Assembly: GCF_000381925.1 (NCBI RefSeq)
Contig: NZ_KB907307.1
Coordinates: 2,728,001 to 2,792,000, forward strand
Direction: 5' to 3'
Source: Nocardia sp. BMG111209
GTDB taxonomy: Bacteria; Actinomycetota; Actinomycetes; Mycobacteriales; Mycobacteriaceae
DNA length: 64,000 nt
Part shown: in pieces, positions 1 through 64,000 of the stretch
Numbering within the stretch: position 1 is the first letter of the stretch
Layout: each line of letters begins with the position of its first letter
Program-made: the position numbers and the translations under genes
Notes under the pieces: generated by a model
What the model was told of the DNA's origin: nothing
Database searches by the model: none
The model's input: the letters and a program-made list of their open reading frames with translations, nothing else

Positions 1-565
1 GATAGTTCAGCTTGGTCGGATTCTCCGAGAAGGAGACCGAGTGGCAGCCCTTCTTCGCCAGCCGCCGCACCTCGTCGGCCATCAGCTGCGGATCCCAGAT
101 CGGGGGCAGCCCGAGCGGGATCATGCGGCCGGGGTGCGCGCCGCACCACTCGTCGACATGCCAGTCGTTGTAGGCGCGCAACACCGCCAGGCCGAGATCC
201 TTGTCCTGCGCGCGGGCGAAGTACTGCCCGCAGAACTGCGGATAGGACGGGAAGTTCATCGAGGCGGCGACGCCGTTGGCGTCCATGTCGCGGATCCGCG
301 CCTCGATGTCGTGACAGCCCTCGCGGATCTCGCTGAACTTGGTCGGTTCCGCGCCGTACTCGTCCGGCGGGCGACCGGCGACGGCGTTGAGACCCACGTT
401 GGTGGCCTCCTGACCCTCGAACACCCAGGCGTCGGTACCGTCGGCGCGCTGCACGACCTTCGGCGCCTGATCCCGGTACTTCACGGGAATGTGGTTGCGG
501 AACATATCGGGCGGTTCCACGAGATGATCATCGACCGACACCAGCACCAGGTCGTTCATGTCCAT
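1..565 (-). CDS. amidohydrolase family protein, N-terminal part (3' end outside window)
   Basis: The frame read from ATG at 565 stays open to base 1, giving the first 188 residues of a metal-dependent amidohydrolase (amidohydrolase_2 type). It opens with the characteristic SVDDHLVEPPDMF stretch (metal-ligand region), followed by an IRDMDANGVAASMNFPSY-like segment and AYNDWHVDEWCGAHPGRMIPL. An AAGGAG ribosome site sits 6 bases upstream of ATG 565; a second in-frame ATG (559) follows. It is clearly related to the complete amidohydrolase at 42086-43297. It diverges from the VWA/ATPase operon and may act in the same pathway. The family contains hydrolases and decarboxylases; the substrate cannot be read from the sequence. 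Confidence 0.88.
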   Translation of the reverse strand, partial: MDMNDLVLVSVDDHLVEPPDMFRNHIPVKYRDQAPKVVQRADGTDAWVFEGQEATNVGLNAVAGRPPDEYGAEPTKFSEIREGCHDIEARIRDMDANGVAASMNFPSYPQFCGQYFARAQDKDLGLAVLRAYNDWHVDEWCGAHPGRMIPLGLPPIWDPQLMADEVRRLAKKGCHSVSFSENPTKLNY

Positions 566-762
566 GTCGTACTCCTTGTTCTGCGGTGCCGGGGGGCGGA
601 CTCGGCCGGCACGTGCGCGCGACCGGGGGTGGACAATCCGGCCGGATCGTCGGGGGCCGAATGCGCTTCCGCCGGTGCGGGACTCGAGGATCGGGGCAGT
701 TCCGGCGTCCGCCGGGATCCGGTGCGAAGACGATTGACTGCCGGTGCCCCGGACTCTACTTT

Positions 763-777
763 GGAACAGATATTTGG
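763..777. promoter_or_regulatory. shared operator/promoter element, copy 1
   Basis: GGAACAGATATTTGG lies 36-50 bases upstream of the VWA start. Read on the minus strand it is CCAAATATCTGTTCC, matching the copy at 2520-2533 base for base over CAAATATCTGTTCC and the copy at 3528-3540 at 11 of 13 positions. The element is an imperfect palindrome centred on ATAT. A regulator site is the likeliest reading; the regulator is unknown. Confidence 0.55.
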
Positions 778-812
778 TCAATACCGATCGCGCTCGGCGG
801 CAAGGAGTCCCG

Positions 813-2468
813 ATGGCAGACGACGAGATGGGCCGGCTCGCCATGCTGGCCTCCGCGCTGGCGGGCCGGACGGTGACGGTCGCCGCGCTGCCCGCCGGCG
901 AACCGGCCTGGACCGACGGCCGGACGGTGTACCTCGACGCCACGGCCGAACCCCGCGAGCGGCTCGAGGCACTGGCCGTCCAGGCCTCACTGCTCGCCGG
1001 CGGCGGGCTCGCGCCCGATATCGTCCGGCGGCTCGCGCACCGGCGCACCCTCACCCGGCGCTACCTCGCGATCGAGGGCCGCCGCGCGCTACTCGCCAAT
1101 GCGTGGCTGCCGCCCGGTGCGCTCGGCGCGCTGCCGGCCGGAACCTGCACTGCCGCAACGCCGGCCGAATCCCTGGCCGCGGCCGCCGGCCGGTCCCCGA
1201 TCGCGGACCCGCCCGCCGCGTTCGGCGTGATCCGGCCGGCCGCCCTGCTCGCCGCCGGGCGGGCGGGCGGACAGGCGGGTGACGCGGCGCATGTGCCACG
1301 GCGGCGATCCGGCGCGGAACTGCCCGGCCCGGACGAGGATTCGGCCGAGGACCACGCGACGTCCGATCCGTTCTCCAGCCCGGTCGGCGGCGCGGGCGCC
1401 CTCGGCGCACTGCTCGCGCGGCTGACGAGCGCCACGCGCCGGCTCTCCGGCGGCGGCCCGCCCGGCGCGGACGCGCCGACCCATGCCCGGCGCTCGGCGA
1501 CCCGCGGCGCCGGGGCCGTCGTCTCCACGGCGGCCGCGGTGGGTGCGGACGACGCCCGGCCCGGCGCCTCCGGGGCACGCTATCCCGAATGGGACTGTCA
1601 CCGTGGGCATTACCGGCAGGCGTGGTGCACCGTGATCGAAATCGAGGCCCCGCGCACCGAATCCGCCCCGGCCGCGCCGGACACCCGCGCGCTGCGAACC
1701 TCGCTGGCCCGGCTGGGACTCGGCTTCACCCATCGGCGCCGGCAGCCCCAGGGCGACGACATCGATGTGGACGCGGCCGTGGCGATGCGGGTCGAGACGG
1801 CGGCCGGTTCCACCCCCGACGAGGCCGTCTACGTGGCCAATCTCCGTCGCCGGCACGACCTTTCGGTGCTGATCCTGCTGGATGTGTCGGGATCGGCCGC
1901 CGAGGCCGGGACCGCCGGGCGCACCGTGCACGAACAGCAGCGCGAGGCGGCGGCCGCCCTCGCCGGGGCCCTGCACGAACTGGGCAATCGGGTCGCGGTG
2001 TTCGCCTACAGTTCCCAGGGCCGCTCGGCGGTGCACCTGACGCCGATCAAGCGGTTCGACGATCGGCTCGACGCCGCCGCGACGGCCCGGCTGCACGGCG
2101 TGCGGCCGGGGGCCTATTCGCGGCTCGGGGCCGCGATCCGGCACGGCACGGCGATTCTGCGGGAGCGGTCCGGCACACCGCGGCGGCTGCTGGTCGTACT
2201 GTCGGACGGACTGGCCTACGACCACGGCTATGAGCGCGCCTACGGCGCCGCCGACGCGCGAAAGGCGCTCGCGGAGGCCGGGAACGAGGGTATCGGCTGT
2301 CTGTGCCTGACGATCGGCGCCGCCACCGATGCCGAGGCGCTGCGGCAGGTGTTCGGCGCCGCGGCCCACGCCACGATCGACCGGCCCGACCGGCTGCGCG
2401 GACTCGCCGGGCCGCTGCTGCGACTCGCGCTCGACCGCGCCGATATCCGGCGCCGGCGGCCGGCGTGA
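813..2468 (+). CDS. VWA domain protein, NorD-like (partner of a MoxR/CbbQ-type ATPase)
   Basis: 551 residues, NorD/CbbO-type. The N-terminal half is Ala/Gly/Pro-rich and poorly conserved. From about residue 257 (RYPEWD) the family signature begins, then GDDIDVDAAV (314-323), and a C-terminal von Willebrand A domain with an intact MIDAS motif DVSGS at 357-361, YSRLGAAIRHG near 435-445 and LSDG at 463-466. Such proteins work with a hexameric AAA+ ATPase to remodel or load metal into a client enzyme (known for NO reductase and Rubisco). ATG 813 is chosen because AAGGAG lies 5 bases before it. The ATPase follows at 2654. No NO reductase or Rubisco gene is nearby, so the client is unknown. Confidence 0.88.
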   Translation: MADDEMGRLAMLASALAGRTVTVAALPAGEPAWTDGRTVYLDATAEPRERLEALAVQASLLAGGGLAPDIVRRLAHRRTLTRRYLAIEGRRALLANAWLPPGALGALPAGTCTAATPAESLAAAAGRSPIADPPAAFGVIRPAALLAAGRAGGQAGDAAHVPRRRSGAELPGPDEDSAEDHATSDPFSSPVGGAGALGALLARLTSATRRLSGGGPPGADAPTHARRSATRGAGAVVSTAAAVGADDARPGASGARYPEWDCHRGHYRQAWCTVIEIEAPRTESAPAAPDTRALRTSLARLGLGFTHRRRQPQGDDIDVDAAVAMRVETAAGSTPDEAVYVANLRRRHDLSVLILLDVSGSAAEAGTAGRTVHEQQREAAAALAGALHELGNRVAVFAYSSQGRSAVHLTPIKRFDDRLDAAATARLHGVRPGAYSRLGAAIRHGTAILRERSGTPRRLLVVLSDGLAYDHGYERAYGAADARKALAEAGNEGIGCLCLTIGAATDAEALRQVFGAAAHATIDRPDRLRGLAGPLLRLALDRADIRRRRPA

Positions 2469-2519
2469 CCGGCCACCCCGGCCGGACCGGCGGATTTCCA
2501 CCCGCCCGAACGGTTGTAT

Positions 2520-2533
2520 CAAATATCTGTTCC
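2520..2533. promoter_or_regulatory. shared operator/promoter element, copy 2
   Basis: CAAATATCTGTTCC lies in the gap between the VWA gene and the leader peptide/ATPase unit, about 65 bases before ATG 2598. It is the exact inverted counterpart of the element at 763-776. This suggests that the ATPase unit has its own promoter under the same control. Confidence 0.55.
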
Positions 2534-2597
2534 ACGCTACGCTGTGGTCTGCCCGGGTCGGGGATCTGCGACCCGGGACTCAATCCAAGGAGAAGCG

Positions 2598-2657
2598 ATG
2601 TCTGGCATCGACGCCGGCGCACCTTCCGGCACTTCCGCGCGAACGGCCCGCGTATGA
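2598..2657 (+). CDS. 19-codon leader peptide, overlapping the ATPase start
   Basis: A short frame (MSGIDAGAPSGTSARTARV) has an excellent AAGGAG ribosome site 5 bases before its ATG, and its TGA (2655-2657) overlaps the ATPase ATG (2654-2656). The ATPase ATG has no convincing ribosome site of its own. This is the layout of translational coupling: ribosomes ending the leader would reinitiate on the ATPase. No known peptide family; it may only set expression. Confidence 0.5.
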   Translation: MSGIDAGAPSGTSARTARV

Positions 2658-3484
2658 CGACCTCCGCCACCGCGAAACGACCGCAGCCCGCGCCGCCCGG
2701 CCGCCCGTACTACCTCCCGGTGGGCAACGAGGAGGCGGTGTTCGAAGCCGCCTACCATCAAGGACTCTCGATCGTCCTGAAGGGGCCGACCGGCTGCGGC
2801 AAGACCCGGTTCGTCGAGGCGATGGCGCATCGGCTCGGACGGCCGCTGATCACCGTCGCCTGTCACGACGATCTCACCACCGCCGACCTCGTCGGCCGAT
2901 ACCTGTTGCGCGGCGGCGATACCGAGTGGGTCGACGGTCCGCTGACGCGCGCGGTGCGCGAGGGCGCCATCTGCTATCTCGACGAGGTGGTCGAGGCGCG
3001 CCAGGACACCACCGTGGTCCTGCACCCGCTGGCCGATCACCGGCGCGAGCTCCCGATCGAACGGCTCGGGGTAACCCTCGCCGCCGCACCGGGATTCGGC
3101 CTGGTCGTGTCCTACAACCCGGGCTATCAGAGTGTGCTCAAGGATCTCAAGGATTCGACCCGCCAGCGCCTGGTCGCGATCGAATTCTCCTTTCCGGCAC
3201 CGGATCTGGAGCAGCGCATCGTCTCCCGCGAGGCCGGGGTCGACGAGGCGACGGCCGCGCTGCTGGTGCGGCTGGCCGGGGCGATCCGCCGGTTGGAGAC
3301 CAGCGGGCTGCGCGAGGTGTCCTCCACCCGCGTACTCGTCGCCACCGGCCGCCTGATCGCCGCGGGGCTCGATCCGCGGGCGGCCGCGGTGGCGGCCATC
3401 GCGGGCCCGCTCACCGACGATCCGGCGATCACCCGCGGTCTCATCGAGATGATCGACGTGTACCTGGGCACACCCGGCGCCTGA
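2654..3484 (+). CDS. AAA+ ATPase of the MoxR/CbbQ/NorQ family
   Basis: 276 residues. Walker A GPTGCGKT at 44-51, Walker B CYLDEV at 107-112 and sensor-1 SYNPGYQ at 153-159 place it in the CbbQ/NirQ/NorQ family of hexameric chaperone ATPases. Such proteins pair with a VWA protein, here the gene directly upstream. The start is fixed by the TGA/ATG overlap with the 19-codon leader at 2598-2657. The body is well conserved through LKDSTRQRLVAIEF to the C-terminal helical lid. It probably activates a metalloenzyme; the P450 or an enzyme outside the window are candidates, but this is inference. Confidence 0.93.
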   Translation: MTTSATAKRPQPAPPGRPYYLPVGNEEAVFEAAYHQGLSIVLKGPTGCGKTRFVEAMAHRLGRPLITVACHDDLTTADLVGRYLLRGGDTEWVDGPLTRAVREGAICYLDEVVEARQDTTVVLHPLADHRRELPIERLGVTLAAAPGFGLVVSYNPGYQSVLKDLKDSTRQRLVAIEFSFPAPDLEQRIVSREAGVDEATAALLVRLAGAIRRLETSGLREVSSTRVLVATGRLIAAGLDPRAAAVAAIAGPLTDDPAITRGLIEMIDVYLGTPGA

Positions 3485-3527
3485 ACCCGGCCGGCAACCG
3501 GCGGACCGGTGTGTCCCCGGTCAAAAA

Positions 3528-3540
3528 CAAATATTCGTTC
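3528..3540. promoter_or_regulatory. shared operator/promoter element, copy 3
   Basis: CAAATATTCGTTC lies 45-57 bases before ATG 3585 and differs from copies 1 and 2 only in the two central bases (TC for CT). With flanking bases, AACAAATATTCGTT is a near-perfect 14-bp palindrome. Also shared with copy 2 is a downstream ACGCT. Confidence 0.55.
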
Positions 3541-3584
3541 ACACGCTCGGCTCCGCCGGGCCCCAGCTCCTCCCGGGAGGTCAT

Positions 3585-4700
3585 ATGTCCTACGAAAGTG
3601 CCGCCGAGCCGATCAAGGTCGGCTACCTGATGGATTTCACCCTACCGCCGGGCTTTCCGGAGGAGATGAAGGCCGACTTCACCCGGGTCTTCGACCTCGT
3701 CTTCGAGGAGGCCCACGAGCAGGGCCTGCTGGACCGCCGGGTGCAGATGATCTACCGCGAGGTGGAAGGGCTGCCCAAGGGCAGCGTCAAGGCGGTGATC
3801 GACGCCTACGGGGAACTCGTCGACGAGGGCTGCCTGGTCGTGTTCGGCCCCAACATCACCGACAACGCCGTACCCACCCGGGAGGCGATCGAGGAGCGGT
3901 TCCGGGTGCCCGCGATCAGCGTGACCGGTACCGACGACTGGCTGGGCGAGTGGACCTTCGCATTCCCGCAGGGGTCGATGACCGATGAGCCGATCTTCCT
4001 GGTCGACCTGATCGCGCAGCGCGGGATCACCGAGATCGGGGTGCTGGCCGAGCAGAGCCTGATCGGCGAGAGCTATCTGCGCAACCTCCGGGATGCCGCC
4101 CGCCGCAAGGGAATCCGGATCGTGGCCGAGGCCGTGATCGCGCAGACCGCGCAGGACATCACCACCGCCGTGCGCACCCTCCACGATGCGAAGGCCGAGG
4201 CGATCGTCCATCTGGGCTTCGGATTCGGCATCGTGTTCGTCAATCCGGCACTGGAGGCGGTCGGCTGGGATCCGCCGCGATTCACCACCACCGCATTCCA
4301 GAACGCCTGGGTGAACCCGATCATGTGGAACGCGTTCATGGGCTGGATCGGCGTCGACCAGTACGACGAGGGCAACCCGATCGGACAGGACTTCCTCGAC
4401 CGCTACGCGGCGAAGTACGACGGCCGGCGGCCCGAATACTGTGTGCCGGTGGTGAATCGGGATGTCGCCGCCACCCTGGTCCGCGCCTTCACCGACGCGC
4501 ATCCGCTCAGCCCGCGCGGCGTCAAGGAGGCCCTGGAGCGGGTCAAGATGCTGCCCGCCGCCTCCGGTGCGCCGGGAACCCGTGTCTCGCTGGGTAAATG
4601 GACGCGCCGCGCCTGGATGGGCGCGGGCTACCTGGTGGCCCGGACCCTCGATCCCGACGGCGTCAACTCCCATCTCGTCGCCCGATTCGGCCAGGAGTGA
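3585..4700 (+). CDS. type I periplasmic-binding-fold protein without signal peptide
   Basis: 371 residues resembling the branched-chain amino acid/amide binding proteins of ABC transporters (IKVGYLMDF start; VVFGPNITDNAVPTREAIEE ligand-cleft segment; ISVTGTDDW; IGVLAEQSLIGESYLRNL). The chain begins directly with the mature fold: MSYESAAEPIKVGY has no hydrophobic leader or lipobox, so it is probably cytoplasmic. No permease or ATPase gene of that transporter type adjoins it. GGGAGG lies 4 bases before ATG 3585. It may be a cytoplasmic ligand sensor or carrier for the pathway; that role is inference. Confidence 0.8.
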   Translation: MSYESAAEPIKVGYLMDFTLPPGFPEEMKADFTRVFDLVFEEAHEQGLLDRRVQMIYREVEGLPKGSVKAVIDAYGELVDEGCLVVFGPNITDNAVPTREAIEERFRVPAISVTGTDDWLGEWTFAFPQGSMTDEPIFLVDLIAQRGITEIGVLAEQSLIGESYLRNLRDAARRKGIRIVAEAVIAQTAQDITTAVRTLHDAKAEAIVHLGFGFGIVFVNPALEAVGWDPPRFTTTAFQNAWVNPIMWNAFMGWIGVDQYDEGNPIGQDFLDRYAAKYDGRRPEYCVPVVNRDVAATLVRAFTDAHPLSPRGVKEALERVKMLPAASGAPGTRVSLGKWTRRAWMGAGYLVARTLDPDGVNSHLVARFGQE

Positions 4701-4702
4701 CC

Positions 4703-5842
4703 ATGACGACGAAACCTGTGAGAATCGCCGCCGATGTCAGCGGTCCCACGCCGCGGAAGTTTCCGCTGTGGCCGGTGATCTGGACCGCGCTCGCTCTCGT
4801 GGTGCTGATCCTGATCGGTTACCACGCCCGGGTGGGCGCGGTGTCCGCGCGCATCCGCACACCCGGTTTCCCGGACGGTCCCGCGCCGCGCCCGGTCGAT
4901 CCGCTGTTCGGTTACCACCACTGGGTGGCGTTGCTGCAGATCCTGACCGTCGTGATGGTGGTTCAGATGCTCGGGCTGCTGGTCTGGGCGATCCGCCGCC
5001 ATCCCGGCCATCCCTATCTGCTGATGGGTGTGGTCACCACGCTGATCGTGTGGCAGGACCCGATCATGAACTGGTCGCCGTTCGCGGTCTACAACCCCGA
5101 TCTGGCGCACTGGCCGGAGGATTGGCCGCTGGTGTCGTTGTCGCCGACGGTCGAGCCCTTCCTCGTGATCGGTTACGCCTCCTTCTATTTCGGCCCCTAC
5201 TTCCTGGCGAATCCGGTGCTGAAGCGGATCCAGGCCGCCCGGCCGACGGATTCGTTCGTCTGGCGCCATCCGCTGATCTCGCTGACCGTGCTGCTGCTGG
5301 TGTTCGGCTTCGTGATGGACATGATCCTCGAGGTCACGCTGGTGCGGACCGGGATGTACATCTATTCGCAGGTCATCCCGTTCGGGTCGATATTCGTCGG
5401 CCGCCCTTGGCAATTCCCGCTGCTGTGGGAGTCGACGCTGGTGTGCCTGGTGATGATTCCGGCCGGGATCCTGGTGTACCGGGACGACACCGGGCGCACG
5501 GTCGCCGAGAAGCTCGCGCGCCGGGCCCGGCTGTTTCCCGGCCGACCGGCGCTGGGCATGTTCGCCGTGATGTTCGTGATCATCAACATCGCGTACTTCG
5601 CCTACGGCTTCGGCTTCCAGCTCATCAAGATCAGCGGCACGGCCACCTCCGTCGCCTGCCCCTGGCCCTATCCGGAGGCGAAAGTGTACGACCCCCAGGG
5701 CATGTACGAGAAGAACGGTCAGCCCGGCCCGTATTCGGTGGGGATCTGGTCCACCTGGATGAGCGGCCAGCCGCACGGCCGGCCCGATGTGAGTCTCCCC
5801 GCCGGCGGCGGCCGTTGCGCCCCGGAGCCGCATCATGGCTGA
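4703..5842 (+). CDS. AveC-like integral membrane protein (spirocyclase AveC family)
   Basis: 379 residues with about seven hydrophobic segments (for example 20-42, 80-105, 110-125, 152-172, 195-218, 250-268 and 290-312). The sequence has the family's recurrent features: GYHHWVALLQIL, WQDPIMNWSPFAVYNP, SPTVEPFLVIGYASFYF and a conserved WQFPLLWES. Streptomyces AveC shapes the avermectin spiroketal, but relatives in Nocardia and mycobacteria sit in degradation clusters and have no assigned reaction. ATG 4703 is two bases after the previous stop, with AGGAG inside the preceding gene; the 3' end overlaps the next gene by 8 bases. Tight operon. Confidence 0.8.
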   Translation: MTTKPVRIAADVSGPTPRKFPLWPVIWTALALVVLILIGYHARVGAVSARIRTPGFPDGPAPRPVDPLFGYHHWVALLQILTVVMVVQMLGLLVWAIRRHPGHPYLLMGVVTTLIVWQDPIMNWSPFAVYNPDLAHWPEDWPLVSLSPTVEPFLVIGYASFYFGPYFLANPVLKRIQAARPTDSFVWRHPLISLTVLLLVFGFVMDMILEVTLVRTGMYIYSQVIPFGSIFVGRPWQFPLLWESTLVCLVMIPAGILVYRDDTGRTVAEKLARRARLFPGRPALGMFAVMFVIINIAYFAYGFGFQLIKISGTATSVACPWPYPEAKVYDPQGMYEKNGQPGPYSVGIWSTWMSGQPHGRPDVSLPAGGGRCAPEPHHG

Positions 5843-6860
5843 GCAGCGCAGTGTTCTCATCACCGGCGCCTCGCGCGGGCTGGGCCTGGCCTCGGCGAAG
5901 CATCTCTACGCGCGCGGCTGGACCGTCGTGGCGGCCATGCGGTCCCCCGAAACCGGGCTCGACCGGCTGCGCGCCGAAACCGGTGCGGCACAGAATGATT
6001 CGCGACTGATCGGATTACGGCTGGATCTGACCGACGCCACCTCCGTCGCCGAGGCCGCGGAAACGGCCGTCGAACGGATCGGTGCGCCGTACGCCGTGGT
6101 GCACAATGCGGGCATCTCGGCCGCGGGCATGGTGGAGGAAGCGCCGTCGGAGTTGTGGGAGCGGATGTTCGCCACCCACCTGCTCGGCCCGGTGGCCCTC
6201 ACCAAGGCCCTGCTCCCCGCGATGCGCGCGGCGGGACGCGGCCGGATCGTCCTGGTGTCCAGCGCCGGTGGCGTGCGCGGAATGCCCGGCATCGCACCCT
6301 ATTCCGCGGCCAAGGGCGCACTCGAACGCTGGGGCGAATCGCTGGCCGGGGAGATCGCGCCGTTCGGCCTCGGGGTGTCGATCCTGGTGACCGGCACCTA
6401 CGACACCGACATCATCACCGACGCGGGCACCACCGACGACCGGGACTTCGCCGGGCCGTACGCGCGATTGCACGAATCGACCGATACCCGTGGGCGATTC
6501 GCCGTCCGCTTCGCCCGGCCACCCGAGCGGTTCGCGGCCGGCCTGAGCAAGGCGCTGGACCACCGCGGCCCGTTCCGGCGCCGGCCGGTCGGCCCCGACG
6601 CGCGAATGTTGTTGCTGGCGGCCAGAATTCTGCCGCCGTCCGGGATGCATCAGATGTCCCGGCTGGCGCTGGGACTGCCGCGGCACGGCGCACTGCGCGG
6701 CGGGACCGTCCCGCTCACCGTGAGCCAGCGCGCGATGATCTCCGCCGCGCGGGTCCTGCCCGCGCCCGCGATGCAGCGAATCGCCTTGCTGGCCACGCGT
6801 TTCGCACCCAAGCCCGGTTCGCCGGACACCCCGACGCCAGAGAGCGACAACCATGCCTGA
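5835..6860 (+). CDS. short-chain dehydrogenase/reductase
   Basis: 341 residues, classical SDR with a long C-terminal extension. Cofactor motif TGASRGLG near residues 10-17, NAG at 90-92 (HNAGIS), catalytic Ser in VLVSSAGG and YSAAK with catalytic Tyr and Lys. Likely oxidises or reduces an alcohol/ketone on a hydrophobic substrate. The start overlaps the AveC-like gene by 8 bases and the end overlaps the aldehyde dehydrogenase by 8, so translation is coupled through all three. The extension of about 90 residues (rich in LLLAARILPP-type segments) may bind membrane or lipid substrates; this last point is inference. Confidence 0.9.
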   Translation: MAEQRSVLITGASRGLGLASAKHLYARGWTVVAAMRSPETGLDRLRAETGAAQNDSRLIGLRLDLTDATSVAEAAETAVERIGAPYAVVHNAGISAAGMVEEAPSELWERMFATHLLGPVALTKALLPAMRAAGRGRIVLVSSAGGVRGMPGIAPYSAAKGALERWGESLAGEIAPFGLGVSILVTGTYDTDIITDAGTTDDRDFAGPYARLHESTDTRGRFAVRFARPPERFAAGLSKALDHRGPFRRRPVGPDARMLLLAARILPPSGMHQMSRLALGLPRHGALRGGTVPLTVSQRAMISAARVLPAPAMQRIALLATRFAPKPGSPDTPTPESDNHA

Positions 6861-8337
6861 CACCCTGAAGGTCGGCTACGAGCCGCGGATGATGATCGAC
6901 GGCAGGCTCGTCTCGGGCGAGGCCGGCACCTTCGCGAATATCAATCCGGCCACCGAGGAGGTCCTCGGCGAGGTCGCCGACGCCTCCACCGGCGATATGC
7001 ACCGCGCGATCGACGCGGCCCGCCGGGCCTTCGACGAGACCGACTGGTCGCGCAACCACATGTTCCGCAAGCGGTGCCTGGAACAGTTGCAGACCGCGAT
7101 CGAGGCCGAGCGCGAGCCGTTGCGCGAGGAACTGATTCGTGAGGTGGGCTGCCCGCGCGCGGTAACGGCCGGACCGCAACTGGACGCTCCGCTGTCCGAC
7201 GGGCTGAAATATCCCGCGCATCTGATCGGCACCTTCGGGTGGGAAACCGATCTCGGCGACAGCTTCGTCGCCCTCACCGGGCGGCTGACCCGCCGCAAGG
7301 TATGGCACGAACCCGTCGGCGTGGTCGGCGCGATCACCCCGTGGAATTTCCCGTTCGAGGTCACGATCCACAAGCTGGGCCAGGCGCTGGCCACCGGGAA
7401 TACGGTCGTGCTGAAACCGGCCCCGGACACACCGTTCAACGCCACCCGGCTGGGCCGTCTGATCGCCGAAGCCACCGATATCCCCGCCGGCGTGGTCAAT
7501 GTCGTCACCGCCTCCGACCATCTCGTCGGTGAGGAACTGACGCTGTCGCCGAAGGTCGACATGATCTCGTTCACCGGTTCGACGGCGGTGGGCAAACGGA
7601 TCATGGAAAAAGGCAGCGCCACCATGAAACGCCTCTTCCTCGAGCTCGGCGGCAAATCCGCGACGATCGTGCTCGAGGACGCGGATCTGAACACCGCGTG
7701 CATGATCGGGATCGGGCCGCTACTGCACGCGGGCCAGGCGTGCGCGGCGCCGACGCGAATGTTGTTGCCCCGCTCGCGATACGACGAGGGTATCGCGATC
7801 CTGCGCGGGATCTACGAGAACATCGCGGCCGGGGATCCGCAGGATCCGAGCACGCTGTGCGGTCCGGTCATCTCGGCGAAGCAGCGGGAGCGGGTGCTCG
7901 GCTATATCCGCAAGGGCATCGACGAGGGCGCGAATCTGCTCGTCGGCGGGACCGAGCCGCCCGCGGGCTTCGACAAGGGATTCTGGGTCACCCCGACCCT
8001 TTTCATCGACGTGGACAACTCCATGACGATCGCGCAGGAGGAGATCTTCGGACCGGTGCTGGTGGTCGTTCCCTACGACGACGAACAGGACGCGATCCGC
8101 ATCGCCAACGACAGCCCCTACGGCCTGGCCGGGAATGTGATGTCGAGTTCGCTGGATCACTCGCTGGCGGTGGCGCGCCGATTGCGCGCGGGATTCATCG
8201 GTCTCAACGGCGGCGCCGGATACGGCGCCGACGTGCCGTTCGGGGGCTACAAGAACAGCGGTGTGGGCCGGCAGAACGGTACGGCCGGATTCGGCCAGTA
8301 CACCGAGGTCAAATCCGTCGCCTACCCGGTCGACTGA
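6853..8337 (+). CDS. aldehyde dehydrogenase, NAD(P)-dependent
   Basis: 494 residues, full-length ALDH superfamily member. PWNFPF (Asn165), the cofactor-binding FTGSTAVG at 240-247, catalytic Glu264 in LELGGKS and nucleophile Cys297 in GQACAAP are all present, with a normal C-terminal PFGGYKNSGVG segment. It should oxidise an aldehyde made by the neighbouring SDR/P450 enzymes to a carboxylic acid. It overlaps the SDR upstream by 8 bases and is followed 14 bases later by the P450. Confidence 0.95.
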   Translation: MPDTLKVGYEPRMMIDGRLVSGEAGTFANINPATEEVLGEVADASTGDMHRAIDAARRAFDETDWSRNHMFRKRCLEQLQTAIEAEREPLREELIREVGCPRAVTAGPQLDAPLSDGLKYPAHLIGTFGWETDLGDSFVALTGRLTRRKVWHEPVGVVGAITPWNFPFEVTIHKLGQALATGNTVVLKPAPDTPFNATRLGRLIAEATDIPAGVVNVVTASDHLVGEELTLSPKVDMISFTGSTAVGKRIMEKGSATMKRLFLELGGKSATIVLEDADLNTACMIGIGPLLHAGQACAAPTRMLLPRSRYDEGIAILRGIYENIAAGDPQDPSTLCGPVISAKQRERVLGYIRKGIDEGANLLVGGTEPPAGFDKGFWVTPTLFIDVDNSMTIAQEEIFGPVLVVVPYDDEQDAIRIANDSPYGLAGNVMSSSLDHSLAVARRLRAGFIGLNGGAGYGADVPFGGYKNSGVGRQNGTAGFGQYTEVKSVAYPVD

Positions 8338-8351
8338 AAGAGGTATCAGCA

Positions 8352-9569
8352 ATGGAACTGTTCGACGATCTCCAGGATTTCGGCGCCTTCGACGACGTGG
8401 TGTCCGGCAATGTCCGTGATCCCTATCCGGAATTGGCGCGGCTGAACCGGGAGGAACCGATCCAGCGGATCGATATGTCGGGTATGCCCGGCGAGGCCGG
8501 GAAACCCGTATTCATCGTGTACCGGCACGAGGACATCGTCACCATGCTGCGGGACAACGAGACGTTCTCGTCGGCGATCGTCATCAGCGCATTCGGCGAT
8601 GTGCTGGGCAAACAGGTGATGCTCGGCATGGACGAACCGCAGCACGGCCGGCACCGCGCGCTGGTGTCCAAATCCTTCTCGGCGAAAGCGCTGGCACGCT
8701 GGGAGGACGAACTGGTCGGCAAGGTCGGTGGTGAACTGATCGACGGCTTCGCCTCCGACGGGAAGGCGGATCTGGTCAAGCAGTTCACCTTTCCGTATCC
8801 GACCCGGATCATCGCCCGGCTGCTGGGCCTGCCCCAGGAGGATTATCCGCAATTCCAGCGGTGGTCGATCTCGCTGCTGAGTTTCACCATCAATCCCGAA
8901 CGCGGCAAGGCGGCCTCGGAGGCCCTGGTCCGCTATTTCGCGCCGATCCTCGAAGCCCGCCGCGCCGAACCGCGCGACGACCTGATCAGCAGCCTGGCCC
9001 AGGCGGAGATCGATGGCGAGAAACTCGACGACGAGGAGATCTATTCGTTCCTGCGCCTGCTGCTGCCGGCCGGGATCGAGACCACCTACCGCTCGCTGGG
9101 AAACCTGTTGTACGCCTTGCTGTCCCACCCCGACCAGTTCGAGGCGATCAAGGCCGACCGGTCCCTGCTCCCGCAGGCGATCGAGGAGGTGGTCCGGTGG
9201 GACGCCCCGCTGCTCACGATCACCCGGGTCACCACCCGCGACACCGAACTGGGGGGTGTGCCGATCCCGGCGGGATGTTCGGTGATGCCGATGCTCGGCG
9301 CGGCGAACCGGCAGGAGGACCGGTACACCCATCCCAACGATTTCGACATCTTCCGCTCGACCAAATCCCATGTCGGGTGGGGACACGGCGTGCACGTCTG
9401 CCTCGGCATGCATCTGGCCCGCCTGGAAATGCGGACCGCGATGAACCTGCTGATCGACCGGCTGCCGAATCTGCGCCTGGATCCCGACGCCGGCGACGTC
9501 CACATCCGCGGCCAGGTCTTCCGCTCACCCGCCGCCCTGCCGGTCGTCTTCGACACTCCGGCAACCTGA
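8352..9569 (+). CDS. cytochrome P450
   Basis: 405 residues, typical soluble bacterial P450. I-helix AGIETT at 240-245 (Glu in place of the usual acidic Asp), ExxR at 279-282, and heme-binding GWGHGVHVCLG with the thiolate Cys350. The position before the G-x-G-x-H loop is Trp rather than the usual Phe. It presumably hydroxylates the pathway substrate; no dedicated ferredoxin lies next to it. Ribosome site AGAGG 11 bases before ATG 8352. It could also be a client or partner of the ATPase-VWA pair, which is speculation. Confidence 0.95.
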   Translation: MELFDDLQDFGAFDDVVSGNVRDPYPELARLNREEPIQRIDMSGMPGEAGKPVFIVYRHEDIVTMLRDNETFSSAIVISAFGDVLGKQVMLGMDEPQHGRHRALVSKSFSAKALARWEDELVGKVGGELIDGFASDGKADLVKQFTFPYPTRIIARLLGLPQEDYPQFQRWSISLLSFTINPERGKAASEALVRYFAPILEARRAEPRDDLISSLAQAEIDGEKLDDEEIYSFLRLLLPAGIETTYRSLGNLLYALLSHPDQFEAIKADRSLLPQAIEEVVRWDAPLLTITRVTTRDTELGGVPIPAGCSVMPMLGAANRQEDRYTHPNDFDIFRSTKSHVGWGHGVHVCLGMHLARLEMRTAMNLLIDRLPNLRLDPDAGDVHIRGQVFRSPAALPVVFDTPAT

Positions 9570-9618
9570 TTCACCCACACACCGACCGAACACCGAAATC
9601 CGAACCGACGGAGGACAT

Positions 9619-10497
9619 ATGACAGGGAGCCTGGCCGGCAAGGTCGCGTTCATCACCGGAGCCGCGCGCGGCCAGGGCCGGGCACACGCCCTCGCCATGG
9701 CCGGCGAGGGCGCGGACATCATCGCGATCGACATCTGCCGCGATATCGACTCGAATCCGTACCCCCTGGCCACACCGGAGGATCTCGACGAAACCAGCCG
9801 CGGCGTCGAGAAACTCGGCCGCCGCATCGTGGCCCGCATCGCCGATGTCCGTGAACGCCACGAACTCCGGGACGCCGTCGCGACCGGCGTCGCCGAATTC
9901 GGCAAGATCGATATCGTCGTCGCCAACGCCGGCATCCTCCCGATGGCGATGGGCAAACCCGACCCGATGCATTTCGTCGACGCCAGCGACGTCGATCTGC
10001 TCGGTGTCCTGAACACCGTCGCGGTCTCGGTGCCGCACCTGCCCGACGGCTCGTCGATCATCGTCACCGGCTCGACCGCCGGCATGATCCGCGGTACCAC
10101 CGACAACCCGAACATGGGACCCGGCGGCGCCGGATACGGCTGGAGCAAGCGCGTCGTCATCGAATACGTCGAGGAGATGAGCCTGCACCTCGCGCCGCGG
10201 ATGATCCGGATCAACGCGATCCATCCGACCAACTGCAATACCGACCTGCTGCAGAACGACGGCATGTACAGCATGTTCCGGCCCGACCTCACCGCCGCCG
10301 GGAAACAGGCCACCCGCGAGGACGCCGAACCGCTGTTCTCCATCTTCCAGGCCATGCCCATCCCGTATGTCGAACCGGAGGACATCGCCAACCTCGCGGT
10401 ATTCCTCGCCGGTGAGCGGAGCCGCTACATCACCGGGCAGCAGATCCGCGTCGACGCCGGCTCGCTGCTCAAATGGCCCAACGGTCCGGGCAAGTAA
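9619..10497 (+). CDS. mycofactocin-type SDR family oxidoreductase
   Basis: 292 residues. TGAARGQG (13-20) followed by the insert IDICRDIDSNPYPLATPEDLDET is the hallmark of the mycofactocin-coupled SDR subfamily, whose NAD is bound tightly and reoxidised by mycofactocin. YGWSK carries the catalytic Tyr/Lys and the C-terminus has ITGQQIRVDAGSL. It is likely the alcohol-oxidising step of the cluster. GGAGG lies 6 bases before ATG 9619. An NDMA-type alcohol dehydrogenase at 33250-34377 belongs to the same cofactor system; no mycofactocin biosynthesis genes are in the window. Confidence 0.9.
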   Translation: MTGSLAGKVAFITGAARGQGRAHALAMAGEGADIIAIDICRDIDSNPYPLATPEDLDETSRGVEKLGRRIVARIADVRERHELRDAVATGVAEFGKIDIVVANAGILPMAMGKPDPMHFVDASDVDLLGVLNTVAVSVPHLPDGSSIIVTGSTAGMIRGTTDNPNMGPGGAGYGWSKRVVIEYVEEMSLHLAPRMIRINAIHPTNCNTDLLQNDGMYSMFRPDLTAAGKQATREDAEPLFSIFQAMPIPYVEPEDIANLAVFLAGERSRYITGQQIRVDAGSLLKWPNGPGK

Positions 10498-10717
10498 CCG
10501 CAATTCCGGCACGGCTCTGATTACCATCCCCGCCAGTGAAGGCCGACCGGTCGGTGTGTTCCGCGCCGCCGACCGGACCGCCGGGCCTCTCCCGCCCGGT
10601 CTCGATGCCCAGGTCAGGTGTGAGTAACCTTGATACTGTTCGCTGCGGGGATATGCGCCGGCCTCGGGTCGCGGGCATACCGCACCGAGTACCGAATCAT
10701 CCGCGAGGAGTCCGTGC

Positions 10718-12190
10718 ATGGCGAGCGCCGTCGAGTTCGAACCCGCCGACGGCGAGTCGATCGCGACCGGCGCCGGCCGGCTCGCCACCCAGATCGCCCG
10801 GCGGATCGAGGAGACGGTGATCGGCCGCGGCTGGCCGGTGGGCGAATCCCTGGGATCCGAGAGCGATCTGCGCGCACGGTACGGAGTGGGCCGGCCGGTG
10901 TTGCGCGAGGCGGTCCGCCTGGTCGAACACCACCAGGTCGCCCGGATGCGCCGCGGGCCCCACGGCGGCCTGTTCGTGTGCGCGCCCGACGGCGAACCGG
11001 CCATCCACGCCATGGTGATCTATCTCGAATACGTCGGTACCCGCGTCACCGATCTGCTCGAGGCCCGATCGCTGCTCGAACCGGTCGCCGCCCAGCTGGC
11101 CGCCGACCGGATCACCGAGGACGGGATCACGACGCTGCGCGACGCGCTGCGCGACGAGCACGCGCATCTCAGCGGTCCGCAGTGCTGGGCGCAGGATCCG
11201 GTGCACGCACTGCTCGGCCGGTTGTCCGGAAATCCGGTGCTGCACTTGTTCATCGACGTGCTGGCGCGGCTCACCACCCGCTACGCGCACGCCTCCGGTA
11301 GGCGGTCGGCCGCGGAAGTCGATGCCGCCAGGCAGGATTCGCATGCCGCGCATCGCGCGATCGCGGAGGCGGTGATCGACGGCGACGGCGCCCGCGCACA
11401 GGTCGCGCTGACCGCACATCTCGAATTCCTCTCCACCTGGGTCGATCTGCGCCGGGCCCGCCGCGCCGCCCCGGCCGCCGAGACCGGATTCGATTGCGCC
11501 ACAGCGCCTACCGGCAAACTGGCGGAGGTTCTCGCGAGCCGGATCCACGACGACATCGCGGCCCGCGGCTGGCCGGTCGGCACCGTCGTCGGTTCGGAAA
11601 CCGATCTCGTCACCCGCTACGGCATCAGCCGCCCCGCGCTCCGGGAAGCCGTGCGGCTGCTGGAATATCACTCGGTGGCCCGGATGCGGCCCGGCCCCGG
11701 CGGCGGCCTGATCGTCACCGAACCCGAGCCGCAGGCCAGTGTCGACACGATCGCCCTGCTACTGGAGTACGAGCGCGTCACCACCGACGACCTCCGGATC
11801 GTGCGCAACGCCCTGGAACTCGGCATCATCGGCCGGGTGACCGCCCGGCTCGCCGACGCCGACGGCGAACTGTCCGATCGGCTCGGCGACGCGGCGGACG
11901 AACCGTGCCCGAATCAGCTCTTCCACACCGAACTCGCCGCGGTCGCGGGCAATCCGGTGCTCACCCTGTTCCTCTCGGTCGTCATGGAGTTGTCGCACCG
12001 ACATCCGGCCGGCGACCCGTCCGCGCCCGGCGACACCCCCGGCGACGACCCCCCGCCCGCACATCACCGCATCCTTGACGCCATCCGGCAGGGCGATACG
12101 GCGCTCGCCCGGCACCGGATGCGACGGCATCTCGGCGCGCTCGCACACCGACCCGGCGCACGGCCGGATCCGAATTATCGAATCGAGTGA
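10718..12190 (+). CDS. tandem GntR regulator: two wHTH-FCD units in one chain
   Basis: 490 residues. Residues about 20-240 form one FadR-type unit (winged helix ESLGSESDLRARYGVGRPVLREAVRLVEHH, then an all-helical FCD ligand domain) and about 260-480 repeat it (TVVGSETDLVTRYGISRPALREAVRLLEYH). The two halves are clearly homologous, so one chain could act like a built-in dimer. GAGGAG lies 7 bases before ATG 10718; a GATACT -10 candidate is at 10632-10637. It follows the P450/SDR cluster and probably controls it. The 12-mer CGACCGGTCGGT occurs on both sides of the gene (10544-10555 and 12330-12341). The effector is unknown. Confidence 0.88.
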   Translation: MASAVEFEPADGESIATGAGRLATQIARRIEETVIGRGWPVGESLGSESDLRARYGVGRPVLREAVRLVEHHQVARMRRGPHGGLFVCAPDGEPAIHAMVIYLEYVGTRVTDLLEARSLLEPVAAQLAADRITEDGITTLRDALRDEHAHLSGPQCWAQDPVHALLGRLSGNPVLHLFIDVLARLTTRYAHASGRRSAAEVDAARQDSHAAHRAIAEAVIDGDGARAQVALTAHLEFLSTWVDLRRARRAAPAAETGFDCATAPTGKLAEVLASRIHDDIAARGWPVGTVVGSETDLVTRYGISRPALREAVRLLEYHSVARMRPGPGGGLIVTEPEPQASVDTIALLLEYERVTTDDLRIVRNALELGIIGRVTARLADADGELSDRLGDAADEPCPNQLFHTELAAVAGNPVLTLFLSVVMELSHRHPAGDPSAPGDTPGDDPPPAHHRILDAIRQGDTALARHRMRRHLGALAHRPGARPDPNYRIE

Positions 12191-12567
12191 ATTCCCATGC
12201 CGTTGACAGACGGAATGCAAACATCGGACGCACATTTGGGACGAATGACAATCGCGTCCAGCGTGGCGGCGAGAGCGGTCACAGCGAACCGCCGCGGGAC
12301 CATTCTGCCCGCCGGGATGCCTGGTGGGACGACCGGTCGGTCGTATTCGGGACACGCCCGGCAATCGGCAGGAATCGGACAGCGAGTTACCGGCGCGCGG
12401 CCGCACGTGCTGAAATGTCGGGAGGGGACTCCAGCATTCGACGGCACACTGTCGTGCCCGATTTCGGGGTTACCGGAAAAGGCGGAGCGCAGGCCCCGAT
12501 CCACGAATGCCGCCCGGATGAGCCGACGCTGCCGCCACATCCGGTCAGACCGAAGGGATTACTTCCT
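12191..12567. other. 377-bp gap between the GntR and Roadblock genes
   Basis: I find no convincing coding sequence here. The frame of the next gene is open across it but has non-coding composition and no ribosome site before ATG 12568. It holds one copy of the palindromic 12-mer CGACCGGTCGGT (12330-12341), repeated at 10544-10555 upstream of the regulator gene, and an isolated TTGACA at 12203 without a good -10 partner. Confidence 0.5.
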
Positions 12568-13008
12568 ATGAGCACATTCGAGAGCGCGACCACCAATGCC
12601 GACAAGGCGGCCTGGATGCTGGAGGGGCTGGCGGTGCCCGATGTCCGGTTCGCGGTCCTGCTCTCCGAGGACGGCCTCCGGATCGCGCACATCGGCGAGA
12701 TCACCCTCGACAACGCGGAGCGCTTCGCCGCCGCCGCGTCCGGGCTGCGCTCACTGGGCAAGGCGCTGGGCGAATTCTCCGGCAACGTCACCAGCGTCCG
12801 GCAGAACATGACCGAATACGACGACGGGATGATCTTCATCACCGCGGTCGGCGACGGCGCGCTGATCGGCGTGTCCACCATCCGCGACGCCGATGTGAAT
12901 CTGGTCGCGCACCGCATGAACGAGATCGCCGTCCGGGTGGGCCACGAACTCGGCAGCCTGCCGCGCCGGCAGTGGGCGCAGAGCATGCCGACGCTCGGGC
13001 AGTCCTAG
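12568..13008 (+). CDS. Roadblock/LC7 domain protein
   Basis: 146 residues of the actinobacterial Roadblock/LC7 type: ADKAAWMLEGLAVPDVRFAVLLSEDGLRIAHIG followed by the central GLRSLGKAL helix and VGDGALIGVSTI strand. Such small proteins dimerise and modulate Ras-like GTPases, usually inside conservons (kinase, roadblock, DUF742, GTPase). None of those partners is adjacent, so this is a solitary copy. AAGGGA lies 9 bases before ATG 12568. It converges on ligA with a hairpin between them. Confidence 0.85.
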   Translation: MSTFESATTNADKAAWMLEGLAVPDVRFAVLLSEDGLRIAHIGEITLDNAERFAAAASGLRSLGKALGEFSGNVTSVRQNMTEYDDGMIFITAVGDGALIGVSTIRDADVNLVAHRMNEIAVRVGHELGSLPRRQWAQSMPTLGQS

Positions 13009-13012
13009 GCGG

Positions 13013-13047
13013 TCGTGCGGGCGGGCCACACCGGCCCGCCGCACGAT
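13013..13047. terminator. bidirectional hairpin between convergent genes
   Basis: CGTGCGGGCGGGCC pairs with GGCCCGCCGCACG (one bulged G) across a 5-base loop. It sits 5 bases after the Roadblock stop and just beyond the ligA stop, as expected for a shared terminator. No U-tract, which is usual for high-GC actinobacteria. Confidence 0.6.
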
Positions 13048-13051
13048 CGGC

Positions 13052-15043
13052 CTAGACGATCTTGGCGTCGATCAGCAGAGTCCAGATCTCGCCCTGATCG
13101 ATGACCTCGACGCCGAGTTTCTCCGCCTTGGTCAGCTTGCTGTCGCCGACGCCCGCGCCGGTGATCAGCAGATCGGTATTCGCCGAGACCGAGGAAGCCG
13201 TTGTCGCACCGGCCTTCTCGCACAGGCGCTGGAAGGTCGGCCGGGCGACCTTCTCACCCGATCGGGGGTCGGTGAGCGCACCGGTGATCACCACCGTCTT
13301 GCCCGCCAGCGGCGCGCCCGCGGCGACCACCGGGGGCAGGTCCTCCGCGCGCACGTCCAGCGACACACCGGCGGCGCGCAGCCGTTCCAGTTCCGGGCGC
13401 AGCCGGGTGAGGTGCTCGACCAGCGAGGCGGCCACCTTGGGCCCGATATCCTCGACGGCCACCAGCCGCTCCGCACCGGCGTCGGCGACCTCCTCGAGGG
13501 ATCCGAATCCGGACCGCGCGAGCCGCGCGGCGGTGCCGTCGGAGGCCATCGGGATCGCGAGGCCGATCAGCGCACGGCGCAGGCCCACCGCGCGGCTGAT
13601 ATCGATCGACTCGATCATCCGGGCGGCCGAAACCTCCCCGATGCGATCGAATTCGAGCAGGCGCTCCTGGGTCAGCGTGTAGAAGTCCGACGGATTCTCC
13701 AGAATGCCCGCCTCGGCGAGACGTTCGATCCACACCGGGCCGATCGCATCGATATCCGCGGCCGCGCGCGACGCCCAGTGGATCAGCCGCCGGACGGTCT
13801 GCGCGGGGCAGGAAGCGTTGGTACAGAACAACTCCCGGCTGTTGCCCTGTTCCGTCACCGGCTGCCCACACGAGGGGCAGGCCGTCGGCGGGACGATCTC
13901 GCGCTCGGCCCCCGTGCGCCGCGAGGCATCGAGCACACCCGCCACGAACGGGATCACATCGCCGGCGCGGCGGACCAGCACCGTATCCCCGACCTTGATA
14001 TCGCGGCCGCGGATCACCTCCTGATTGGCCAGCGTCGCCTTCGTGACCGTGGTACCGCCCACGAACACCGGCTCGAGCCACGCGACCGGGACGATCTTGC
14101 CGGTCTTGCCGACATCCCAGACCACGTCGACCAGCAGCGTGGTCTTCTCCTCCGCCGCGAACTTGAACGCGAGCGCACCCCGCGGACTGTTGGACCGGGT
14201 GCCCGCGGCGGCGTACGCGTCGCGGTCGGCCAGCCGCAGCACCGCGCCGTCGATGTCGTAGTCAAGCTCGTTGCGGCCGGATTCGATCGTGGTGATCGCC
14301 GCCTGCGCCTGTTCGGCGTCGGCGCACACCCGCATCGCCGCCCCCGCGACCCCGAGCGCCCGCAGCCCCTCGCCCAGATCGACCGCGGCGCCACCGTCGG
14401 AGGTGTCCAGATCGAAGCCGTGGAACTGCAACCGCCGCTCGGCGACCGTGGCCGGATCCTTCGCCCGCAGCGTGCCCGCCGCCGCATTGCGCGGGTTGAT
14501 CAGCGGCTTGTCCGGATGTGCGGTGTTGTAGGCGAGGAAGGTCGACCGCAGCATCACCGCCTCGCCGCGCACCTCCACCCGGCCCGGTACCTCGATACGC
14601 TCCGGCACGCCGTCGACCAGCGCGCGGACCAGCATCGTGACATCGTCACCGGTGGTCCCGTCGCCCCGGGTGATCGCGCGGACCAGCCGCCCGTCCTCGT
14701 ACACCAGGGCCAGCGACAACCCGTCGAGTTTGGGCATCACCACCACCGGCTGCCCCGGGAACCGGTCGAAGAACGCCGCGACCTGCTCCGGTCTGGTCGC
14801 CTTCTCCAGCGACAACATCGGCCGCGAATGACGGATCGGCGCGTGCAGCACCGCGGGCGCGCCGACCTGCTCCAGCGGATTCGGATCGGGCGCGAGGTCC
14901 GGATGCGCGGCGATCAGCTCCCGCAGCTCGTCCTCGACCGCGTCGTACTCGGCGTCCGCGACCAGCGGCGCGCCCTGATAGTAGGCGTCGCGCAGCGCCA
15001 CGATGCGATCCGCGAGCTCTCGAATGCGTTCACCGGTTTCCAC
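13052..15043 (-). CDS. ligA: NAD-dependent DNA ligase LigA (possibly a second, divergent copy)
   Basis: 663 residues. Adenylation domain with nucleophile Lys in MPKLDGLSLAL, then RGDGTTGDDVT, OB-fold region, a four-cysteine zinc finger (CPSCGQP ... CTNASCPAQ), helix-hairpin-helix repeats and a C-terminal BRCT domain (PLAGKTVVITGALTDPRS). It seals nicks in replication and repair using NAD. It is a little shorter than typical mycobacterial LigA, and the usual MLSLxNAF-like adenylation-domain segment reads MLSLEKATRPEQV, as in some paralogous actinobacterial ligases. Whether another ligA exists cannot be seen here. Confidence 0.93.
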   Translation of the reverse strand: METGERIRELADRIVALRDAYYQGAPLVADAEYDAVEDELRELIAAHPDLAPDPNPLEQVGAPAVLHAPIRHSRPMLSLEKATRPEQVAAFFDRFPGQPVVVMPKLDGLSLALVYEDGRLVRAITRGDGTTGDDVTMLVRALVDGVPERIEVPGRVEVRGEAVMLRSTFLAYNTAHPDKPLINPRNAAAGTLRAKDPATVAERRLQFHGFDLDTSDGGAAVDLGEGLRALGVAGAAMRVCADAEQAQAAITTIESGRNELDYDIDGAVLRLADRDAYAAAGTRSNSPRGALAFKFAAEEKTTLLVDVVWDVGKTGKIVPVAWLEPVFVGGTTVTKATLANQEVIRGRDIKVGDTVLVRRAGDVIPFVAGVLDASRRTGAEREIVPPTACPSCGQPVTEQGNSRELFCTNASCPAQTVRRLIHWASRAAADIDAIGPVWIERLAEAGILENPSDFYTLTQERLLEFDRIGEVSAARMIESIDISRAVGLRRALIGLAIPMASDGTAARLARSGFGSLEEVADAGAERLVAVEDIGPKVAASLVEHLTRLRPELERLRAAGVSLDVRAEDLPPVVAAGAPLAGKTVVITGALTDPRSGEKVARPTFQRLCEKAGATTASSVSANTDLLITGAGVGDSKLTKAEKLGVEVIDQGEIWTLLIDAKIV

Positions 15044-15112
15044 GGGACCAGACGCTACCCAGTCCCACCGACACCCGGGAACGGACCGGTCGTCACCGTC
15101 CGCCGGACCGGT

Positions 15113-15571
15113 TCAGCAGGCGTTCCCCGCGGCCGGCACCACGACGATGTCGGCGGGAGCGCAGGTCGCGGTGCCGGCCGGAACGACCGCCGCGATCACG
15201 TCCGCACCGGAGTCGCGGTCGACCAGCCGGACCGGCGGCCCCTCGGGGTCGGCGAGGTGGCGGTCGCCCCACTGCATCAGGCCGACCACCACCGGATACA
15301 GCTCCCAGGCCTTGGCCGTGGGCAGGTATTCGTGCTGTTCGCGGCGGCCGTCCACCCGGTACGGGCGGCGCTCGGCCAGGCCCTCGCCGACCATCTCGGC
15401 CAGCCGGCGGCTCAGCACCGAGGTGGACACCCCGAGGTGCTGCTGCATGTCCTCGAAACGCCGCACGCCGTTGAACATCTCGCGCAGCACGAGCAATGTC
15501 CAGCGGCTGCCGACGACCTCCAGGGCGCGGACCAGCGGGCAGTTGCCCAGGCCCACCGATGTCCACTCCAT
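15113..15571 (-). CDS. HxlR family transcriptional regulator
   Basis: 152 residues. CPLVRALEVVGSRWTLLVLREMFNGVRRFEDMQQHLGVSTSVLSRRL is the classic HxlR winged helix with a near-N-terminal Cys, which in some relatives senses thiol stress or aldehydes. The C-terminal half (about 100-150) is an extra tail ending PAAGNAC. It is divergent from the enoyl-CoA hydratase; the 76-bp gap contains two inverted repeats, so autoregulation and control of the hydratase gene are likely. Confidence 0.9.
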   Translation of the reverse strand: MEWTSVGLGNCPLVRALEVVGSRWTLLVLREMFNGVRRFEDMQQHLGVSTSVLSRRLAEMVGEGLAERRPYRVDGRREQHEYLPTAKAWELYPVVVGLMQWGDRHLADPEGPPVRLVDRDSGADVIAAVVPAGTATCAPADIVVVPAAGNAC

Positions 15572-15587
15572 GCCGAAATCCTACCGG

Positions 15588-15640
15588 TTGAGTTCTCTAT
15601 GAGAAGTCAGCTAGATTCTGAGTTCTACAACAGAACTCAG
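15588..15640. promoter_or_regulatory. two tandem inverted repeats, likely HxlR operators
   Basis: Site A (15588-15610): TTGAGTTCTC-TAT-GAGAAGTCAG, nearly symmetric. Site B (15618-15640): CTGAGTTCT-ACAAC-AGAACTCAG, perfect 9-bp arms. Both share GAGTTCT half-sites. Site B runs into the AGGAG ribosome site of the hydratase gene (15639-15643), so a bound repressor could block both transcription and translation start. HxlR control is inferred from position. Confidence 0.65.
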
Positions 15641-15647
15641 GAGTGCC

Positions 15648-16511
15648 ATGAGCGATCGCTACACCGCGCTGTCCGTCGATTCCGCGCGGGGCGTCACCAC
15701 CGTCACGATCGACCATCCGCCGGTCAATCTGTTCGACGAGATCCTGATCGCCGATCTGGACCGGCTGTACCACGACATCCGCGACGATCCGGGCACCCGG
15801 GTGGTCGTGTTCACCAGTGCCGACCCGGAATTCTTTCTCTCCCACGGTGATATGCGGCTGGTGACGGATCCCGAGGCGCTGGCGGCGTATGCGCGCGGAC
15901 CGGCGCCGACCCTGTTCGCGCGGTATCGGGAACTGTCGCGGCCCACCATCGCGAAGATCGCGGGCCGGGTGCGCGGCGGCGGCGCGGAATTCCTGCTGTC
16001 CCTCGACATGCGTTATGCCGCACTGGATCACGCCTGGTTCGGGCAGCCCGAGGTGGGACTCGGGATCTTCCCCGGCGGCAGCGGAACCCAGTTGCTGCCG
16101 CGGCTGATCGGGCGTTCCCGCGCGCTCGAGGTCGTCCTGGGCGGCGGGCTGCACGACGCGCGCACCGCCGAACGGTACGGCTGGATCGATCGCGCGCTGC
16201 CCGCCGCCGAACTCGGCGAATTCGTCGACGATCTGGCCCGCCGCATCGCCGGGCAGCCACCGGCCGCGGTGGCCGCCGCGCTCCGGGCGGTACGGGCCGC
16301 GGCGGAACTGCCGCTGGCCGAGGGGCTGGCCCGCGAGACCGAGCTGCTGCTGCCGCTGTTCACCGGAGACGATGCCCGGCAACGCTTTTCGGCGGCACTG
16401 GCGGCCGGGGCCCAGACCCGGGCCGGCGAGCTCGAGCTGGAGAGCCTGATCGAGCATTGCGGCCCGGCGGCATTCAATCCGGTTGGGGCGGAACGCGATC
16501 GTGCGCGGTGA
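15648..16511 (+). CDS. enoyl-CoA hydratase/isomerase family protein
   Basis: 287 residues, crotonase fold. TVTIDHPPVNLFDEILI start, FFLSHGDMRL at the first oxyanion segment, KIAGRVRGGGAEFLLSLDMRYAA at the second, and GIFPGGSGTQLLPRLIGRSRALEVVLGG. The usual catalytic Glu pair is not obvious (QPEVGLGIFPG carries one Glu), so the exact reaction is uncertain. Its promoter holds the likely HxlR operators. The 3' end overlaps the convergent PAS-ANTAR gene by 38 bases. Confidence 0.87.
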   Translation: MSDRYTALSVDSARGVTTVTIDHPPVNLFDEILIADLDRLYHDIRDDPGTRVVVFTSADPEFFLSHGDMRLVTDPEALAAYARGPAPTLFARYRELSRPTIAKIAGRVRGGGAEFLLSLDMRYAALDHAWFGQPEVGLGIFPGGSGTQLLPRLIGRSRALEVVLGGGLHDARTAERYGWIDRALPAAELGEFVDDLARRIAGQPPAAVAAALRAVRAAAELPLAEGLARETELLLPLFTGDDARQRFSAALAAGAQTRAGELELESLIEHCGPAAFNPVGAERDRAR

Positions 16512-17151
16512 GCAGGAGGTGATCGAAGGCGGTGGTGGCCGGCGGGGGTGGGATGGTGGGCAGTTGGGCCACCAGCCGGGCCGCGAAGTCGCGGAGTTTG
16601 ACGTTGGTCTCCTGGGACCGCCACGCGAGCACCTTGAACGCCTGGTCGGCGGTGATGCCGTAGGTCCGCATGATCACCCCCTTGGCCTGCTCGATGACCG
16701 CGCGGTGCTCGATGATGGCGCGGTTGTCGTCGGTGGTGTCGGCGAGCGTGGTGTCGAGCAGGGTGTCGGTCAGGTCGATGTGGTACCCGCTGACGCCGAC
16801 CGGGGTGTCGTCCTCGTGATGCAGCTGGTCGGTGACGACCATCACCGCGTGCTCCTGCCCGTCGACGTCGACCATGCGGTGCCGGCTGGAGAACGGCTCA
16901 CCGCGTTCGACCGTCTCGGTGATCAGGTCCGCGACCCGGGCCCGGTCGTCGGGGTGGACGTGGGACAGCAACAGCGTCGTGGACGGTTCGACGTCGCCGG
17001 GGGTGTAGCCGTGCATCCGGTACACCTCCGGCGACCATTCCCAGCGCCGGGTGGCGAACCAGAACGTGAACGCGCCGACGACCGGCCCGCTGCCGGCCTC
17101 GGTGTCGGCCGTCGCGTGCGCGGGGGTCTCGGACGGGTTCGGTGTGGTCAT
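16474..17151 (-). CDS. PAS-ANTAR RNA-binding regulator
   Basis: 225 residues. Residues about 25-130 form a PAS_3-type sensor (RRWEWSPEVYRMHGYTPGDVEPSTTLLLSHVHPDDR) and about 143-200 an ANTAR domain (NRAIIEHRAVIEQAKGVIMRTYGITADQAFKVLAWRSQETNVKLRDFA). ANTAR proteins bind paired RNA hairpins and prevent transcription termination. Its ATG overlaps the TGA of the acyl-CoA synthetase gene upstream (ATGA), so the two are translationally coupled. A signal perceived by the PAS domain may thus tune lipid activation; that link is inference. Confidence 0.9.
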   Translation of the reverse strand: MTTPNPSETPAHATADTEAGSGPVVGAFTFWFATRRWEWSPEVYRMHGYTPGDVEPSTTLLLSHVHPDDRARVADLITETVERGEPFSSRHRMVDVDGQEHAVMVVTDQLHHEDDTPVGVSGYHIDLTDTLLDTTLADTTDDNRAIIEHRAVIEQAKGVIMRTYGITADQAFKVLAWRSQETNVKLRDFAARLVAQLPTIPPPPATTAFDHLLLTAHDRVPPQPD

Positions 17152-19034
17152 CGCGTCATTCTCCGTCTGCGGACCGGCTCGGGACGACGGGGGGTCGGAT
17201 CCACCGTATCCTGCACATCCCCGGTGGGCGCGTCGGCGTAGAGGTCCTCGATCACGTCGGCGTAGTTGCGTTCGACGGCCGCGCGGCGCACCGACATCTT
17301 CGGGGTCAGTTCGTCGCTGCCGGGCTGCCAGACATGATCCAGCAGCACGAACCGTTTGATCCGTTCCGGCCGGGAGACGGTGGCGTTGGCGGACCGGACC
17401 GCGGCGACGACCCGCTCCCGCACGCCGGCGCGCCGCACGAGTTCCGCGACGTCCGCGGCGACCACGCCCTGGGTCCGGGCGTCGCTGCCGATGGCGTCGC
17501 CGTCGAGGGTGATCAGCGCCACCAGATAGGGCCGGCCCTCGCCGACGACCACCACATGTCCGATCAGGAAGGAGGCCGCGCGCACGGCGTTCTCGATGAG
17601 CGCCGGGGCGATGTTCTTCCCGGAGTCGTTGATGATCATCTCGGATTTGCGGCCGATGATGCGCAGATTGCCGTCGGGGTCGAGCATGCCGAGATCGCCG
17701 GTCAGCAGCCAGCCGCCGGGGGTGAACGTGGCGGCGGTCCGGCCCGGGTCCCGGCGGTAGCCGCGCATCACCATCGGGCCGCGCAGCATGATCTCACCGT
17801 CCGCAGCCAGCGCGAGTTCCGTTCCGGGCACGGCCTTTCCGACCGAACCGAGCGCGGGCTCGGTCACGGTGGTGGCGGTGCTGACCCCGGCGGCCTCCGA
17901 CAGTCCCCACACCTCCGTCAGCCGGATCCCCAGGCCGTGGAAGAACTCCAGGACCTCCGCCGAGATCGGCGCGGCGCCCGACGCCGCGAACCGCACCTCG
18001 TCCAGTCCGATCCGGCGCCGGATACGTGCCAGCACAAGGGTTTCCGCGATCCGATACCGGAGCCGCAGCAGCGGCCCGCAGCCCCGGCCCCGCTCGGCGC
18101 GCGCGGCCCGCACCCCGACCCCCAGCGCCCAGCGGGCCATCCGGCGCCGCAGCCGCCGCGGGTCAGCCGCCACGGCCCCCTCGATCGCGGCCTGCGCCTT
18201 GTGCCAGACCCGCGGCACCCCGAACACGACGGTGGGCCGCACCGCGACCAGCGCGTCCGCGAACCGGTGCGGATCGGCGATCGGCACCACCCGCATCCCG
18301 CGCGCGATGTTCGCGTAGTGCGCGGTGACACGGTCGGCGATGTGCGCGGCGGGCAGATAGGAGATGATGCGATCGCCGCCGCCGGTCGGCAATTCCACTG
18401 CGAGCGCGGCCAATTGGGCGAGGATGTTGGCGTGGGTCAGCTCGACGCCCTTCGGCGCGCCCGTGGTGCCGGAGGTGTAGACGATCGTGGCCAGATCCTC
18501 CGGCCGCACCTGACGCCGGATCGCGTCGAAATCGAAGTGCGGCAGTGGATTTCGCATCACGTCGGCGAGATCGACCGCACCCGACGCGGGCCCGTCGACA
18601 CAGATCACACAGGCGAACGCGATCCCGGTGTCCCACACCACATTCAAGAACTGCCGCTCGGTGACGAGGATCCGGTTGCCGGCGTTCGCGCAGATCTCGG
18701 CGATCCGGGCCGCGGGCAGGGTCGCGTAGATCGAGAACGGGGTCGCGCCGAGATGCAGTGCCGCGGTGTCGACGAGATGGAATTCGATCCGGTTGGTCAG
18801 CAGCAGCCCGATCGTCTCACCCCACCCCCGCAGCAGTGCCGCCAGACCCGCCGCGATCCGGCGTACCTCGCCGTCGTAGTCGGCCCAGGTCAGCGCGCGG
18901 TCACCGTCCTGGGTGCACAGCGCGATCGCGTCCGGCCGCATCGACACGGTCTCCCCGAACGCCTCCGGTAGCGTCACGACCACCGCCCCCGACGCATGCC
19001 CGAAGGTGACCAACGGACCGCGCCGGTGCAACAT
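17148..19034 (-). CDS. long-chain acyl-CoA synthetase (FadD-like AMP-binding protein)
   Basis: About 628 residues. The AMP-binding P-loop VYTSGTTGAPKGVELTH, EVWGLSEAAG, GWLLTGDLGMLD and IGRKSEMIINDSGKNIAPALIE mark the long-chain fatty acid-CoA ligase branch with a complete C-terminal lid. It activates a fatty acid to acyl-CoA via acyl-AMP. ATG 19034 is preferred because GGAG lies 6 bases upstream; GTG 19046 is an alternative. It begins 44 bases after the prolyl oligopeptidase stop and ends in an ATGA overlap with the PAS-ANTAR gene, so it could be read through from the lanthipeptide operon. Confidence 0.92.
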   Translation of the reverse strand: MLHRRGPLVTFGHASGAVVVTLPEAFGETVSMRPDAIALCTQDGDRALTWADYDGEVRRIAAGLAALLRGWGETIGLLLTNRIEFHLVDTAALHLGATPFSIYATLPAARIAEICANAGNRILVTERQFLNVVWDTGIAFACVICVDGPASGAVDLADVMRNPLPHFDFDAIRRQVRPEDLATIVYTSGTTGAPKGVELTHANILAQLAALAVELPTGGGDRIISYLPAAHIADRVTAHYANIARGMRVVPIADPHRFADALVAVRPTVVFGVPRVWHKAQAAIEGAVAADPRRLRRRMARWALGVGVRAARAERGRGCGPLLRLRYRIAETLVLARIRRRIGLDEVRFAASGAAPISAEVLEFFHGLGIRLTEVWGLSEAAGVSTATTVTEPALGSVGKAVPGTELALAADGEIMLRGPMVMRGYRRDPGRTAATFTPGGWLLTGDLGMLDPDGNLRIIGRKSEMIINDSGKNIAPALIENAVRAASFLIGHVVVVGEGRPYLVALITLDGDAIGSDARTQGVVAADVAELVRRAGVRERVVAAVRSANATVSRPERIKRFVLLDHVWQPGSDELTPKMSVRRAAVERNYADVIEDLYADAPTGDVQDTVDPTPRRPEPVRRRRMTR

Positions 19035-19078
19035 CGTCCACTCCACTGCCGATCCGAGCCTGGAGAATCGATGTTAAC

Positions 19079-21148
19079 TTAGCCCGGCTGCGGTGGGGCC
19101 GGATCAGCGGATTCGGGGTCGTAGTCCAGTCGTAATCCGGTGTGGCGGGCGACGAAGGCGAGCAGGCGGACGAGGGCGAGTTCGGGGTCCCGGCCGCCCC
19201 CGGCGTGGCCCATGCCCGCGATCACGTCCAGCAGGACCGGCCCGCCGCCGTCGCAGTCCAGCGCGGCGGCCATCTTCAGCGAGTGCACCGCGGGGACCCG
19301 GGTGTCGCTGTCGCCGGTGGTCAGCAGCGTGGGCGGCCAGTGGCACGGCGTGCCGGCCCGCGCGACGGCGTTGTGATAGGGCGAGTACCGCAACAGGACC
19401 CGCAGCGCGACGGGATCGGCCGCGGAGCCGTACTCCTCGCGCCAGGCCCGGCCCAGCCCCCAGCGTTCGTAGCGGACCATGTCCAGCGGGGCGCCGGCGC
19501 TGACGACCACGGCGTAGTCCCGCGGCCGCGCCACCATCGCGCCGACCGCCATCAGCCCGCCGTTGCTGCCGCCCTGCAGCGCCAGCCCGCCGCGCCGGGT
19601 CCAGCCCGAGGCCACCAGCCAGTCCCCCGCCGCGTGCAGATCGGCGAAGGCGTTGGGCTTGTGCACGCCTGCGCCGTCGCGATGCCACTGCCGGCCGCGT
19701 TCGCCGCCGCCGCGGACCCCCGCGATGGCCATCACCCCGCCGGCCCGCACCCAGGTCAGCCCGTCGGGCTGATATCCGGGCCGCAGGGTGATGCCGAAAC
19801 CGCCGTAGCAGCTCAGGATGGTGGGCCGCGGTATCCGCGGCCCGGCCGGAGCCAGCACGGTCAGCGGCACCTCGGTGCCGTCACCGGAGCGGAAGGTGGT
19901 GCGGGTGACCGTGATTCCGGACAGGGCGCGCGCCGCCGGATCGGCCGCGGCGACGGCCCCGGTCCGCACGTCCAGCCGCCACATGCCCAGCGGCCGTAGC
20001 CAATCGGTGTAACTGAGCACGAGTACGCCCGGCTCGTCGCCGGCCGTGATCGCCGCGACCGTGCCCGCGCCGGGCAGATCCGCGTCCAGCAGCCAGGTCC
20101 CGTCGTGCGCGTCGTGCACCGACAGGGTCACGCACCCGTCCCGCTCCCGCACGATCAGCAGCCGATCCTCCTCGCCGGCCGCGGCCACCGCGAAGGCCGA
20201 CAGCACTGCGGGCTCGTCGGCCCGCACCAGCACCCGCCACGGGCCCCAGCCACCCGACGGTACGGGGTCGGCCACCAGCAGCTGCCCGAATTCGCTTGCC
20301 GCGGTGGACAATGCCAGCATCCGGTCAGCGCCGTCGATCACGATGCCGGCCGAGGACAGCCCGCCGAGCCCGACCGCGCGCGGCGGCCCGCCCGCGACCA
20401 CGTCGGCGACGCAGACCCGGGTGCTGCGGCTGGTGCCGGATCGGCCGGTGACGACCAGCCAGCGATCGTGCCAGAGGGCGAGGTGGTAGCGGCCGACCGG
20501 ATCCTCGTCGCCGATCAGCAGTTCGTCGGCGGTATGAGGGGTTCCCAGCAGATGCCGGTACACCCCACTGCCGCAACGGTTCCCGTGGCGGCGCACATAG
20601 AAGTAGCCGCTGCCGTCGGCCAGCCACTCCACCGGCGAGTACCGGGTCAGCGGGCAGGTCTCCACCACGGTCGCGGTCGCGGTGTCGATCAGCGACAGCG
20701 GGGTGGTGTCCTCCGACCCGCCGATACTCGCCTGTACGGCGAGGTACCGGCCGTCCGGCGCGGGCACCCAACGGCGCAGGATCGGCCGTGCGCCCAGGGA
20801 TGTCGCGTCGAGCAGGGTTCGCCAGTCCGCATCCGGGCCGTCGGCGATCTGCAGGTGCCACGGTCCCGCCGGATTCGCCCGGCCGACCCGGAACCGGTGC
20901 GCGCCAGCGGCTTTCACCGGCGAGGCGGTCGGTCCCGGAACGAGGATGTCGCGCACCAGCATGCGCAGCCGCTGCTGACCGGGCAGGCCGGCCAGGCAGG
21001 CGTCGGTGCGCTGCCGCTGGGCCGCCAGCCAGCCCGGCACGTCCGGGTCCGCCGGATCCTCCAATCGGCGGTACGGATCCGGAATCCGGATGCCGTGCAA
21101 CGTATCCCACGTATCCGACCGGGGCGGCCGGGGATGTCCGGCGCACAT
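19079..21148 (-). CDS. prolyl oligopeptidase (S9), probable lanthipeptide leader peptidase
   Basis: About 689 residues. N-terminal beta-propeller after DTWDTLHGIRIPDPYRRLEDP, then an alpha/beta-hydrolase catalytic domain with Ser in LQGGSNGGLM, Asp in TTGDSDTRVPAVHS and His in AGMGHAGG. S9 peptidases cut after proline in short peptides. It is the last gene of the LanKC-precursor-MFS operon, its ATG overlapping the MFS stop by one base (TGATG); GTG 21151 is an alternative start. In flavipeptin biosynthesis such an enzyme (FlaP) removes class III leaders, and the precursors here share Asp-Asp-x-Pro before their cores, so that role is a strong inference. Confidence 0.9.
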   Translation of the reverse strand: MCAGHPRPPRSDTWDTLHGIRIPDPYRRLEDPADPDVPGWLAAQRQRTDACLAGLPGQQRLRMLVRDILVPGPTASPVKAAGAHRFRVGRANPAGPWHLQIADGPDADWRTLLDATSLGARPILRRWVPAPDGRYLAVQASIGGSEDTTPLSLIDTATATVVETCPLTRYSPVEWLADGSGYFYVRRHGNRCGSGVYRHLLGTPHTADELLIGDEDPVGRYHLALWHDRWLVVTGRSGTSRSTRVCVADVVAGGPPRAVGLGGLSSAGIVIDGADRMLALSTAASEFGQLLVADPVPSGGWGPWRVLVRADEPAVLSAFAVAAAGEEDRLLIVRERDGCVTLSVHDAHDGTWLLDADLPGAGTVAAITAGDEPGVLVLSYTDWLRPLGMWRLDVRTGAVAAADPAARALSGITVTRTTFRSGDGTEVPLTVLAPAGPRIPRPTILSCYGGFGITLRPGYQPDGLTWVRAGGVMAIAGVRGGGERGRQWHRDGAGVHKPNAFADLHAAGDWLVASGWTRRGGLALQGGSNGGLMAVGAMVARPRDYAVVVSAGAPLDMVRYERWGLGRAWREEYGSAADPVALRVLLRYSPYHNAVARAGTPCHWPPTLLTTGDSDTRVPAVHSLKMAAALDCDGGGPVLLDVIAGMGHAGGGRDPELALVRLLAFVARHTGLRLDYDPESADPAPPQPG

Positions 21149-22401
21149 CACGCCACCGCCACGGTCGGGTCGGCGGTGGCGGCGCGCGCGGCGCCCACCC
21201 GCTCGACGGCCACCAGAAAGGCCACCGCCACAACGAGATCGGCGACGACGAACATCCCGATCGCGGTGCGGGCCCCGAAACGTTCGCCGAGCGTCCCGCC
21301 CAGCACCGCGCCGAGCAGGCCCGCCGCGGTGGTCCCGGTGGCGAGCAGGGCGCCGATCCGCGCGAAATACCCGTCACCGGCGCCGTCACCGATCACCGTC
21401 ACCAGCGCGATGTTGAACAGCGCGCCGAAGAACATCGGCACCGCGGTCGCCACGCAGGCGGTGACCAGGACGACCGCGACCGGCCCCGATGCCGCCGGCA
21501 GCACCGCGGTGCCGAGCGCGGCGCCGAGCACCGACAGCGACAGCACCCGGCCCGCCGGGACGTGCAGCCGCGGCGCCACCAGCGCACCGGCGGCCGCGGC
21601 CAGGGTCGCGATCACCGCCGGAATCCCGTACGCCGCAACGGGTAACGCCGCCACGCGCAACAGGAACACCGCCCGCAGCGCGCTGACCCCGCCCGCGGTG
21701 ACGCCACCGGCGAGCACGTACAGCGCCAGCGCCGCGAGCAACGGATGGCCGCGCACCACCCGTACGCCGTCGGCGAATTCGCGGGCGAAGCCCTGCCGCG
21801 GCTCGGTCGGCCGCAGATCCGGCGCGGTGATGCGGACGAGGCAGTACGCGCTGAACAGGTAGGTGATCGCGTCACCGGCGAACATCGCGGCCGCGCCGAC
21901 CGTGGTCACCAGCGGCCCGGCGACGGTGGCCGCGACGGACCGCGAAGCCATGGTGGCCGATTGCAGTCCGGCGCGGGCCCGGCCCAGGTCGGTCACCCCG
22001 AGCGTGGTCAGATGGGCGAAGTAGACGCCCTCGATCACCACCCGGGCCGTGCCGAGTACGACGGACAGCGCGATCAGTCCGGCGAGGGTCAGCGCGCCCG
22101 CGGTCGTCGCCACCGCGCAGGTGAGCACGGCGGCCGCGGCGACCAGATCGGCCGTCAGCAGCAGCCGCCGCGGTCGGCGCACCCGGTCCAGCAGCACGCC
22201 GGCCGCCGGACCGAGTACCAGGGACGGGATCATGGCGCCGGCCACGACACAGGCCGTCCCGCGCGGCCCGGCCCCCAGCCCGACGACCGCGACCACGGAG
22301 ACCGCGGTCGCGGTGAGGGTGCTGCCGAAGGTCGAGGCCGTCTGCGCCACCCGGTACCGCCGCAGATCGGCGGCGGGGGTCGCGGTAGCCGTGATTCTCA
22401 T
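21148..22401 (-). CDS. MFS transporter, probable lanthipeptide exporter
   Basis: 417 residues, about 12 transmembrane segments, of the group resembling enterobactin exporter-like MFS proteins. Features include AGVLLDRVRRPRRLLLTADLV (the loop 2-3 signature region) and GTLGERFGARTAIG. It begins 4 bases after the third precursor gene and ends overlapping the prolyl oligopeptidase start. Class III clusters more often carry ABC exporters; an MFS in the same operon suggests export of the mature or leader-bearing peptide or self-protection. Confidence 0.87.
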   Translation of the reverse strand: MRITATATPAADLRRYRVAQTASTFGSTLTATAVSVVAVVGLGAGPRGTACVVAGAMIPSLVLGPAAGVLLDRVRRPRRLLLTADLVAAAAVLTCAVATTAGALTLAGLIALSVVLGTARVVIEGVYFAHLTTLGVTDLGRARAGLQSATMASRSVAATVAGPLVTTVGAAAMFAGDAITYLFSAYCLVRITAPDLRPTEPRQGFAREFADGVRVVRGHPLLAALALYVLAGGVTAGGVSALRAVFLLRVAALPVAAYGIPAVIATLAAAAGALVAPRLHVPAGRVLSLSVLGAALGTAVLPAASGPVAVVLVTACVATAVPMFFGALFNIALVTVIGDGAGDGYFARIGALLATGTTAAGLLGAVLGGTLGERFGARTAIGMFVVADLVVAVAFLVAVERVGAARAATADPTVAVA

Positions 22402-22405
22402 GACG

Positions 22406-22522
22406 TCACCCGAAATACGCGTCGTCGCAATAGGTGATGGACAGCACGCTGATCGGCACGTCGTCGAACAATTCGTCGTCGGAGATCATGACCGCCAGCG
22501 CGACCGGATTGGTTCTCTTCAT
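22406..22522 (-). CDS. lanA: lanthipeptide precursor, type B (unlike leader)
   Basis: 38 residues. Leader about 1-23 (KRTNPVALAVMISDDELFDD) lacks the class III Leu-x-x-Leu-Gln recognition motif of its neighbours. Core after Pro23: ISVLSITYCDDAYFG, with Ser25-x2-Ser28-x3-Cys32, a labionin/lanthionine pattern. The junction DDVPIS matches DDAPIS of the two other precursors. GAGAGGAAA lies upstream of ATG 22522, and the MFS ATG comes 4 bases after the stop. Length exactly equals the other two precursors although the sequence is otherwise different. Confidence 0.75.
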   Translation of the reverse strand: MKRTNPVALAVMISDDELFDDVPISVLSITYCDDAYFG

Positions 22523-22620
22523 CGTTGTTTCCTCTCGAATCATGGTGGGTACGAACCGATCCGCCGGACCCGGCACCACATGCCGGGTCCGGCGAATCGC
22601 TACCGGCCGAGACGCCGGGA

Positions 22621-22737
22621 TCAGGCCACGGCCTCGTCGACGCCCATGCACACGGGGCCGTTGCTCTGCGTGCTGATCGGAGCGTCGTCACCGAGCTCCG
22701 GATCGGACTGCAACTGCAGCTTCAGAACCTTCGTCAT
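22621..22737 (-). CDS. lanA: lanthipeptide precursor, type A, copy 2
   Basis: 38 residues, identical in protein sequence to copy 1 (22790-22906) but with four synonymous base differences. The leader has VLKLQ (a class III ΨxxLQ-type motif) and ends DDAP; the core ISTQSNGPVCMGVDEAVA has Ser22-x2-Ser25-x4-Cys30, fitting a labionin ring. A full-strength AAAGGAGGTGA ribosome site precedes ATG 22737 by 6 bases. Confidence 0.85.
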   Translation of the reverse strand: MTKVLKLQLQSDPELGDDAPISTQSNGPVCMGVDEAVA

Positions 22738-22789
22738 GTCGTTCACCTCCTTTCGTCGCTTCGTCGGGGTCGGGGGGAGTGCGCTCGGC

Positions 22790-22906
22790 TCAGGCCACGG
22801 CCTCGTCGACGCCCATGCACACGGGGCCGTTGCTCTGCGTGCTGATCGGGGCGTCGTCACCGAGCTCGGGATCGGACTGCAGCTGCAGCTTCAGAACCTT
22901 GGTCAT
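22790..22906 (-). CDS. lanA: lanthipeptide precursor, type A, copy 1
   Basis: 38 residues, same peptide as copy 2. It follows the LanKC gene by 58 bases and has the same AAAGGAGGTGA ribosome site, nearly the full complement of the 16S tail, which predicts very high translation, as expected for a structural peptide against a single synthetase gene. The predicted mature peptide starts at Ile21 if cut after Pro20. Modification and ring type are inferred from the residue spacing and the neighbouring synthetase. Confidence 0.87.
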   Translation of the reverse strand: MTKVLKLQLQSDPELGDDAPISTQSNGPVCMGVDEAVA

Positions 22907-22964
22907 GTCGTTCACCTCCTTTCGTCGGCTCGTCGGGTTCGGGGGTCGGGGGGATGGGTGCCGG

Positions 22965-25547
22965 TCAGCGCGCGCACAGGGCGGGTTCGAGGCAGTGGTC
23001 GAGGGTGAACAGCGGATCGGTGACGCCGGCGGTGGCGTGCTGGAGGGCGAGCAGGATGCCCGCGGATCCGCTGGCCAGTTCGGCGGTGAGCCGCTGCCCG
23101 GAGGTGCCGAGCCAGCGGACGCCGGTCTCGTCGGCGATCGCGTACTTGAACAGGGCCGTGGGCCGGGCGGCCGGATCCGGCAGGAAGTTCCCGGCCGGGA
23201 AGCGGGCGGCGAGATCGGCCTGTACGAGCGCCATTCCGGCCTGCCCCTGGAACAGGCCAGGGCTCGCGGTGAACCGGATGTCGACCGCCCGCACGCAGGT
23301 GCGCAGCAGTTCGGCGAGTTCCGGATCCGGCCGGCGGCCGAGGTACCGGGCCGCGACGAGTGCGAAACCCGCACTGCCGCAACTCAGATACGGCATGTTG
23401 CGCCGATCGGTGGCCGACATCCGGAATCCGGTGGCGCCCACCGGCAGTGGCTCGGCGTGGACGAGTTCGTCACGCAGCAGGCGTAATCCGCGCTCGAACG
23501 GCTCGTCGCTCCCGGTGAAGGCGGCCAGGTAGTACAGCGCGAGGGCGATACCGGGACGGCCGCGCACCAGGCCGGACGGATGGTCCGGCCCCAGCGCGGC
23601 GGTCAGCGCGTCACCGTCGGGGATACCGTCGAGCAGGCGTTGCGCCCGGTCGAGGTGGTACGTATCACCGGTGCGGTGGAAGAACGACAGGTGGGTCGTC
23701 GCGACACCCGCCGCGCCGCCGCCCCAGCCGGGTGATTCGGTCGCGAGCCGGTGCGCGCCGGCCGCGGCGAGCAGTTCCGCCGCGGCGTCGTGCTCACCGA
23801 GATCGTCCAGGACCCAGGCGATTCCGGCATTGCCGAACAACAGTCCCGGGCCGGTGGCACGACGTTCGCGCAGCGCATCGGCGCGCAGCCGGTTCGACAC
23901 CGCCGGGTCGATCTCGCGACCGGCGGCGCGCAGGGCGTGCAGCACCCCGGCGGTCCCGTGCGCCACACATCGGGTGTTGGTCCGATGTCCTTGCGGCCCG
24001 GTGGGATACACCCAGCGTGGATTGCCGGGCTCGGCCATCCGCTCCAGCGCGTCGGCGGTGCGGTCGCGCAGCAGGCGCACCGCCTCCGCCGGGGCCGAGC
24101 GCACCCGCGCCGGGCCCGGCAGGTACCGCACGGTCCGGCCGGGGCGGTTCCGCAGCACAGCCGACCACAGCGGCGCCGGTGGCGGACACCGTTCGGCCAG
24201 TTCGGCATACAGGTGGTCCAGCGTCTCCGGGCACCGCCGGGCGGCCTCGTGCATCGGGAAGACCAGCAGTTGCGCGAGCGCGGACAACCCGTAGGCGTCC
24301 ACATGCAACGGATCGGTCGTGGCCCGGCCGCTGCGCGACCGCGATTCCGGTGGTTCGTAACCCGGTGTGCCGAGCAGGCCCAGCGGACGGTCGGCGGGCT
24401 GGGTCGCCTCGAAGTCGATCAGCCGCACGGTATCTCCGGCGTCGACGAGGATGTTGCCGGGCGAGACGTCCACGAAGGCGTAACCGAGCTCGTGCAGTTC
24501 CGCCAGCCGGGCGGTGACCCGGTCGAGAATGTGCGTACACCGCCGGTAGTAGTCGGCGAGGACCGCGGACTCCTCCCCCGCGTGGATCAGCGGGGTGTTC
24601 GCGACCATCCACTTGTCGAGCGTGGCGCCGGGCACGAATTCGGTGACCAGATAGGTGTGTTCCCATTCGGTGAACAGTTCGACCGGTTCCGGCGCCAGGC
24701 CCGGCGCGGCCGCGTGCAGGGCCCGCAGCGTGAGATATTCGCGCCGCAGCCGGGTGCCGGCATCCTCGTCCCCGACGTAACCGGTATGCGCCCGAGCCTC
24801 TTTCACGAAGACGACGGTGCCGTCGGCCCGGTGCGCGCGGTAGGCGCCGCCGGCGTTGCTGTGCCGCAGCACGCTGTCGAAGGTGTAGCCGTGGAAGCTC
24901 ACCTCCTCGTCCGGATCCGGCTCGTCGGCCGGCTGGAACGGGTCCGCGACACCCTCGGGCAGGACGAATTCGGGACGGCGCTCGTCGGGGATGTCGGCGC
25001 CGCCGGGCAGGCGCACGACCGGCACCCGGGTGCCGTCGGGCTCCAGCCGGTACCGCGCCCGGAAGGCGCCGTAGCGGTAGGAAACGCATTGCGAGGCACC
25101 GAATCTCCGGTCGGTCAGCACATACGGCCCGGCGACTCCGGACAATTCGGCTTCCAGCCGGGCCAGCAGGGTCGCGGCCAGGTCCGCCGTCGCGGGATAC
25201 AGGGTGCAGAACTTGCCGCTCTGCACGCGGCTGCTGTGCTTGCCGTGCATCCACGCGAAATAGTTGAGACCGGTCGGATGTTTGAACGGCACAACCAGTT
25301 CGGCGCAGATCGCGCTCACCACGTCGAGCACCTGGCCGGTGGTGGCGAGTGCGCTCGACACGTGCACCTTCCAGCCCTGCTCGGGCAGTTCGGTGTGCGG
25401 TGGCGTCCACTGCGTCCACACGTCGGACTCGTGCCGCGTCCAGCCGGCCGGGGGCCGCGTGGGATTGAATCGCGTGCCCGGATCGGTGCGCTCGTACGGC
25501 TCGTAGTGGTCGGGGTGGGCGAACGCGAATGCTGCGTCGTGAAGCAT
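22965..25547 (-). CDS. lanKC: class III lanthionine synthetase LanKC
   Basis: 860 residues. N-terminal lyase-like region (about 1-220), a Ser/Thr-kinase-like domain (about 225-490; VFVKEARAH Lys, YAFVDVSPGNILVD catalytic loop, LIDFEATQ metal site) and a C-terminal LanC-like cyclase (about 530-860; AHGTAGVLHAL, GLLFGNAGIAWVL, GRPGIALALYYLA, SCGSAGFALV). The LanC part lacks the complete Cys-Cys-His zinc set of class IV, placing it in class III. It phosphorylates and eliminates Ser/Thr, then cyclises with Cys to lanthionine or labionin. ATG 25547 is preferred (AAGGG upstream). Confidence 0.93.
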   Translation of the reverse strand: MLHDAAFAFAHPDHYEPYERTDPGTRFNPTRPPAGWTRHESDVWTQWTPPHTELPEQGWKVHVSSALATTGQVLDVVSAICAELVVPFKHPTGLNYFAWMHGKHSSRVQSGKFCTLYPATADLAATLLARLEAELSGVAGPYVLTDRRFGASQCVSYRYGAFRARYRLEPDGTRVPVVRLPGGADIPDERRPEFVLPEGVADPFQPADEPDPDEEVSFHGYTFDSVLRHSNAGGAYRAHRADGTVVFVKEARAHTGYVGDEDAGTRLRREYLTLRALHAAAPGLAPEPVELFTEWEHTYLVTEFVPGATLDKWMVANTPLIHAGEESAVLADYYRRCTHILDRVTARLAELHELGYAFVDVSPGNILVDAGDTVRLIDFEATQPADRPLGLLGTPGYEPPESRSRSGRATTDPLHVDAYGLSALAQLLVFPMHEAARRCPETLDHLYAELAERCPPPAPLWSAVLRNRPGRTVRYLPGPARVRSAPAEAVRLLRDRTADALERMAEPGNPRWVYPTGPQGHRTNTRCVAHGTAGVLHALRAAGREIDPAVSNRLRADALRERRATGPGLLFGNAGIAWVLDDLGEHDAAAELLAAAGAHRLATESPGWGGGAAGVATTHLSFFHRTGDTYHLDRAQRLLDGIPDGDALTAALGPDHPSGLVRGRPGIALALYYLAAFTGSDEPFERGLRLLRDELVHAEPLPVGATGFRMSATDRRNMPYLSCGSAGFALVAARYLGRRPDPELAELLRTCVRAVDIRFTASPGLFQGQAGMALVQADLAARFPAGNFLPDPAARPTALFKYAIADETGVRWLGTSGQRLTAELASGSAGILLALQHATAGVTDPLFTLDHCLEPALCAR

Positions 25548-25658
25548 TGTGCTGCTGCCCTTCTGGCTTCGGCGGGATCCGCCGGGGTGGGAATCGAACA
25601 AGGCAAGAATGGCCCGGCGCGGCCCTCGCGCGAATCGGCCCGCTGCGGTGTTCCGCGC

Positions 25659-25698
25659 CTACCGCGGCGCGATGAGGATGCTCATCGCCCCGCGGTAG
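25659..25698. promoter_or_regulatory. 40-bp near-perfect inverted repeat upstream of lanKC
   Basis: 18-bp arms beginning CTACCGCGG and ending CCGCGGTAG with one mismatch, and a 4-base GATG loop, lie between lanKC (start 25547) and the divergent gene at 25727. It could be an operator or an RNA hairpin in the lanKC leader. It is about 16 bases from the -10 of the divergent gene, so it could affect both directions. Confidence 0.55.
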
Positions 25699-25726
25699 CA
25701 CCGGGTTCCGTGCGACACTGCTGTCC

Positions 25727-26179
25727 ATGACGACGCAGACCTTCGTCGCGGTGTACACGGTCGGCGACGACGGGGCCACCGGCCCGCGGCTCGGCGCGGC
25801 CACCCTGGTCGATCCGGAATACGCCCTCGTCGACCGACCGCTGAACGAGCAACTGGCGAGCGGCCTCCACGCGCTGCGGATCGGCGTATCCGCCCCCGGC
25901 GTCACCGAGGTGATCGACGTCGCGCGCGTCCGCGTGATTCCCGACGCGCCGGAACTGGTTCTGCTGCAACTACTCTCGGCGTCGGCGGCGCCCCCGCACG
26001 AGATACCGGTCACGACGCCGGACGGCGGCGCGCCCACCCCCGAGCCCACCCGGGCGGAGGTCGTCGACGCACTGCGCGCGGTGCTCGCCGAGCCGCCGCC
26101 ACCGGCCCCGGCCGGATCGTCCGTATCGTTCGTGAACGACCCGATCCGCTGGCTGCTGCACGTGTTCGGCAACGACTGA
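25727..26179 (+). CDS. hypothetical protein next to the lanthipeptide operon
   Basis: 150 residues, family not recognised. Residues 1-90 look like one compact alpha/beta domain (TFVAVYTVGDDGATGPRLGAATL ... PDAPELVLLQLLSA), then a Pro-rich linker and a C-terminal helix ending SVSFVNDPIRWLLHVFGND. No signal peptide or membrane segment. GACACT 7 bases before ATG 25727 suggests a leaderless transcript; the sensor kinase gene downstream has the same TGnGACACTG spacing. It diverges from the lanthipeptide operon across the 40-bp inverted repeat. A regulatory link is possible but unproven. Confidence 0.6.
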   Translation: MTTQTFVAVYTVGDDGATGPRLGAATLVDPEYALVDRPLNEQLASGLHALRIGVSAPGVTEVIDVARVRVIPDAPELVLLQLLSASAAPPHEIPVTTPDGGAPTPEPTRAEVVDALRAVLAEPPPPAPAGSSVSFVNDPIRWLLHVFGND

Positions 26180-26256
26180 ACCGGCCGGACCCCCTTCTCC
26201 CGGAAGCCGTCCCGATGGCCACGACCGGCGGCGGGGCCCGTGGGACACTGACGGGT

Positions 26257-27537
26257 ATGCAGCGGCCCGAGCCGACGGATCCGGGCGAACCCGCACCGGT
26301 TCGCCGGCCGGTGCTCGCGCGTCTGCGTACCGCGCGCGGTGGCGGCGGTCCGGCCGCGACGAGCCGGCGACCACCGGCGCGGACCGGGGCGGCCGCACTG
26401 CGCCGCGGGATCGCCGACGTGACCCTGGTCGTCGTGGTCGGCCTGGTGGACATGGCCGTCTGGGGCGGGGCGCACCGCGATCTGACCGGCGGCGGCCGGC
26501 TGCCGTGGTGGGGACTGCCCACGCTGACCGTGGCCCTGTGTTGCGCGCTACTGCTGCGGCATCGGTTCCCGCTCACCGTGTGGGTGGCGACCTGGTTGTT
26601 CACCGCGATCAATCTCGCTGTGCCGCAATACTATCCGTTCGCCTATCTGCTGGTGGCGGTGTACACGGTCGCGCGGCGGGCGCCGAGCCCGGCCGCCCGT
26701 CTGGTACTCGTCGCCTCGGCACTGCCGCTGACCCTGTTCAGCTACCGCTCCGCCCGGTCCGCCGCCCAGCACGAGGTGGGTGGTTTCCTGCCCGCCGCCG
26801 CGATCTGGGCGATCATCCTCGCCGTCGCCTGGGGCCTCGGCCGGCTGGTGTACAGCCGGGAACAGCACGCGCGCGCGGAACGGGAGCGGCTGGTCGCGGC
26901 CGCCGAACAGGCGCTGGCCGAACAACGCCTGCAACTCGCGCGCGAACTGCACGACAGCGTCTCCGGCGCGGTCGCCGGCATGATCCTGCACGCCGCCGCC
27001 GCGCGGGCCATGACCACCGGCGCGGATCCGCGGGTCGGCCGGGCGCTGCACGTGATCGAGCAGGCGGGTGCGCAGGCCATGACCGAACTGCACTCCATGC
27101 TGGGCCTGCTGCGCTCCCCCGGCGCGGCCGCCCCGCAACACCGGTTCACCGAGGTCGACGGCCTGCTCGACACCGCGCACCGCACCGGGCTGCGGGTGCG
27201 CAGCGAGGTCACCGGCCGCGCCCGGCCGCTCCCGCCGGAGGCCGATCTGGCCGCGTACCGGACCGTCCAGGAGTCGCTGACCAACGCCACCAAACACGCC
27301 GGCCGGGACGCGTCGGTGGCGCTGGGCATCACCTGGACCGACGCCGCGCTGGACCTCACCGTCCGCAGCCGCGGCCACGGCGCGCCACCCGCGGCGGCCG
27401 CGCTGTCCTCCGGCAACGGCCTGCGCGGCCTGCGCGAGCGGCTCGACGCACTCGGCGGCGAACTGCGCTACGGACCCGACGGCGACGACTGGTGCGTGCA
27501 CGCCACGCTGCCCGCGACCCCGGACGGGCTGTCGTGA
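26257..27537 (+). CDS. NarL-family sensor histidine kinase
   Basis: 426 residues. A cytoplasmic Pro/Arg-rich N-terminus, four or five membrane segments between about residues 48 and 210, a HisKA_3 dimerisation helix with the phospho-acceptor His in LARELHDSVSGAVAGM, and an HATPase domain (ESLTNATKHAG N-box, GNGLRGLRERLDALGG G-box). GACACT at 26244-26249, 7 bases before ATG 26257, indicates a leaderless start. GTG of the response regulator overlaps its stop, so the two form a pair. Signal unknown; possibly controls the lanthipeptide operon or cell-envelope stress. Confidence 0.9.
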   Translation: MQRPEPTDPGEPAPVRRPVLARLRTARGGGGPAATSRRPPARTGAAALRRGIADVTLVVVVGLVDMAVWGGAHRDLTGGGRLPWWGLPTLTVALCCALLLRHRFPLTVWVATWLFTAINLAVPQYYPFAYLLVAVYTVARRAPSPAARLVLVASALPLTLFSYRSARSAAQHEVGGFLPAAAIWAIILAVAWGLGRLVYSREQHARAERERLVAAAEQALAEQRLQLARELHDSVSGAVAGMILHAAAARAMTTGADPRVGRALHVIEQAGAQAMTELHSMLGLLRSPGAAAPQHRFTEVDGLLDTAHRTGLRVRSEVTGRARPLPPEADLAAYRTVQESLTNATKHAGRDASVALGITWTDAALDLTVRSRGHGAPPAAAALSSGNGLRGLRERLDALGGELRYGPDGDDWCVHATLPATPDGLS

Positions 27538-28184
27538 CCATCACCGTGGTCGTCGCCGAGGACGAGGCGCTGGTGCGCGCGGGGTGCGTCCTGCTGCTCG
27601 GCGCGGCCGCCGACATCGAGGTGGTCGGCGAGGCGGGCGACGGCGCGGCCGCCGTGGCCGCGGTCGAAACCTGTTCGCCCCGAGTGATTCTCATGGATCT
27701 GCGGATGCCGGTGCTGGACGGCATCGCGGCGACCCGGCAGATCACCGCGGCCCCCGGCGCCCCGGCGGTGCTGGTGCTCACCACCTTTCACGACGCCGCC
27801 GCGGTGCAGGAGGCGCTGGCCGCCGGCGCGAGCGGTTTCCTGCTCAAACAGGCCGCCCCGGCCGACCTGGTCGAGGCCGTCCGCCGCTGCGCCGCCGGCG
27901 ACGGCTGGCTCGATCCCGCGATCGTGGGCGGCGTCCTGGACACGCTGCGCCGCGCCGGTCCGCGCGCGGCCTCCGCGCCGGCCGCCCTCGCGGCGCTCAC
28001 CGCCCGGGAGCGAGAAGTGCTGGTGCTCATGGCACACGGCCGTTCCAACGCCGAGATCAGCGCCGAACTGTTCATCAGCGAGGCCACCACCCGCACCCAC
28101 GTCGCGCACGTGATCGGCAAGACCGGCTCCCGCGACCGCACCCAGGCCGTCGTGCTCGCCTACCGCAGCGGGCTCATGGGCTGA
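27534..28184 (+). CDS. NarL/LuxR-type response regulator
   Basis: 216 residues. Receiver domain with acidic pocket (VVVAEDEALVRAG), phospho-acceptor Asp in RVILMDLRMPVLDG and Lys in LLKQAAPADLVEAV; C-terminal LuxR helix-turn-helix LTAREREVLVLMAHGRSNAEISAELFISEATTRTHV. GTG start 27534 overlaps the kinase stop by four bases (GTGA). It is the cognate partner of the kinase. The 3' end overlaps a truncated ABC ATPase on the other strand by 11 bases. Confidence 0.92.
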   Translation: MTITVVVAEDEALVRAGCVLLLGAAADIEVVGEAGDGAAAVAAVETCSPRVILMDLRMPVLDGIAATRQITAAPGAPAVLVLTTFHDAAAVQEALAAGASGFLLKQAAPADLVEAVRRCAAGDGWLDPAIVGGVLDTLRRAGPRAASAPAALAALTAREREVLVLMAHGRSNAEISAELFISEATTRTHVAHVIGKTGSRDRTQAVVLAYRSGLMG

Positions 28185-28356
28185 CCGGAACGGTTGCGGC
28201 GGTGGTGGTTTCAAGGAAGCGGCGGATGCGTGCATCGGTACTGCCGAAGATCTCGCCGGGGGTACCGATCGCCACGACGGATCCCTTGTCCAGGAACAGG
28301 ATCCGGGACGCGACTGCCCGCGCGAAGGACATCTCGTGGGTGACGATCAGCATGGT
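28174..28356 (-). pseudogene. C-terminal remnant of a polar amino acid ABC transporter ATPase
   Basis: The minus-strand frame reads TMLIVTHEMSFARAVASRIL and on through FLDKGSVVAIGTPGEIFG to a normal C-terminus: the last 61 codons of a GlnQ-like ATPase (switch His in VTHEM). Everything before it (Walker A, signature motif, Walker B) is missing, and upstream of about 28356 the sequence belongs to an FMN reductase on the plus strand. No permease or binding protein is adjacent. It is a deletion or rearrangement scar. Confidence 0.82.
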
Positions 28357-29247
28357 GTATCGCTGATAGCACTTCTGGTCGGTTCGCGGACCGCCGACGC
28401 GCCGGCCCGCGGGCTGGCCCAGTCCGTCGCGGAAACACTCGAGCAGTCGGGGCACATCACCTTCGTGGTGGACGCCGGCGCGGTCACCGCCGCCGCGCTG
28501 GTCGACGGCGACACCACCGACCCCACGGTGGACAATCTGGTCGCCGTGGTCGACGCCGCCGACGCGGTCGTGCTGATCTCCCCCGCGATCCGGGCCGGGC
28601 ATTCCGGCACCAGCCGGCTGCTGCTGGAACTGCTGCCCGACGACGCGCTGGCCGGCCTGCCGGTGGTCACCTTCACCACCGGGGCCGCCGGGACCGGTCT
28701 CGACGCGGACGCGGGCCGCGAACTCGACTCCGCGGTCCGTGCGCTCGGAGGCGTTGTGCTGCAGGACAATCTGCGGATCTCGGTCTTCGACATGACCCGG
28801 CACGCCTGCGCGACCGTCCTCGACGAACGGGCCCGGACGCTGGTCCGCGCCGCGCTGGCACGCCTGCACCGCGCGCTCGGCGATACCGCCGGTGATCCGG
28901 GCGACCGCGCCGAGCTGATCGATGAACAGGCCGCGCTGCGGCGGATCCGCGACGGCGCCCTGCTGCTGGACGTGCGGTCCGATCCCACGCTCGGCGCGGG
29001 CCTGCTACCGGGTGCGGTCCATGTCCGGAAGGCCGATCTGGCAACACTTTTCCGTCCCGCCGAGCGCGGGCATCCGGCACTGACCGGACCCGAACGGGAG
29101 ATCGTCGTGGTCTGCAATTCCGAACAGGGATCCGGTGCGGCCGTGCGGCAGTTGCGCGCCTTCGGCTATCGGCGGCTCGCGCACGTGCGCGGCGGGGCGG
29201 CACCACTGGCCGCGGCACTGCACGACCGCGCCACCACCCCGCACTGA
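28336..29247 (+). CDS. NADPH-dependent FMN reductase fused to a rhodanese domain
   Basis: Up to 303 residues. Residues about 8-185 have the flavodoxin-like NADPH:FMN reductase pattern (SLIALLVGSRTADAPARGLA; AVVLISPAIRAGHSGTSRLLLELL; LPVVTFTTGA) and about 195-295 a rhodanese fold (LIDEQAALRRIRDGALLLDVRSD ... EIVVVCNSEQGSGAAVRQLRAFGY). The rhodanese loop has Asn-Ser where the catalytic Cys loop would be (CNSEQGS: Cys is one turn earlier), so activity is uncertain. The first codons overlap the ABC ATPase remnant; GTG 28336 is the only in-frame start I see, so the original N-terminus may have been replaced at the junction. Confidence 0.75.
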   Translation: MGDDQHGVSLIALLVGSRTADAPARGLAQSVAETLEQSGHITFVVDAGAVTAAALVDGDTTDPTVDNLVAVVDAADAVVLISPAIRAGHSGTSRLLLELLPDDALAGLPVVTFTTGAAGTGLDADAGRELDSAVRALGGVVLQDNLRISVFDMTRHACATVLDERARTLVRAALARLHRALGDTAGDPGDRAELIDEQAALRRIRDGALLLDVRSDPTLGAGLLPGAVHVRKADLATLFRPAERGHPALTGPEREIVVVCNSEQGSGAAVRQLRAFGYRRLAHVRGGAAPLAAALHDRATTPH

Positions 29248-29249
29248 CC

Positions 29250-29621
29250 TCAGACCTCGAGGTCCTCTTCGATGGCCTTCAGCCGGTGCCGGGCCAGGGC
29301 CAGGTTGCCGTGGTGGCGATCGATCGCGAGGTACAGGAACAATCCGCGCGAACGGTGACCGCGGGCCGGGCGGATGACATGGTATTGGCCGCCGAGGGTG
29401 ATGAGCACGTCCTCGATCTCCTGATCCAGGCCGAGCAGTTCGATCGTGCGCATCTTGGCGCGGATCAGATCGGTGTTGCCGGCGGCCGCGACCTCGACGT
29501 CCAGGGATTTCGACGCGCTGACCGCGCCGAGCGACATCCCACTGGTGTAGTCCACGACCGCGGCGCCGATCGCGCCGTCCAGCAACATCATGTCCTTCAA
29601 CGCAATCTCGATCTGCGCCAT
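29250..29621 (-). CDS. Roadblock/LC7-like small protein
   Basis: 123 residues: an N-terminal helix (IEIALKDMMLLDGAIGAAVVDYTSGMSLGAVS) and a central strand-helix region (AGNTDLIRAKMRTIELLG ... EDVLITLGGQYHVIRPA) in the order of a Roadblock/MglB fold. No GTPase partner nearby. It converges on the FMN reductase-rhodanese gene with only 2 bases between the stops. Function unknown; a second Roadblock protein lies at 12568. Confidence 0.65.
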   Translation of the reverse strand: MAQIEIALKDMMLLDGAIGAAVVDYTSGMSLGAVSASKSLDVEVAAAGNTDLIRAKMRTIELLGLDQEIEDVLITLGGQYHVIRPARGHRSRGLFLYLAIDRHHGNLALARHRLKAIEEDLEV

Positions 29622-29756
29622 GGCGTTTCCCTCTCTTCGGGGGGATTCGACTCGGGCCCCCGCGCGGCCCGACGCTACCGATCGATCCGCCGCGGCACAC
29701 GGCGAACCCCGAAGAATTCCACGAGGTATGTAATTAACAAATCATGCAAGCAGGCA

Positions 29757-29790
29757 AATCACGTTCCCGCACATGCGGGTTCGCGTGATT
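29757..29790. promoter_or_regulatory. nested palindrome upstream of the ArsR-type gene
   Basis: AATCACG ... CGTGATT (29757-29763 and 29784-29790) encloses a perfect CCCGCA-CA-TGCGGG (29766-29779). A TAGACT -10 box follows at 29793-29798, so the palindrome covers the -35 zone of the ArsR gene. Probable autoregulatory operator. Confidence 0.6.
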
Positions 29791-29861
29791 GCTAGACTGC
29801 GCGGACGCCAGGCGGTGCCTGCGCCGGTGCCGGCATCCAGCGGAGAGGAAGTAGCCGACCA

Positions 29862-30191
29862 GTGCCCGGAACGACCAGGCCGCTCCATCAGATGAAAGCC
29901 GACTTCTTCAAGACGCTGGGGCATCCGGCGCGGATCCGGGTCCTGGAACTGCTCAGTCAGCGGGACCACACCGTATCGGAGATGCTGGCCGATATCGGTG
30001 TCGAAGCGGCCAGCCTCTCCCAGCAGTTGTCGGTGCTGCGCCGCGCCGGACTGGTGACGGCCCGCCGCGAGGGACTCTCGGTCACCTACGCGCTGACCAC
30101 CAGCGAGGTCGCCGAACTGCTCGCGGTCGCTCGGGCGATCCTCACCGGGGTCGTCGCGGGTCAGGCCGAGGTGCTCGAACAGTCCGCCTGA
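29862..30191 (+). CDS. ArsR family transcriptional regulator
   Basis: 109 residues, a single winged-helix domain: MKADFFKTLGHPARIRVLELLSQRDHTVSEMLADIGVEAASLSQQLSVLRRAGLVTARREGLSVTYAL. No metal-binding Cys box is visible (no CVC in the recognition helix), so it is probably not a classic arsenic sensor. GTG 29862 follows GGAGAGGA; ATG 29892 is an alternative. A nested palindrome lies in its promoter. Target beyond itself unknown. Confidence 0.88.
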   Translation: MPGTTRPLHQMKADFFKTLGHPARIRVLELLSQRDHTVSEMLADIGVEAASLSQQLSVLRRAGLVTARREGLSVTYALTTSEVAELLAVARAILTGVVAGQAEVLEQSA

Positions 30192-30195
30192 CCGG

Positions 30196-31035
30196 TCAGG
30201 CCAGCGTGGCCAGTCCCTCGGCGAGCGGGGTCAGCACCTCGGGGCCGTGCGGCGGCGCCAGATAGACGATCGCCAGGTCCAGGCCCTCGGCGCCCAGTGC
30301 CGAGATCTGCTCCAGGGCCGGGCCGATCTCACCGTTCTCGCCCAGCCGGACGTGGCTGGACAGCGTGATCTCCGCCGGATCGCGGCCGATGTCGGCGCAA
30401 TGCTGGTGCAGCACATCGCGTTTGCGCGCGAATTCGTCCGCCGTACCGCCCAGGTAGTTCCAGTGCTGCGCGAACCGGGCCGCGGTGCGCAGGGTCCGCT
30501 TCTCGCCGTTGCCGCCGATGCAGATCGGCGGATGCGGCCGCTGCGGCCCCTTCGGCTCGTTGCGGGCCTCGGTCAGGTGGTAGAACCGGCCCTCGAAGGT
30601 GGTGGTCGGCTCGCTCAGCAGCCCGGTGAGCACCTCGCACGCCTCCTCGAACCGGTCGCTGCGGTCCCGCAGGCTGCCCAGTTCGATGCCGTAGGCGCCG
30701 GACTCCTCCTCGTTCCAGCCCGCGCCGATCCCCAGTTCCAGCCGGCCGCCCGAGACGATGTCCAGCGTGGCGGCCATATTCGCCAGTACCGCCGGATGCC
30801 GGTAGTGGACGCCGGTGACCAGCGTGCCCAGCCGCAGCCGGTTGGTGGCCTGGGCCAGCGCGGTGAGGGTGACCCAGCCCTCCATACAGGGGCCCGTCGA
30901 ATCGGAGAAGATCGGGTAGAAGTGGTCGAAGTTCCAGCCGGATTCGAAGATCTCGATCCCGTCGGCCTCCCGCCAGACGGCCAGCATGTCCGCCCACGTC
31001 GTATTCTGCGGCGATGTCTTGAAACCGAAGCGCAT
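30196..31035 (-). CDS. F420-dependent LLM-class oxidoreductase
   Basis: 279 residues, luciferase-like TIM barrel. NTTWADMLAVWREAD, WVTLTALAQATNRLRLGTLVTGVHYRHPAVLANMAATLDIVSGGRLELGIGAGWNEEE is the signature of actinobacterial F420-dependent enzymes. It transfers hydride to or from coenzyme F420 on an unknown substrate. It ends 4 bases from the convergent ArsR stop and diverges from the zinc alcohol dehydrogenase gene. Confidence 0.92.
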   Translation of the reverse strand: MRFGFKTSPQNTTWADMLAVWREADGIEIFESGWNFDHFYPIFSDSTGPCMEGWVTLTALAQATNRLRLGTLVTGVHYRHPAVLANMAATLDIVSGGRLELGIGAGWNEEESGAYGIELGSLRDRSDRFEEACEVLTGLLSEPTTTFEGRFYHLTEARNEPKGPQRPHPPICIGGNGEKRTLRTAARFAQHWNYLGGTADEFARKRDVLHQHCADIGRDPAEITLSSHVRLGENGEIGPALEQISALGAEGLDLAIVYLAPPHGPEVLTPLAEGLATLA

Positions 31036-31178
31036 ACCCCCAGCCTAGGCGGCTGCCGCGGGCCGGGCGCGCCGCTCGGGGGGTTCTGCCGGTACCCGGA
31101 ACAGCAGACACTTCCCCGTCCGGCGATCACGCGGTTGTCTGGACACCGGACCATGAACTCGCCCCGGACAGGAGAAAT

Positions 31179-32195
31179 ATGCGAGGCACCGTTCTGCACG
31201 CGCCCGGCGACATCCGTTTCGAGGACCGGCCCGATCCGCGCCCCGAGCAGCCGACCGACGCGATCATCCGCACGGTCGCGACCTGTGTCTGCGGCTCGGA
31301 CCTGTGGAACTACCGCGGCATCAACGACGTCAGCGGGCCGCTGACGATGGGCCACGAATACGTGGGTGTCGTCGAGGAGGTCGGCGACGCCGTCACCACC
31401 GTGCGACCGGGTCAGTTCGTCGTCGGCGGGTTCGCCTATTCGGACAACACCTGCCCCAACTGCCGCTACGGATACCAGTCCGCCTGCGTCCACGGCGGCT
31501 TCTTCAACACGTGCCAGGCCGAGGTGGTGCGCATCCCGCACGCCGACGGCACCCTGATCGCCCTGCCCGACCATCCGGACCGGAGCCAGATCCCCGCGCT
31601 GCTGGCCCTGTCGGATGTGATGGGCACCGGCTGGTACGCCGCCGTCGCGGCCGAGGTGCGGCCCGGCGACACCGTGGTGGTGGTCGGCGACGGCGCGGTC
31701 GGGCTGTGCGCGGTCCTGGCCGCGAAGGAGCTCGGCGCCGAACGCATCATCGCCATGAGCCGCCACGAGTCGCGGCAGAAACTGGCGCTCGACTTCGGCG
31801 CCACCGACCTCGTCACCGAACGCGGCGACGACGGCGTCGCGATGATCGAGGATCTCACCGGCGGCGTCGGCGCGGACGCGGTGCTGGAATGCGTCGGCAC
31901 CGGCGAATCCCTGGCCCAGGCCCGGCACGCCGCCCGCGCCGGTGGCCGCGTCGGTTTCGTCGGCGTCCCGCACGGCGCGGACTTCCCGGCCCAGGAACTG
32001 TTCCGCTCCCATGTCGCGCTGCGCGGCGGCGCGGCGCCCGTGCGCCGTTTCCTGCCCGATCTGATCGATCGGGTCCTCGGCGGCCGCATCGATCCCGGCA
32101 AGGTGTTCGATCTCACCCTCCCGCTCGACCGGGTCGCCGAGGGCTACCGTGCCATGGACGAGCGCCGCGCGATCAAGACCCTCCTGCTCCCCTGA
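31179..32195 (+). CDS. zinc-dependent alcohol dehydrogenase (MDR family)
   Basis: 338 residues. Catalytic zinc region TCVCGSDLWNYRG and GHEYVGVVEEVG, a structural zinc loop NTCPNCRYGYQSAC with fewer cysteines than the classic four, and Rossmann motif VVVVGDGAVGLCAVLAA. AGGAGA lies about 8 bases before ATG 31179. The aldo/keto reductase follows after 27 bases, probably in one operon, giving two enzymes acting on alcohols and aldehydes or ketones. Confidence 0.92.
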   Translation: MRGTVLHAPGDIRFEDRPDPRPEQPTDAIIRTVATCVCGSDLWNYRGINDVSGPLTMGHEYVGVVEEVGDAVTTVRPGQFVVGGFAYSDNTCPNCRYGYQSACVHGGFFNTCQAEVVRIPHADGTLIALPDHPDRSQIPALLALSDVMGTGWYAAVAAEVRPGDTVVVVGDGAVGLCAVLAAKELGAERIIAMSRHESRQKLALDFGATDLVTERGDDGVAMIEDLTGGVGADAVLECVGTGESLAQARHAARAGGRVGFVGVPHGADFPAQELFRSHVALRGGAAPVRRFLPDLIDRVLGGRIDPGKVFDLTLPLDRVAEGYRAMDERRAIKTLLLP

Positions 32196-32222
32196 CCCAC
32201 TCCCCGCGAAAGGATCCGCGCC

Positions 32223-33203
<981 letters not shown>

Positions 33204-33212
33204 CACCGGCCC

Positions 33213-33240
33213 CCGGTGGCGCCCGGCGGGGCGCCACCGG
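33213..33240. terminator. bidirectional terminator hairpin
   Basis: CCGGTGGCGCCC (33213-33224) pairs perfectly with GGGCGCCACCGG (33229-33240) across a 4-base loop, between the stop codons of two convergent genes. Confidence 0.75.
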
Positions 33241-33249
33241 CCGGACCGC

Positions 33250-34377
33250 TCAGCGGTCGGCGTCGGTGTAGCGGATGATGCCGCGAATGTTGCGGCCCTC
33301 CAGCATGTCCCGGTAACCGTCGTTGATCTTCTCCAGCGGATACTGCCGGGTGACCATGTCGTCGAGGTTGAGCTTGCCGACCTGATACATCGACAGCAGG
33401 TGCGGGATGTCGTAGTGCGGGTTGCCGCCGCCGAAGATGGTGCCCTGCAGGTTCTTCTGCATCAGGGTCAGCATCGAGAGGTTGAGGGTGGCCTGGTTGT
33501 CCATCAGGCTGCCCATGGCGGTGACCACGCAGGTGCCGCCCTTGGCGGTGAGGCCGAGCCAGGTGTCGACGTCCTCGCCGCGCGCGTGCCCGACGGTGAC
33601 GATCACCTTCTTCGCCATCCCGCCCGCGGTGATCTCCGCGGCCGCGCCGGTCGCCTCCTCGATCGTCGTGAAGGCATGGGTGGCACCGAATTTCAGTGCC
33701 TGTTCGCGTTTCCACGGCACCGGGTCGACGGCGAAGATGTGCCGCGCGCCGGCGTGCACGGCGCCCTGGAGCGCGGAGATGCCGACCCCGCCCAGGCCGA
33801 TGATCGCGACGTCCTCACCGGGGCGGACGCCGGCGGAGCGCACGGCCGAGCCGTACCCGGTGGTCACACCACAGCCGACCAGGCAGGCGACCTCGAACGG
33901 GATGGACGGGTCGATCTTCACCACCGAACTCTCGTGCACCACGGTGTACGGGGCGAAGGTGCCCAGCAGGGTCATCGGGAAGACGTCCTGCCCGCGGGCC
34001 CGGACCCGGTGTGTGCCGTCGGAGACCGAGGTGCCGGCCAGCAGCAGCGCCCCGAGGTCGCACAGGTTGCGCATTCCGGCCTGGCAGGAGGGGCACTTTC
34101 CGCAGGAGGGGATGAACGACAGCACGACATGGTCGCCGACAACGATGTCCTCGACACCCTCGCCGATCTCGACGACCACCCCGGCGCCCTCGTGGCCGCC
34201 CAGCACCGGGAAACCCGCCATCGGGATTCCACCGGTGACCAGATGATGGTCGGAATGGCACATGCCGGCCGCTTCCAGCTGGACCTTCACCTCGTGCCGG
34301 CGCGGATCGCCGATCTCGATCTCCTCGATCTGCCACGGCTGATCGAATTCCCAGATGAGTGCACCCTTGGACTTCAT
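33250..34377 (-). CDS. NDMA-dependent (mycofactocin-associated) alcohol dehydrogenase
   Basis: 375 residues. MKSKGALIWEFDQPWQIEEIEIGDP, AGMCHSDHHLVTGGIP and GGHEGAGVVVEIGEGV give the catalytic zinc site; CGKCPSCQAGMRNLC gives the structural zinc; GLGGVGISALQGAVHAGA binds NAD. This is the nicotinoprotein branch that reoxidises bound NADH with NDMA in vitro and is coupled to mycofactocin in vivo. ATG 34377 begins the conserved MKSKGA start, with GAGAG about 8 bases before. Companion in cofactor use to the SDR at 9619. Confidence 0.95.
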   Translation of the reverse strand: MKSKGALIWEFDQPWQIEEIEIGDPRRHEVKVQLEAAGMCHSDHHLVTGGIPMAGFPVLGGHEGAGVVVEIGEGVEDIVVGDHVVLSFIPSCGKCPSCQAGMRNLCDLGALLLAGTSVSDGTHRVRARGQDVFPMTLLGTFAPYTVVHESSVVKIDPSIPFEVACLVGCGVTTGYGSAVRSAGVRPGEDVAIIGLGGVGISALQGAVHAGARHIFAVDPVPWKREQALKFGATHAFTTIEEATGAAAEITAGGMAKKVIVTVGHARGEDVDTWLGLTAKGGTCVVTAMGSLMDNQATLNLSMLTLMQKNLQGTIFGGGNPHYDIPHLLSMYQVGKLNLDDMVTRQYPLEKINDGYRDMLEGRNIRGIIRYTDADR

Positions 34378-34515
34378 CGTCTGCTCTCTTTCCGGCACGG
34401 ACCGCTACCACCGTGCGGGATCTCCACAGGGTGCAGGCCTGCGCGAATCCCGATGGTACGCCGCCGGGCCGCGCCGCAGATCGGATGCGGCGATCCGGTT
34501 CGCGCCGCCGCGGAT

Positions 34516-34878
34516 TCAGGGTTCGACGACCAGCGCGGTGCGATTGAGCACGACCCAGCGGCCGCGCGACCAGTAGGCGTCGACGCCGCGCAGCGCGGCG
34601 TACCGGCCCAGATCGGAGATCACGGCGAGCTTGTCGGAGGCGGAGGTGATCGACTCGATCCGCTCGTCGAGCGACCACCCGCCGCGGTCGGCGGCGGCCA
34701 TCCGGGTCAGCAGACTCGACTGCTCCCGTTCCAGCGCCAGGCTCAGATCGACGACGTCCGCGGTGCGCGCACCCGGTTTCAACGCCATCCGCAGCGGCCG
34801 CGTCCCGGCCTCGGCCGCGGCCGGGACACCGGCCTCCGGCGGCCCCGGAATCGCGTGGATGCCGCTGCCGCGCTCCAC
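34516..34878 (-). CDS. hypothetical protein, fragment with an ADP-ribosyltransferase-like C-terminus
   Basis: Up to 120 residues. The C-terminal YAALRGVDAYWSRGRWVVLNRTALVV recalls the last strands of ADP-ribosyltransferase-type exoenzyme domains, but no R-S-E catalytic set can be traced and the chain is too short for a full domain. It may be a remnant or a small protein of unknown function. The start is uncertain (candidates 34878 and internal codons; no clear ribosome site). Confidence 0.4.
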   Translation of the reverse strand: MERGSGIHAIPGPPEAGVPAAAEAGTRPLRMALKPGARTADVVDLSLALEREQSSLLTRMAAADRGGWSLDERIESITSASDKLAVISDLGRYAALRGVDAYWSRGRWVVLNRTALVVEP

Positions 34879-34953
34879 ATCCGTGGCGGCCGGGTACGCG
34901 CCGGTGCGCCACCGGCCGGAACCCGTCGCGGTCGGGCCCCGGCGTGGGCGGGT

Positions 34954-36582
34954 TCAGGGAGCGACCGGGATGTCCAGCCTTCCCGGGCCCTGCAGGGTCA
35001 CCGTACTGTCGCGGGCGGTCTCGCTCGCGTAGAGCGGATCCTCGGTGGCGAGGATCAGAACGAGCCTGTGGCCGAGCGGGATTCGATAGTCGGTGGCCTG
35101 TAATCGCAGGGCGATCGCGGTGGACTGCCCCGGACCGGCGTTGTGGACGGTGGTGGCCGCGTGGGTGACGATGCGGAGGTTCCCGGTGAGCGGATTGAGG
35201 TCGAAGAGGTAGGCGACGACCGTGGCCGCGTCGGTGGAAGGGGTTATCGTGAGCCGGAATTCGGGGAATCCGGCGATGTGCTGCGGCCGCGCGAACGGGG
35301 CCGGGGTCGCCCACACCGCCGCGGTCGCGCGGTCGACCTCGGCGAACTTCTGCCGTACCGGCATCAGCAGTCGTTCCAGGAAGCCGTCGAAGACCAGCTG
35401 ATTCACGGCGTGGACGTGCGGATCGCCCGCGCGGATGGCCTGCCGCAGCTCCCCCGGCGGCTCCGGAACCAGTGTGCCGTCGGCGGATCCGCCGGCCGGG
35501 GCGGCCAGATGGTACGTGCGGATCGGCTGGGCCCACGATCGCAGGTCCGGCGCCGTGGCCACGGTGAAGCTGTACATGGTCTCGGTGTGCACCACGCCGT
35601 CGGTGTCGATCCCGTTGTCGATGCCGCGCACGAAGCGGTCCAGCCAGTCGTAGGCCGCCTCGCTGGTGCGGGTGTAGACACCCAGCAGCATGCCCGGAAT
35701 CTCCACCGCCCCATGGTCGCCGACCGCCAGATCCAGGCGCTTGGGCCCGGGGAATTCGCTGAAATAGTCCAGCAACTGGTTCTGCGGGAAGATCGTCTCG
35801 TGCCAGTAGCTGGTGAAGAAGGTCGGCACCGGGCGCCGTTGCCCGACCGGCACCGCCGCGGGCGATCTGCGGCCCGCGTACTCCAGTACGGCCTCCCGGT
35901 TGATGTTCGCCCGGAAATCCGCGAGCACCTCCAGCAATTCGGCGCTGGGGTGTTCGCTGATCGAGGCCAGCGCCTCGGCGGCCATGATGTGGCGGGTGTC
36001 CTCGTAGAGCAGCGCCTCACCCAGATCCGCCCAGGTACTCAGGGCGACAACGGCTTTCACCCGCTGGTCGACCTGCGCGACCAGCTGGCTGATGCCCGAG
36101 CCGTAGGACAGCCCGACCATGCCGATCCGATCGGGATCCGCGTCGAGCTCCGGATGTGCCAGCGCCCAGTCGATCACGCACCGGGCATCGGCGACATCCT
36201 CGGGTCCGGCCACGGTCAGCTCACCGTCCGAACCCGGTAGCCCGCGTTCGGTGTAGGCGACGACCGCGTATCCGCGCAGCAGCAGCCTGATCAGGGCCCC
36301 GGAGTACATCTTCCAGCCGGCGGGGTCGAGGCCGGCGGGCAGCACGATCACCGGATGCGGGCCCGCGATCAGCGGCCAGGCGACCATGGCGTCGAGCAGG
36401 ACGCCACCGGCCCCCGGTATGCGCGCCGCGCCGAAGAGGCTCTGGGAGCGGAGGGCGGCGATATCCTCGGCCAGGTAGGCGGGGACGCCGGCGGGGTCGC
36501 CGGTGAGCAGATCGTTCACGACGGCGCGCGCATCGGCCTCCTGATCGGGGGAGAGCAGGCGCAGCGGACGGTATTCGGGCAT
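34954..36582 (-). CDS. S15/CocE-type alpha/beta hydrolase
   Basis: 542 residues. Nucleophile elbow VGLSYGSGISQ, lid-type helical region in the middle (YWHETIFPQNQLLDYFSEFPGPKRLDL), and a C-terminal jelly-roll (TVVAYLFDLNPLTG ... GHRLVLILATEDPLYA) as in X-Pro dipeptidyl peptidase/CocE hydrolases. No signal peptide, so cytoplasmic. GAAAGGGA lies 8 bases before ATG 36582. Substrate (peptide or ester) unknown. It diverges from the SDR at 36980. Confidence 0.85.
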   Translation of the reverse strand: MPEYRPLRLLSPDQEADARAVVNDLLTGDPAGVPAYLAEDIAALRSQSLFGAARIPGAGGVLLDAMVAWPLIAGPHPVIVLPAGLDPAGWKMYSGALIRLLLRGYAVVAYTERGLPGSDGELTVAGPEDVADARCVIDWALAHPELDADPDRIGMVGLSYGSGISQLVAQVDQRVKAVVALSTWADLGEALLYEDTRHIMAAEALASISEHPSAELLEVLADFRANINREAVLEYAGRRSPAAVPVGQRRPVPTFFTSYWHETIFPQNQLLDYFSEFPGPKRLDLAVGDHGAVEIPGMLLGVYTRTSEAAYDWLDRFVRGIDNGIDTDGVVHTETMYSFTVATAPDLRSWAQPIRTYHLAAPAGGSADGTLVPEPPGELRQAIRAGDPHVHAVNQLVFDGFLERLLMPVRQKFAEVDRATAAVWATPAPFARPQHIAGFPEFRLTITPSTDAATVVAYLFDLNPLTGNLRIVTHAATTVHNAGPGQSTAIALRLQATDYRIPLGHRLVLILATEDPLYASETARDSTVTLQGPGRLDIPVAP

Positions 36583-36979
36583 GATCGTATCCCTTTCGAA
36601 ATTGCAGTTATTCCGTTGCCACAGAATGGATTCGCGACGAAAGGCAGATAACGCGGAGCCGGATTCCGAACACCCCCGCGTATCGATGATCATACCGCCG
36701 CGGCGATGTCCGTACGGGCCGAATCGATCGAACGATCTTGCCGCATAAGCATTTTCAAACCGGACAGTGCTCATCGGAGCGGCCGGCGCCGAATTGCCCG
36801 GCGCGACGGTCCGGCCGTCGAATGCGACGTCCCGGACTTCCGGGAACAGAGAGATGGATCACAGTGTATCTAACGATCGCTAAGTAGCCGCTACTGTCCG
36901 AGACAGCCGGTCGATGAGCGAGTGGCCTCCGCGGCGGGCGAACTCTTCACCGGCCGATCTCACACAGGAGGATATGACC
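36583..36979. promoter_or_regulatory. 397-bp divergent promoter region with a TAnCGATCGnTA dyad
   Basis: No gene seen. A small palindrome TAACGATCGCTA at 36871-36882, the usual shape of a TetR-type site, lies about 100 bases before the SDR start, with TACTGT at 36892-36897 as a possible -10. Composition is more AT-rich near 36583-36660. No regulator gene adjoins. Confidence 0.35.
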
Positions 36980-37741
36980 ATGGAACTCAACGGCGCGGTC
37001 GCACTGGTGACCGGTGGCGCCTCGGGCCTGGGCCTGGCCACCGTTCGCGAGCTGCATGCCCATGGCGTGAAGGTGGCGATCGTCGATCTGCCGTCCTCGG
37101 CGGGCGAGACGATCGCGAAGGAACTGGGCGACGGCGTGATCTTCACCCCCGCCGACGTGACCAGCGAGGAGCAGATCACCGCGGCGCTCGACGCCGCCGC
37201 CGAGCTGGGCCCGCTGCGCATCGCGGTCAACTGCGCCGGCATCGGCAACGCGATCAAGACCGTCGGCAAGCAGGGCGCGTTCCCGCTGGCGGACTTCACC
37301 CGCGTGGTGAACGTCAACCTGATCGGCACCTTCAACGTCATCCGCCTTGCCGCCGAGCGCATTTCGGCGACCGAGCCGGTGGGCGAGGAGCGCGGCGTGA
37401 TCATCAACACCGCATCGGTCGCGGCCTTCGACGGTCAGATCGGCCAGGCGGCGTACTCCGCGTCCAAGGGCGGCATCGTCGGCCTGACCCTGCCGGTCGC
37501 GCGCGACCTCGCGAGCCTGAAGATCCGCGTGGTCACCATCGCGCCGGGCCTGTTCCACACCCCGCTGTTCGCCGCCCTGCCCGAGGAGGCCGTCGCCTCG
37601 CTCGGCGCCCAGGTGCCGCACCCGTCGCGGCTCGGCGATCCCGTCGAATACGGCGCCCTGGCCCGCCACATCGTGGAGAACCCGATGCTCAACGGCGAGA
37701 CCATCCGCCTCGACGGCGCCATCCGGATGGCCCCGCGCTGA
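36980..37741 (+). CDS. SDR, 3-hydroxyacyl-CoA dehydrogenase type II (HSD10-like)
   Basis: 253 residues. [11 protein letters not shown] cofactor motif, [58 protein letters not shown] with catalytic Ser-Tyr-Lys, and the typical [20 protein letters not shown] loop of HSD10-type enzymes. Likely oxidises 3-hydroxyacyl-CoA (beta-oxidation) or a hydroxysteroid. ATG 36980 is preferred to ATG 36974 because AGGAGG lies 8 bases before it. Confidence 0.92.
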
Positions 37742-37750
37742 TCGTGCCTC

Positions 37751-37782
37751 GTGCGGCAGCGGCGATGCCGCCGCTGCCGCAC
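37751..37782. terminator. bidirectional terminator hairpin
   Basis: GTGCGGCAGCGGC (37751-37763) pairs perfectly with GCCGCTGCCGCAC (37770-37782) around a 6-base loop, between the convergent SDR and MarR stops. Confidence 0.75.
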
Positions 37783-37787
37783 GATCC

Positions 37788-38261
37788 CTAAACCTGCTCG
37801 GCCGCTTCGTGATACGCCATCATGGTGGTGACGAACAGCCGCCGTTCCGCCGCACTGAGCGGCGCCAGCACCCGCCGCCACGCCCGCGCGCCCGGCGCCA
37901 GCCACGTCTCGATCGCCCCCCGATGCGCGTCGGCGATATCGACGATCTTCTGCCGCCGATCGGCCTCGTTCTCGCGCCGGGTGAGAATGCCCTTGCGGCT
38001 GAGGTCGCCGATCATCAGGCTCGCCGTGGTCGGGGCGACGCCGAGGCGGCCCGCGAGTTCGTTGACGGTCATCGAACCGTCGAACAGCAATAGCGACAGC
38101 AGCGACAGATGCCGCGGCGTCAACTCCATGCCGGCCAGCTCCGGCGGCACCGGCAGCCGCTTGACCCGGCCCATGATCTGCGGCATCAGCAGCAACAGAT
38201 CCCGGATCGACCGATCCAGATCGTCGTCGCCGTCCTCCCGGAGCCCGGCATTGGTTGACAC
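37788..38261 (-). CDS. MarR family transcriptional regulator
   Basis: 157 residues. Winged helix LTPRHLSLLSLLLFDGSMTVNELAGRLGVAPTTASLMIGDLSRKGILTRRENEADRRQKIVDI. GTG 38261 is preferred (GGAGG 8 bases upstream); TTG 38276 is possible. It is divergent from the NmrA-like gene, and a palindrome lies between them, so it probably represses that gene and itself. Confidence 0.9.
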   Translation of the reverse strand: MSTNAGLREDGDDDLDRSIRDLLLLMPQIMGRVKRLPVPPELAGMELTPRHLSLLSLLLFDGSMTVNELAGRLGVAPTTASLMIGDLSRKGILTRRENEADRRQKIVDIADAHRGAIETWLAPGARAWRRVLAPLSAAERRLFVTTMMAYHEAAEQV

Positions 38262-38288
38262 CGCACCACCCTCCAAATATCTTTGGTT

Positions 38289-38303
38289 ACAAAATTATTT
38301 TGT
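38289..38303. promoter_or_regulatory. palindromic MarR-type operator
   Basis: ACAAAATTATTTTGT is a perfect 6-bp-arm palindrome in an AT-rich island between divergent MarR and NmrA-like genes; outer TTAC/GTAA extends the symmetry. This matches the size and AT content of MarR sites. Confidence 0.65.
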
Positions 38304-38347
38304 TGTAAGTCGGAGTCGGCCCGGCCGATTCGCCCGGCAGGAGTGAC

Positions 38348-39187
38348 ATGACCATTCTGGTAACCGGTTTCCGGGGCAGCATCGGCGCCCGGGTGGCCGC
38401 CGTGCTGACCACCGCCGGACACGAGGTGCGGGGTACCACCCGCCGACTCGGCGATTCCCCGGTACCCGGTGTGGAACTCGTGGAACTGGATATCGACGAT
38501 CCCCGTACCGCCGACGCCGCCCTCACCGGCGTCGACACCCTGTTCCTCTATCCCACCAGGGGAAATTCGGAAGTCTTCCTCGCCGCCGCGCGGGAGCACG
38601 GCGTGCGGCACCTGGTCCTGCTGTCCTCACCCGCGTCCTTCGAGGCGGGCGAGCACGACCGCATGATCGGCCTCGTCCACCGCGCGGCCGAGGAGCGGGT
38701 CCAGCACTGCGGCGTCCCCGCCACGATCCTGTACCCCGGCTGGCTGGCCACCAACGCCCGCCGCGACTGGGCTCCGCAGATCCGCGAACGACACCGGCTG
38801 GGTATCGCCTACCCGGACTCGCAGATCAACCCGATCCACCCCGACGATATCGCCGAGGTCGCCGCGGATCTGCTGACCAGCGAGACACATCGCGCCCGCT
38901 GGCACCTCCTCACCGGCCCGGCCGTCCTCCGGCTCCGGGACGCCGTCGCCGTCATCGCCGACGCGATCGGAAAACCCGTCCCCATCGACGAATGGGACCG
39001 CGCCGCCGCCCTCGCCGCGCGCCCGCCGGCCCTGCCCGAACCCGTCCTCGAGGTGCTGCTCGACGTCGCCGCCGCCGCGGTCACCACCGTCCCGCTGATC
39101 ACCAACGCCGTCGAGCGCATCACCGGCCACCCACCCCGTCCCTTCGCCGAATGGGTACGCGCACACCGCGATTGCTTCCTCCCCTGA
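38348..39187 (+). CDS. NmrA-like NAD(P)-binding protein
   Basis: 279 residues, atypical SDR. MTILVTGFRGSIGARVAAVLTTAGHEVRGTTR is the Rossmann start, followed by VDTLFLYPTRG and VLLSSPASFE; the catalytic Tyr-x3-Lys is not evident, as in NmrA/redox-sensor or quinone-reductase-like proteins. GGAG lies 6 bases before ATG 38348. Paired with the divergent MarR gene, a common arrangement for inducible reductases responding to electrophiles. Confidence 0.87.
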   Translation: MTILVTGFRGSIGARVAAVLTTAGHEVRGTTRRLGDSPVPGVELVELDIDDPRTADAALTGVDTLFLYPTRGNSEVFLAAAREHGVRHLVLLSSPASFEAGEHDRMIGLVHRAAEERVQHCGVPATILYPGWLATNARRDWAPQIRERHRLGIAYPDSQINPIHPDDIAEVAADLLTSETHRARWHLLTGPAVLRLRDAVAVIADAIGKPVPIDEWDRAAALAARPPALPEPVLEVLLDVAAAAVTTVPLITNAVERITGHPPRPFAEWVRAHRDCFLP

Positions 39188-39271
39188 GGACCGGTCCGCT
39201 CGGCAGAACCGGACGATCGCCGGCTGCGGCACCATGTCCGGATCGACTTCGCGGGCCGGGCCGGCGGGCCC

Positions 39272-40171
39272 TCAGATCAGGTGAATACCGTTGCCGCCGT
39301 CGGTGATCGGGGCGGCGGCCGGATCGGCGGGGTGCGGGCTCGGATCGAGCGTGGTCTCGTGCCGGGCGTCGACGCCGCGGACGAACGAAATGTGAAGTGC
39401 GCCGGGCTCGTCGGCCGCACGCAGGGCCGCGTACAGGGCGGTGACGGAACGGAGGTCCCGGTCGCCGGCGCGCAGGAGTACGTCGCCGGTCCGGATTCCG
39501 GCGGCCTCGGCCCGGGAACCCGGCTCGACCTCCCGGACCAGCAGCCCGGTGTACGCGGGCAGTCCGACCGCCTCCCGCATCCGCACGGCGACGTGCGCCG
39601 GGGCCAGAGTCATTCCCAGCCTGGGTGATTCGTCGTCGGGAACCGATCCTTCGAACGACAGCAGCAATCGGCGCAGGATGTCCTCCAGCGCATGGCGCTG
39701 CTCGGGATCGAGGGCGGCGAGCAGCCGGTCCTCGACGGCCAAGTGCGCCGGGGTGACCCGGTCGAACAGATCGCGCCCGGCCGCGGTGAGCGCGACGAGG
39801 GTGTTGCGCCGATCCGCCGGATCCGGCGAGCGGGTGACCAGCCCCTGCCCGACCAGCCGTTCGACGCGCACGCTGATCGTGCCCGAGGTCAGGCCGAGTT
39901 CGCGCATCAGATACCGCTGCGAGACGCCGCCGTCGCTCTCGTGCAGCCGCAACGTCGCCAGCGCGACGTAATCCGGTCCGGTGAGCCCGAATTCGGCGAA
40001 TCCGGCCTCGATTTCCGCCTCGAGGATACGCCGGACCCGCCCGAGCCGCTGGATCACCGCGACCGGTGAGTGGTCGAGGTCCGGATGCAGGCGGGCCAGG
40101 CCCGCGACGACCCGGTCCACGGAATCCCTCGGGCCCTCGGAGCCGGCCTGCGTGCGGGTTGACGACGACAC
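39272..40171 (-). CDS. MarR regulator fused to a PDZ domain
   Basis: 299 residues. Residues about 38-175 are a MarR winged helix (FGLTGPDYVALATLRLHESDGGVSQRYLMRELGLTSGTISVRVERLVGQGLV, then RSPDPADRRNTLVALT). Residues about 184-275 are a PDZ domain: YTGLLVREVEPGSRAEAAGIRTGDVLLRAGDRDLRS has the carboxylate-binding Gly-Leu-Leu-Val loop and the Pro-Gly-Ser-x-Ala-x-x-Ala-Gly-Ile motif. No membrane segment. A cytoplasmic regulator that reads peptide C-termini would be unusual. It diverges from an SDR gene with a 10-bp-arm palindrome in the gap. Confidence 0.88.
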   Translation of the reverse strand: MSSSTRTQAGSEGPRDSVDRVVAGLARLHPDLDHSPVAVIQRLGRVRRILEAEIEAGFAEFGLTGPDYVALATLRLHESDGGVSQRYLMRELGLTSGTISVRVERLVGQGLVTRSPDPADRRNTLVALTAAGRDLFDRVTPAHLAVEDRLLAALDPEQRHALEDILRRLLLSFEGSVPDDESPRLGMTLAPAHVAVRMREAVGLPAYTGLLVREVEPGSRAEAAGIRTGDVLLRAGDRDLRSVTALYAALRAADEPGALHISFVRGVDARHETTLDPSPHPADPAAAPITDGGNGIHLI

Positions 40172-40189
40172 CCGGTCAGCTTACGCTTC

Positions 40190-40221
40190 GGATCAATAGC
40201 TTGAACTCAATCTATTGATCC
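40190..40221. promoter_or_regulatory. 32-bp inverted repeat between MarR-PDZ and SDR genes
   Basis: GGATCAATAG (40190-40199) and CTATTGATCC (40212-40221) are perfect 10-bp arms; the 12-base centre itself contains TTGA-AC-TCAA. Likely operator of the MarR-PDZ regulator, covering both divergent promoters. Confidence 0.65.
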
Positions 40222-40241
40222 AAGTCAAGAGATGGGTACCG

Positions 40242-41045
40242 ATGGATCTGCAACTGCAAGGCAAACGCGCGCTGGTCACCGGCGCTTCGAGCGGCATCGG
40301 CCGGGCGATCGCGCTCGGATTGGCCGCCGAGGGCGTCGCCGTGGTCGTGCACGGCCGCGACCGCGATCGGGCCGAGGGCACCGCCGCGGCCGTCACCGCC
40401 GCCGGTGGCCGGGCCGCCGTCGTGCTCGGGGATCTGGCCGCCGACGCGATGGCGACGGAGGTGGCCGAACGTGCCGCCACGGCGTTCGGCGGGATCGACA
40501 TTCTGGTGAACAACGCCGGCGGCCTCGGCGCGGACGGCTGGACCGCGGCCACCCCCGCGGATTGGCTCGGGCTCTACAACACCAACGTCGCCACCGCGGT
40601 GCGCCTGATCCGGGCACTGACCCCGCGGATGCGGGAAGGCAAGTGGGGCCGCGTAATTCAGATCGGCAGCGCGGCGAACCCGAATCCGCTGCCGCTGCGC
40701 GCGGCATACAGCGCGGCGAAGGCGGCGCTGGCCAACCTCACCGTCGGCCTGTCGAAGGAACTCGCCGCCACCGGGATCACGGTGAACACCGTCAGCCCGG
40801 GCCCGGTTCTCGTCGACGGCTGGTGGGACTTCGCGCGGACCTTCGCGCGGGGCCACGGCCTCGGCGACGACGTGGCCGCCGCCACCCGGATGCTGCTCGA
40901 CGGCCCCCTGGCCAACCCGTCGGACCGCCTGGTCGAACCCGCCGAGATCGCGACCGCGGTGGCCTTCCTCGCCAGTCCGCGCAGCGCGTCCGTGAACGGC
41001 GCCAACCTCCGCATCGACGGCGGCCTGGTCCCCACGGTCAACTGA
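40242..41045 (+). CDS. short-chain dehydrogenase/reductase
   Basis: 267 residues, classical SDR: TGASSGIGRAIALGLA cofactor motif, NNAGG, IGSAANPNPLPLRAAYSAAKAALANLTVGLSKELA with catalytic Tyr/Lys, and NGANLRIDGGLVP near the end. ATG 40242 begins the usual MDLQLQGKRALVTG opening. It is divergent from the MarR-PDZ gene and lies 20 bases past the inverted repeat, so it is the likely regulated target. Confidence 0.9.
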   Translation: MDLQLQGKRALVTGASSGIGRAIALGLAAEGVAVVVHGRDRDRAEGTAAAVTAAGGRAAVVLGDLAADAMATEVAERAATAFGGIDILVNNAGGLGADGWTAATPADWLGLYNTNVATAVRLIRALTPRMREGKWGRVIQIGSAANPNPLPLRAAYSAAKAALANLTVGLSKELAATGITVNTVSPGPVLVDGWWDFARTFARGHGLGDDVAAATRMLLDGPLANPSDRLVEPAEIATAVAFLASPRSASVNGANLRIDGGLVPTVN

Positions 41046-41083
41046 GCACCGCGCGACCGCCGCGGTCGTAGGCTGGAGGCATC

Positions 41084-41941
41084 ATGACCCTCGACGAGGT
41101 CACCGCGGAGCTCTACGGGATACCGCCCGCCGAGTTCGTGGCCACGCGCACCGAGCGGGTGCGGCAGGCGCGCGACGCCGGGGACAAGGCGCTCGCGGCG
41201 GCGATCGGCGGGCTACGGCGGCCGACCGTGGCGGCGTGGGCGGTGAATCTGCTGGCCCGGGCCGACGGCGACGAGGTCGGCGCGCTGCTGACGCTCGGGG
41301 ACGCGTTGCGCGACGCACAGCGGCGGTTGTCGGGCGAGCGGTTGCGCACCCTGACCACCCAGCGGCAGCAGGTGGTCAACGCGCTCACCCGCAAGGCCGG
41401 TGAACTGGCCGCGGCGGCCGGGCAGCCGCCGAGCGAATCCGTGCTCCGCGACATCGGCACCACGCTCAACGCGGCCCTCGCCGACCCGGCGGTCGCGGAC
41501 CGGGTGCGTGGCGGGACGCTGACCGCCGCGGCGAGTTACGAAGGATTCGGCCCGGCGGGTCTCACCGCCGTCCCCGGCGAACCCGAGGCGGAGCGGACCG
41601 TGACCCGCCCCGCGAAATCCGCCGGGAAACCACGCGCCCCCCGGCCCGATCCCCGGGACGAGGCGCGCCGGGAACTCGAGCGGTTGCGCGGCGAGATCGA
41701 AACCGCCGGTGCCGCAGTGACTTCCGCCGAGACCGAGCACGAGGCCGCCGGGGCCGAACTGGCCGCCGCGGAATCCGCGATCGCCGGGCTGCGCGCGGAA
41801 TTGGCGCGGGCCGAGGATCGGCGCCGCTTCACCGCCGCCGCCGAGCGGGCCGCGCGGGAGAAGTCGCGCCGCGCCCGGCAGCAATTGCAGGGGCTGGAGC
41901 AGCGCGCCGAGAAGATGCGCGAACAACAGTCCGCCGGATGA
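41084..41941 (+). CDS. conserved actinobacterial coiled-coil protein
   Basis: 285 residues. An N-terminal helical domain (TLDEVTAELYGIPPAEFVATRTERVRQARDAGDKALAAAIGGLRRPTVAAWAVN) is conserved in actinobacterial proteins of unknown function. A Pro-rich linker (about 168-195) leads to a long Ala/Glu/Arg coiled coil (about 195-280). No signal peptide or membrane segment. GGAGG lies 5 bases before ATG 41084. Function unknown. Confidence 0.75.
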   Translation: MTLDEVTAELYGIPPAEFVATRTERVRQARDAGDKALAAAIGGLRRPTVAAWAVNLLARADGDEVGALLTLGDALRDAQRRLSGERLRTLTTQRQQVVNALTRKAGELAAAAGQPPSESVLRDIGTTLNAALADPAVADRVRGGTLTAAASYEGFGPAGLTAVPGEPEAERTVTRPAKSAGKPRAPRPDPRDEARRELERLRGEIETAGAAVTSAETEHEAAGAELAAAESAIAGLRAELARAEDRRRFTAAAERAAREKSRRARQQLQGLEQRAEKMREQQSAG

Positions 41942-41978
41942 CGCGAGTGACAAGTCCCTCCGGAACCCATCTTGCATA

Positions 41979-41992
41979 AGTGAGCGCTTACT
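41979..41992. promoter_or_regulatory. TetR-type palindrome upstream of the amidohydrolase
   Basis: AGTGAGCGCTTACT is palindromic at 12 of 14 positions, about 95 bases before ATG 42086, and followed by a purine-rich leader. The shape matches TetR-family operators that control lipid and xenobiotic genes; no TetR gene adjoins, so the regulator would be encoded elsewhere. Confidence 0.5.
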
Positions 41993-42085
41993 GAGAAGTT
42001 GGAGGTGTACAAGGCCCGCCGCCGGCACCGGACCGCGGCTGCGACGACGACCCTGGGGCCGGGACCAGACAGAGGAGAGCGCACG

Positions 42086-43297
42086 ATGCCGAGGCCGAAC
42101 TGGCAACTGCTTCCGGATCCGGAACCGCAGGAGCGTAGTTACTCGATCATCTCGGTGGACGACCATCTCACCGAGCCCGCCGACATCTTCGTGAAGCGTT
42201 TCCCGGCGAAGTTGCGCGACCGGGCGCCGCAGGTCATCACGACGCCCGACGGCTCGGAGGCGTGGATCTACCGGGATCGGCTCTATCGCGACAACGGGAT
42301 GAGCGTGGTGGCCGGCCGGCCGCAGTCGCAGTGGAGCCTGGATCCGCTCAATTTCGACGAGATGCGCCGCGCCGCATGGGATGTGCACGCGCGGGTCCGG
42401 GACATGGATCTGGACGGCATCTGGGCGTCGCTGTGCTTCCCTTCCGGCGCTTGGGGTTTCACCGGCCGGGTGCTGTCGATGAACAACGACACCGAGGTCG
42501 GGCTCGCCGCGGTCCGGGCCTGGAACAGCTGGATGCTCGAGGAGTGGCACGGCGCCTATCCGGAGCGGTTCATCCCGATGCAGTTGCCGTGGTTCAAGGA
42601 TCCGGTGCTCGCCGGTGAGGAGGTCCGCCGCAACGCCGAACTCGGCTTCACCTCGGTGTCGTTCCTAGAGTCGCCGCATCTGCTCAAGCTGCCGCCGATC
42701 ACCGATCACAAGCACTGGGAGCCGTTCTTCAAGGCCTGCGAGGAGACCGATACGGTCCTGTCCCTGCACTGCGGCGCAAGCGGTTTCGTCCTGCAGGGCT
42801 CGCCCGGGGGCGGGCTGAACGTGCAGACCTCGCTGTTCCCCGCGGGTGCGTTCTGCGCCGCGATCGACTGGGTCTGGGCCGGGATCCCGGCGCTGTACCC
42901 CGATCTGAAGATCGCGCTCAGCGAGGGCGGGATCGGGTGGGTGCCGATGGCGATCAACCGCCTGGACTACGTGCTGGAACATTCCGGCGCGGGCGCCGGT
43001 GCGTGGTCCTACGACGTGACCCCCAGCGAGGCGCTGCGCCGCAACTTCTACTTCTGCATGCTCGACGACCCGGGCACGCTGGATCAGCGGCACATGATCG
43101 GCGTCGATCACATCATGTTCGAAACCGACTTCCCGCATGCCGATTCGACCTGGCCGAACTCACAGCAGTTGCTGCGCAAGCGTTTCGCCGACATCCCGCA
43201 GCACGAGGCCGTGGCGATCGCGGGTGGTAACGCCGCCCGGATCTTCCGTCACCCGCTGCCGCAGGACACCGCCTGGCCGGCCATTCCGGCACACTGA
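42086..43297 (+). CDS. amidohydrolase family protein
   Basis: 403 residues, amidohydrolase_2 (TIM-barrel) family. SVDDHLTEPADIF supplies the metal region (the first His-x-His is replaced by DDH), then LHCGASG (metal-ligand His), and MFETDFPHADSTWPNS with the catalytic Asp/His near the end. Related hydrolases and decarboxylases act on cyclic or aromatic acids. AGAGGAGAG precedes ATG 42086. It is a paralogue of the partial gene at 1-565. A TetR-type palindrome lies upstream and a strong hairpin downstream. Confidence 0.92.
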   Translation: MPRPNWQLLPDPEPQERSYSIISVDDHLTEPADIFVKRFPAKLRDRAPQVITTPDGSEAWIYRDRLYRDNGMSVVAGRPQSQWSLDPLNFDEMRRAAWDVHARVRDMDLDGIWASLCFPSGAWGFTGRVLSMNNDTEVGLAAVRAWNSWMLEEWHGAYPERFIPMQLPWFKDPVLAGEEVRRNAELGFTSVSFLESPHLLKLPPITDHKHWEPFFKACEETDTVLSLHCGASGFVLQGSPGGGLNVQTSLFPAGAFCAAIDWVWAGIPALYPDLKIALSEGGIGWVPMAINRLDYVLEHSGAGAGAWSYDVTPSEALRRNFYFCMLDDPGTLDQRHMIGVDHIMFETDFPHADSTWPNSQQLLRKRFADIPQHEAVAIAGGNAARIFRHPLPQDTAWPAIPAH

Positions 43298-43312
43298 CGC
43301 GCGGCCCGGCCG

Positions 43313-43350
43313 CCGGGCCGCCACGCGGTCGGACGACCGTGGCGGCCCGG
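43313..43350. terminator. bidirectional terminator hairpin
   Basis: CCGGGCCGCCACG (43313-43325) pairs with CGTGGCGGCCCGG (43338-43350); the 12 bases between continue the stem as GGTCG/CGACC with a 2-base bulge. It separates convergent genes. Confidence 0.75.
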
Positions 43351-43364
43351 CGACGGCACGCGGA

Positions 43365-44612
43365 TCACGCGCTCGGGCAACCGCCGTCCCGCACGGCGGC
43401 GATCGTGCACAGGGTGGCGTGCGGGTAGTACGGGCCCATGACCGCGGCGGCCTGCTCGGGCGTGCCGTCGACCGGCACGTTCTGCACGGCCTGCGCGAAA
43501 TCGGTGGCGGGCAGCATGTTCCGGATCAGCATCGCCTCGGGCGTGGCCGGATGCTCGCTCGAGGTCGGCACGAACGTCACGCCGGGGACGGCCTCGATCT
43601 CGGCGCGCTGCGCCTCGGCGCCCACCACATAGGTGTAGTCGCCCGCGGCGTCGAGCACGGTCTGTTCGTCGGTGCGGCAACCGCTGTCGATCGAGCCGTC
43701 GGCGGCGGTGTCGACCACCACCGGGCCGGGCAGCACCGCGAGGTTGGTGCAGAACGAGAAATACCGGACCTGGGTACCGGATCCGGGTGGCCACACCACC
43801 GGCTCGGTGCCGGTAGGCGCCTTCGGCGCCCGGCCGCGCACCACCATCACCCGGCCGTCCGCCGACGGCGTGAAGGTGGTGGCGAGATAGGCGTTGTCGA
43901 CGTTGGGGAATGCGCCGGCGCCACTGGCCCGGCGGAATCCCGTTGTGGCGGAGGGCTTGTCGCGCCTGCTGATACCCGCCTCGCCGAGCGCCGACGTGAC
44001 GGCGCCCAGCAGCTCGTTGCCCCCGCCGACACACGCTGCGAGCGTGCGCGTTCCGGCGCCGTCGCTGATCCGCACCTCGGGCGGCCGGATCGACGCCGCG
44101 TCCCCGGCCGGCAGGTATTCGCGGAAGACGAGGTAGCCCCGGCCATCGGTCGCGCCCCCGGGCGACAATGCCAGCGCGTTCGGCACGTTGGGATCGGAAG
44201 TGGCGTTCACCGTGTAGGTTCCGGCATCGCCGGGATGCTGCCACGGGTTGTTCGTGCCCGGGTCCGGCGCGATCCGGTAGTCGGGCAGCGCGGACGCGAG
44301 GCCGCCGGCGGTGAAGCTGCTGAACCTGCTGTCGTAGGTGTTGAACGACATGTACCGGGCCTGCGGGAACTGCCCGGTGAGCGTGATGGTCGTGCCGGGA
44401 CGCGCCTCGTACGGCAGGATCCAGTACCACGCACCGGTATCGGGCAGTGCGAAGTTCACCTGCCCGATCGTGCGCGGCGACAACTCACCCTGCCAGGCGC
44501 ACCGCCCGGCCGGGGGCGCCGCCGGTTCGTCGGCCGAGGCGGTCGCCCCGATGCCGGTGGCCGCGGCGACGGTGACACCGACGGTCAACACTGCGTTCAG
44601 GACGTCTCGCAC
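43365..44612 (-). CDS. secreted protein of unknown function
   Basis: 415 residues. Sec signal peptide: basic start, hydrophobic NAVLTVGVTVAAATGIGA and an ASA cleavage site before DEPAAPPAG. The mature part contains four or five cysteines and beta-rich segments (TGAWYWILPYEARPGTTITLTGQFP; ARYMSFNTYD), resembling secreted proteins of mycolic-acid bacteria annotated only as hypothetical. GTG 44612 is chosen because GAGGAGGAT lies 7 bases upstream. Function unknown. Confidence 0.78.
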   Translation of the reverse strand: MRDVLNAVLTVGVTVAAATGIGATASADEPAAPPAGRCAWQGELSPRTIGQVNFALPDTGAWYWILPYEARPGTTITLTGQFPQARYMSFNTYDSRFSSFTAGGLASALPDYRIAPDPGTNNPWQHPGDAGTYTVNATSDPNVPNALALSPGGATDGRGYLVFREYLPAGDAASIRPPEVRISDGAGTRTLAACVGGGNELLGAVTSALGEAGISRRDKPSATTGFRRASGAGAFPNVDNAYLATTFTPSADGRVMVVRGRAPKAPTGTEPVVWPPGSGTQVRYFSFCTNLAVLPGPVVVDTAADGSIDSGCRTDEQTVLDAAGDYTYVVGAEAQRAEIEAVPGVTFVPTSSEHPATPEAMLIRNMLPATDFAQAVQNVPVDGTPEQAAAVMGPYYPHATLCTIAAVRDGGCPSA

Positions 44613-44755
44613 GCGCCTGATCCTCCTCTGCTCGGCCGCTGCCGCAACGGCAGCGCCACCACAGAATATGAACCCGGACCCCCGGACGCCCCACGGCCGC
44701 AGAGAATCCAACCGAATCCACACGAACCGGAGGACCCACGGCCCGCCCGATCCGC

Positions 44756-46027
44756 TCAGTTGTTCTCCGGATGCCCGTCGTGGATCCGGTTGAGCACCCA
44801 GGTGTCGCGCCCGCTGGCCTTCGCCAGGTACAGGCCGGTATCGGCGTCGTCGATCAGCTTCTCGGTGTCGACCCCCGCGATCGGGGTCAGGACCGCGCCG
44901 ACGCTCGCCGAGATCGACAGCACCTCGCCCGCACCGATCGGGATGGGCTCCCGCAGCGACGCGAGCGCGACACCGGCCGCGTCGTTCACGCATTCGGCGT
45001 CGCACGGCGGCGAGAGCAGCACCACGAACTCGTCGCCGCCGATCCGGGACAACATCACCGTCGGCGACCCCAGGGCGGCGTCCAGCCGCCGTCCGACCTC
45101 GATCAGCACCCGATCGCCCACATTGTGCCCGTACCGGTCGTTGATCATCTTGAACGCGTCCAGATCGATGAAACACAGGCCGATGCTCTCGGCGGGGTCG
45201 GCGTCCTCCACAATGGCCTGCAGCCGCTCGAGCAGGCATCGGCGGTTGGGCATCCCGGTCAGCGAGTCGTGATGCGCCTGCCATTGCAGTTCCTGCTGCA
45301 GTGCGCGGCGCTCGGTGATGTCCTCCCCCACCGCGACGAGATAGATCTCGGGATCGGATTTGCCGTGCACCAGCGTCATGGTCCAGGAACCCCAGGCGAT
45401 GGTGCCGTCGGCGCGGCAGAATCGGCCCTCGAAATGCGCGGTGCCCTGCTTCCGTTTGAACAGCCGGGTGACGCACAGGCGTAATTTCTCCCGGTCACCG
45501 GGCGCCATGAAATCCAATCCGGACATTCCGATCATGTTCTCGCGCGACATTCCGACCATGCGCTCGGTGGTGGGATTCGCGTCGATGGTGATGCCGTCGA
45601 CGTCGTAGATCGCGATCGCCACCGCGGCATTGTCGAAAACGACGTGGAAGAGTTCCTCGGCGGTCTGCAACCGGCTGGTGCGCGCCGCCAGCAGTTCGGT
45701 GGTGTATCCCCGGGACAGTTCCCCGGTCAGCGCCCCGAGCCGCCGCGTCGTATCCGGTGCGGGCAGCCGTTCGGCCAGCTCGGACAGCATCGACGAGGTC
45801 GGGCCCAGCACCGCCGGGGTGGTCAGCTGCGCCCGGGCCATGGCGACCCCGACCCGATGCGCCGGCTCCGGATCGAACGGCTCCGCCGACAGCGCGGCAT
45901 CCAATTCCGCGATCCATCCGGCCATCCGATGTTCGATGCCGTCACGCGCGGACGAGGGCAGCGGATGGCAGCCCACCACGGCGGCCGACCATTTTCGCGC
46001 CGTTTCGACGACCTCGCGACTGTCCAC
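44756..46027 (-). CDS. PAS-GGDEF diguanylate cyclase
   Basis: About 423 residues. N-terminal helical region (1-125), a PAS domain (about 128-245: [36 protein letters not shown]) with PAC tail, and a GGDEF domain with the intact active site [12 protein letters not shown]. It should make cyclic di-GMP from GTP. No EAL domain, so not bifunctional; no membrane segments. GTG 46027 is preferred (GGAAGG upstream and natural sequence start); ATG 46090 is possible. The signal sensed by the PAS domain is unknown. Confidence 0.9.
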
Positions 46028-46345
46028 CGCGGGAGTACCTTCCTGCACGGTCGATCCGATGTAAACCGTCCACTCACCACTCCCCAGCATACGAAACCCG
46101 TCGAGGAGACGACGATATCGAGTGATCCTCTGCTTTCATTCTTTTTCGGCACGATGATAAAAGTCACGAAACGGCCGCGGTCGACCCGCACCGACGGCCG
46201 CGACGGGTGCGGATTTCGGCGACGACGATCACCGCGTGACAGCGGCATCCCCCGGGCCTGTCCGGAACGAATCATGTTCGCGCCGTTCGTTGTGCAGTCT
46301 CACAGCTCGTCCCGGCGCGACCGCGCCGCTTGCTAGCGTGGCCGC
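46028..46345. other. 318-bp gap upstream of the DAPG-hydrolase-like gene
   Basis: Possibly contains the first 21 codons of the cyclase if its start is ATG 46090. Otherwise no gene. An AT-rich tract lies at 46128-46165. TAGCGT at 46334-46339, 6 bases before GTG 46346, is a -10 box for a leaderless transcript. Confidence 0.4.
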
Positions 46346-47266
46346 GTGGGAGCATCGAAGGTCACGCGACGGCGCGCACTGACCCTGTCCGCGGCGGCCC
46401 TGGGGGCGTTCACCGCCGCGGGAACGGCCCTCGCGGAGCCCCCGGACGCCTCGGACAATGCTCGCTATCCGGGCTATTCCGGCCGGGATCGGGCCCGGCC
46501 CTACGCACGCTTCATGGCCGAGCACACGGACCCGCCGCAGCCCGTCGTCGCGGACGCGTACGCCGGTCCGCCGGTCCCGTCCGACCGTATCCCGCCGTTC
46601 TCCGCGCTGACCACCGAACTCGCGCCCACCGGCTACTCGGCGATCGAAACCGGTTACGGGCACACCGAATCCGGCCTCGTCTGGGTCGCGGCCCGCACCG
46701 AGATGCCGCGGGTGACGGCGGCGATGTGGGACTGGTGGTTCGGCTGGCATCTGCTCGAGTCCGCCCGCTACAAACTGTGGCATCCCGACGCCCACATGTA
46801 CGCCGAGGTCGCCGCCGACCGGCTCGACCGGCCGATGCCCGATCGCGCCCGCTACCTCGGTAACATCTCGTACGTCGACGAGTACATCGGCCCGAAACTC
46901 CAGCAGCTCGCCATCGCCTTCCACGACCCGATCGCGTACGGCTTCACCGTCCCGGACGACCACACCGTCGTCTTCGGCCGGGTCGGCAGCAGCGTCGCGC
47001 CGGTGGATCTGGGCTGGCTCGCCCACCAGGTCCGCCCGATTCCCGGCGGCGCCGAGATGCGCAGCCGCTTCTACCTCCGCGTCTACGGCGCGCACACCCC
47101 GGACCCCGTCCACACCGCCCGCGCCCTCGCCCGCGGCGCCGCCGCCGACCCCTCGGATCTGCTGCCCGGCATCGGCATGGCCCGGGACCTGATGTTGCAC
47201 TGCGGCCAGGAGATGAACCACCTCTCCCGCTTCCTCCCCGAACTCCACGCCGAGTTCGCGGGATAA
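46346..47266 (+). CDS. DAPG hydrolase (PhlG)-like protein with Tat signal
   Basis: 306 residues. Twin-arginine signal peptide VTRRRALTLSAAALGAFTAAG ending in ALA before EPPDAS. The mature part has MPRVTAAMWDWWFGWHLLESARYKLWHPDAH, the metal-binding core of the PhlG-type 2,4-diacetylphloroglucinol hydrolase family, and a late conserved LMLHCGQEMNHLSRFLPEL. PhlG cleaves a C-C bond in phloroglucinol antibiotics. Characterised PhlG is cytoplasmic; Tat export here would place it outside. Substrate is unknown. Start GTG 46346 fits a leaderless promoter. Confidence 0.82.
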   Translation: MGASKVTRRRALTLSAAALGAFTAAGTALAEPPDASDNARYPGYSGRDRARPYARFMAEHTDPPQPVVADAYAGPPVPSDRIPPFSALTTELAPTGYSAIETGYGHTESGLVWVAARTEMPRVTAAMWDWWFGWHLLESARYKLWHPDAHMYAEVAADRLDRPMPDRARYLGNISYVDEYIGPKLQQLAIAFHDPIAYGFTVPDDHTVVFGRVGSSVAPVDLGWLAHQVRPIPGGAEMRSRFYLRVYGAHTPDPVHTARALARGAAADPSDLLPGIGMARDLMLHCGQEMNHLSRFLPELHAEFAG

Positions 47267-47553
47267 CCCCCGCCCGGAGCGCTCCCGCTCCGAGCCACTC
47301 GATCGGCCGTACCGCGTACCGAATCTCCGATATTCTGGCGAGGGGCGGCGTCGTCCGGAGGGGGCGGCATGTGGGACCGGCTGTGGCAGAACGTTTTCGG
47401 TGACCGTACGGGCCCTCGCGCGACGACGGGCCCCGGTCGGCCGGAGCCCGATCCGCGGGCCGTACGGGGCACCGGAACCTGTCGGTGCCCTCGGTTATCG
47501 TCGATTCACGGATCGCGCGCAGTGCCGAAATATTCCGGGTTGAGGGAGTGACC

Positions 47554-48588
47554 ATGGGCGGGACGAATATCGCGGCGTATGCCGTGCGGATGGCGGATGT
47601 CGTGCGGCATCTCCGCACCGGCGACGAGAACGGTGTGGCGGCTGCTGCGGATATCCTCGGATCGGAACTCACCGTACTCACCGAGGAATGGGCCCGGGAG
47701 AAGTTCGACCTCACACCCCGGGAAGCCTTGCGCCATATGGTCTCCGGCGTGAACGACGACGGTCTCGATATTCGCAAGGATTATCTGCACGATTTCCTCT
47801 ACATCGACCTTTTCGACGTCCTCGTCCGATATCACGGCCGGCCGCTGGGCGGCTGGGATTCGATCCGGCCGAGCTGGTTCGGCCGCGCCGACCATGCCCT
47901 GTCCGAGGCGGGTATCGACTTCTCGATCTCCGCACTGGTCCACCGGGGGATCACGGAAATACCCGCGCAGTCCTACGATTCGGCCGTCGGCTGCCTGCCC
48001 TACGACGAGATCCCGGAGATCTACGCCCTTCTGGCCGGGCTGCGCCGCGGCGACCTGCCGCTCGAGCTCATGCACTACGTCGCCGACGTGCGCGATTGGC
48101 TGAAGCAGTGCCTGGATCAGCACCGCGACCTGGTCTGCGTCGCGGGCGGCCGGCCGATCGGCCCGGTCGCGCCCGGCCGCCGCCGGCTGTTCCCGGACGA
48201 GCGTCCGGCGGGCACCTGGCAGCAGCACGTCGACGAACAGCTGATCGCGCGCGGCCCGTTCCGCCACGCCGCCATCTTCGGGCTGGACGGCCGGCAGTGG
48301 GCCGCGAGCGCCGGATTCGAGGTCGGCGCCGCCGAATTGGCCGCACTCGAGGCGCCGCTGGCCGATCCCCGGGTGCCGTTGCCCGGTGGCGTGCGCATCG
48401 CGGGCCGGGTGTATTCCGCCGAATCGCCGGAGCGCGGCCGTATCACGGGTTCGGACCGATCGTGTCATCTCACGATTCAGCGAACGAGCAAGGCCGTGCT
48501 GATTCTCCTGGAGGCCAAACGTAAACCACTCGAGGATGCCGGCGAGGTCGAGGAACAGCTCATCGATTTCCTGGAAACCTACGGCTGA
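47554..48588 (+). CDS. two-domain protein with a C-terminal profilin domain
   Basis: 344 residues. Residues 1-215 form a conserved but uncharacterised domain (LHDFLYIDLFDVLVRYHGRPLGG; PSWFGRADHALSEAG; RRGDLPLELMHYVADVRDWLKQC). Residues 221-344 read as a profilin: TWQQHVDEQL, AAIFGLDGRQWAASAGF, PGGVRIAGRVY, GRITG, LTIQRTSKAVLI and LIDFLETYG align in order and spacing with plant profilin (SWQTYVDEHL, AIVGHDGSVWAQSSSF, PTGLHLGGIKY, AVIRG, ITIKKTGQALVF, LGDYLIDQG). Aromatics equal to the poly-proline site (Trp222, Trp249, Tyr343) are kept. Profilins bind actin and proline-rich peptides in eukaryotes. GAGGGAG lies 5 bases before ATG 47554. Function here unknown. Confidence 0.8.
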   Translation: MGGTNIAAYAVRMADVVRHLRTGDENGVAAAADILGSELTVLTEEWAREKFDLTPREALRHMVSGVNDDGLDIRKDYLHDFLYIDLFDVLVRYHGRPLGGWDSIRPSWFGRADHALSEAGIDFSISALVHRGITEIPAQSYDSAVGCLPYDEIPEIYALLAGLRRGDLPLELMHYVADVRDWLKQCLDQHRDLVCVAGGRPIGPVAPGRRRLFPDERPAGTWQQHVDEQLIARGPFRHAAIFGLDGRQWAASAGFEVGAAELAALEAPLADPRVPLPGGVRIAGRVYSAESPERGRITGSDRSCHLTIQRTSKAVLILLEAKRKPLEDAGEVEEQLIDFLETYG

Positions 48589-48614
48589 CGGAGCATCGGG
48601 TGCGGCCGGCCGAT

Positions 48615-49079
48615 TCACCAACCGGCCGGCAGCACTTTCGGTTTCCGCGTCCACCACCAGGACAGCTCGATACCGGCCGCGACTTTCCTGGAATACCGGG
48701 ACAATTCGGCGCCGCCGTCGTCGTCCGTCATCTCCCGGAATCGCCGGTCGAGCTCGCCGACCACGTTCTCGAATTTCCGCCGGAGGCGGGCCGGCATCCG
48801 CTGCGAGTTCCGCTCGATACCGTCCCGCGCCTCGAGCAGGTGCAGATATTCGTGCACCGAACAATGATCGCGGGCCGCCCAGAGGTTCTCCATATCGCGA
48901 ACCAGCCCGTTCCACATCCGCAGGCGGGCGAACACCCCGTGCAGCGGCGCCGTCAGGGTGGCCGCGGCCGACGGGCCCAGCCCGCTTCGTTCGACCTCGA
49001 GGCGCCGGGCGTCCAGCTCCTCCACCGCCGCACGTTCCTTCGGGGTCAAACCGGCCAGCAGGTCATCGAGATCGAGCAC
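48615..49079 (-). CDS. hypothetical helical protein
   Basis: 154 residues, not recognised. Predominantly helical, with charged repeats (LDARRLEVERSGLG; RLRRKFENVVGELDRRFREM) and a C-terminal SWWWTRKPKVLPAGW. No membrane segment or signal peptide. It converges on the profilin-domain gene (26 bases between stops) and lies 70 bases downstream of the 49150-49527 gene on the same strand, so it may be the last gene of the YbjQ-like operon. Confidence 0.65.
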   Translation of the reverse strand: MLDLDDLLAGLTPKERAAVEELDARRLEVERSGLGPSAAATLTAPLHGVFARLRMWNGLVRDMENLWAARDHCSVHEYLHLLEARDGIERNSQRMPARLRRKFENVVGELDRRFREMTDDDGGAELSRYSRKVAAGIELSWWWTRKPKVLPAGW

Positions 49080-49149
49080 CGGACAAGTTTTCTACGCACG
49101 GCCCGGCGACGGCAACTCGTCGCCGGCCCGGTCCGGACGCCGCCACCGA

Positions 49150-49527
49150 TCAGGCGGCCGTCTCCAGGATCTCCAGCGCCGCCTCGATCTGCGGCAGCGC
49201 GGGCGGGCCGAAGCCGTCGACCACACCGGCCAGGGCCCGCGCCACGTGCGGCCCGACCGCGGACGCGGTGAGCACCTCCTCGGCCAGCACGATCCCGTTG
49301 ACCATGTGCGCGGCGCTGATCCGCTGATCGGCGGTGACCTCGTAACGCCAGTCGCCGAGTTGCAGCCGCTCCGGCGCGGAGCGGAACAGGCCGCGGCGGG
49401 CCGGGGTCCGGACCGCGCCGGGCACCGCGGCGAACACCGTGAACACCAGTCCGGGGCCACCGGGGCCGTGCAGCGCGCCGGCGATCACCGCGGCCGCCCG
49501 CTCCGGGTCGAAACCCGTTGCCGCCAT
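49150..49527 (-). CDS. hypothetical protein
   Basis: 125 residues, family unknown. GLVFTVFAAVPGAVRTPARRGLFRSAPERLQLGDWRYEVTADQRISAAHMVNGIVLAEEVL suggests one alpha/beta domain; no transmembrane segment. It starts 3 bases after the stop of the double YbjQ-like gene, so they form an operon and probably a functional pair. Confidence 0.68.
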   Translation of the reverse strand: MAATGFDPERAAAVIAGALHGPGGPGLVFTVFAAVPGAVRTPARRGLFRSAPERLQLGDWRYEVTADQRISAAHMVNGIVLAEEVLTASAVGPHVARALAGVVDGFGPPALPQIEAALEILETAA

Positions 49528-49530
49528 GGA

Positions 49531-50328
49531 TCAGTCGCCCATCGGGAGCACGAATTGCGGGGTGATCGTCTCGCCCTCGCCGGTCCGGCGGACGGCGGTG
49601 CCCGCCGCGTAGAACTCGACCGTGTGATGACCCCAGGCGTAACTCTCGATCTGGAAGTGCACGCCCGTCACCCCGATCCCGCCGTCGCGTTCGGCCTCGG
49701 CCTGCATCCGGGACATCGCCAGCTCGCGCGCCTGATAGTTGCCCTGGGTCCACTGCGGCATCTCGACGTTGGTGCCGACCTGGCGCATCGACTGCATGAA
49801 TCCCTGTACCGCGACGTGGAATACGCAGTTGCCCAGCACGAACGCCACCGGCGCGAACCCGGATCGCAACAGCGTCACCATGTCCTGACCGGACAGGTGA
49901 CTGGTGAACGCCTGCCCGTTCGGCCGCCGGAACCGGCCCGGCTCGGGGACGTACCGCACCGCGGTGCCCACGGCGATGAACTCCAGATGATTGGCCTCGC
50001 CGCCCACGTGCCGCCACTGCAATCGCACCCCGACGATGCCGTCGGCGTGCAGCGCGTCGGCCTCGGCCTGCATGCGCGCCATGGCATTCCAGCGGGCACG
50101 GTAGGTGGCCTCGGTGAGCACCTGGAGTTCGGCCTGCTGCCGCAGGCCGGCGAACTGGAATCCCACGTGGTAGACGGACACGCCCATGACCAGGTCGACC
50201 GGTTCGAATCCCGCGCCGTGCAGCAGCGCGAACTCGTTGACCGACAGGTCGGAGGTGAAGATCCGCCCGGCATGGGACAACCGCTCGTTCGCGGTCGGTT
50301 CCAGCGGCGGTTCGGAATTCGGTTGCAC
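49531..50328 (-). CDS. tandem YbjQ-like (heavy-metal-binding/DUF74-type) domain protein
   Basis: 265 residues made of two related halves. Each has a start like GRIFTSDLSVNEFALLHGAGFEPVDLVMGVSVYHVGFQ, a helix with ARMQAEADALHADGIVGVRLQ, and an EFIAVGTAV strand. This is the YbjQ/UPF0145 fold, normally a pentameric single-domain protein of unknown function, here duplicated. Between the halves, PNGQAFTSHLSGQDM starts the second copy. Cytoplasmic. Operon with the gene at 49150. Confidence 0.82.
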   Translation of the reverse strand: MQPNSEPPLEPTANERLSHAGRIFTSDLSVNEFALLHGAGFEPVDLVMGVSVYHVGFQFAGLRQQAELQVLTEATYRARWNAMARMQAEADALHADGIVGVRLQWRHVGGEANHLEFIAVGTAVRYVPEPGRFRRPNGQAFTSHLSGQDMVTLLRSGFAPVAFVLGNCVFHVAVQGFMQSMRQVGTNVEMPQWTQGNYQARELAMSRMQAEAERDGGIGVTGVHFQIESYAWGHHTVEFYAAGTAVRRTGEGETITPQFVLPMGD

Positions 50329-50501
50329 GGTTCACACCTCTCGCAGCAGCACCACCGCAACTCTACGACGCGGCGCCGTGACCGCAGCCGAAATTCGGCG
50401 GGCCTGTCGCCACCGGAGACGCTCGTCACGATCGTCCCGGAATCCGAATCACGCCGAGAGCAAACCTCCCCCGCGTCCGCCGCCGTCCCTACCCTGAGCG
50501 G

Positions 50502-51161
50502 GTGAGCGAACGCGACTGGCACGCCTGGCATGCCGAATACGATCAGCCCGGCAGCCGGCTGTCCCAGCGGCTCGACGCCGTACAACAGCAGATCCGGACC
50601 GCCCTCGACACCGCCGCGCCGGGCCCGCTGCGCGCGATCAGCCTCTGCGCGGGCCAGGGCCGCGACCTGATCGGCGTGCTCGCCGACCATCCCCGCCGGG
50701 ACGATGTGACGGCACGGCTGGTCGAACTCGATCCCCGCAACGCCGAGGTGGCCCGGGAGCTGGCGGCCCGCCACGGCCTGACCGGAGTCGAGGTGATCGT
50801 CGGGGATGCCGCGCGCACCGACCACTACGCCCCGCTGGCCCCGGCCGATCTGGTGATCGCCTGCGGGATCTTCGGCAACATCACCGACGCCGACGTCGAG
50901 CGCACCATCGAATTCACCACGCGACTGACGGCCCCCGGCGGCACGGTGGTGTGGACCCGCGGCCGCCGCGAACCCGACCTCGTACCCCAGGTCTGCGACT
51001 GGTTCGCCGCTCACGGTTTCGAACAGCTGTGGGTCTCGGACCCGGGCATCTCGTTCGCCGTCGGCGCGCACCGATTCACCGGAACACCCGAGCCGCTGCC
51101 TGCGGGCGTCACGATCTTCACCTTCGTCGGCTACGACCGGCTCGCCGGCCCGGTGTCGTAG
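50502..51161 (+). CDS. class I SAM-dependent methyltransferase
   Basis: 219 residues. SAM motif I as AISLCAGQGRDLIGVLADHP with the acidic motif II VELDPRNAEVA and GDAARTDHYAPLAPADLVIACGIFGNI. Substrate unknown; actinobacterial relatives are annotated only as methyltransferases. GTG 50502 follows TACCCT by 7 bases, a leaderless start. Confidence 0.87.
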   Translation: MSERDWHAWHAEYDQPGSRLSQRLDAVQQQIRTALDTAAPGPLRAISLCAGQGRDLIGVLADHPRRDDVTARLVELDPRNAEVARELAARHGLTGVEVIVGDAARTDHYAPLAPADLVIACGIFGNITDADVERTIEFTTRLTAPGGTVVWTRGRREPDLVPQVCDWFAAHGFEQLWVSDPGISFAVGAHRFTGTPEPLPAGVTIFTFVGYDRLAGPVS

Positions 51162-51204
51162 CGGTTCCGCGACCGGCGGCCCCGCGTTGTCCGGCGGCCC
51201 GCAC

Positions 51205-51858
51205 CTATTGCTGCCGGGCGGCGAAACCGTCCAGCAGACAGCTCAGGGTGTATTCGACGTTGTCCTGCAACACATTCGGGTCGTGTGCATGGAACCAGCG
51301 GGTGAAGGCGCGGTGCTGCCCGGCCTCCAGCAGGGTGTCCAGGAGCGGGCGGGCAGTGGATTTCAGCTGCGCGTCGGTCGGGTTGCCGATGCGGGACCGC
51401 ATGGCGTGCTCCTCCGCCAGTTGCAGTGCGGCGCCGAAGATGTGGCCGTCGACGGCCGCGGTGATCCGGCTCGCCATATCCGGGCCGACACCGGCGCGCT
51501 CCAGTACTCCGAAGCGGAAGTCGAAGTAGCGCAACGCATTCGGGCCGAACGGCGGCCGGGTGTGGATCAGCTTGCCGAACCACAGGTGACCGGTGACGGT
51601 CCGCCAGGTCGCGAGCGCGAGCGCCTCGACATCCGCGCGCCACTCGCCGGAGGGCTCCGGTAGCGCGACCTCGCCGTAGACCGCGTCGAGCATGAGGTCC
51701 ACCAGGCCGTCCTTGCTGCCGACGTACCGGTACAGCGCCATCGGCGTCCGCGCCCCCACCTCGGTGGCCACCCGGCGCATGGTTATCGCGTCCGCACCCT
51801 CGGCGTCGGCGATACTCATCGCCGCGTCCAGGATCTTCTGCCTGCTCAGCGTGCTCAT
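51205..51858 (-). CDS. TetR family regulator of the divergent flavin monooxygenase
   Basis: 217 residues. TetR helix-turn-helix QKILDAAMSIADAEGADAITMRRVATEVGARTPMALYRYVGSKDGLVDLMLDAVYGEV and a TetR_C_1-like ligand domain. ATG 51858 has no clear ribosome site. The same frame is open for about 35 codons upstream (IATDDAPGALIWTLPEPPGRA resembles N-termini of related regulators) but has no ATG, GTG or TTG there, so the true start is unsettled. Its operator is surely the 47-bp palindrome 100 bases upstream. Confidence 0.9.
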   Translation of the reverse strand: MSTLSRQKILDAAMSIADAEGADAITMRRVATEVGARTPMALYRYVGSKDGLVDLMLDAVYGEVALPEPSGEWRADVEALALATWRTVTGHLWFGKLIHTRPPFGPNALRYFDFRFGVLERAGVGPDMASRITAAVDGHIFGAALQLAEEHAMRSRIGNPTDAQLKSTARPLLDTLLEAGQHRAFTRWFHAHDPNVLQDNVEYTLSCLLDGFAARQQ

Positions 51859-51955
51859 CGCCCGGCCGGGCGGTTCCGGCAGGGTCCAGATCAGTGCGCC
51901 GGGCGCGTCGTCGGTGGCGATGGAGACCTCCTCGTCGTCGGGTTGCTCGATGCCC

Positions 51956-52002
51956 CAGGTGAGTGTACAACGTTCTCATGGAGAACGTTGTACACTCACC
52001 TG
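51956..52002. promoter_or_regulatory. 47-bp perfect palindrome containing the monooxygenase start codon
   Basis: 22-bp arms (51956-51977 and 51981-52002), inner half ACAACGTTCTC/GAGAACGTTGT, flank a 3-base centre that is the ATG at 51978-51980. No mismatch. The right arm therefore encodes the first residues (ENVVHSP) of the monooxygenase. Expected TetR operator. Confidence 0.85.
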
Positions 52003-53477
52003 AGGTGCTGATCGTCGGCGGCGGGCTGTCCGGGCTGTCCGCCGCGCTCTTCCTCGCTCACCACGGGGTTGCGGCGATGCTCGTCGAGAAGCACCGGGGC
52101 ACCTCGCCGCAACCGAAGGCCCGGCGGATCAACATCCGCACGATGGAACTGTTCCGGCAGATCGGGATCGACGACGCCGTCCGCGCGGCCGGCGGCACGC
52201 TGGCCGGCTACTACCGGATGGCGGCCGGACGCACCCTGGCCGAGGCGGAACTGCTCGAGTTCACCCTGCCCGGCGGCACACCGGACTGGGATGCGATCAC
52301 CCCGGCCACGGCCTGTCTGTGCGCACAGGATCTGCTCGAGCCGGTACTGCGCGAGATCGCCGAGCAGCGCGGTGTGGACGTGCGTTTCGGCACGGAGGTA
52401 CTCGGCCTGACCGAACGCGACGATGCGGTCGTCGCCACCGTCCGCGGCCCGGACGGCGAAACCACCCGGATCACGACCCCGTACGTCATCGCCGCCGACG
52501 GTGCGCGCAGCCCGATCCGGCGGCAACTCGGCATCCCGCGATCCGGCCGCGGCACGCTCGGCAGCGCGGTGAACGTGTACTTCGCCGCCGATCTGCGGAA
52601 TCTGGTGCGGGACAAGCCGTTCAACCTCTGCCAGATCGAACATCCGGACGCCACCGGCGCATTCGCCAGTATCGACGGCGAGCGGCGCTGGATCTTCACC
52701 ACCGCCGCCGCCGAGAACCCCGCCCGCGACTGGGCCGCGACGGTCCGCACCGCCATCGGAAGTCCCGATCCCGATATCGATATCCTCAGCGTATCAGCCT
52801 GGGAGCCGGGCATGTTCGTCGCCGACCGCTTCTCCCGTGGCCGGATCTCCCTGATCGGCGACGCCGCGCACGTGATGCCGCCCTATGCCGCCGCCGGCGC
52901 CAACACCGGGATCCAGGACGCGCACAACCTCGCCTGGAAACTGGCGATGGTCCGGTCCGGGCGGGCGCCGGAGTCACTGCTGGACAGCTATCACGCCGAA
53001 CGACATCCGGCCGGCTGGTTCACCGCCGACCAGTCCAGCATCCGCACCGGCAACCTGCGCGACCTGCATTCGACCTCCACCGACGGCACCGCACTCGCCG
53101 ACCCGCTCGTGCTGATCCTCGGATATCAGTATCCGGCAGGCGCTTTCGTCCCCGACGGCACGATCGCGGCCCGCGACCGCCTGGACCTCACCGGTCAGCC
53201 GGGCACCCGCCTCCCGCACTTCTGGGTCGCTCCCGGCCGTTCCGTGCTCGACCTGATCGGCCCGGGTCACACCGCGCTCATCGGCCCCGAGGCCCGGCTA
53301 CCTGACACGGAAGACGTTGCGGTCCATCGTATCTCGCAGCCCGACCGGCTGGGCATCACCGCCACCGGCGCGGTGCTGGTCCGGCCGGACCACGTCGTGG
53401 CCTGGCGCTGCCCCGCGACCTCCGACGGCGTCATCCGGCTGCCCGATCCGCGGACGCAACTTCGTCACATCCCCTGA
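51978..53477 (+). CDS. FAD-dependent aromatic monooxygenase
   Basis: 499 residues, PHBH-fold group A flavoprotein. Dinucleotide motif VLIVGGGLSGLSAALFLAHHG, DG motif YVIAADGARSPIRRQLGI and GD motif RISLIGDAAHVMPPYAAAGANTGIQDAHNLAWKL; C-terminal thioredoxin-like tail. Hydroxylates phenolic, polyketide or antibiotic substrates with NADPH and O2 (rifampicin and tetracycline oxidases are relatives). ATG 51978 is the centre of the palindromic operator; no good ribosome site precedes it, so the mRNA may be leaderless. Regulated by the divergent TetR. Confidence 0.92.
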   Translation: MENVVHSPEVLIVGGGLSGLSAALFLAHHGVAAMLVEKHRGTSPQPKARRINIRTMELFRQIGIDDAVRAAGGTLAGYYRMAAGRTLAEAELLEFTLPGGTPDWDAITPATACLCAQDLLEPVLREIAEQRGVDVRFGTEVLGLTERDDAVVATVRGPDGETTRITTPYVIAADGARSPIRRQLGIPRSGRGTLGSAVNVYFAADLRNLVRDKPFNLCQIEHPDATGAFASIDGERRWIFTTAAAENPARDWAATVRTAIGSPDPDIDILSVSAWEPGMFVADRFSRGRISLIGDAAHVMPPYAAAGANTGIQDAHNLAWKLAMVRSGRAPESLLDSYHAERHPAGWFTADQSSIRTGNLRDLHSTSTDGTALADPLVLILGYQYPAGAFVPDGTIAARDRLDLTGQPGTRLPHFWVAPGRSVLDLIGPGHTALIGPEARLPDTEDVAVHRISQPDRLGITATGAVLVRPDHVVAWRCPATSDGVIRLPDPRTQLRHIP

Positions 53478-53485
53478 CGCCGTTC

Positions 53486-54499
53486 TCATTTCATCGTCGC
53501 GAGGTTGTGCCAGAGGTTCCGCAGGCTGTCGGTGCCGCCGAACAGCGTCGTGAAATTGGTGGAGTCGACCAGCACGATATCCCCGGCGCGATCACCGCCG
53601 GGTGGCAGCCAGATCACCGCGTTGAACTCGGTGTCACCGGCGTCGGTGAACGGATGCGGCCGGGTCGGATCGACACGCTGCCGGCCGAGCACCCGGACCG
53701 CGTCGCTCTCCGGTCCGGTGAGCTGGTAGTGCGGCAGATGCGGGTGGAAATTCAACGTCGTCACGTTGTCCAGCAGCCCGGGGCGATCCAGGTCGGGAAA
53801 CCGGGTCAGCGGCGCGATCCGGCCGGTATCGGCCACGACGGCGGGCCGCAGCCCCCAGATGTTGTGCACGGGCACGTCCAGCGCCGCCATCAGGGAGCGG
53901 GTGTACCCGCTGAATCGCTGCTGCCGGGGCACCAGTGGGTCGCCGTGATGGTGATATTCGGTCTGCCGCTGGGTGAGATCGTCGGTGAAGCCGACGTCGT
54001 GATGGGGTGCGAGCAGCAGACAGGTACCGTCGCGGCGCAGCCACTCCCGCAGCGCGTCGACCTCCCCGGCGTCGGCCTCCTGCCCGGCGAGCAGATGGTC
54101 GAGCCCGAAGACCATCAGCGTATCGGTGTCGGCGAGGATCCGTTCGTCGATCGGCAGGTGATATCCGGCCTGGTCGACGCGCTGGAACACCGCGACCGGA
54201 TGTCCCGTCGCCGCACCGGCGACCCGCTGGAACGCCAGCGTCGACCGGTGGAAGAGTTCCAGGGTGCCGGCGATCCCCTGCAGAAAGTTCGCGGATTCGA
54301 AGTCCGGCGTCTCGTAGGCCGGCCAGGCCGCGTTGCGGACCTCGGTGATCGTGGAGAACCGATTGTAGATCTCGGCCGGATCGCGCTGGGCCTCCCAGGG
54401 ATAACTCCAGGCCCAGTAGATACCGATCCGCCGCCGCCCGTCGGCCGGACGCGGGATGTGGTCCTGATTGTAGGTACGCGCGGACACGGGAGCACTCAC
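53486..54499 (-). CDS. hypothetical protein, last gene of the DyP-like operon
   Basis: 337 residues, family not recognised. RRIGIYWAWSYPWEAQRDPAEIYNRFSTITEVRNAAWPAYETPDF at the start, TDTLMVFGLDHLLAGQEADAGEVDALREWLRRDGTCLLLAPHHDVGF in the middle, which looks like a class I glutamine amidotransferase/DUF4350-like flavodoxin fold, and VDSTNFTTLFGGTDSLRNLWHNLATMK at the end. GTG 54499 (AAGGTGG upstream) is preferred; GTG 54511 is possible. It follows the peroxidase-like gene closely, so it acts in the same system. Confidence 0.7.
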   Translation of the reverse strand: MSAPVSARTYNQDHIPRPADGRRRIGIYWAWSYPWEAQRDPAEIYNRFSTITEVRNAAWPAYETPDFESANFLQGIAGTLELFHRSTLAFQRVAGAATGHPVAVFQRVDQAGYHLPIDERILADTDTLMVFGLDHLLAGQEADAGEVDALREWLRRDGTCLLLAPHHDVGFTDDLTQRQTEYHHHGDPLVPRQQRFSGYTRSLMAALDVPVHNIWGLRPAVVADTGRIAPLTRFPDLDRPGLLDNVTTLNFHPHLPHYQLTGPESDAVRVLGRQRVDPTRPHPFTDAGDTEFNAVIWLPPGGDRAGDIVLVDSTNFTTLFGGTDSLRNLWHNLATMK

Positions 54500-54514
54500 G
54501 CCTCGGACCACCTT

Positions 54515-55849
54515 TCACTCGTCGAGCGTCGCCAGATGACGCAGTGCCCGCAGGCCGGGGAGGAAGAAGTACGCGCCGCCGGTGAGCGTCGTGAACGCCG
54601 GAATGCCTTTGTGCACAGTGCGAATGGGCCGCCGGGGGACGGTGAAATCCAGGGTGCCGTCCTGCGCCCCGCAGATGGGATCGTGTTCGTTGCCGAGTTC
54701 GTGGAAGGTCCGGTCGTTGATCCACACGTTCTGCGCGAACTCGAATTGCCGGACCAGATCCGCGCAGATGATGAACGCCGCGATCCCGCGATCGGCGCCG
54801 TCGTCGGGCACGCCCTCCGGTAACGCGGGACCGTAGGTGGCGCCGCGGCGGATCAGCCTGCGGCGGTTCATGTTCGCCGCGGTGTCGCGGGGGTTGAGCC
54901 GCCGGGCGTGCGCCCCCAGCGGTACGGCGTAACCGTGCGGGTCCATCCGACCGTAGTCGAAGTCGTTGTTGCGCAGGGGATCCGCGCCCAGCTCCGGATC
55001 GTCGCGCTCGGGGGCGAGTACCAGCGGGGCGCCGCTGCGCCAGCGCCCCATCAGCTTCGCGGCCAGCAGTTCCCGCCCCTCGGGGGTATCGGCGTGCGCG
55101 TGCAGGAAATCGCGGAACGCGCCGACATGTTCGCGCAACCGCCGGTAGGCCAGATAACTTCCGTTGCGGGACAACACCTCCGGTTGCGGCAGTCCGCGGG
55201 GCGGACCTTCCTCGTCGGGATAGCCGAGAACGAATTCCCCGGGCTGCAACGCGGCGCCGGAACCCGGGGTGGGCCGCTCCCCCGAACCCGCGATCACCGG
55301 TTGCGACAACCGATCCCGATACCCGAAATGGTCGTGGGCGTGGTCGAACGGCGGCGTGGCGTTCAGGTCCAGATGCGACAGCACCCGCACCCCCGGGCAG
55401 CGCGCGACATGTTCCCGGTGCGCGTCGGTGCTGCGCCGATGGTCGGATTCGGTGCGGGCGAACAGGATCGCGATCGCGTGCAGATCGGCGCCGGCCAGCC
55501 CGCCCACCCAGTTGCCGGGATCGTTCGCGCCGGTGTCGCCGAGGATGTCGGCGCGCGCGGCCATCCCCTCGCGGAAGGCGGCGGGAAAGGTGCCGAGCGC
55601 GGACTCGGACACCCCGAGGGCGCGCAGACCCTGCCAGGTGAAGGCGAGGGTGATCCAGCGCCGCGCGTCGTCCACGGTGGCCCGGACATCGGCGGCGGAC
55701 TGGACCCGATCCAGCAGACCGGACAGCCAGGCCCGGCCACCGGCCGGATCGCCGAAGGTGAGGAATTCGTAACGCCCGGTCATCGCCGGGGTCCGGGTCA
55801 GCAGGATGTGCTGGATATCGTCGAGTTCGAGCCCGCCGGCGGGATTCAC
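54515..55849 (-). CDS. DyP-type peroxidase family protein with altered GxxDG motif
   Basis: 444 residues. Both ferredoxin-like halves of the DyP fold are present: DDIQHILLTRTPAMTGRYEFLTF (N), FGYRDRLSQPVI where the family has F-G-x-x-D-G-x-S-x-P, and LGAHARRLNPRD with the proximal heme His. The distal Asp is kept but the following Gly is Arg. DyP enzymes oxidise dyes and aromatics with H2O2 or release heme iron. GTG 55849 overlaps the previous stop (GTGA). No Tat signal, so cytoplasmic. Activity with the substituted motif is uncertain. Confidence 0.85.
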   Translation of the reverse strand: MNPAGGLELDDIQHILLTRTPAMTGRYEFLTFGDPAGGRAWLSGLLDRVQSAADVRATVDDARRWITLAFTWQGLRALGVSESALGTFPAAFREGMAARADILGDTGANDPGNWVGGLAGADLHAIAILFARTESDHRRSTDAHREHVARCPGVRVLSHLDLNATPPFDHAHDHFGYRDRLSQPVIAGSGERPTPGSGAALQPGEFVLGYPDEEGPPRGLPQPEVLSRNGSYLAYRRLREHVGAFRDFLHAHADTPEGRELLAAKLMGRWRSGAPLVLAPERDDPELGADPLRNNDFDYGRMDPHGYAVPLGAHARRLNPRDTAANMNRRRLIRRGATYGPALPEGVPDDGADRGIAAFIICADLVRQFEFAQNVWINDRTFHELGNEHDPICGAQDGTLDFTVPRRPIRTVHKGIPAFTTLTGGAYFFLPGLRALRHLATLDE

Positions 55850-56406
55850 TGCATCTGGTCGAGCATGTCCGAGAACGCCGCCTTCAACCGCAGCGCCTTC
55901 TTGATCTCGTCGGCGGTGACATACGGATATTCACCGTATTCGAGAAAGCTGGGGCACTGGTGCTCGCGCACGAAACGCACGAAGGCCTCCGGATTCTCCC
56001 GCCAATCCGCCGGGAACCCTTCGAGGTTCGTGAATACGGTCGTGATGCCGGTCTTCGAGAACAGCATCACGGCATCCTCGGTGTACTTGTCGAAGTCGGT
56101 ATCGAATATCCCCTGGTACTGGAAGTGCAGACCGGATCCGACATCGAACAACTGCCAGCGCAGATAGTGCAGCCGCAGCGGCGCCAGCACCTCCGGATCG
56201 TTCGCCACCGCCTCCTCGATCTGCTTGCCGTAGGCCCGGATCGCCTCCTCCCGGCCGGGTTTCACCTTGGCGATGATGGAGAATCCGTAACAGGCCGGCG
56301 TGCGCGGATAGGTCGGGCCGTACCGGCCGCGGCGCAATTCGAAATAACCTTCCGCCGGAATCGCCAGGGCGGCCGGTTCGGCCCAGTCGAGATCTTGAGC
56401 AGACAT
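55846..56406 (-). CDS. DyP-operon partner with ferredoxin-like fold (unknown function)
   Basis: 186 residues. SIIAKVKPGREEAIRAYGKQIEEAVANDPEVLAPLRLHYLRWQLFDVGSGLHFQYQGIFDTDFDKYTEDAVMLFSKTG has the beta-alpha-beta pattern of dimeric ferredoxin-like barrels, the same superfamily as DyP halves, but no heme motif. ATG 56406 is preferred, with GAGG upstream. First gene of a three-gene operon, overlapping the peroxidase-like gene by four bases. Confidence 0.72.
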   Translation of the reverse strand: MSAQDLDWAEPAALAIPAEGYFELRRGRYGPTYPRTPACYGFSIIAKVKPGREEAIRAYGKQIEEAVANDPEVLAPLRLHYLRWQLFDVGSGLHFQYQGIFDTDFDKYTEDAVMLFSKTGITTVFTNLEGFPADWRENPEAFVRFVREHQCPSFLEYGEYPYVTADEIKKALRLKAAFSDMLDQMQ

Positions 56407-56645
56407 GTCGACATCCACCTCGGTCCGGAAACTGGAGCGCGGACAGTGCGGCCAGCCTACTGCCGGCCGGCCCCGAGAATTCCGACCGCTACGAAATCGT
56501 TCGCCATCCGTTCGCCCGGGTGAGACCGTCCATCCGCAGATCCGGCAGGCGTTCGGCCCGCCCCCGCTGATCGCCGTCCCCGGCCACCGGCGTCACACCG
56601 GACGCCGGCACCTCGCCGTAACCCGTTGAGCCGCAACTGCTCCGG

Positions 56646-57689
56646 CTACGAGGGCTGGGCCAGGCCGTTGAACTTGTTGGTGTAGAACTTGGTCGGGTCC
56701 AGCGGGCCGTGGATCGCGCCGGTGTCGCGCAGCCAGCTCTCCCAGCGGGCGAAGTCCTGATCGGAGATGACACCGAATCTGGCCGGGACGCCGACGGATT
56801 GCCAGTACTTCAGGGTGGAGGTGTCCTCGCCGGAGCGGTGCCGGGCGGTGATGATGTCGCTCATCTTCGCGACCACCTGATCGCGCGGGGTGTTGCGCTC
56901 CCATTCGAGGGCGCGGGCGACGCCGGTGGTGAAGATCCGGACCGCATCGGCGTTCTTCGCGATCACATCGTTGCGGAACACGTAGGGGCCGCCGTCGATC
57001 GGGCCCCCGTACTCGTCGAGTTCGGTGAAGACCGGGCGCAGGCCGCCGATGGCGAGCGCGCGCTGCTGGAACTGGCCGCTCAGCGCGGCGGCGTCCACCT
57101 GGCCCTTGCGGACCGCGTCCTCGATGTTCGGCGGGGGCAGCGGCACCAGCTGCACGGATCTGATCTGGTCCAGGCTCAGCCCGGCCTTGGCGAGCGCGTC
57201 GTGGATATCGGCCTCGTTCTGACCGCCGAGGGTGTTCACCCCGATCTTCTTGCCGACCAGATCGGCGGCGGTGTGCACGGGACTGTCGTTGGGCACGTAG
57301 TACCCCTGGAACGACTTCTCGTCCGAGCCGTAATAGTTGATCACCGCGGTGATCGGGGCGCCGGCGGTGATCAGCTTCGCCACCGCACCGGCGAACGCGC
57401 CGCCGAAATCGACCTGACCGGTGGCGGCGGACTGGATCTCCTGCGGGCCGCTGATCGTGGTGCCGGACCATGCCAGCTTGACCTTGCCGTCGAAGTAGCC
57501 GAGGCTCTCGGCCAGTTCGGGCACCGTCACCTGATCGGTCCAGCCGAGGTAACGCAGTGTGGTGACACCGTTCTCGGCATGCACCGACTCGCCTTTCCCG
57601 CAGGCGGACAGCGGGAGGGCCAGCGCGACGATCGCGGTCAGTACGGTGGCGCCCCGGAAACGGAGACTCCGAAAACTACGCGGCTTCAC
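56646..57689 (-). CDS. ABC transporter substrate-binding lipoprotein (SsuA/TauA/NitT type)
   Basis: 347 residues. Lipoprotein signal: basic KPRSFRSLRFRG, hydrophobic ATVLTAIVALALPLSAC with lipobox LSAC and lipidated Cys. The mature part is a type II binding protein: TTLRYLGWTDQVTVPELAESLGYF, QSAATGQVDFGGAFAGAVAKLI, GKKIGVNTLGG, DAAALSGQFQQRAL. Related proteins bind nitrate, sulfonates, taurine or thiamine precursors. No ATPase or permease gene is adjacent. GTG 57689 with GAGAGGAC upstream. It stands alone, so either the transporter is elsewhere or it serves another partner. Confidence 0.88.
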   Translation of the reverse strand: MKPRSFRSLRFRGATVLTAIVALALPLSACGKGESVHAENGVTTLRYLGWTDQVTVPELAESLGYFDGKVKLAWSGTTISGPQEIQSAATGQVDFGGAFAGAVAKLITAGAPITAVINYYGSDEKSFQGYYVPNDSPVHTAADLVGKKIGVNTLGGQNEADIHDALAKAGLSLDQIRSVQLVPLPPPNIEDAVRKGQVDAAALSGQFQQRALAIGGLRPVFTELDEYGGPIDGGPYVFRNDVIAKNADAVRIFTTGVARALEWERNTPRDQVVAKMSDIITARHRSGEDTSTLKYWQSVGVPARFGVISDQDFARWESWLRDTGAIHGPLDPTKFYTNKFNGLAQPS

Positions 57690-57885
57690 AACAAGTCCTC
57701 TCGATACACCACATCGTGGATCCATGTGCGGCCTCATGCTAGGGCGATCCGCGGCCGCGGCCTGCCCTTGTGTTCACCGTGATCGCAACCCGCCGCGGCG
57801 CCGACTTCCGGTGCGGCACGCCGAGTTCGGATCAGCCGGAGCGGGATGGGTCACCGCGGCCCGCCGGATTGTTAGCGTCGACGGC

Positions 57886-58683
57886 GTGAATCTGGATCTG
57901 GACGGGAAACGCGCGATCGTGACCGGCGGCAGCCGGGGTATCGGGCTGGCCGTGGCGCGCGGACTGGCGGCCGAGGGTGTCGACGTGGTGATCGCGGCGC
58001 GGGACGCCGAGCCGCTGGCGGCCGCGGCGCGAGCGGTGGCGGAACAATCGGGCCGGCGGGTGCTCGCCGTCCCCACCGACACCGGCGACGACGAGCAGGT
58101 GCGGCGCCTGGTGGACCGCACGGTCGCCGAACTGGGTGGCGTCGACATCCTGGTCAATTCGGCCGCGACGCCGTGGAGCGCCGGCGCGAGCACCGATCTC
58201 GCGGCGACCTCGGACGATATCGTCCGGCGCGAGGTGGAGATCAAGGTGCTCGGCTATCTGCGCACCGCGCGGGCGGTGGCGCCGCATCTGGTCGCGCAGG
58301 GCTGGGGCCGCATCGTCAACATCAGCGGACTCGGTGCGCGGCAAGCCAATTCGATCGCGCAGACGATCCGCAACGTGAGCGTGTCCGCGCTGACCAAGAA
58401 TCTCGCCGACGAACTCGGGCCGCACGGCGTCAACGTGACCGTGGTGCATCCGGGACTCACCCGCACCGAGCGGCTCACCGAACGCTTGACCGCGCAGTCG
58501 GCGCAGTCCGGGAGATCCGTCGCCGAACTGGAGGCCGAGGCGGCGCGGAACTCGCTGCGCCGGGTGATCGATGCCGAGGAGGTCGCGAATGTGGTGACCT
58601 TCCTCGCCTCACCGCGCAGCGTCGCGATCACCGGCGACGCGATCGCCGCCGGCGGTGGCGTCCCCGGATCGGTGTACTACTGA
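57886..58683 (+). CDS. short-chain dehydrogenase/reductase
   Basis: 265 residues: TGGSRGIGLAVARGLAAEG, VNSAATP, NISGLGARQANSIAQTIRNVSVSALTKNLADELG. The catalytic tetrad Tyr is missing at the usual Tyr-x3-Lys (reads I-R-N-V-S-V-S-A-L-T-K), so it may be a non-classical or inactive SDR of the 3-oxoacyl-reductase-like type. TAGCGT 7 bases before GTG 57886 marks a leaderless start. Overlaps the convergent desaturase gene by 7 bases. Confidence 0.85.
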   Translation: MNLDLDGKRAIVTGGSRGIGLAVARGLAAEGVDVVIAARDAEPLAAAARAVAEQSGRRVLAVPTDTGDDEQVRRLVDRTVAELGGVDILVNSAATPWSAGASTDLAATSDDIVRREVEIKVLGYLRTARAVAPHLVAQGWGRIVNISGLGARQANSIAQTIRNVSVSALTKNLADELGPHGVNVTVVHPGLTRTERLTERLTAQSAQSGRSVAELEAEAARNSLRRVIDAEEVANVVTFLASPRSVAITGDAIAAGGGVPGSVYY

Positions 58684-59702
58684 CCGCGGGCGGCCCGGCT
58701 GACGGTGTCGAGGTAGCGCAGCGCGTCGGAATAGCTGTCCAGCAGCGAGGTTTCGCGATAGGGCACGCCCGCCTCGGCGCAGAACTCGCGCACCAGCGGC
58801 CGGGCCGCGCGCAGATTCGGCCGCGGCATCGACGGGAACAGATGATGCTCGATCTGATAGTTCAGCCCGCCCAGCGCCGTATCGGTCACGGGGCCGCCCT
58901 TGACATTTCGTGAGGTGAGCACCTGGCGGCGGAGGAAGTCGGTGCTGTCGCCGGCCGAGAGTATCTCCATCCCTTTGTGATTCGGGGCGAAGGTACATCC
59001 CATGTAGAGACCGAAGATCCCCTGCTGCACCACGATGAACGCCAGCGCCTTCAGCGGCGACAGGATCAGGAACACCAGACCGAGGTACAGCACGGCGTGC
59101 GCGAGCAGCAGCACCGCCTCCGGGGCCCGATGCCGGAGCGGCCAGCTCAGCAGTGCCCGGACGCTCGCACCGTGCAGGCTGAAGCCCTCCAGCAACAGCA
59201 GCGGGAAGAACAGCCACGCCTGGTACCGGAAGATCCACCGGCGGAAGGTCCGGTCGGCGCGGGCGCGTTCGCTGGAGTGGGCCAGCACCCCCATGATGTC
59301 CGGATCCTCGCCCTCGGTGTTGGGGTGCGCGTGGTGCCGGTTGTGGTTGCTGGTCCACCAGCCGATGCTCACGCCGATCGCCAGATTGCCCGCGATCGCC
59401 CCGAACAGGTGATTGGCCCGCCGGGTGGCGAAGATCTGCCGGTGACCGGCGTCGTGCCCCAGGAAGGCGAACTGCGGAAACACCATGCCCAGGAACACCG
59501 CGACGGCCAGTTGCCACCACGAGTCGCCGAGCAGGACGAAGACGGTCCAGCCACCGAGCAGCGCCGCGGTGACCAGCGCGGTCTTCCAGGCGTAGTAACG
59601 CAGCCGCCGATTCAGCAATCCGGCCTCGCGCACCCGCCTCAATAGCACGGCGTACTCGCTGCCACGCGGAGCCACCGCGCTGTCCACCGTCACGGACTGC
59701 AT
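58677..59702 (-). CDS. membrane fatty acid desaturase
   Basis: 341 residues. Three histidine boxes: HDAGH, HNRHH and QIEHH, with four membrane segments (about 40-75, 170-195, 198-220 and around 225). The Gln in place of the first His of box 3 is typical of acyl-lipid/acyl-CoA front-end or DesA3-like delta-9 desaturases. It inserts a double bond using O2 and a di-iron site, with electrons from a ferredoxin-type partner not seen here. Confidence 0.93.
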   Translation of the reverse strand: MQSVTVDSAVAPRGSEYAVLLRRVREAGLLNRRLRYYAWKTALVTAALLGGWTVFVLLGDSWWQLAVAVFLGMVFPQFAFLGHDAGHRQIFATRRANHLFGAIAGNLAIGVSIGWWTSNHNRHHAHPNTEGEDPDIMGVLAHSSERARADRTFRRWIFRYQAWLFFPLLLLEGFSLHGASVRALLSWPLRHRAPEAVLLLAHAVLYLGLVFLILSPLKALAFIVVQQGIFGLYMGCTFAPNHKGMEILSAGDSTDFLRRQVLTSRNVKGGPVTDTALGGLNYQIEHHLFPSMPRPNLRAARPLVREFCAEAGVPYRETSLLDSYSDALRYLDTVSRAARGQ

Positions 59703-59865
59703 TCGCCTGCCTTACTGGCCGTAGGGGCTTTCATCATTGCGGGTTGCGCCCGGACCGGTGTCCCCGGGTCCGGTGAATCACGACCAGAGTGCGACGAGCA
59801 GGCCGCGCGCCGGTGAACGGACGTGCTGTCCGGCCGAACATCTATATGACGAATCGACTCGGCGG

Positions 59866-60888
59866 TCAGCGGGACCGTTCGTCCGAACGATCCTCGAGTG
59901 CCGCCGCGAGCGCCCCGGCGAGCAGGGCCACCGGCCGCTGATCGTCGCGCGCCAACCGCTGCAGGGCGCTCAATGCGATCGTACCGGGTAGTTCGGCCAG
60001 CGCTTGGGTGAGTCGCATGCGGACCGCCGAATCCGTTGGGTGCGAAGCGAATTCGTCGTCCAGCGCGGAGAGGATCCGGCCCGCCCACATCGGGTCCCGA
60101 GCCAGGGCGCCGAGCAGTTCGGCCGCCTCCACATCGTTGGGGCCCGCGACGACGGTGTCGACGAGCGCCGGCACCGCGCGCGTCACGCCCCGCCCGCCCA
60201 GCGCCAGCGCGGCGCCGCGCCGGACCGCCGGGTCCGGATCCGCAAGCGCGTCGCCGAGTATCGCGGTGGTCTCGTCGCCGGGCACCTCCGCGAGCGCCAG
60301 CACCGCACGGCGGCGGACCCCGGCATCCGTGGCCGACAGGCCGGCGGCGAGGCGCGCGACACCCTCACCACCGGCCCGCGCCAGCGCCCAGCGCAGCGCG
60401 CCCGCGACATTCGGATCGGATTCGGTGAGCACCGCGTCGGCCAGCAGTTCGGCGGGCACGGCCACCGGCTCGGCCGCGGCCAGCACCGCCTGCTGGCGCC
60501 GCCCGGGACTGTCCGAACCCAGCCCGTGCAGCAGTTCCACGACGCGCGCGACATCCTGCCAGCCGGCCGGATCCGCCGCGTCGACCGCGCGCAGCCGCTC
60601 CAGCAGTTCCTGCTCCCGGCTCAGCCGTTCCGTACTCTTACGGATGAGGTCGCCGACCAGCTCGGCCGGGGTGAATCCGGGATCGTCGAGGGCCCGTGCG
60701 ATCTGCCGCAGCGACAACCCGAGGGACCGTAGCCCCTCCACGTGGAAGATGCGCCGGATGTCCGCCGGTGAGTATTCCCGATAGCCGCCGACGGTCCGGC
60801 CGGTCGGCCGGACCAGCCCGAGCGATTCGTAGTGCCGCAGCATCCGCGCACTCACCCCCGAGCGGCGGGCGGCCTCCCCGATCAGCAC
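59866..60888 (-). CDS. MerR regulator fused to a HEAT-repeat domain
   Basis: 340 residues. Residues 1-75 are a MerR winged helix (IGEAARRSGVSARMLRHYESLGLVRPTGRTVGGYREYSPADIRRI), then a coiled-coil helix to about 110, and about 115-335 a stack of HEAT-like repeats (for example DAGVRRRAVLALAEVPGD and DPAVRRGAALALGGRG). No metal-binding cysteine. The start overlaps the preceding HEAT gene by 7 bases. The repeats may bind the HEAT partner or a protein signal. A MerR-style promoter precedes the operon. Confidence 0.87.
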   Translation of the reverse strand: MLIGEAARRSGVSARMLRHYESLGLVRPTGRTVGGYREYSPADIRRIFHVEGLRSLGLSLRQIARALDDPGFTPAELVGDLIRKSTERLSREQELLERLRAVDAADPAGWQDVARVVELLHGLGSDSPGRRQQAVLAAAEPVAVPAELLADAVLTESDPNVAGALRWALARAGGEGVARLAAGLSATDAGVRRRAVLALAEVPGDETTAILGDALADPDPAVRRGAALALGGRGVTRAVPALVDTVVAGPNDVEAAELLGALARDPMWAGRILSALDDEFASHPTDSAVRMRLTQALAELPGTIALSALQRLARDDQRPVALLAGALAAALEDRSDERSR

Positions 60889-61544
60889 TCGGTGCTCTCC
60901 TTCCGGTCCGGTCCGAGCGCGGCGACCCGTTTCGCCTCGTCGACGGCGAGCGCGAAGCCCGCCTCGGGATCGTCGAGCATCCGCCGCGTGACGCTCGCAT
61001 GCGCCCGCACGGCCGGGTCGACGCTGTCCGCCGCGGCACGCAGCACCGGTTCGGCCGCCTCGCCGAGCGCGACGAGCGCGCGGCTCAGGCTCAGCCGGGT
61101 CTCCCGGTCACCGCGCGCGAATCCGGTGGCCAGCTCGGCGGCCAGCGCGGCGCGGTCCTGCTCGGGCGCGAGTACGACCGCGGCCCGCCAGGCACTGCGG
61201 GCGACCTCGGTGTCGGCGTCGTGCAGCAGCGCCGGCGTGATCGCGGGCCAGGCGGCCCGATCCCCGATCTTCGACAGTGTATGCAACGCCTGACCACGGG
61301 CCTGCGCGCGTCCGGACCCCAGTTCCGCACACAGTCTCGGCACCGTGTGCCCGGCCGGCAGCCGGGTCAGCGCCCAGGTCAGCATGTCCCGGACGAAGAA
61401 GTCCGGCTCGACCGCGCAGCGGTGCAGCAGCGCGTCGAGCGCCCCGGGCCACGGATCGGTGCCGACGGCCAGCGCCGCCCGCAACCGGACGGACGAATCC
61501 GCCGCGGCCAGGGCCGCCAGTCGCGGGTCCGGTATCGAGTTCAT
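60882..61544 (-). CDS. HEAT-repeat protein
   Basis: 220 residues, five or six helical HEAT repeats (DPRLAALAAADSSVRLRAALAVG; HDADTEVARSAWRAAVVLA; VDPAVRAHASVTRRML). No signal peptide or membrane segment. ATG 61544 has GGAGGTGG upstream; this start leaves the HEAT part intact. It is the first gene of the operon with the MerR-HEAT protein, whose repeats it resembles. Confidence 0.85.
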   Translation of the reverse strand: MNSIPDPRLAALAAADSSVRLRAALAVGTDPWPGALDALLHRCAVEPDFFVRDMLTWALTRLPAGHTVPRLCAELGSGRAQARGQALHTLSKIGDRAAWPAITPALLHDADTEVARSAWRAAVVLAPEQDRAALAAELATGFARGDRETRLSLSRALVALGEAAEPVLRAAADSVDPAVRAHASVTRRMLDDPEAGFALAVDEAKRVAALGPDRKESTEC

Positions 61545-61564
61545 GGGAACCACCTCCGCGACCC

Positions 61565-61595
61565 AGTGAAGGCCTTGCCATCGTGACAAGGTCAA
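61565..61595 (-). promoter_or_regulatory. MerR-type promoter with 19-bp spacer and dyad
   Basis: On the minus strand, TTGACC (-35, 61595-61590) and TTCACT (-10, 61570-61565) are separated by 19 bases, the overlong spacer characteristic of MerR-activated promoters. The spacer holds the dyad CCTTGTC-ACGAT-GGCAAGG (61591-61573, one mismatch). The -35 box overlaps the TetR stop codon. Confidence 0.7.
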
Positions 61596-62188
61596 GTTCC
61601 CGCGCGGAACGCGGCGAGCAGGAAGTCGACCATGTCGCGGAGGTAGTCCGGCGAGGTCCGGGCAGATCGCTCCAGCAGGAAGTCCGGCGCGGCCTGCAGA
61701 TGCATGATCGTGGCGCCCAGCAGCAGGTCCAGCAGCAGGGTGACCGAGGTTCCGGCGGGCAGCTGACCCCGATCGATCGCGCGGCGGACCAGTGCGCGGG
61801 CGGCGGACACCTGCGCGTCGCGGGCGGCCTTCCAGCGCCGTTCGACCGCGGGCACCTGATGCGCCTCGACCGCGAGCCGCATCGCCGCGCGGCCGGTCGG
61901 GCCGAGGTGGGCGTCGCGGATCTGCCCGGCGAGTCGCAGCAGATCGGTGCGCACGTCACCGGTGTCGATATCGTCGAGGTGGCCGAGCCGGCCCAGCGCC
62001 TCGGCCAGCAGTTCCTCGCCGCTGTGCCAGCGCAGGTACACCGAGGCCTTGCCCGCGCCCGCGAGCCTGGCGACGGTCTCGACCCGGAAACCACCCCAGC
62101 CGTCGCGGCCGTAGACCTCGAGCGCGGCGTCGAGGATGCGGCGATCCACCTCGGGATCGCGCGGCCGCCCCGGTCCACTGGTCGTCAT
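61592..62188 (-). CDS. TetR family transcriptional regulator
   Basis: 198 residues. DPEVDRRILDAALEVYGRDGWGGFRVETVARLAGAGKASVYLRWHSGEELLAEAL is the DNA-binding domain; the rest is helical with a conserved LLLDLLLGATIMHLQAAPDFL ligand-pocket helix. ATG 62188 is preferred over GTG 62194. It diverges from the thiolase-enoyl-CoA hydratase gene, whose promoter carries a GAACG-N4-CGTTC site. Confidence 0.88.
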   Translation of the reverse strand: MTTSGPGRPRDPEVDRRILDAALEVYGRDGWGGFRVETVARLAGAGKASVYLRWHSGEELLAEALGRLGHLDDIDTGDVRTDLLRLAGQIRDAHLGPTGRAAMRLAVEAHQVPAVERRWKAARDAQVSAARALVRRAIDRGQLPAGTSVTLLLDLLLGATIMHLQAAPDFLLERSARTSPDYLRDMVDFLLAAFRAGT

Positions 62189-62227
62189 CGCCACCTGCCC
62201 GTCTCGGGAGCCGTCCGGAACATTGCC

Positions 62228-62249
62228 GAACGGTTGCGTTCAATATAGT
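62228..62249 (+). promoter_or_regulatory. operator and -10 of the thiolase-hydratase gene
   Basis: GAACG-GTTG-CGTTC (62228-62241, perfect 5-bp arms) is followed by TATAGT (62244-62249), 9 bases before GTG 62259. The operator sits between -35 and -10, ideal for repression by the divergent TetR. Confidence 0.65.
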
Positions 62250-62258
62250 CTGGGCGCG

Positions 62259-64000
62259 GTGGACGACCTGGATCCGAATACGCCGGTGCTCGTCGGGGTC
62301 GGCCAGGCCGCCGAACGCATCGATGACCCGGAATATCGCGGACTGTCCGCGGTGGAGCTGGCCGCCGTCGCCGTCCGGGCCGCACTCACCGATACCGGCG
62401 CCGATCCGGCCGCCGTCGCGGCCCGCCTCGACACCGTCGCGGGCGTCCGGCAATTCGAGATCTCCACGCCGGGAGCTCCTGCGCCACTGGGCAAGTCGGA
62501 CAACTATCCGCGCTCGGTCGCCGACCGGATCGGGGCGGATCCCGCGCACGCGATCCTCGAGGTCGGCGGCGGCCAGTCCTCGCAGCATCTGGTGATCGAG
62601 CTCGCTCGCGCCATCGCGGACGGAACCTGCCGCGCCGCAGCGGTTTTCGGTTCCGAGGCGATCTCCACGGCCCGGCACCTGGCGACCGCCGACCCCCGCC
62701 CCGACTTCACCGAAACGCGCGGCGGGCAATTGGCGGATCGCGGATACGGCCTGTCCGGCATGGTCAGCCGGTACTCGGCCGCACACGGTCTCACCGACGC
62801 ACCCACCCAGTACGCCCTGTTCGAGAACGCGCGCCGCGCCCGATCCGGTCGCAGCCGCGAGCAGTACGCCCGGGAGATGGGTGAATGGTTCGCGCCGCTG
62901 TCCCGGATCGCGGCGAAGAATCCCTACGCGGCCGCGCCGGTGGAACGCGGCGCCGACGAACTGGCGACCGTGACCGACCGCAATCGCCTGATCGCCGACC
63001 CGTACCCGCGCTTCCTGGTCGCCCGGGACCAGGTGAACCAGGGCGCGGCGGTGGTGCTGACTTCGATCGCGGTCGCTCGCGAACTCGGTGTCCCCCGGGC
63101 GAAATGGGTTTTCCTGCACGGCCACGCGGAGCTGCACGAGCAGCAGATGCTGGCGCGGCCCGATCTGGCCGAGGCGCCCGCGCTGGTCCGCGCGGCGCGG
63201 CACGCGCTCGAGGTCGCGGGCATCGGGGCCGGCGAGCTCGCGACCATCGACCTGTACAGCTGCTTCCCGATCTCGCTGTCGCTGATCGCCGACGGCCTGG
63301 GATTGCGCCCGGACGATCCGCGCGGCCTCACCGTCACCGGCGGGCTGCCGTTCTTCGGCGGCGCGGGCAACAACTACTCGATGCACGCCATCGCGGAAAC
63401 CGTTGCGCGCCTGCGTACCACACCCGGCGGCTACGGCTTCGTCGGCGCCAACGGCGGCACGCTCAGCAAATACTCCGCCGCGGTGTATTCGACCGTCCCG
63501 GCCGCGTGGCGGGAGGACCGCAGCCCGCAACTACAGGCGGACCTGGACACCCGGCCGACGGTCGAGGTGGCGATCGCCGCGAACGGTCCGGGCACGATCG
63601 AGACCTACACCGTGAAATACGGCCGCCGAGGGCCGTTCGGCATCGTCATCGGCCGGCTGGGTGACGGCCGCCGGTTCCTCGCCACCGTCGATCCGGCCGA
63701 CACCGACCTGCTCACCACCCTCACCACCGGTGATCCGATCGGACTTCCGGTGTACGTCCGGTCCTCCGGAAAAGGCAACCGCGTCACCGCAACCCGCGAC
63801 CGGATGGACCAACTGCATCCGGTCCGGGTACCGGCCTTCCGGGAGACCTACGAATTCGCGGAGATCCGCCGCGACGGCCGCCTGCTCGAGGTCACCATCA
63901 ACCGGCCCGAGGCCCGCAACGCGCTCACTCCGCAGGCCAACGAGGAACTCGACGAGATCTTCGACGCCTACTTCGCCGATCCGGACCTGTGGGTGGCGAT
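62259..64000 (+). CDS. thiolase-like protein fused to an enoyl-CoA hydratase domain (3' end outside window)
   Basis: At least 580 residues, open to the window end. Residues 1-500 are a thiolase/acetyl-CoA acetyltransferase of the type with an extra C-terminal domain: TPVLVGVGQAAERI start, then late GGLPFFGGAGNNYSMHAIAE and GFVGANGGTLSKYSAAVYS. The Cys of classic degradative thiolases is not at its usual place (GGGQSSQHLV). From about 525 an enoyl-CoA hydratase begins (YEFAEIRRDGRLLEVTINRPEARNALTPQANEELDEIFDAYFADPDLWVA). GTG 62259 is 9 bases after TATAGT, so leaderless. The fused chain would join two beta-oxidation steps; the exact reactions are not proven. Confidence 0.86.
   Translation, partial: MDDLDPNTPVLVGVGQAAERIDDPEYRGLSAVELAAVAVRAALTDTGADPAAVAARLDTVAGVRQFEISTPGAPAPLGKSDNYPRSVADRIGADPAHAILEVGGGQSSQHLVIELARAIADGTCRAAAVFGSEAISTARHLATADPRPDFTETRGGQLADRGYGLSGMVSRYSAAHGLTDAPTQYALFENARRARSGRSREQYAREMGEWFAPLSRIAAKNPYAAAPVERGADELATVTDRNRLIADPYPRFLVARDQVNQGAAVVLTSIAVARELGVPRAKWVFLHGHAELHEQQMLARPDLAEAPALVRAARHALEVAGIGAGELATIDLYSCFPISLSLIADGLGLRPDDPRGLTVTGGLPFFGGAGNNYSMHAIAETVARLRTTPGGYGFVGANGGTLSKYSAAVYSTVPAAWREDRSPQLQADLDTRPTVEVAIAANGPGTIETYTVKYGRRGPFGIVIGRLGDGRRFLATVDPADTDLLTTLTTGDPIGLPVYVRSSGKGNRVTATRDRMDQLHPVRVPAFRETYEFAEIRRDGRLLEVTINRPEARNALTPQANEELDEIFDAYFADPDLWVA

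Follow-up and report, generated by a model that had tools for sequence, protein, structure and literature searches.

Profilin is a textbook regulator of actin in eukaryotes, and the profilins of the Asgard lineages, in which a partner actin is present, are thought to be ancestral rather than acquired. The only bacterial profilin that we found in the literature searched, in the parts of those papers that were available, is PfnM of Microcystis aeruginosa, a eukaryote-type protein that has its actin alongside and whose presence has been attributed to transfer out of a eukaryote (PMC3254629). According to the available portion of that report, PfnM is 84% identical to eukaryotic profilin, its gene adjoins (in one strain) the gene of the actin ActM, and the protein decorates ActM filaments; it was termed in 2012 the only known prokaryotic profilin homologue (PMC3254629). 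Asgard profilins were described after PfnM (PMC8410842), and a 2021 review counts the profilins of cyanobacteria and viruses among probable transfers (PMC8387879). Mammalian PFN4 is counted as a profilin without having the actin-binding residues (PMC2694148). Microcystis and Asgard are the only prokaryotic sources of profilin named in the accessible text of the papers searched; these papers, covered partly by title and the start of the abstract, contain no mention of a profilin in Nocardia or of one fused to DUF7691. Because a bacterial profilin gained by transfer is already known (a precedent that the first-pass annotation of the DNA described here had left out), what appears to be new in the Nocardia protein is that its profilin is fused to another domain and is kept in several species without an actin.

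A gene for a DUF7691-profilin fusion

The window is the whole stretch of DNA that was analysed, 64,000 nucleotides of the genome of Nocardia sp. BMG111209 (9.14 Mb in five contigs). The first-pass annotation had proposed an open reading frame at positions 47554-48588 of the plus strand, and this frame stands: it begins with an ATG at 47554, ends with a stop codon at 48586-48588 and encodes 344 aa (P0001; residues are numbered on this protein throughout). A codon model trained on the long open reading frames of the window itself indicates that the frame is coding along its length, GC3 is nearly the same in the profilin part (0.80) as in the remainder of the gene (0.84), and a purine-rich stretch before the ATG, gaggga (47542-47547, plus strand), is a putative ribosome-binding site. 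Residues 3-195 (47560-48138, plus strand) match the profile of DUF7691 (PF24740; E = 3.7e-19; 70.1 bits against a curated cut-off of 27), so that what had been called an unrelated actinobacterial domain is indeed a fused bacterial domain and now has an identity. A linker rich in Arg and Pro follows (residues 196-220; 48139-48213, plus strand), in which the motif RRRLFP-x-ERP is found in all four Nocardia fusion proteins, and residues 221-344 (48214-48585, plus strand) make up the profilin domain (PF00235).

That residues 221-344 are homologous to profilin is near certain. In the profile comparison that the first-pass annotation had suggested, PF00235 matches the fusion protein at residues 221-341, over positions 2-123 of the 127 in the model and thus over the whole domain (E = 2.3e-15; 57.2 bits; curated cut-off 25), and it matches the profilin piece alone with an E value of 2.1e-16. 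The solved structures nearest by sequence are those of Acanthamoeba profilins (1f2k, E = 7.2e-14). Consistent with this, AlphaFold predicts a profilin fold, with N- and C-terminal helices over a seven-stranded sheet, although the 28 other profilins in its input alignment tie this model to the sequence match. The profile of Roadblock, a structural cousin of profilin (Roadblock/LC7), gave no match to the protein. Compared with Acanthamoeba profilins I and II (1acf and 2acg), the Nocardia domains are 33-35% identical, share the fold over its whole length and have in common the N-terminal WQ-x2-VD, the stretch AAI-x-G-x-DG-x2-WA-x-S and most of the groove aromatics. Unlike eukaryotic profilins, the Nocardia domain sits behind DUF7691, ends one residue earlier, has lost most of the residues of the actin face and occurs in a host without detectable actin. 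The profilin chains of Asgard (Loki, Odin and Heimdall) are 17-18% identical to the Nocardia domain.

The fusion is found in a few Nocardia and is kept at one place

Three further proteins contain both Pfam domains and align with 100% of the query: P0003 from N. aurantia (81% identity), P0004 with JGI as its source (68%) and P0005 from Nocardia sp. alder85J (66%), in which PF00235 scores 61.9, 56.1 and 61.2 bits, respectively. Their public records already carry the source name "profilin", assigned by automatic naming. With these relatives the alignment is not limited to a single sequence, and the core proposal of the first-pass annotation, a true profilin homologue joined to a bacterial domain, is backed by sequence, predicted fold and relatives alike. 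When 150 Nocardia genomes were surveyed, PF00235 was found in three, namely those of BMG111209, N. aurantia (G277) and alder85J (G853); there are four fusion proteins in all. The survey covered samples of the Actinomycetota, together with 14 control genomes, and the profile was present in 2 of 401 genomes of the family sample, 1 of 397 of the order sample and 1 of 396 of the phylum sample (the BMG111209 genome in both of the latter cases; the Nocardia, family, order and phylum samples overlap) and in none of the 14 controls. Plasmids, phages and viral contigs yielded no relatives of the whole fusion protein.

The fusion gene lies, in all three of these genomes, between a same-strand gene for a DAPG-hydrolase-like protein and a pair of genes encoding a DUF5073 protein and a YbjQ-type protein. 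In the window, the upstream neighbour, which encodes a DAPG hydrolase PhiG-domain protein and is not part of the fusion protein, occupies 46346-47266 (plus strand), and the pair, at 49150-50328 on the minus strand (DUF5073, 49150-49527; YbjQ-type, 49531-50328), marks the insertion site. (Note that the genes around these loci were called with our own script rather than with a standard program.) A gene of 154 aa (48615-49079, minus strand) separates the fusion gene from the pair in two of the three genomes; it has a 77% relative in N. aurantia, is not called at this place in alder85J, and has no Pfam, NCBIfam, PADLOC or PHROGs family above cut-off. The YbjQ-type protein of BMG111209 is 97% identical to that of N. 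aurantia and 97% identical to that of alder85J. In alder85J, the flank past the YbjQ gene is unlike that of BMG111209, and the opposite flank has common genes plus insertions. The DUF5073 and YbjQ-type genes are adjacent in five Nocardia stretches, with other neighbours that vary; in the two stretches beyond the three fusion loci, those of G271 (82% and 89% identity for the pair) and G797, gene calls show the pair without the fusion gene, and in the G271 stretch tblastn gave no match to P0001. With the same place occupied in three genomes and the pair present without the fusion in G271 and G797, the simplest history is a single gain before the three species parted, followed by vertical descent.

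We entertained the idea that the fusion gene and the DAPG-hydrolase-like gene form a cassette and rejected it, as 36 of the 148 Nocardia genomes searched have the latter, which also occurs without the fusion; at seven such loci inspected from these 36 genomes, it had other neighbours and there were no matches to P0001. As separate observations, the DAPG hydrolase PhiG-domain protein has, by eye, an RR motif near its start that might direct export through Tat, the match to its gene in G793 is split, with two TGA codons within one piece, and the protein encoded at 44756-46090 (minus strand) contains a stretch that by eye looks like a GGDEF (diguanylate cyclase) domain and has an 82% relative in alder85J, located on the corresponding side of the fusion gene.

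Contamination or chance resemblance can be dismissed. The profilin part is in frame with DUF7691 on a contig of 5.06 Mb and is found at the same place in three genomes, and the GC content is 0.67, compared with 0.70 for the window. Moreover, against a profile built from 120 eukaryote-type profilins and containing zero Nocardia rows, the real domain scored 71.2 bits, whereas none of 200 shuffled versions exceeded 2.0 bits.

The fusion protein is under purifying selection. Comparison of BMG111209 with N. aurantia (NG86) gave a dN of 0.074 and a dS of 0.499 for the profilin part (ratio 0.15) and a dN of 0.121 and a dS of 0.463 for the DUF7691 part (ratio 0.26). Two other pairs, for which dS is nearer saturation, gave ratios of 0.25-0.28 and 0.33-0.34 for the profilin and DUF7691 parts, respectively. 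The lower ratios in the profilin part indicate that the constraint on profilin is at least equal to that on DUF7691.

The profilin domain was probably captured from a eukaryote

The profilin domain alone, compared with a large protein collection, gave 62 candidates and none at an E value of 0.001, which probably reflects a shortage of exact five-letter words in common; an alignment-based search then gave 657 matches. The best 120 of these 657 were examined and are 28-39% identical to the Nocardia domain. Many of the matches are metagenome or transcriptome proteins whose hosts cannot be told, and the term "120 eukaryote-type profilins" is therefore a description of likeness only. The organism names that are printed in full among the best 120 are all those of eukaryotes, mainly what we take to be amoebae and early fungi, chytrids among them. 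Unlike PfnM, the Nocardia domain is at some distance from other profilins, belongs to a two-domain protein, is kept in several Nocardia and has no actin that we could find.

Alignment scores to Acanthamoeba profilin are 125-139 for the Nocardia domains and 71 for human profilin. The median score to the 120 matches is 126 for P0001 and P0005 and 76.5 for human profilin, and yeast profilin is much nearer, at 263.5; note that the profile with which these matches were gathered included two Acanthamoeba domains besides those of Nocardia, so that the comparison is biased towards Nocardia relative to human. In phylogenetic trees the four Nocardia domains form one group (support 100 in the first tree and 99/93 in the second) on a very long stem, and the trees, with 126 columns and many open forks, name no donor. 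Both the closeness to profilins of Amoebozoa and early fungi and the patchy distribution of the domain favour capture from a eukaryote, which we regard as highly probable. It is correspondingly improbable that the domain belongs to an old bacterial profilin family with no eukaryotic transfer, as the first-pass annotation had allowed in suggesting a divergent bacterial family: human profilin stands further from amoebozoan and early fungal profilins than the domain does, and just 3 of the 150 Nocardia genomes have PF00235. Capture from a eukaryote would have involved an amoeba- or early-fungus-type profilin gene that entered the founder of a small group of Nocardia a single time, became attached at the 3' end of a DUF7691 gene already resident there, and has been maintained at one chromosomal site. 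It would add a case in which a eukaryotic cytoskeletal domain has passed to bacteria and been combined in one protein with a domain of the new host.

Most groove aromatics are kept and most residues of the actin face are lost

Poly-proline is bound in a groove formed by Trp3, Tyr6, Trp31, His/Tyr133 and Tyr/Phe139, and the residues involved in actin binding are Phe59, Arg74, Arg88, Lys90, His119, Lys125 and Tyr128, according to the available part of a published comparison (PMC2694148). Two groove tryptophans are invariant in the four Nocardia proteins, Trp222 (48217-48219, plus strand), which aligns with human Trp3 and Acanthamoeba Trp2, and Trp249 (48298-48300, plus strand), which aligns with human Trp31 and Acanthamoeba Trp29. 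The first-pass annotation had named both of these correctly, with Tyr343 as the third aromatic. Tyr343 (48580-48582, plus strand), a position that is aromatic in 4/4, adjoins the position of the final groove aromatic, for which there is no aligned Nocardia residue; the third groove aromatic is instead Phe339 (48568-48570, plus strand; Phe in 4/4), aligned with Acanthamoeba Tyr119 and human His133. At the Tyr6 place is His225 (48226-48228, plus strand), which is His in three of the four proteins and Tyr in P0005, and Tyr in 120/120 of the other profilins (the best 120 of 657). Three of the five groove positions are thus aromatic in every Nocardia protein. Whether the domain binds in the poly-proline manner is, judged from these residues, about an even question, and the altered Tyr6 place and the unaligned last aromatic argue against it. 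Substitution Y6A in Leishmania profilin is reported to lower poly-proline binding to an undetectable level (PMC10907219), and in heimProfilin such binding can reportedly be weakened by an extension at the N terminus (PMC8410842).

The face that would contact actin is more heavily altered. In the Nocardia domains the Arg74 place is Ser in 4/4, the Arg88 place (Ser300; 48451-48453, plus strand) is Ser/Ser/Ala/Ser and is Lys in 119/119 rows with a residue, the His119 place is Pro in 4/4 and is followed by Leu/Leu/gap/Phe, the Gly121 place (Gly in 119/120 other profilins) is Glu/Glu/Asp/Lys, and the Lys125 place is Glu in 4/4. Human PFN1 is basic at 74, 88, 90 and 125; of these four places, the Nocardia proteins are basic only at 90, where all have Arg. 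The Nocardia domains therefore do not carry the set of residues by which actin-binding profilins would be recognized (Arg74, Arg88, Lys90, His119-Gly121 and Lys125), a set that is a feature of function rather than of descent. Of the columns conserved in at least 90% of the 120 profilins, Nocardia keeps 15/18 in the region of Acanthamoeba residues 1-64, 3/16 in 65-113 and 4/7 in 114-125 (15/18 versus 3/16, Fisher p = 0.0004). Human PFN1, an actin binder, scores 11/18 and 5/16 in the same columns and so also departs mostly in 65-113; thus the column test alone does not show that actin binding has been lost. The net charge of the Nocardia domains is -3 to -6, compared with a median of +1 (range -5 to +7) for the 120 other profilins, untrimmed. 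On these grounds actin binding has probably been lost, and the points that count against such a loss are the Arg at the Lys90 place and the Glu at the Tyr128 place, which is found in 120/120 other profilins and retained in 4/4 Nocardia domains.

The actin profile PF00022 had no match in the four Nocardia genomes searched (BMG111209, G277, G853 and G271); it did match in 6 of the 14 control bacteria, where we take the matches to be MreB. No actin partner for the profilin of BMG111209 can thus be recognised in its own genome. This absence would not matter if the captured profilin still bound eukaryotic actin and left the bacterium, by release or by injection, to disturb the actin of amoebae, fungi or insect cells, as in the exported or toxin-like binder that the first-pass annotation had raised. 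At least one habitat would suit this: N. aurantia came, as far as the available description tells, from the eukaryote-rich gut of a fungus-growing termite, and the name alder85J, by itself, suggests a plant source. The proteins do not. The signal peptide that the first-pass annotation could not see is not evident by eye, nor is any other export signal, in 4/4 the actin face has lost most of its basic residues, and the domains are net negative; we consider an exported actin binder unlikely.

A possibility that we rate higher, and still as clearly short of probable, is that the captured profilin serves as a scaffold whose ligand is neither poly-proline nor actin; a lipid of the membrane and a protein of Nocardia are examples of what it might bind. 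The altered groove tyrosine and last aromatic speak for a scaffold, and there is a precedent in mammalian PFN4, which according to the accessible text binds phosphoinositides and neither actin nor poly-proline (PMC2694148). PFN4, however, retains just one groove aromatic (PMC2694148), whereas Trp222, Trp249 and Phe339 are invariant in four Nocardia domains whose sequences diverge by as much as roughly one third. In addition, a lipid ligand sits poorly with an acidic domain in which the PIP2-linked Lys69 place is Val/Val/Ala/Asp. A groove that is kept beside an actin face that is lost suggests instead a module that holds a proline-rich peptide. Of the three readings offered by the first-pass annotation, a transferred domain used to bind proline-rich peptides fits best, since the groove retains the majority of its aromatics, the majority of the conserved residues that face actin have gone and the genomes searched yielded no actin gene. 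A profilin that persists under purifying selection without detectable actin offers a way to ask what role is left to the fold, in terms of which ligand site selection keeps (the groove) and which it drops (the actin face).

A proposed role for the fusion protein and its DUF7691 domain

Taken as a whole, a single capture, fusion to DUF7691, loss of actin binding and use as a cytoplasmic adaptor for proline-rich peptides is the explanation that we favour, with a probability of roughly 0.5. The groove between the first and last profilin helices would hold proline-rich segments of another bacterial protein; alternatively, it may hold the protein's own Arg/Pro linker, which lies just before the groove helix and could gate the groove. 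The profilin part might so place or gate the DUF7691 domain, and we infer the step from binding to an effect on DUF7691. That this is the first actin-free bacterial domestication of profilin, as a reader of proline-rich peptides that steers a YfbM-like domain and is possibly gated by its linker, is a tentative proposal to which we give slightly less than even odds. The genomes that have the fusion are not richer in eight-proline runs: eight-proline codon patterns number 19, 10 and 17 in these genomes (overlaps counted) and 26 in G271, which has no fusion. Of the five eight-proline matches in BMG111209 that are given as loci (out of 19), one is within a called gene (L057).

DUF7691, which is not named in the literature searched, gains from the fusion a first handle in the form of a named binding module. 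PF24740 is present in at least 66 of the 150 Nocardia genomes, a lower bound because the search missed the alder85J fusion copy, which hmmscan finds in P0005, and many of the PF24740 open frames listed are 190-223 aa long and could not accommodate a second domain of this kind. In the full-length model the N-terminal half came out poorly, and it was therefore folded separately; a full-length alignment with stand-alone DUF7691 rows put the ends of these rows on the profilin part and was excluded from folding. The fold predicted for DUF7691 may be like that of YfbM, which we take to be DUF1877. YfbM of E. coli (1ryl) and DMP12 of Neisseria (3w1o) have no sequence match to the fusion protein, and the Foldseek E value of 0.73 is not significant. 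A role of DUF7691 in defence or in phages was considered and set aside, with zero PADLOC families and a weak PHROGs match (E = 0.31) in one relative only. BMG111209 has a second DUF7691 gene, without profilin, at C1:2403013-2403531 (minus strand; L027), and the gene order around it is common to N. aurantia (L028) and alder85J (L029).
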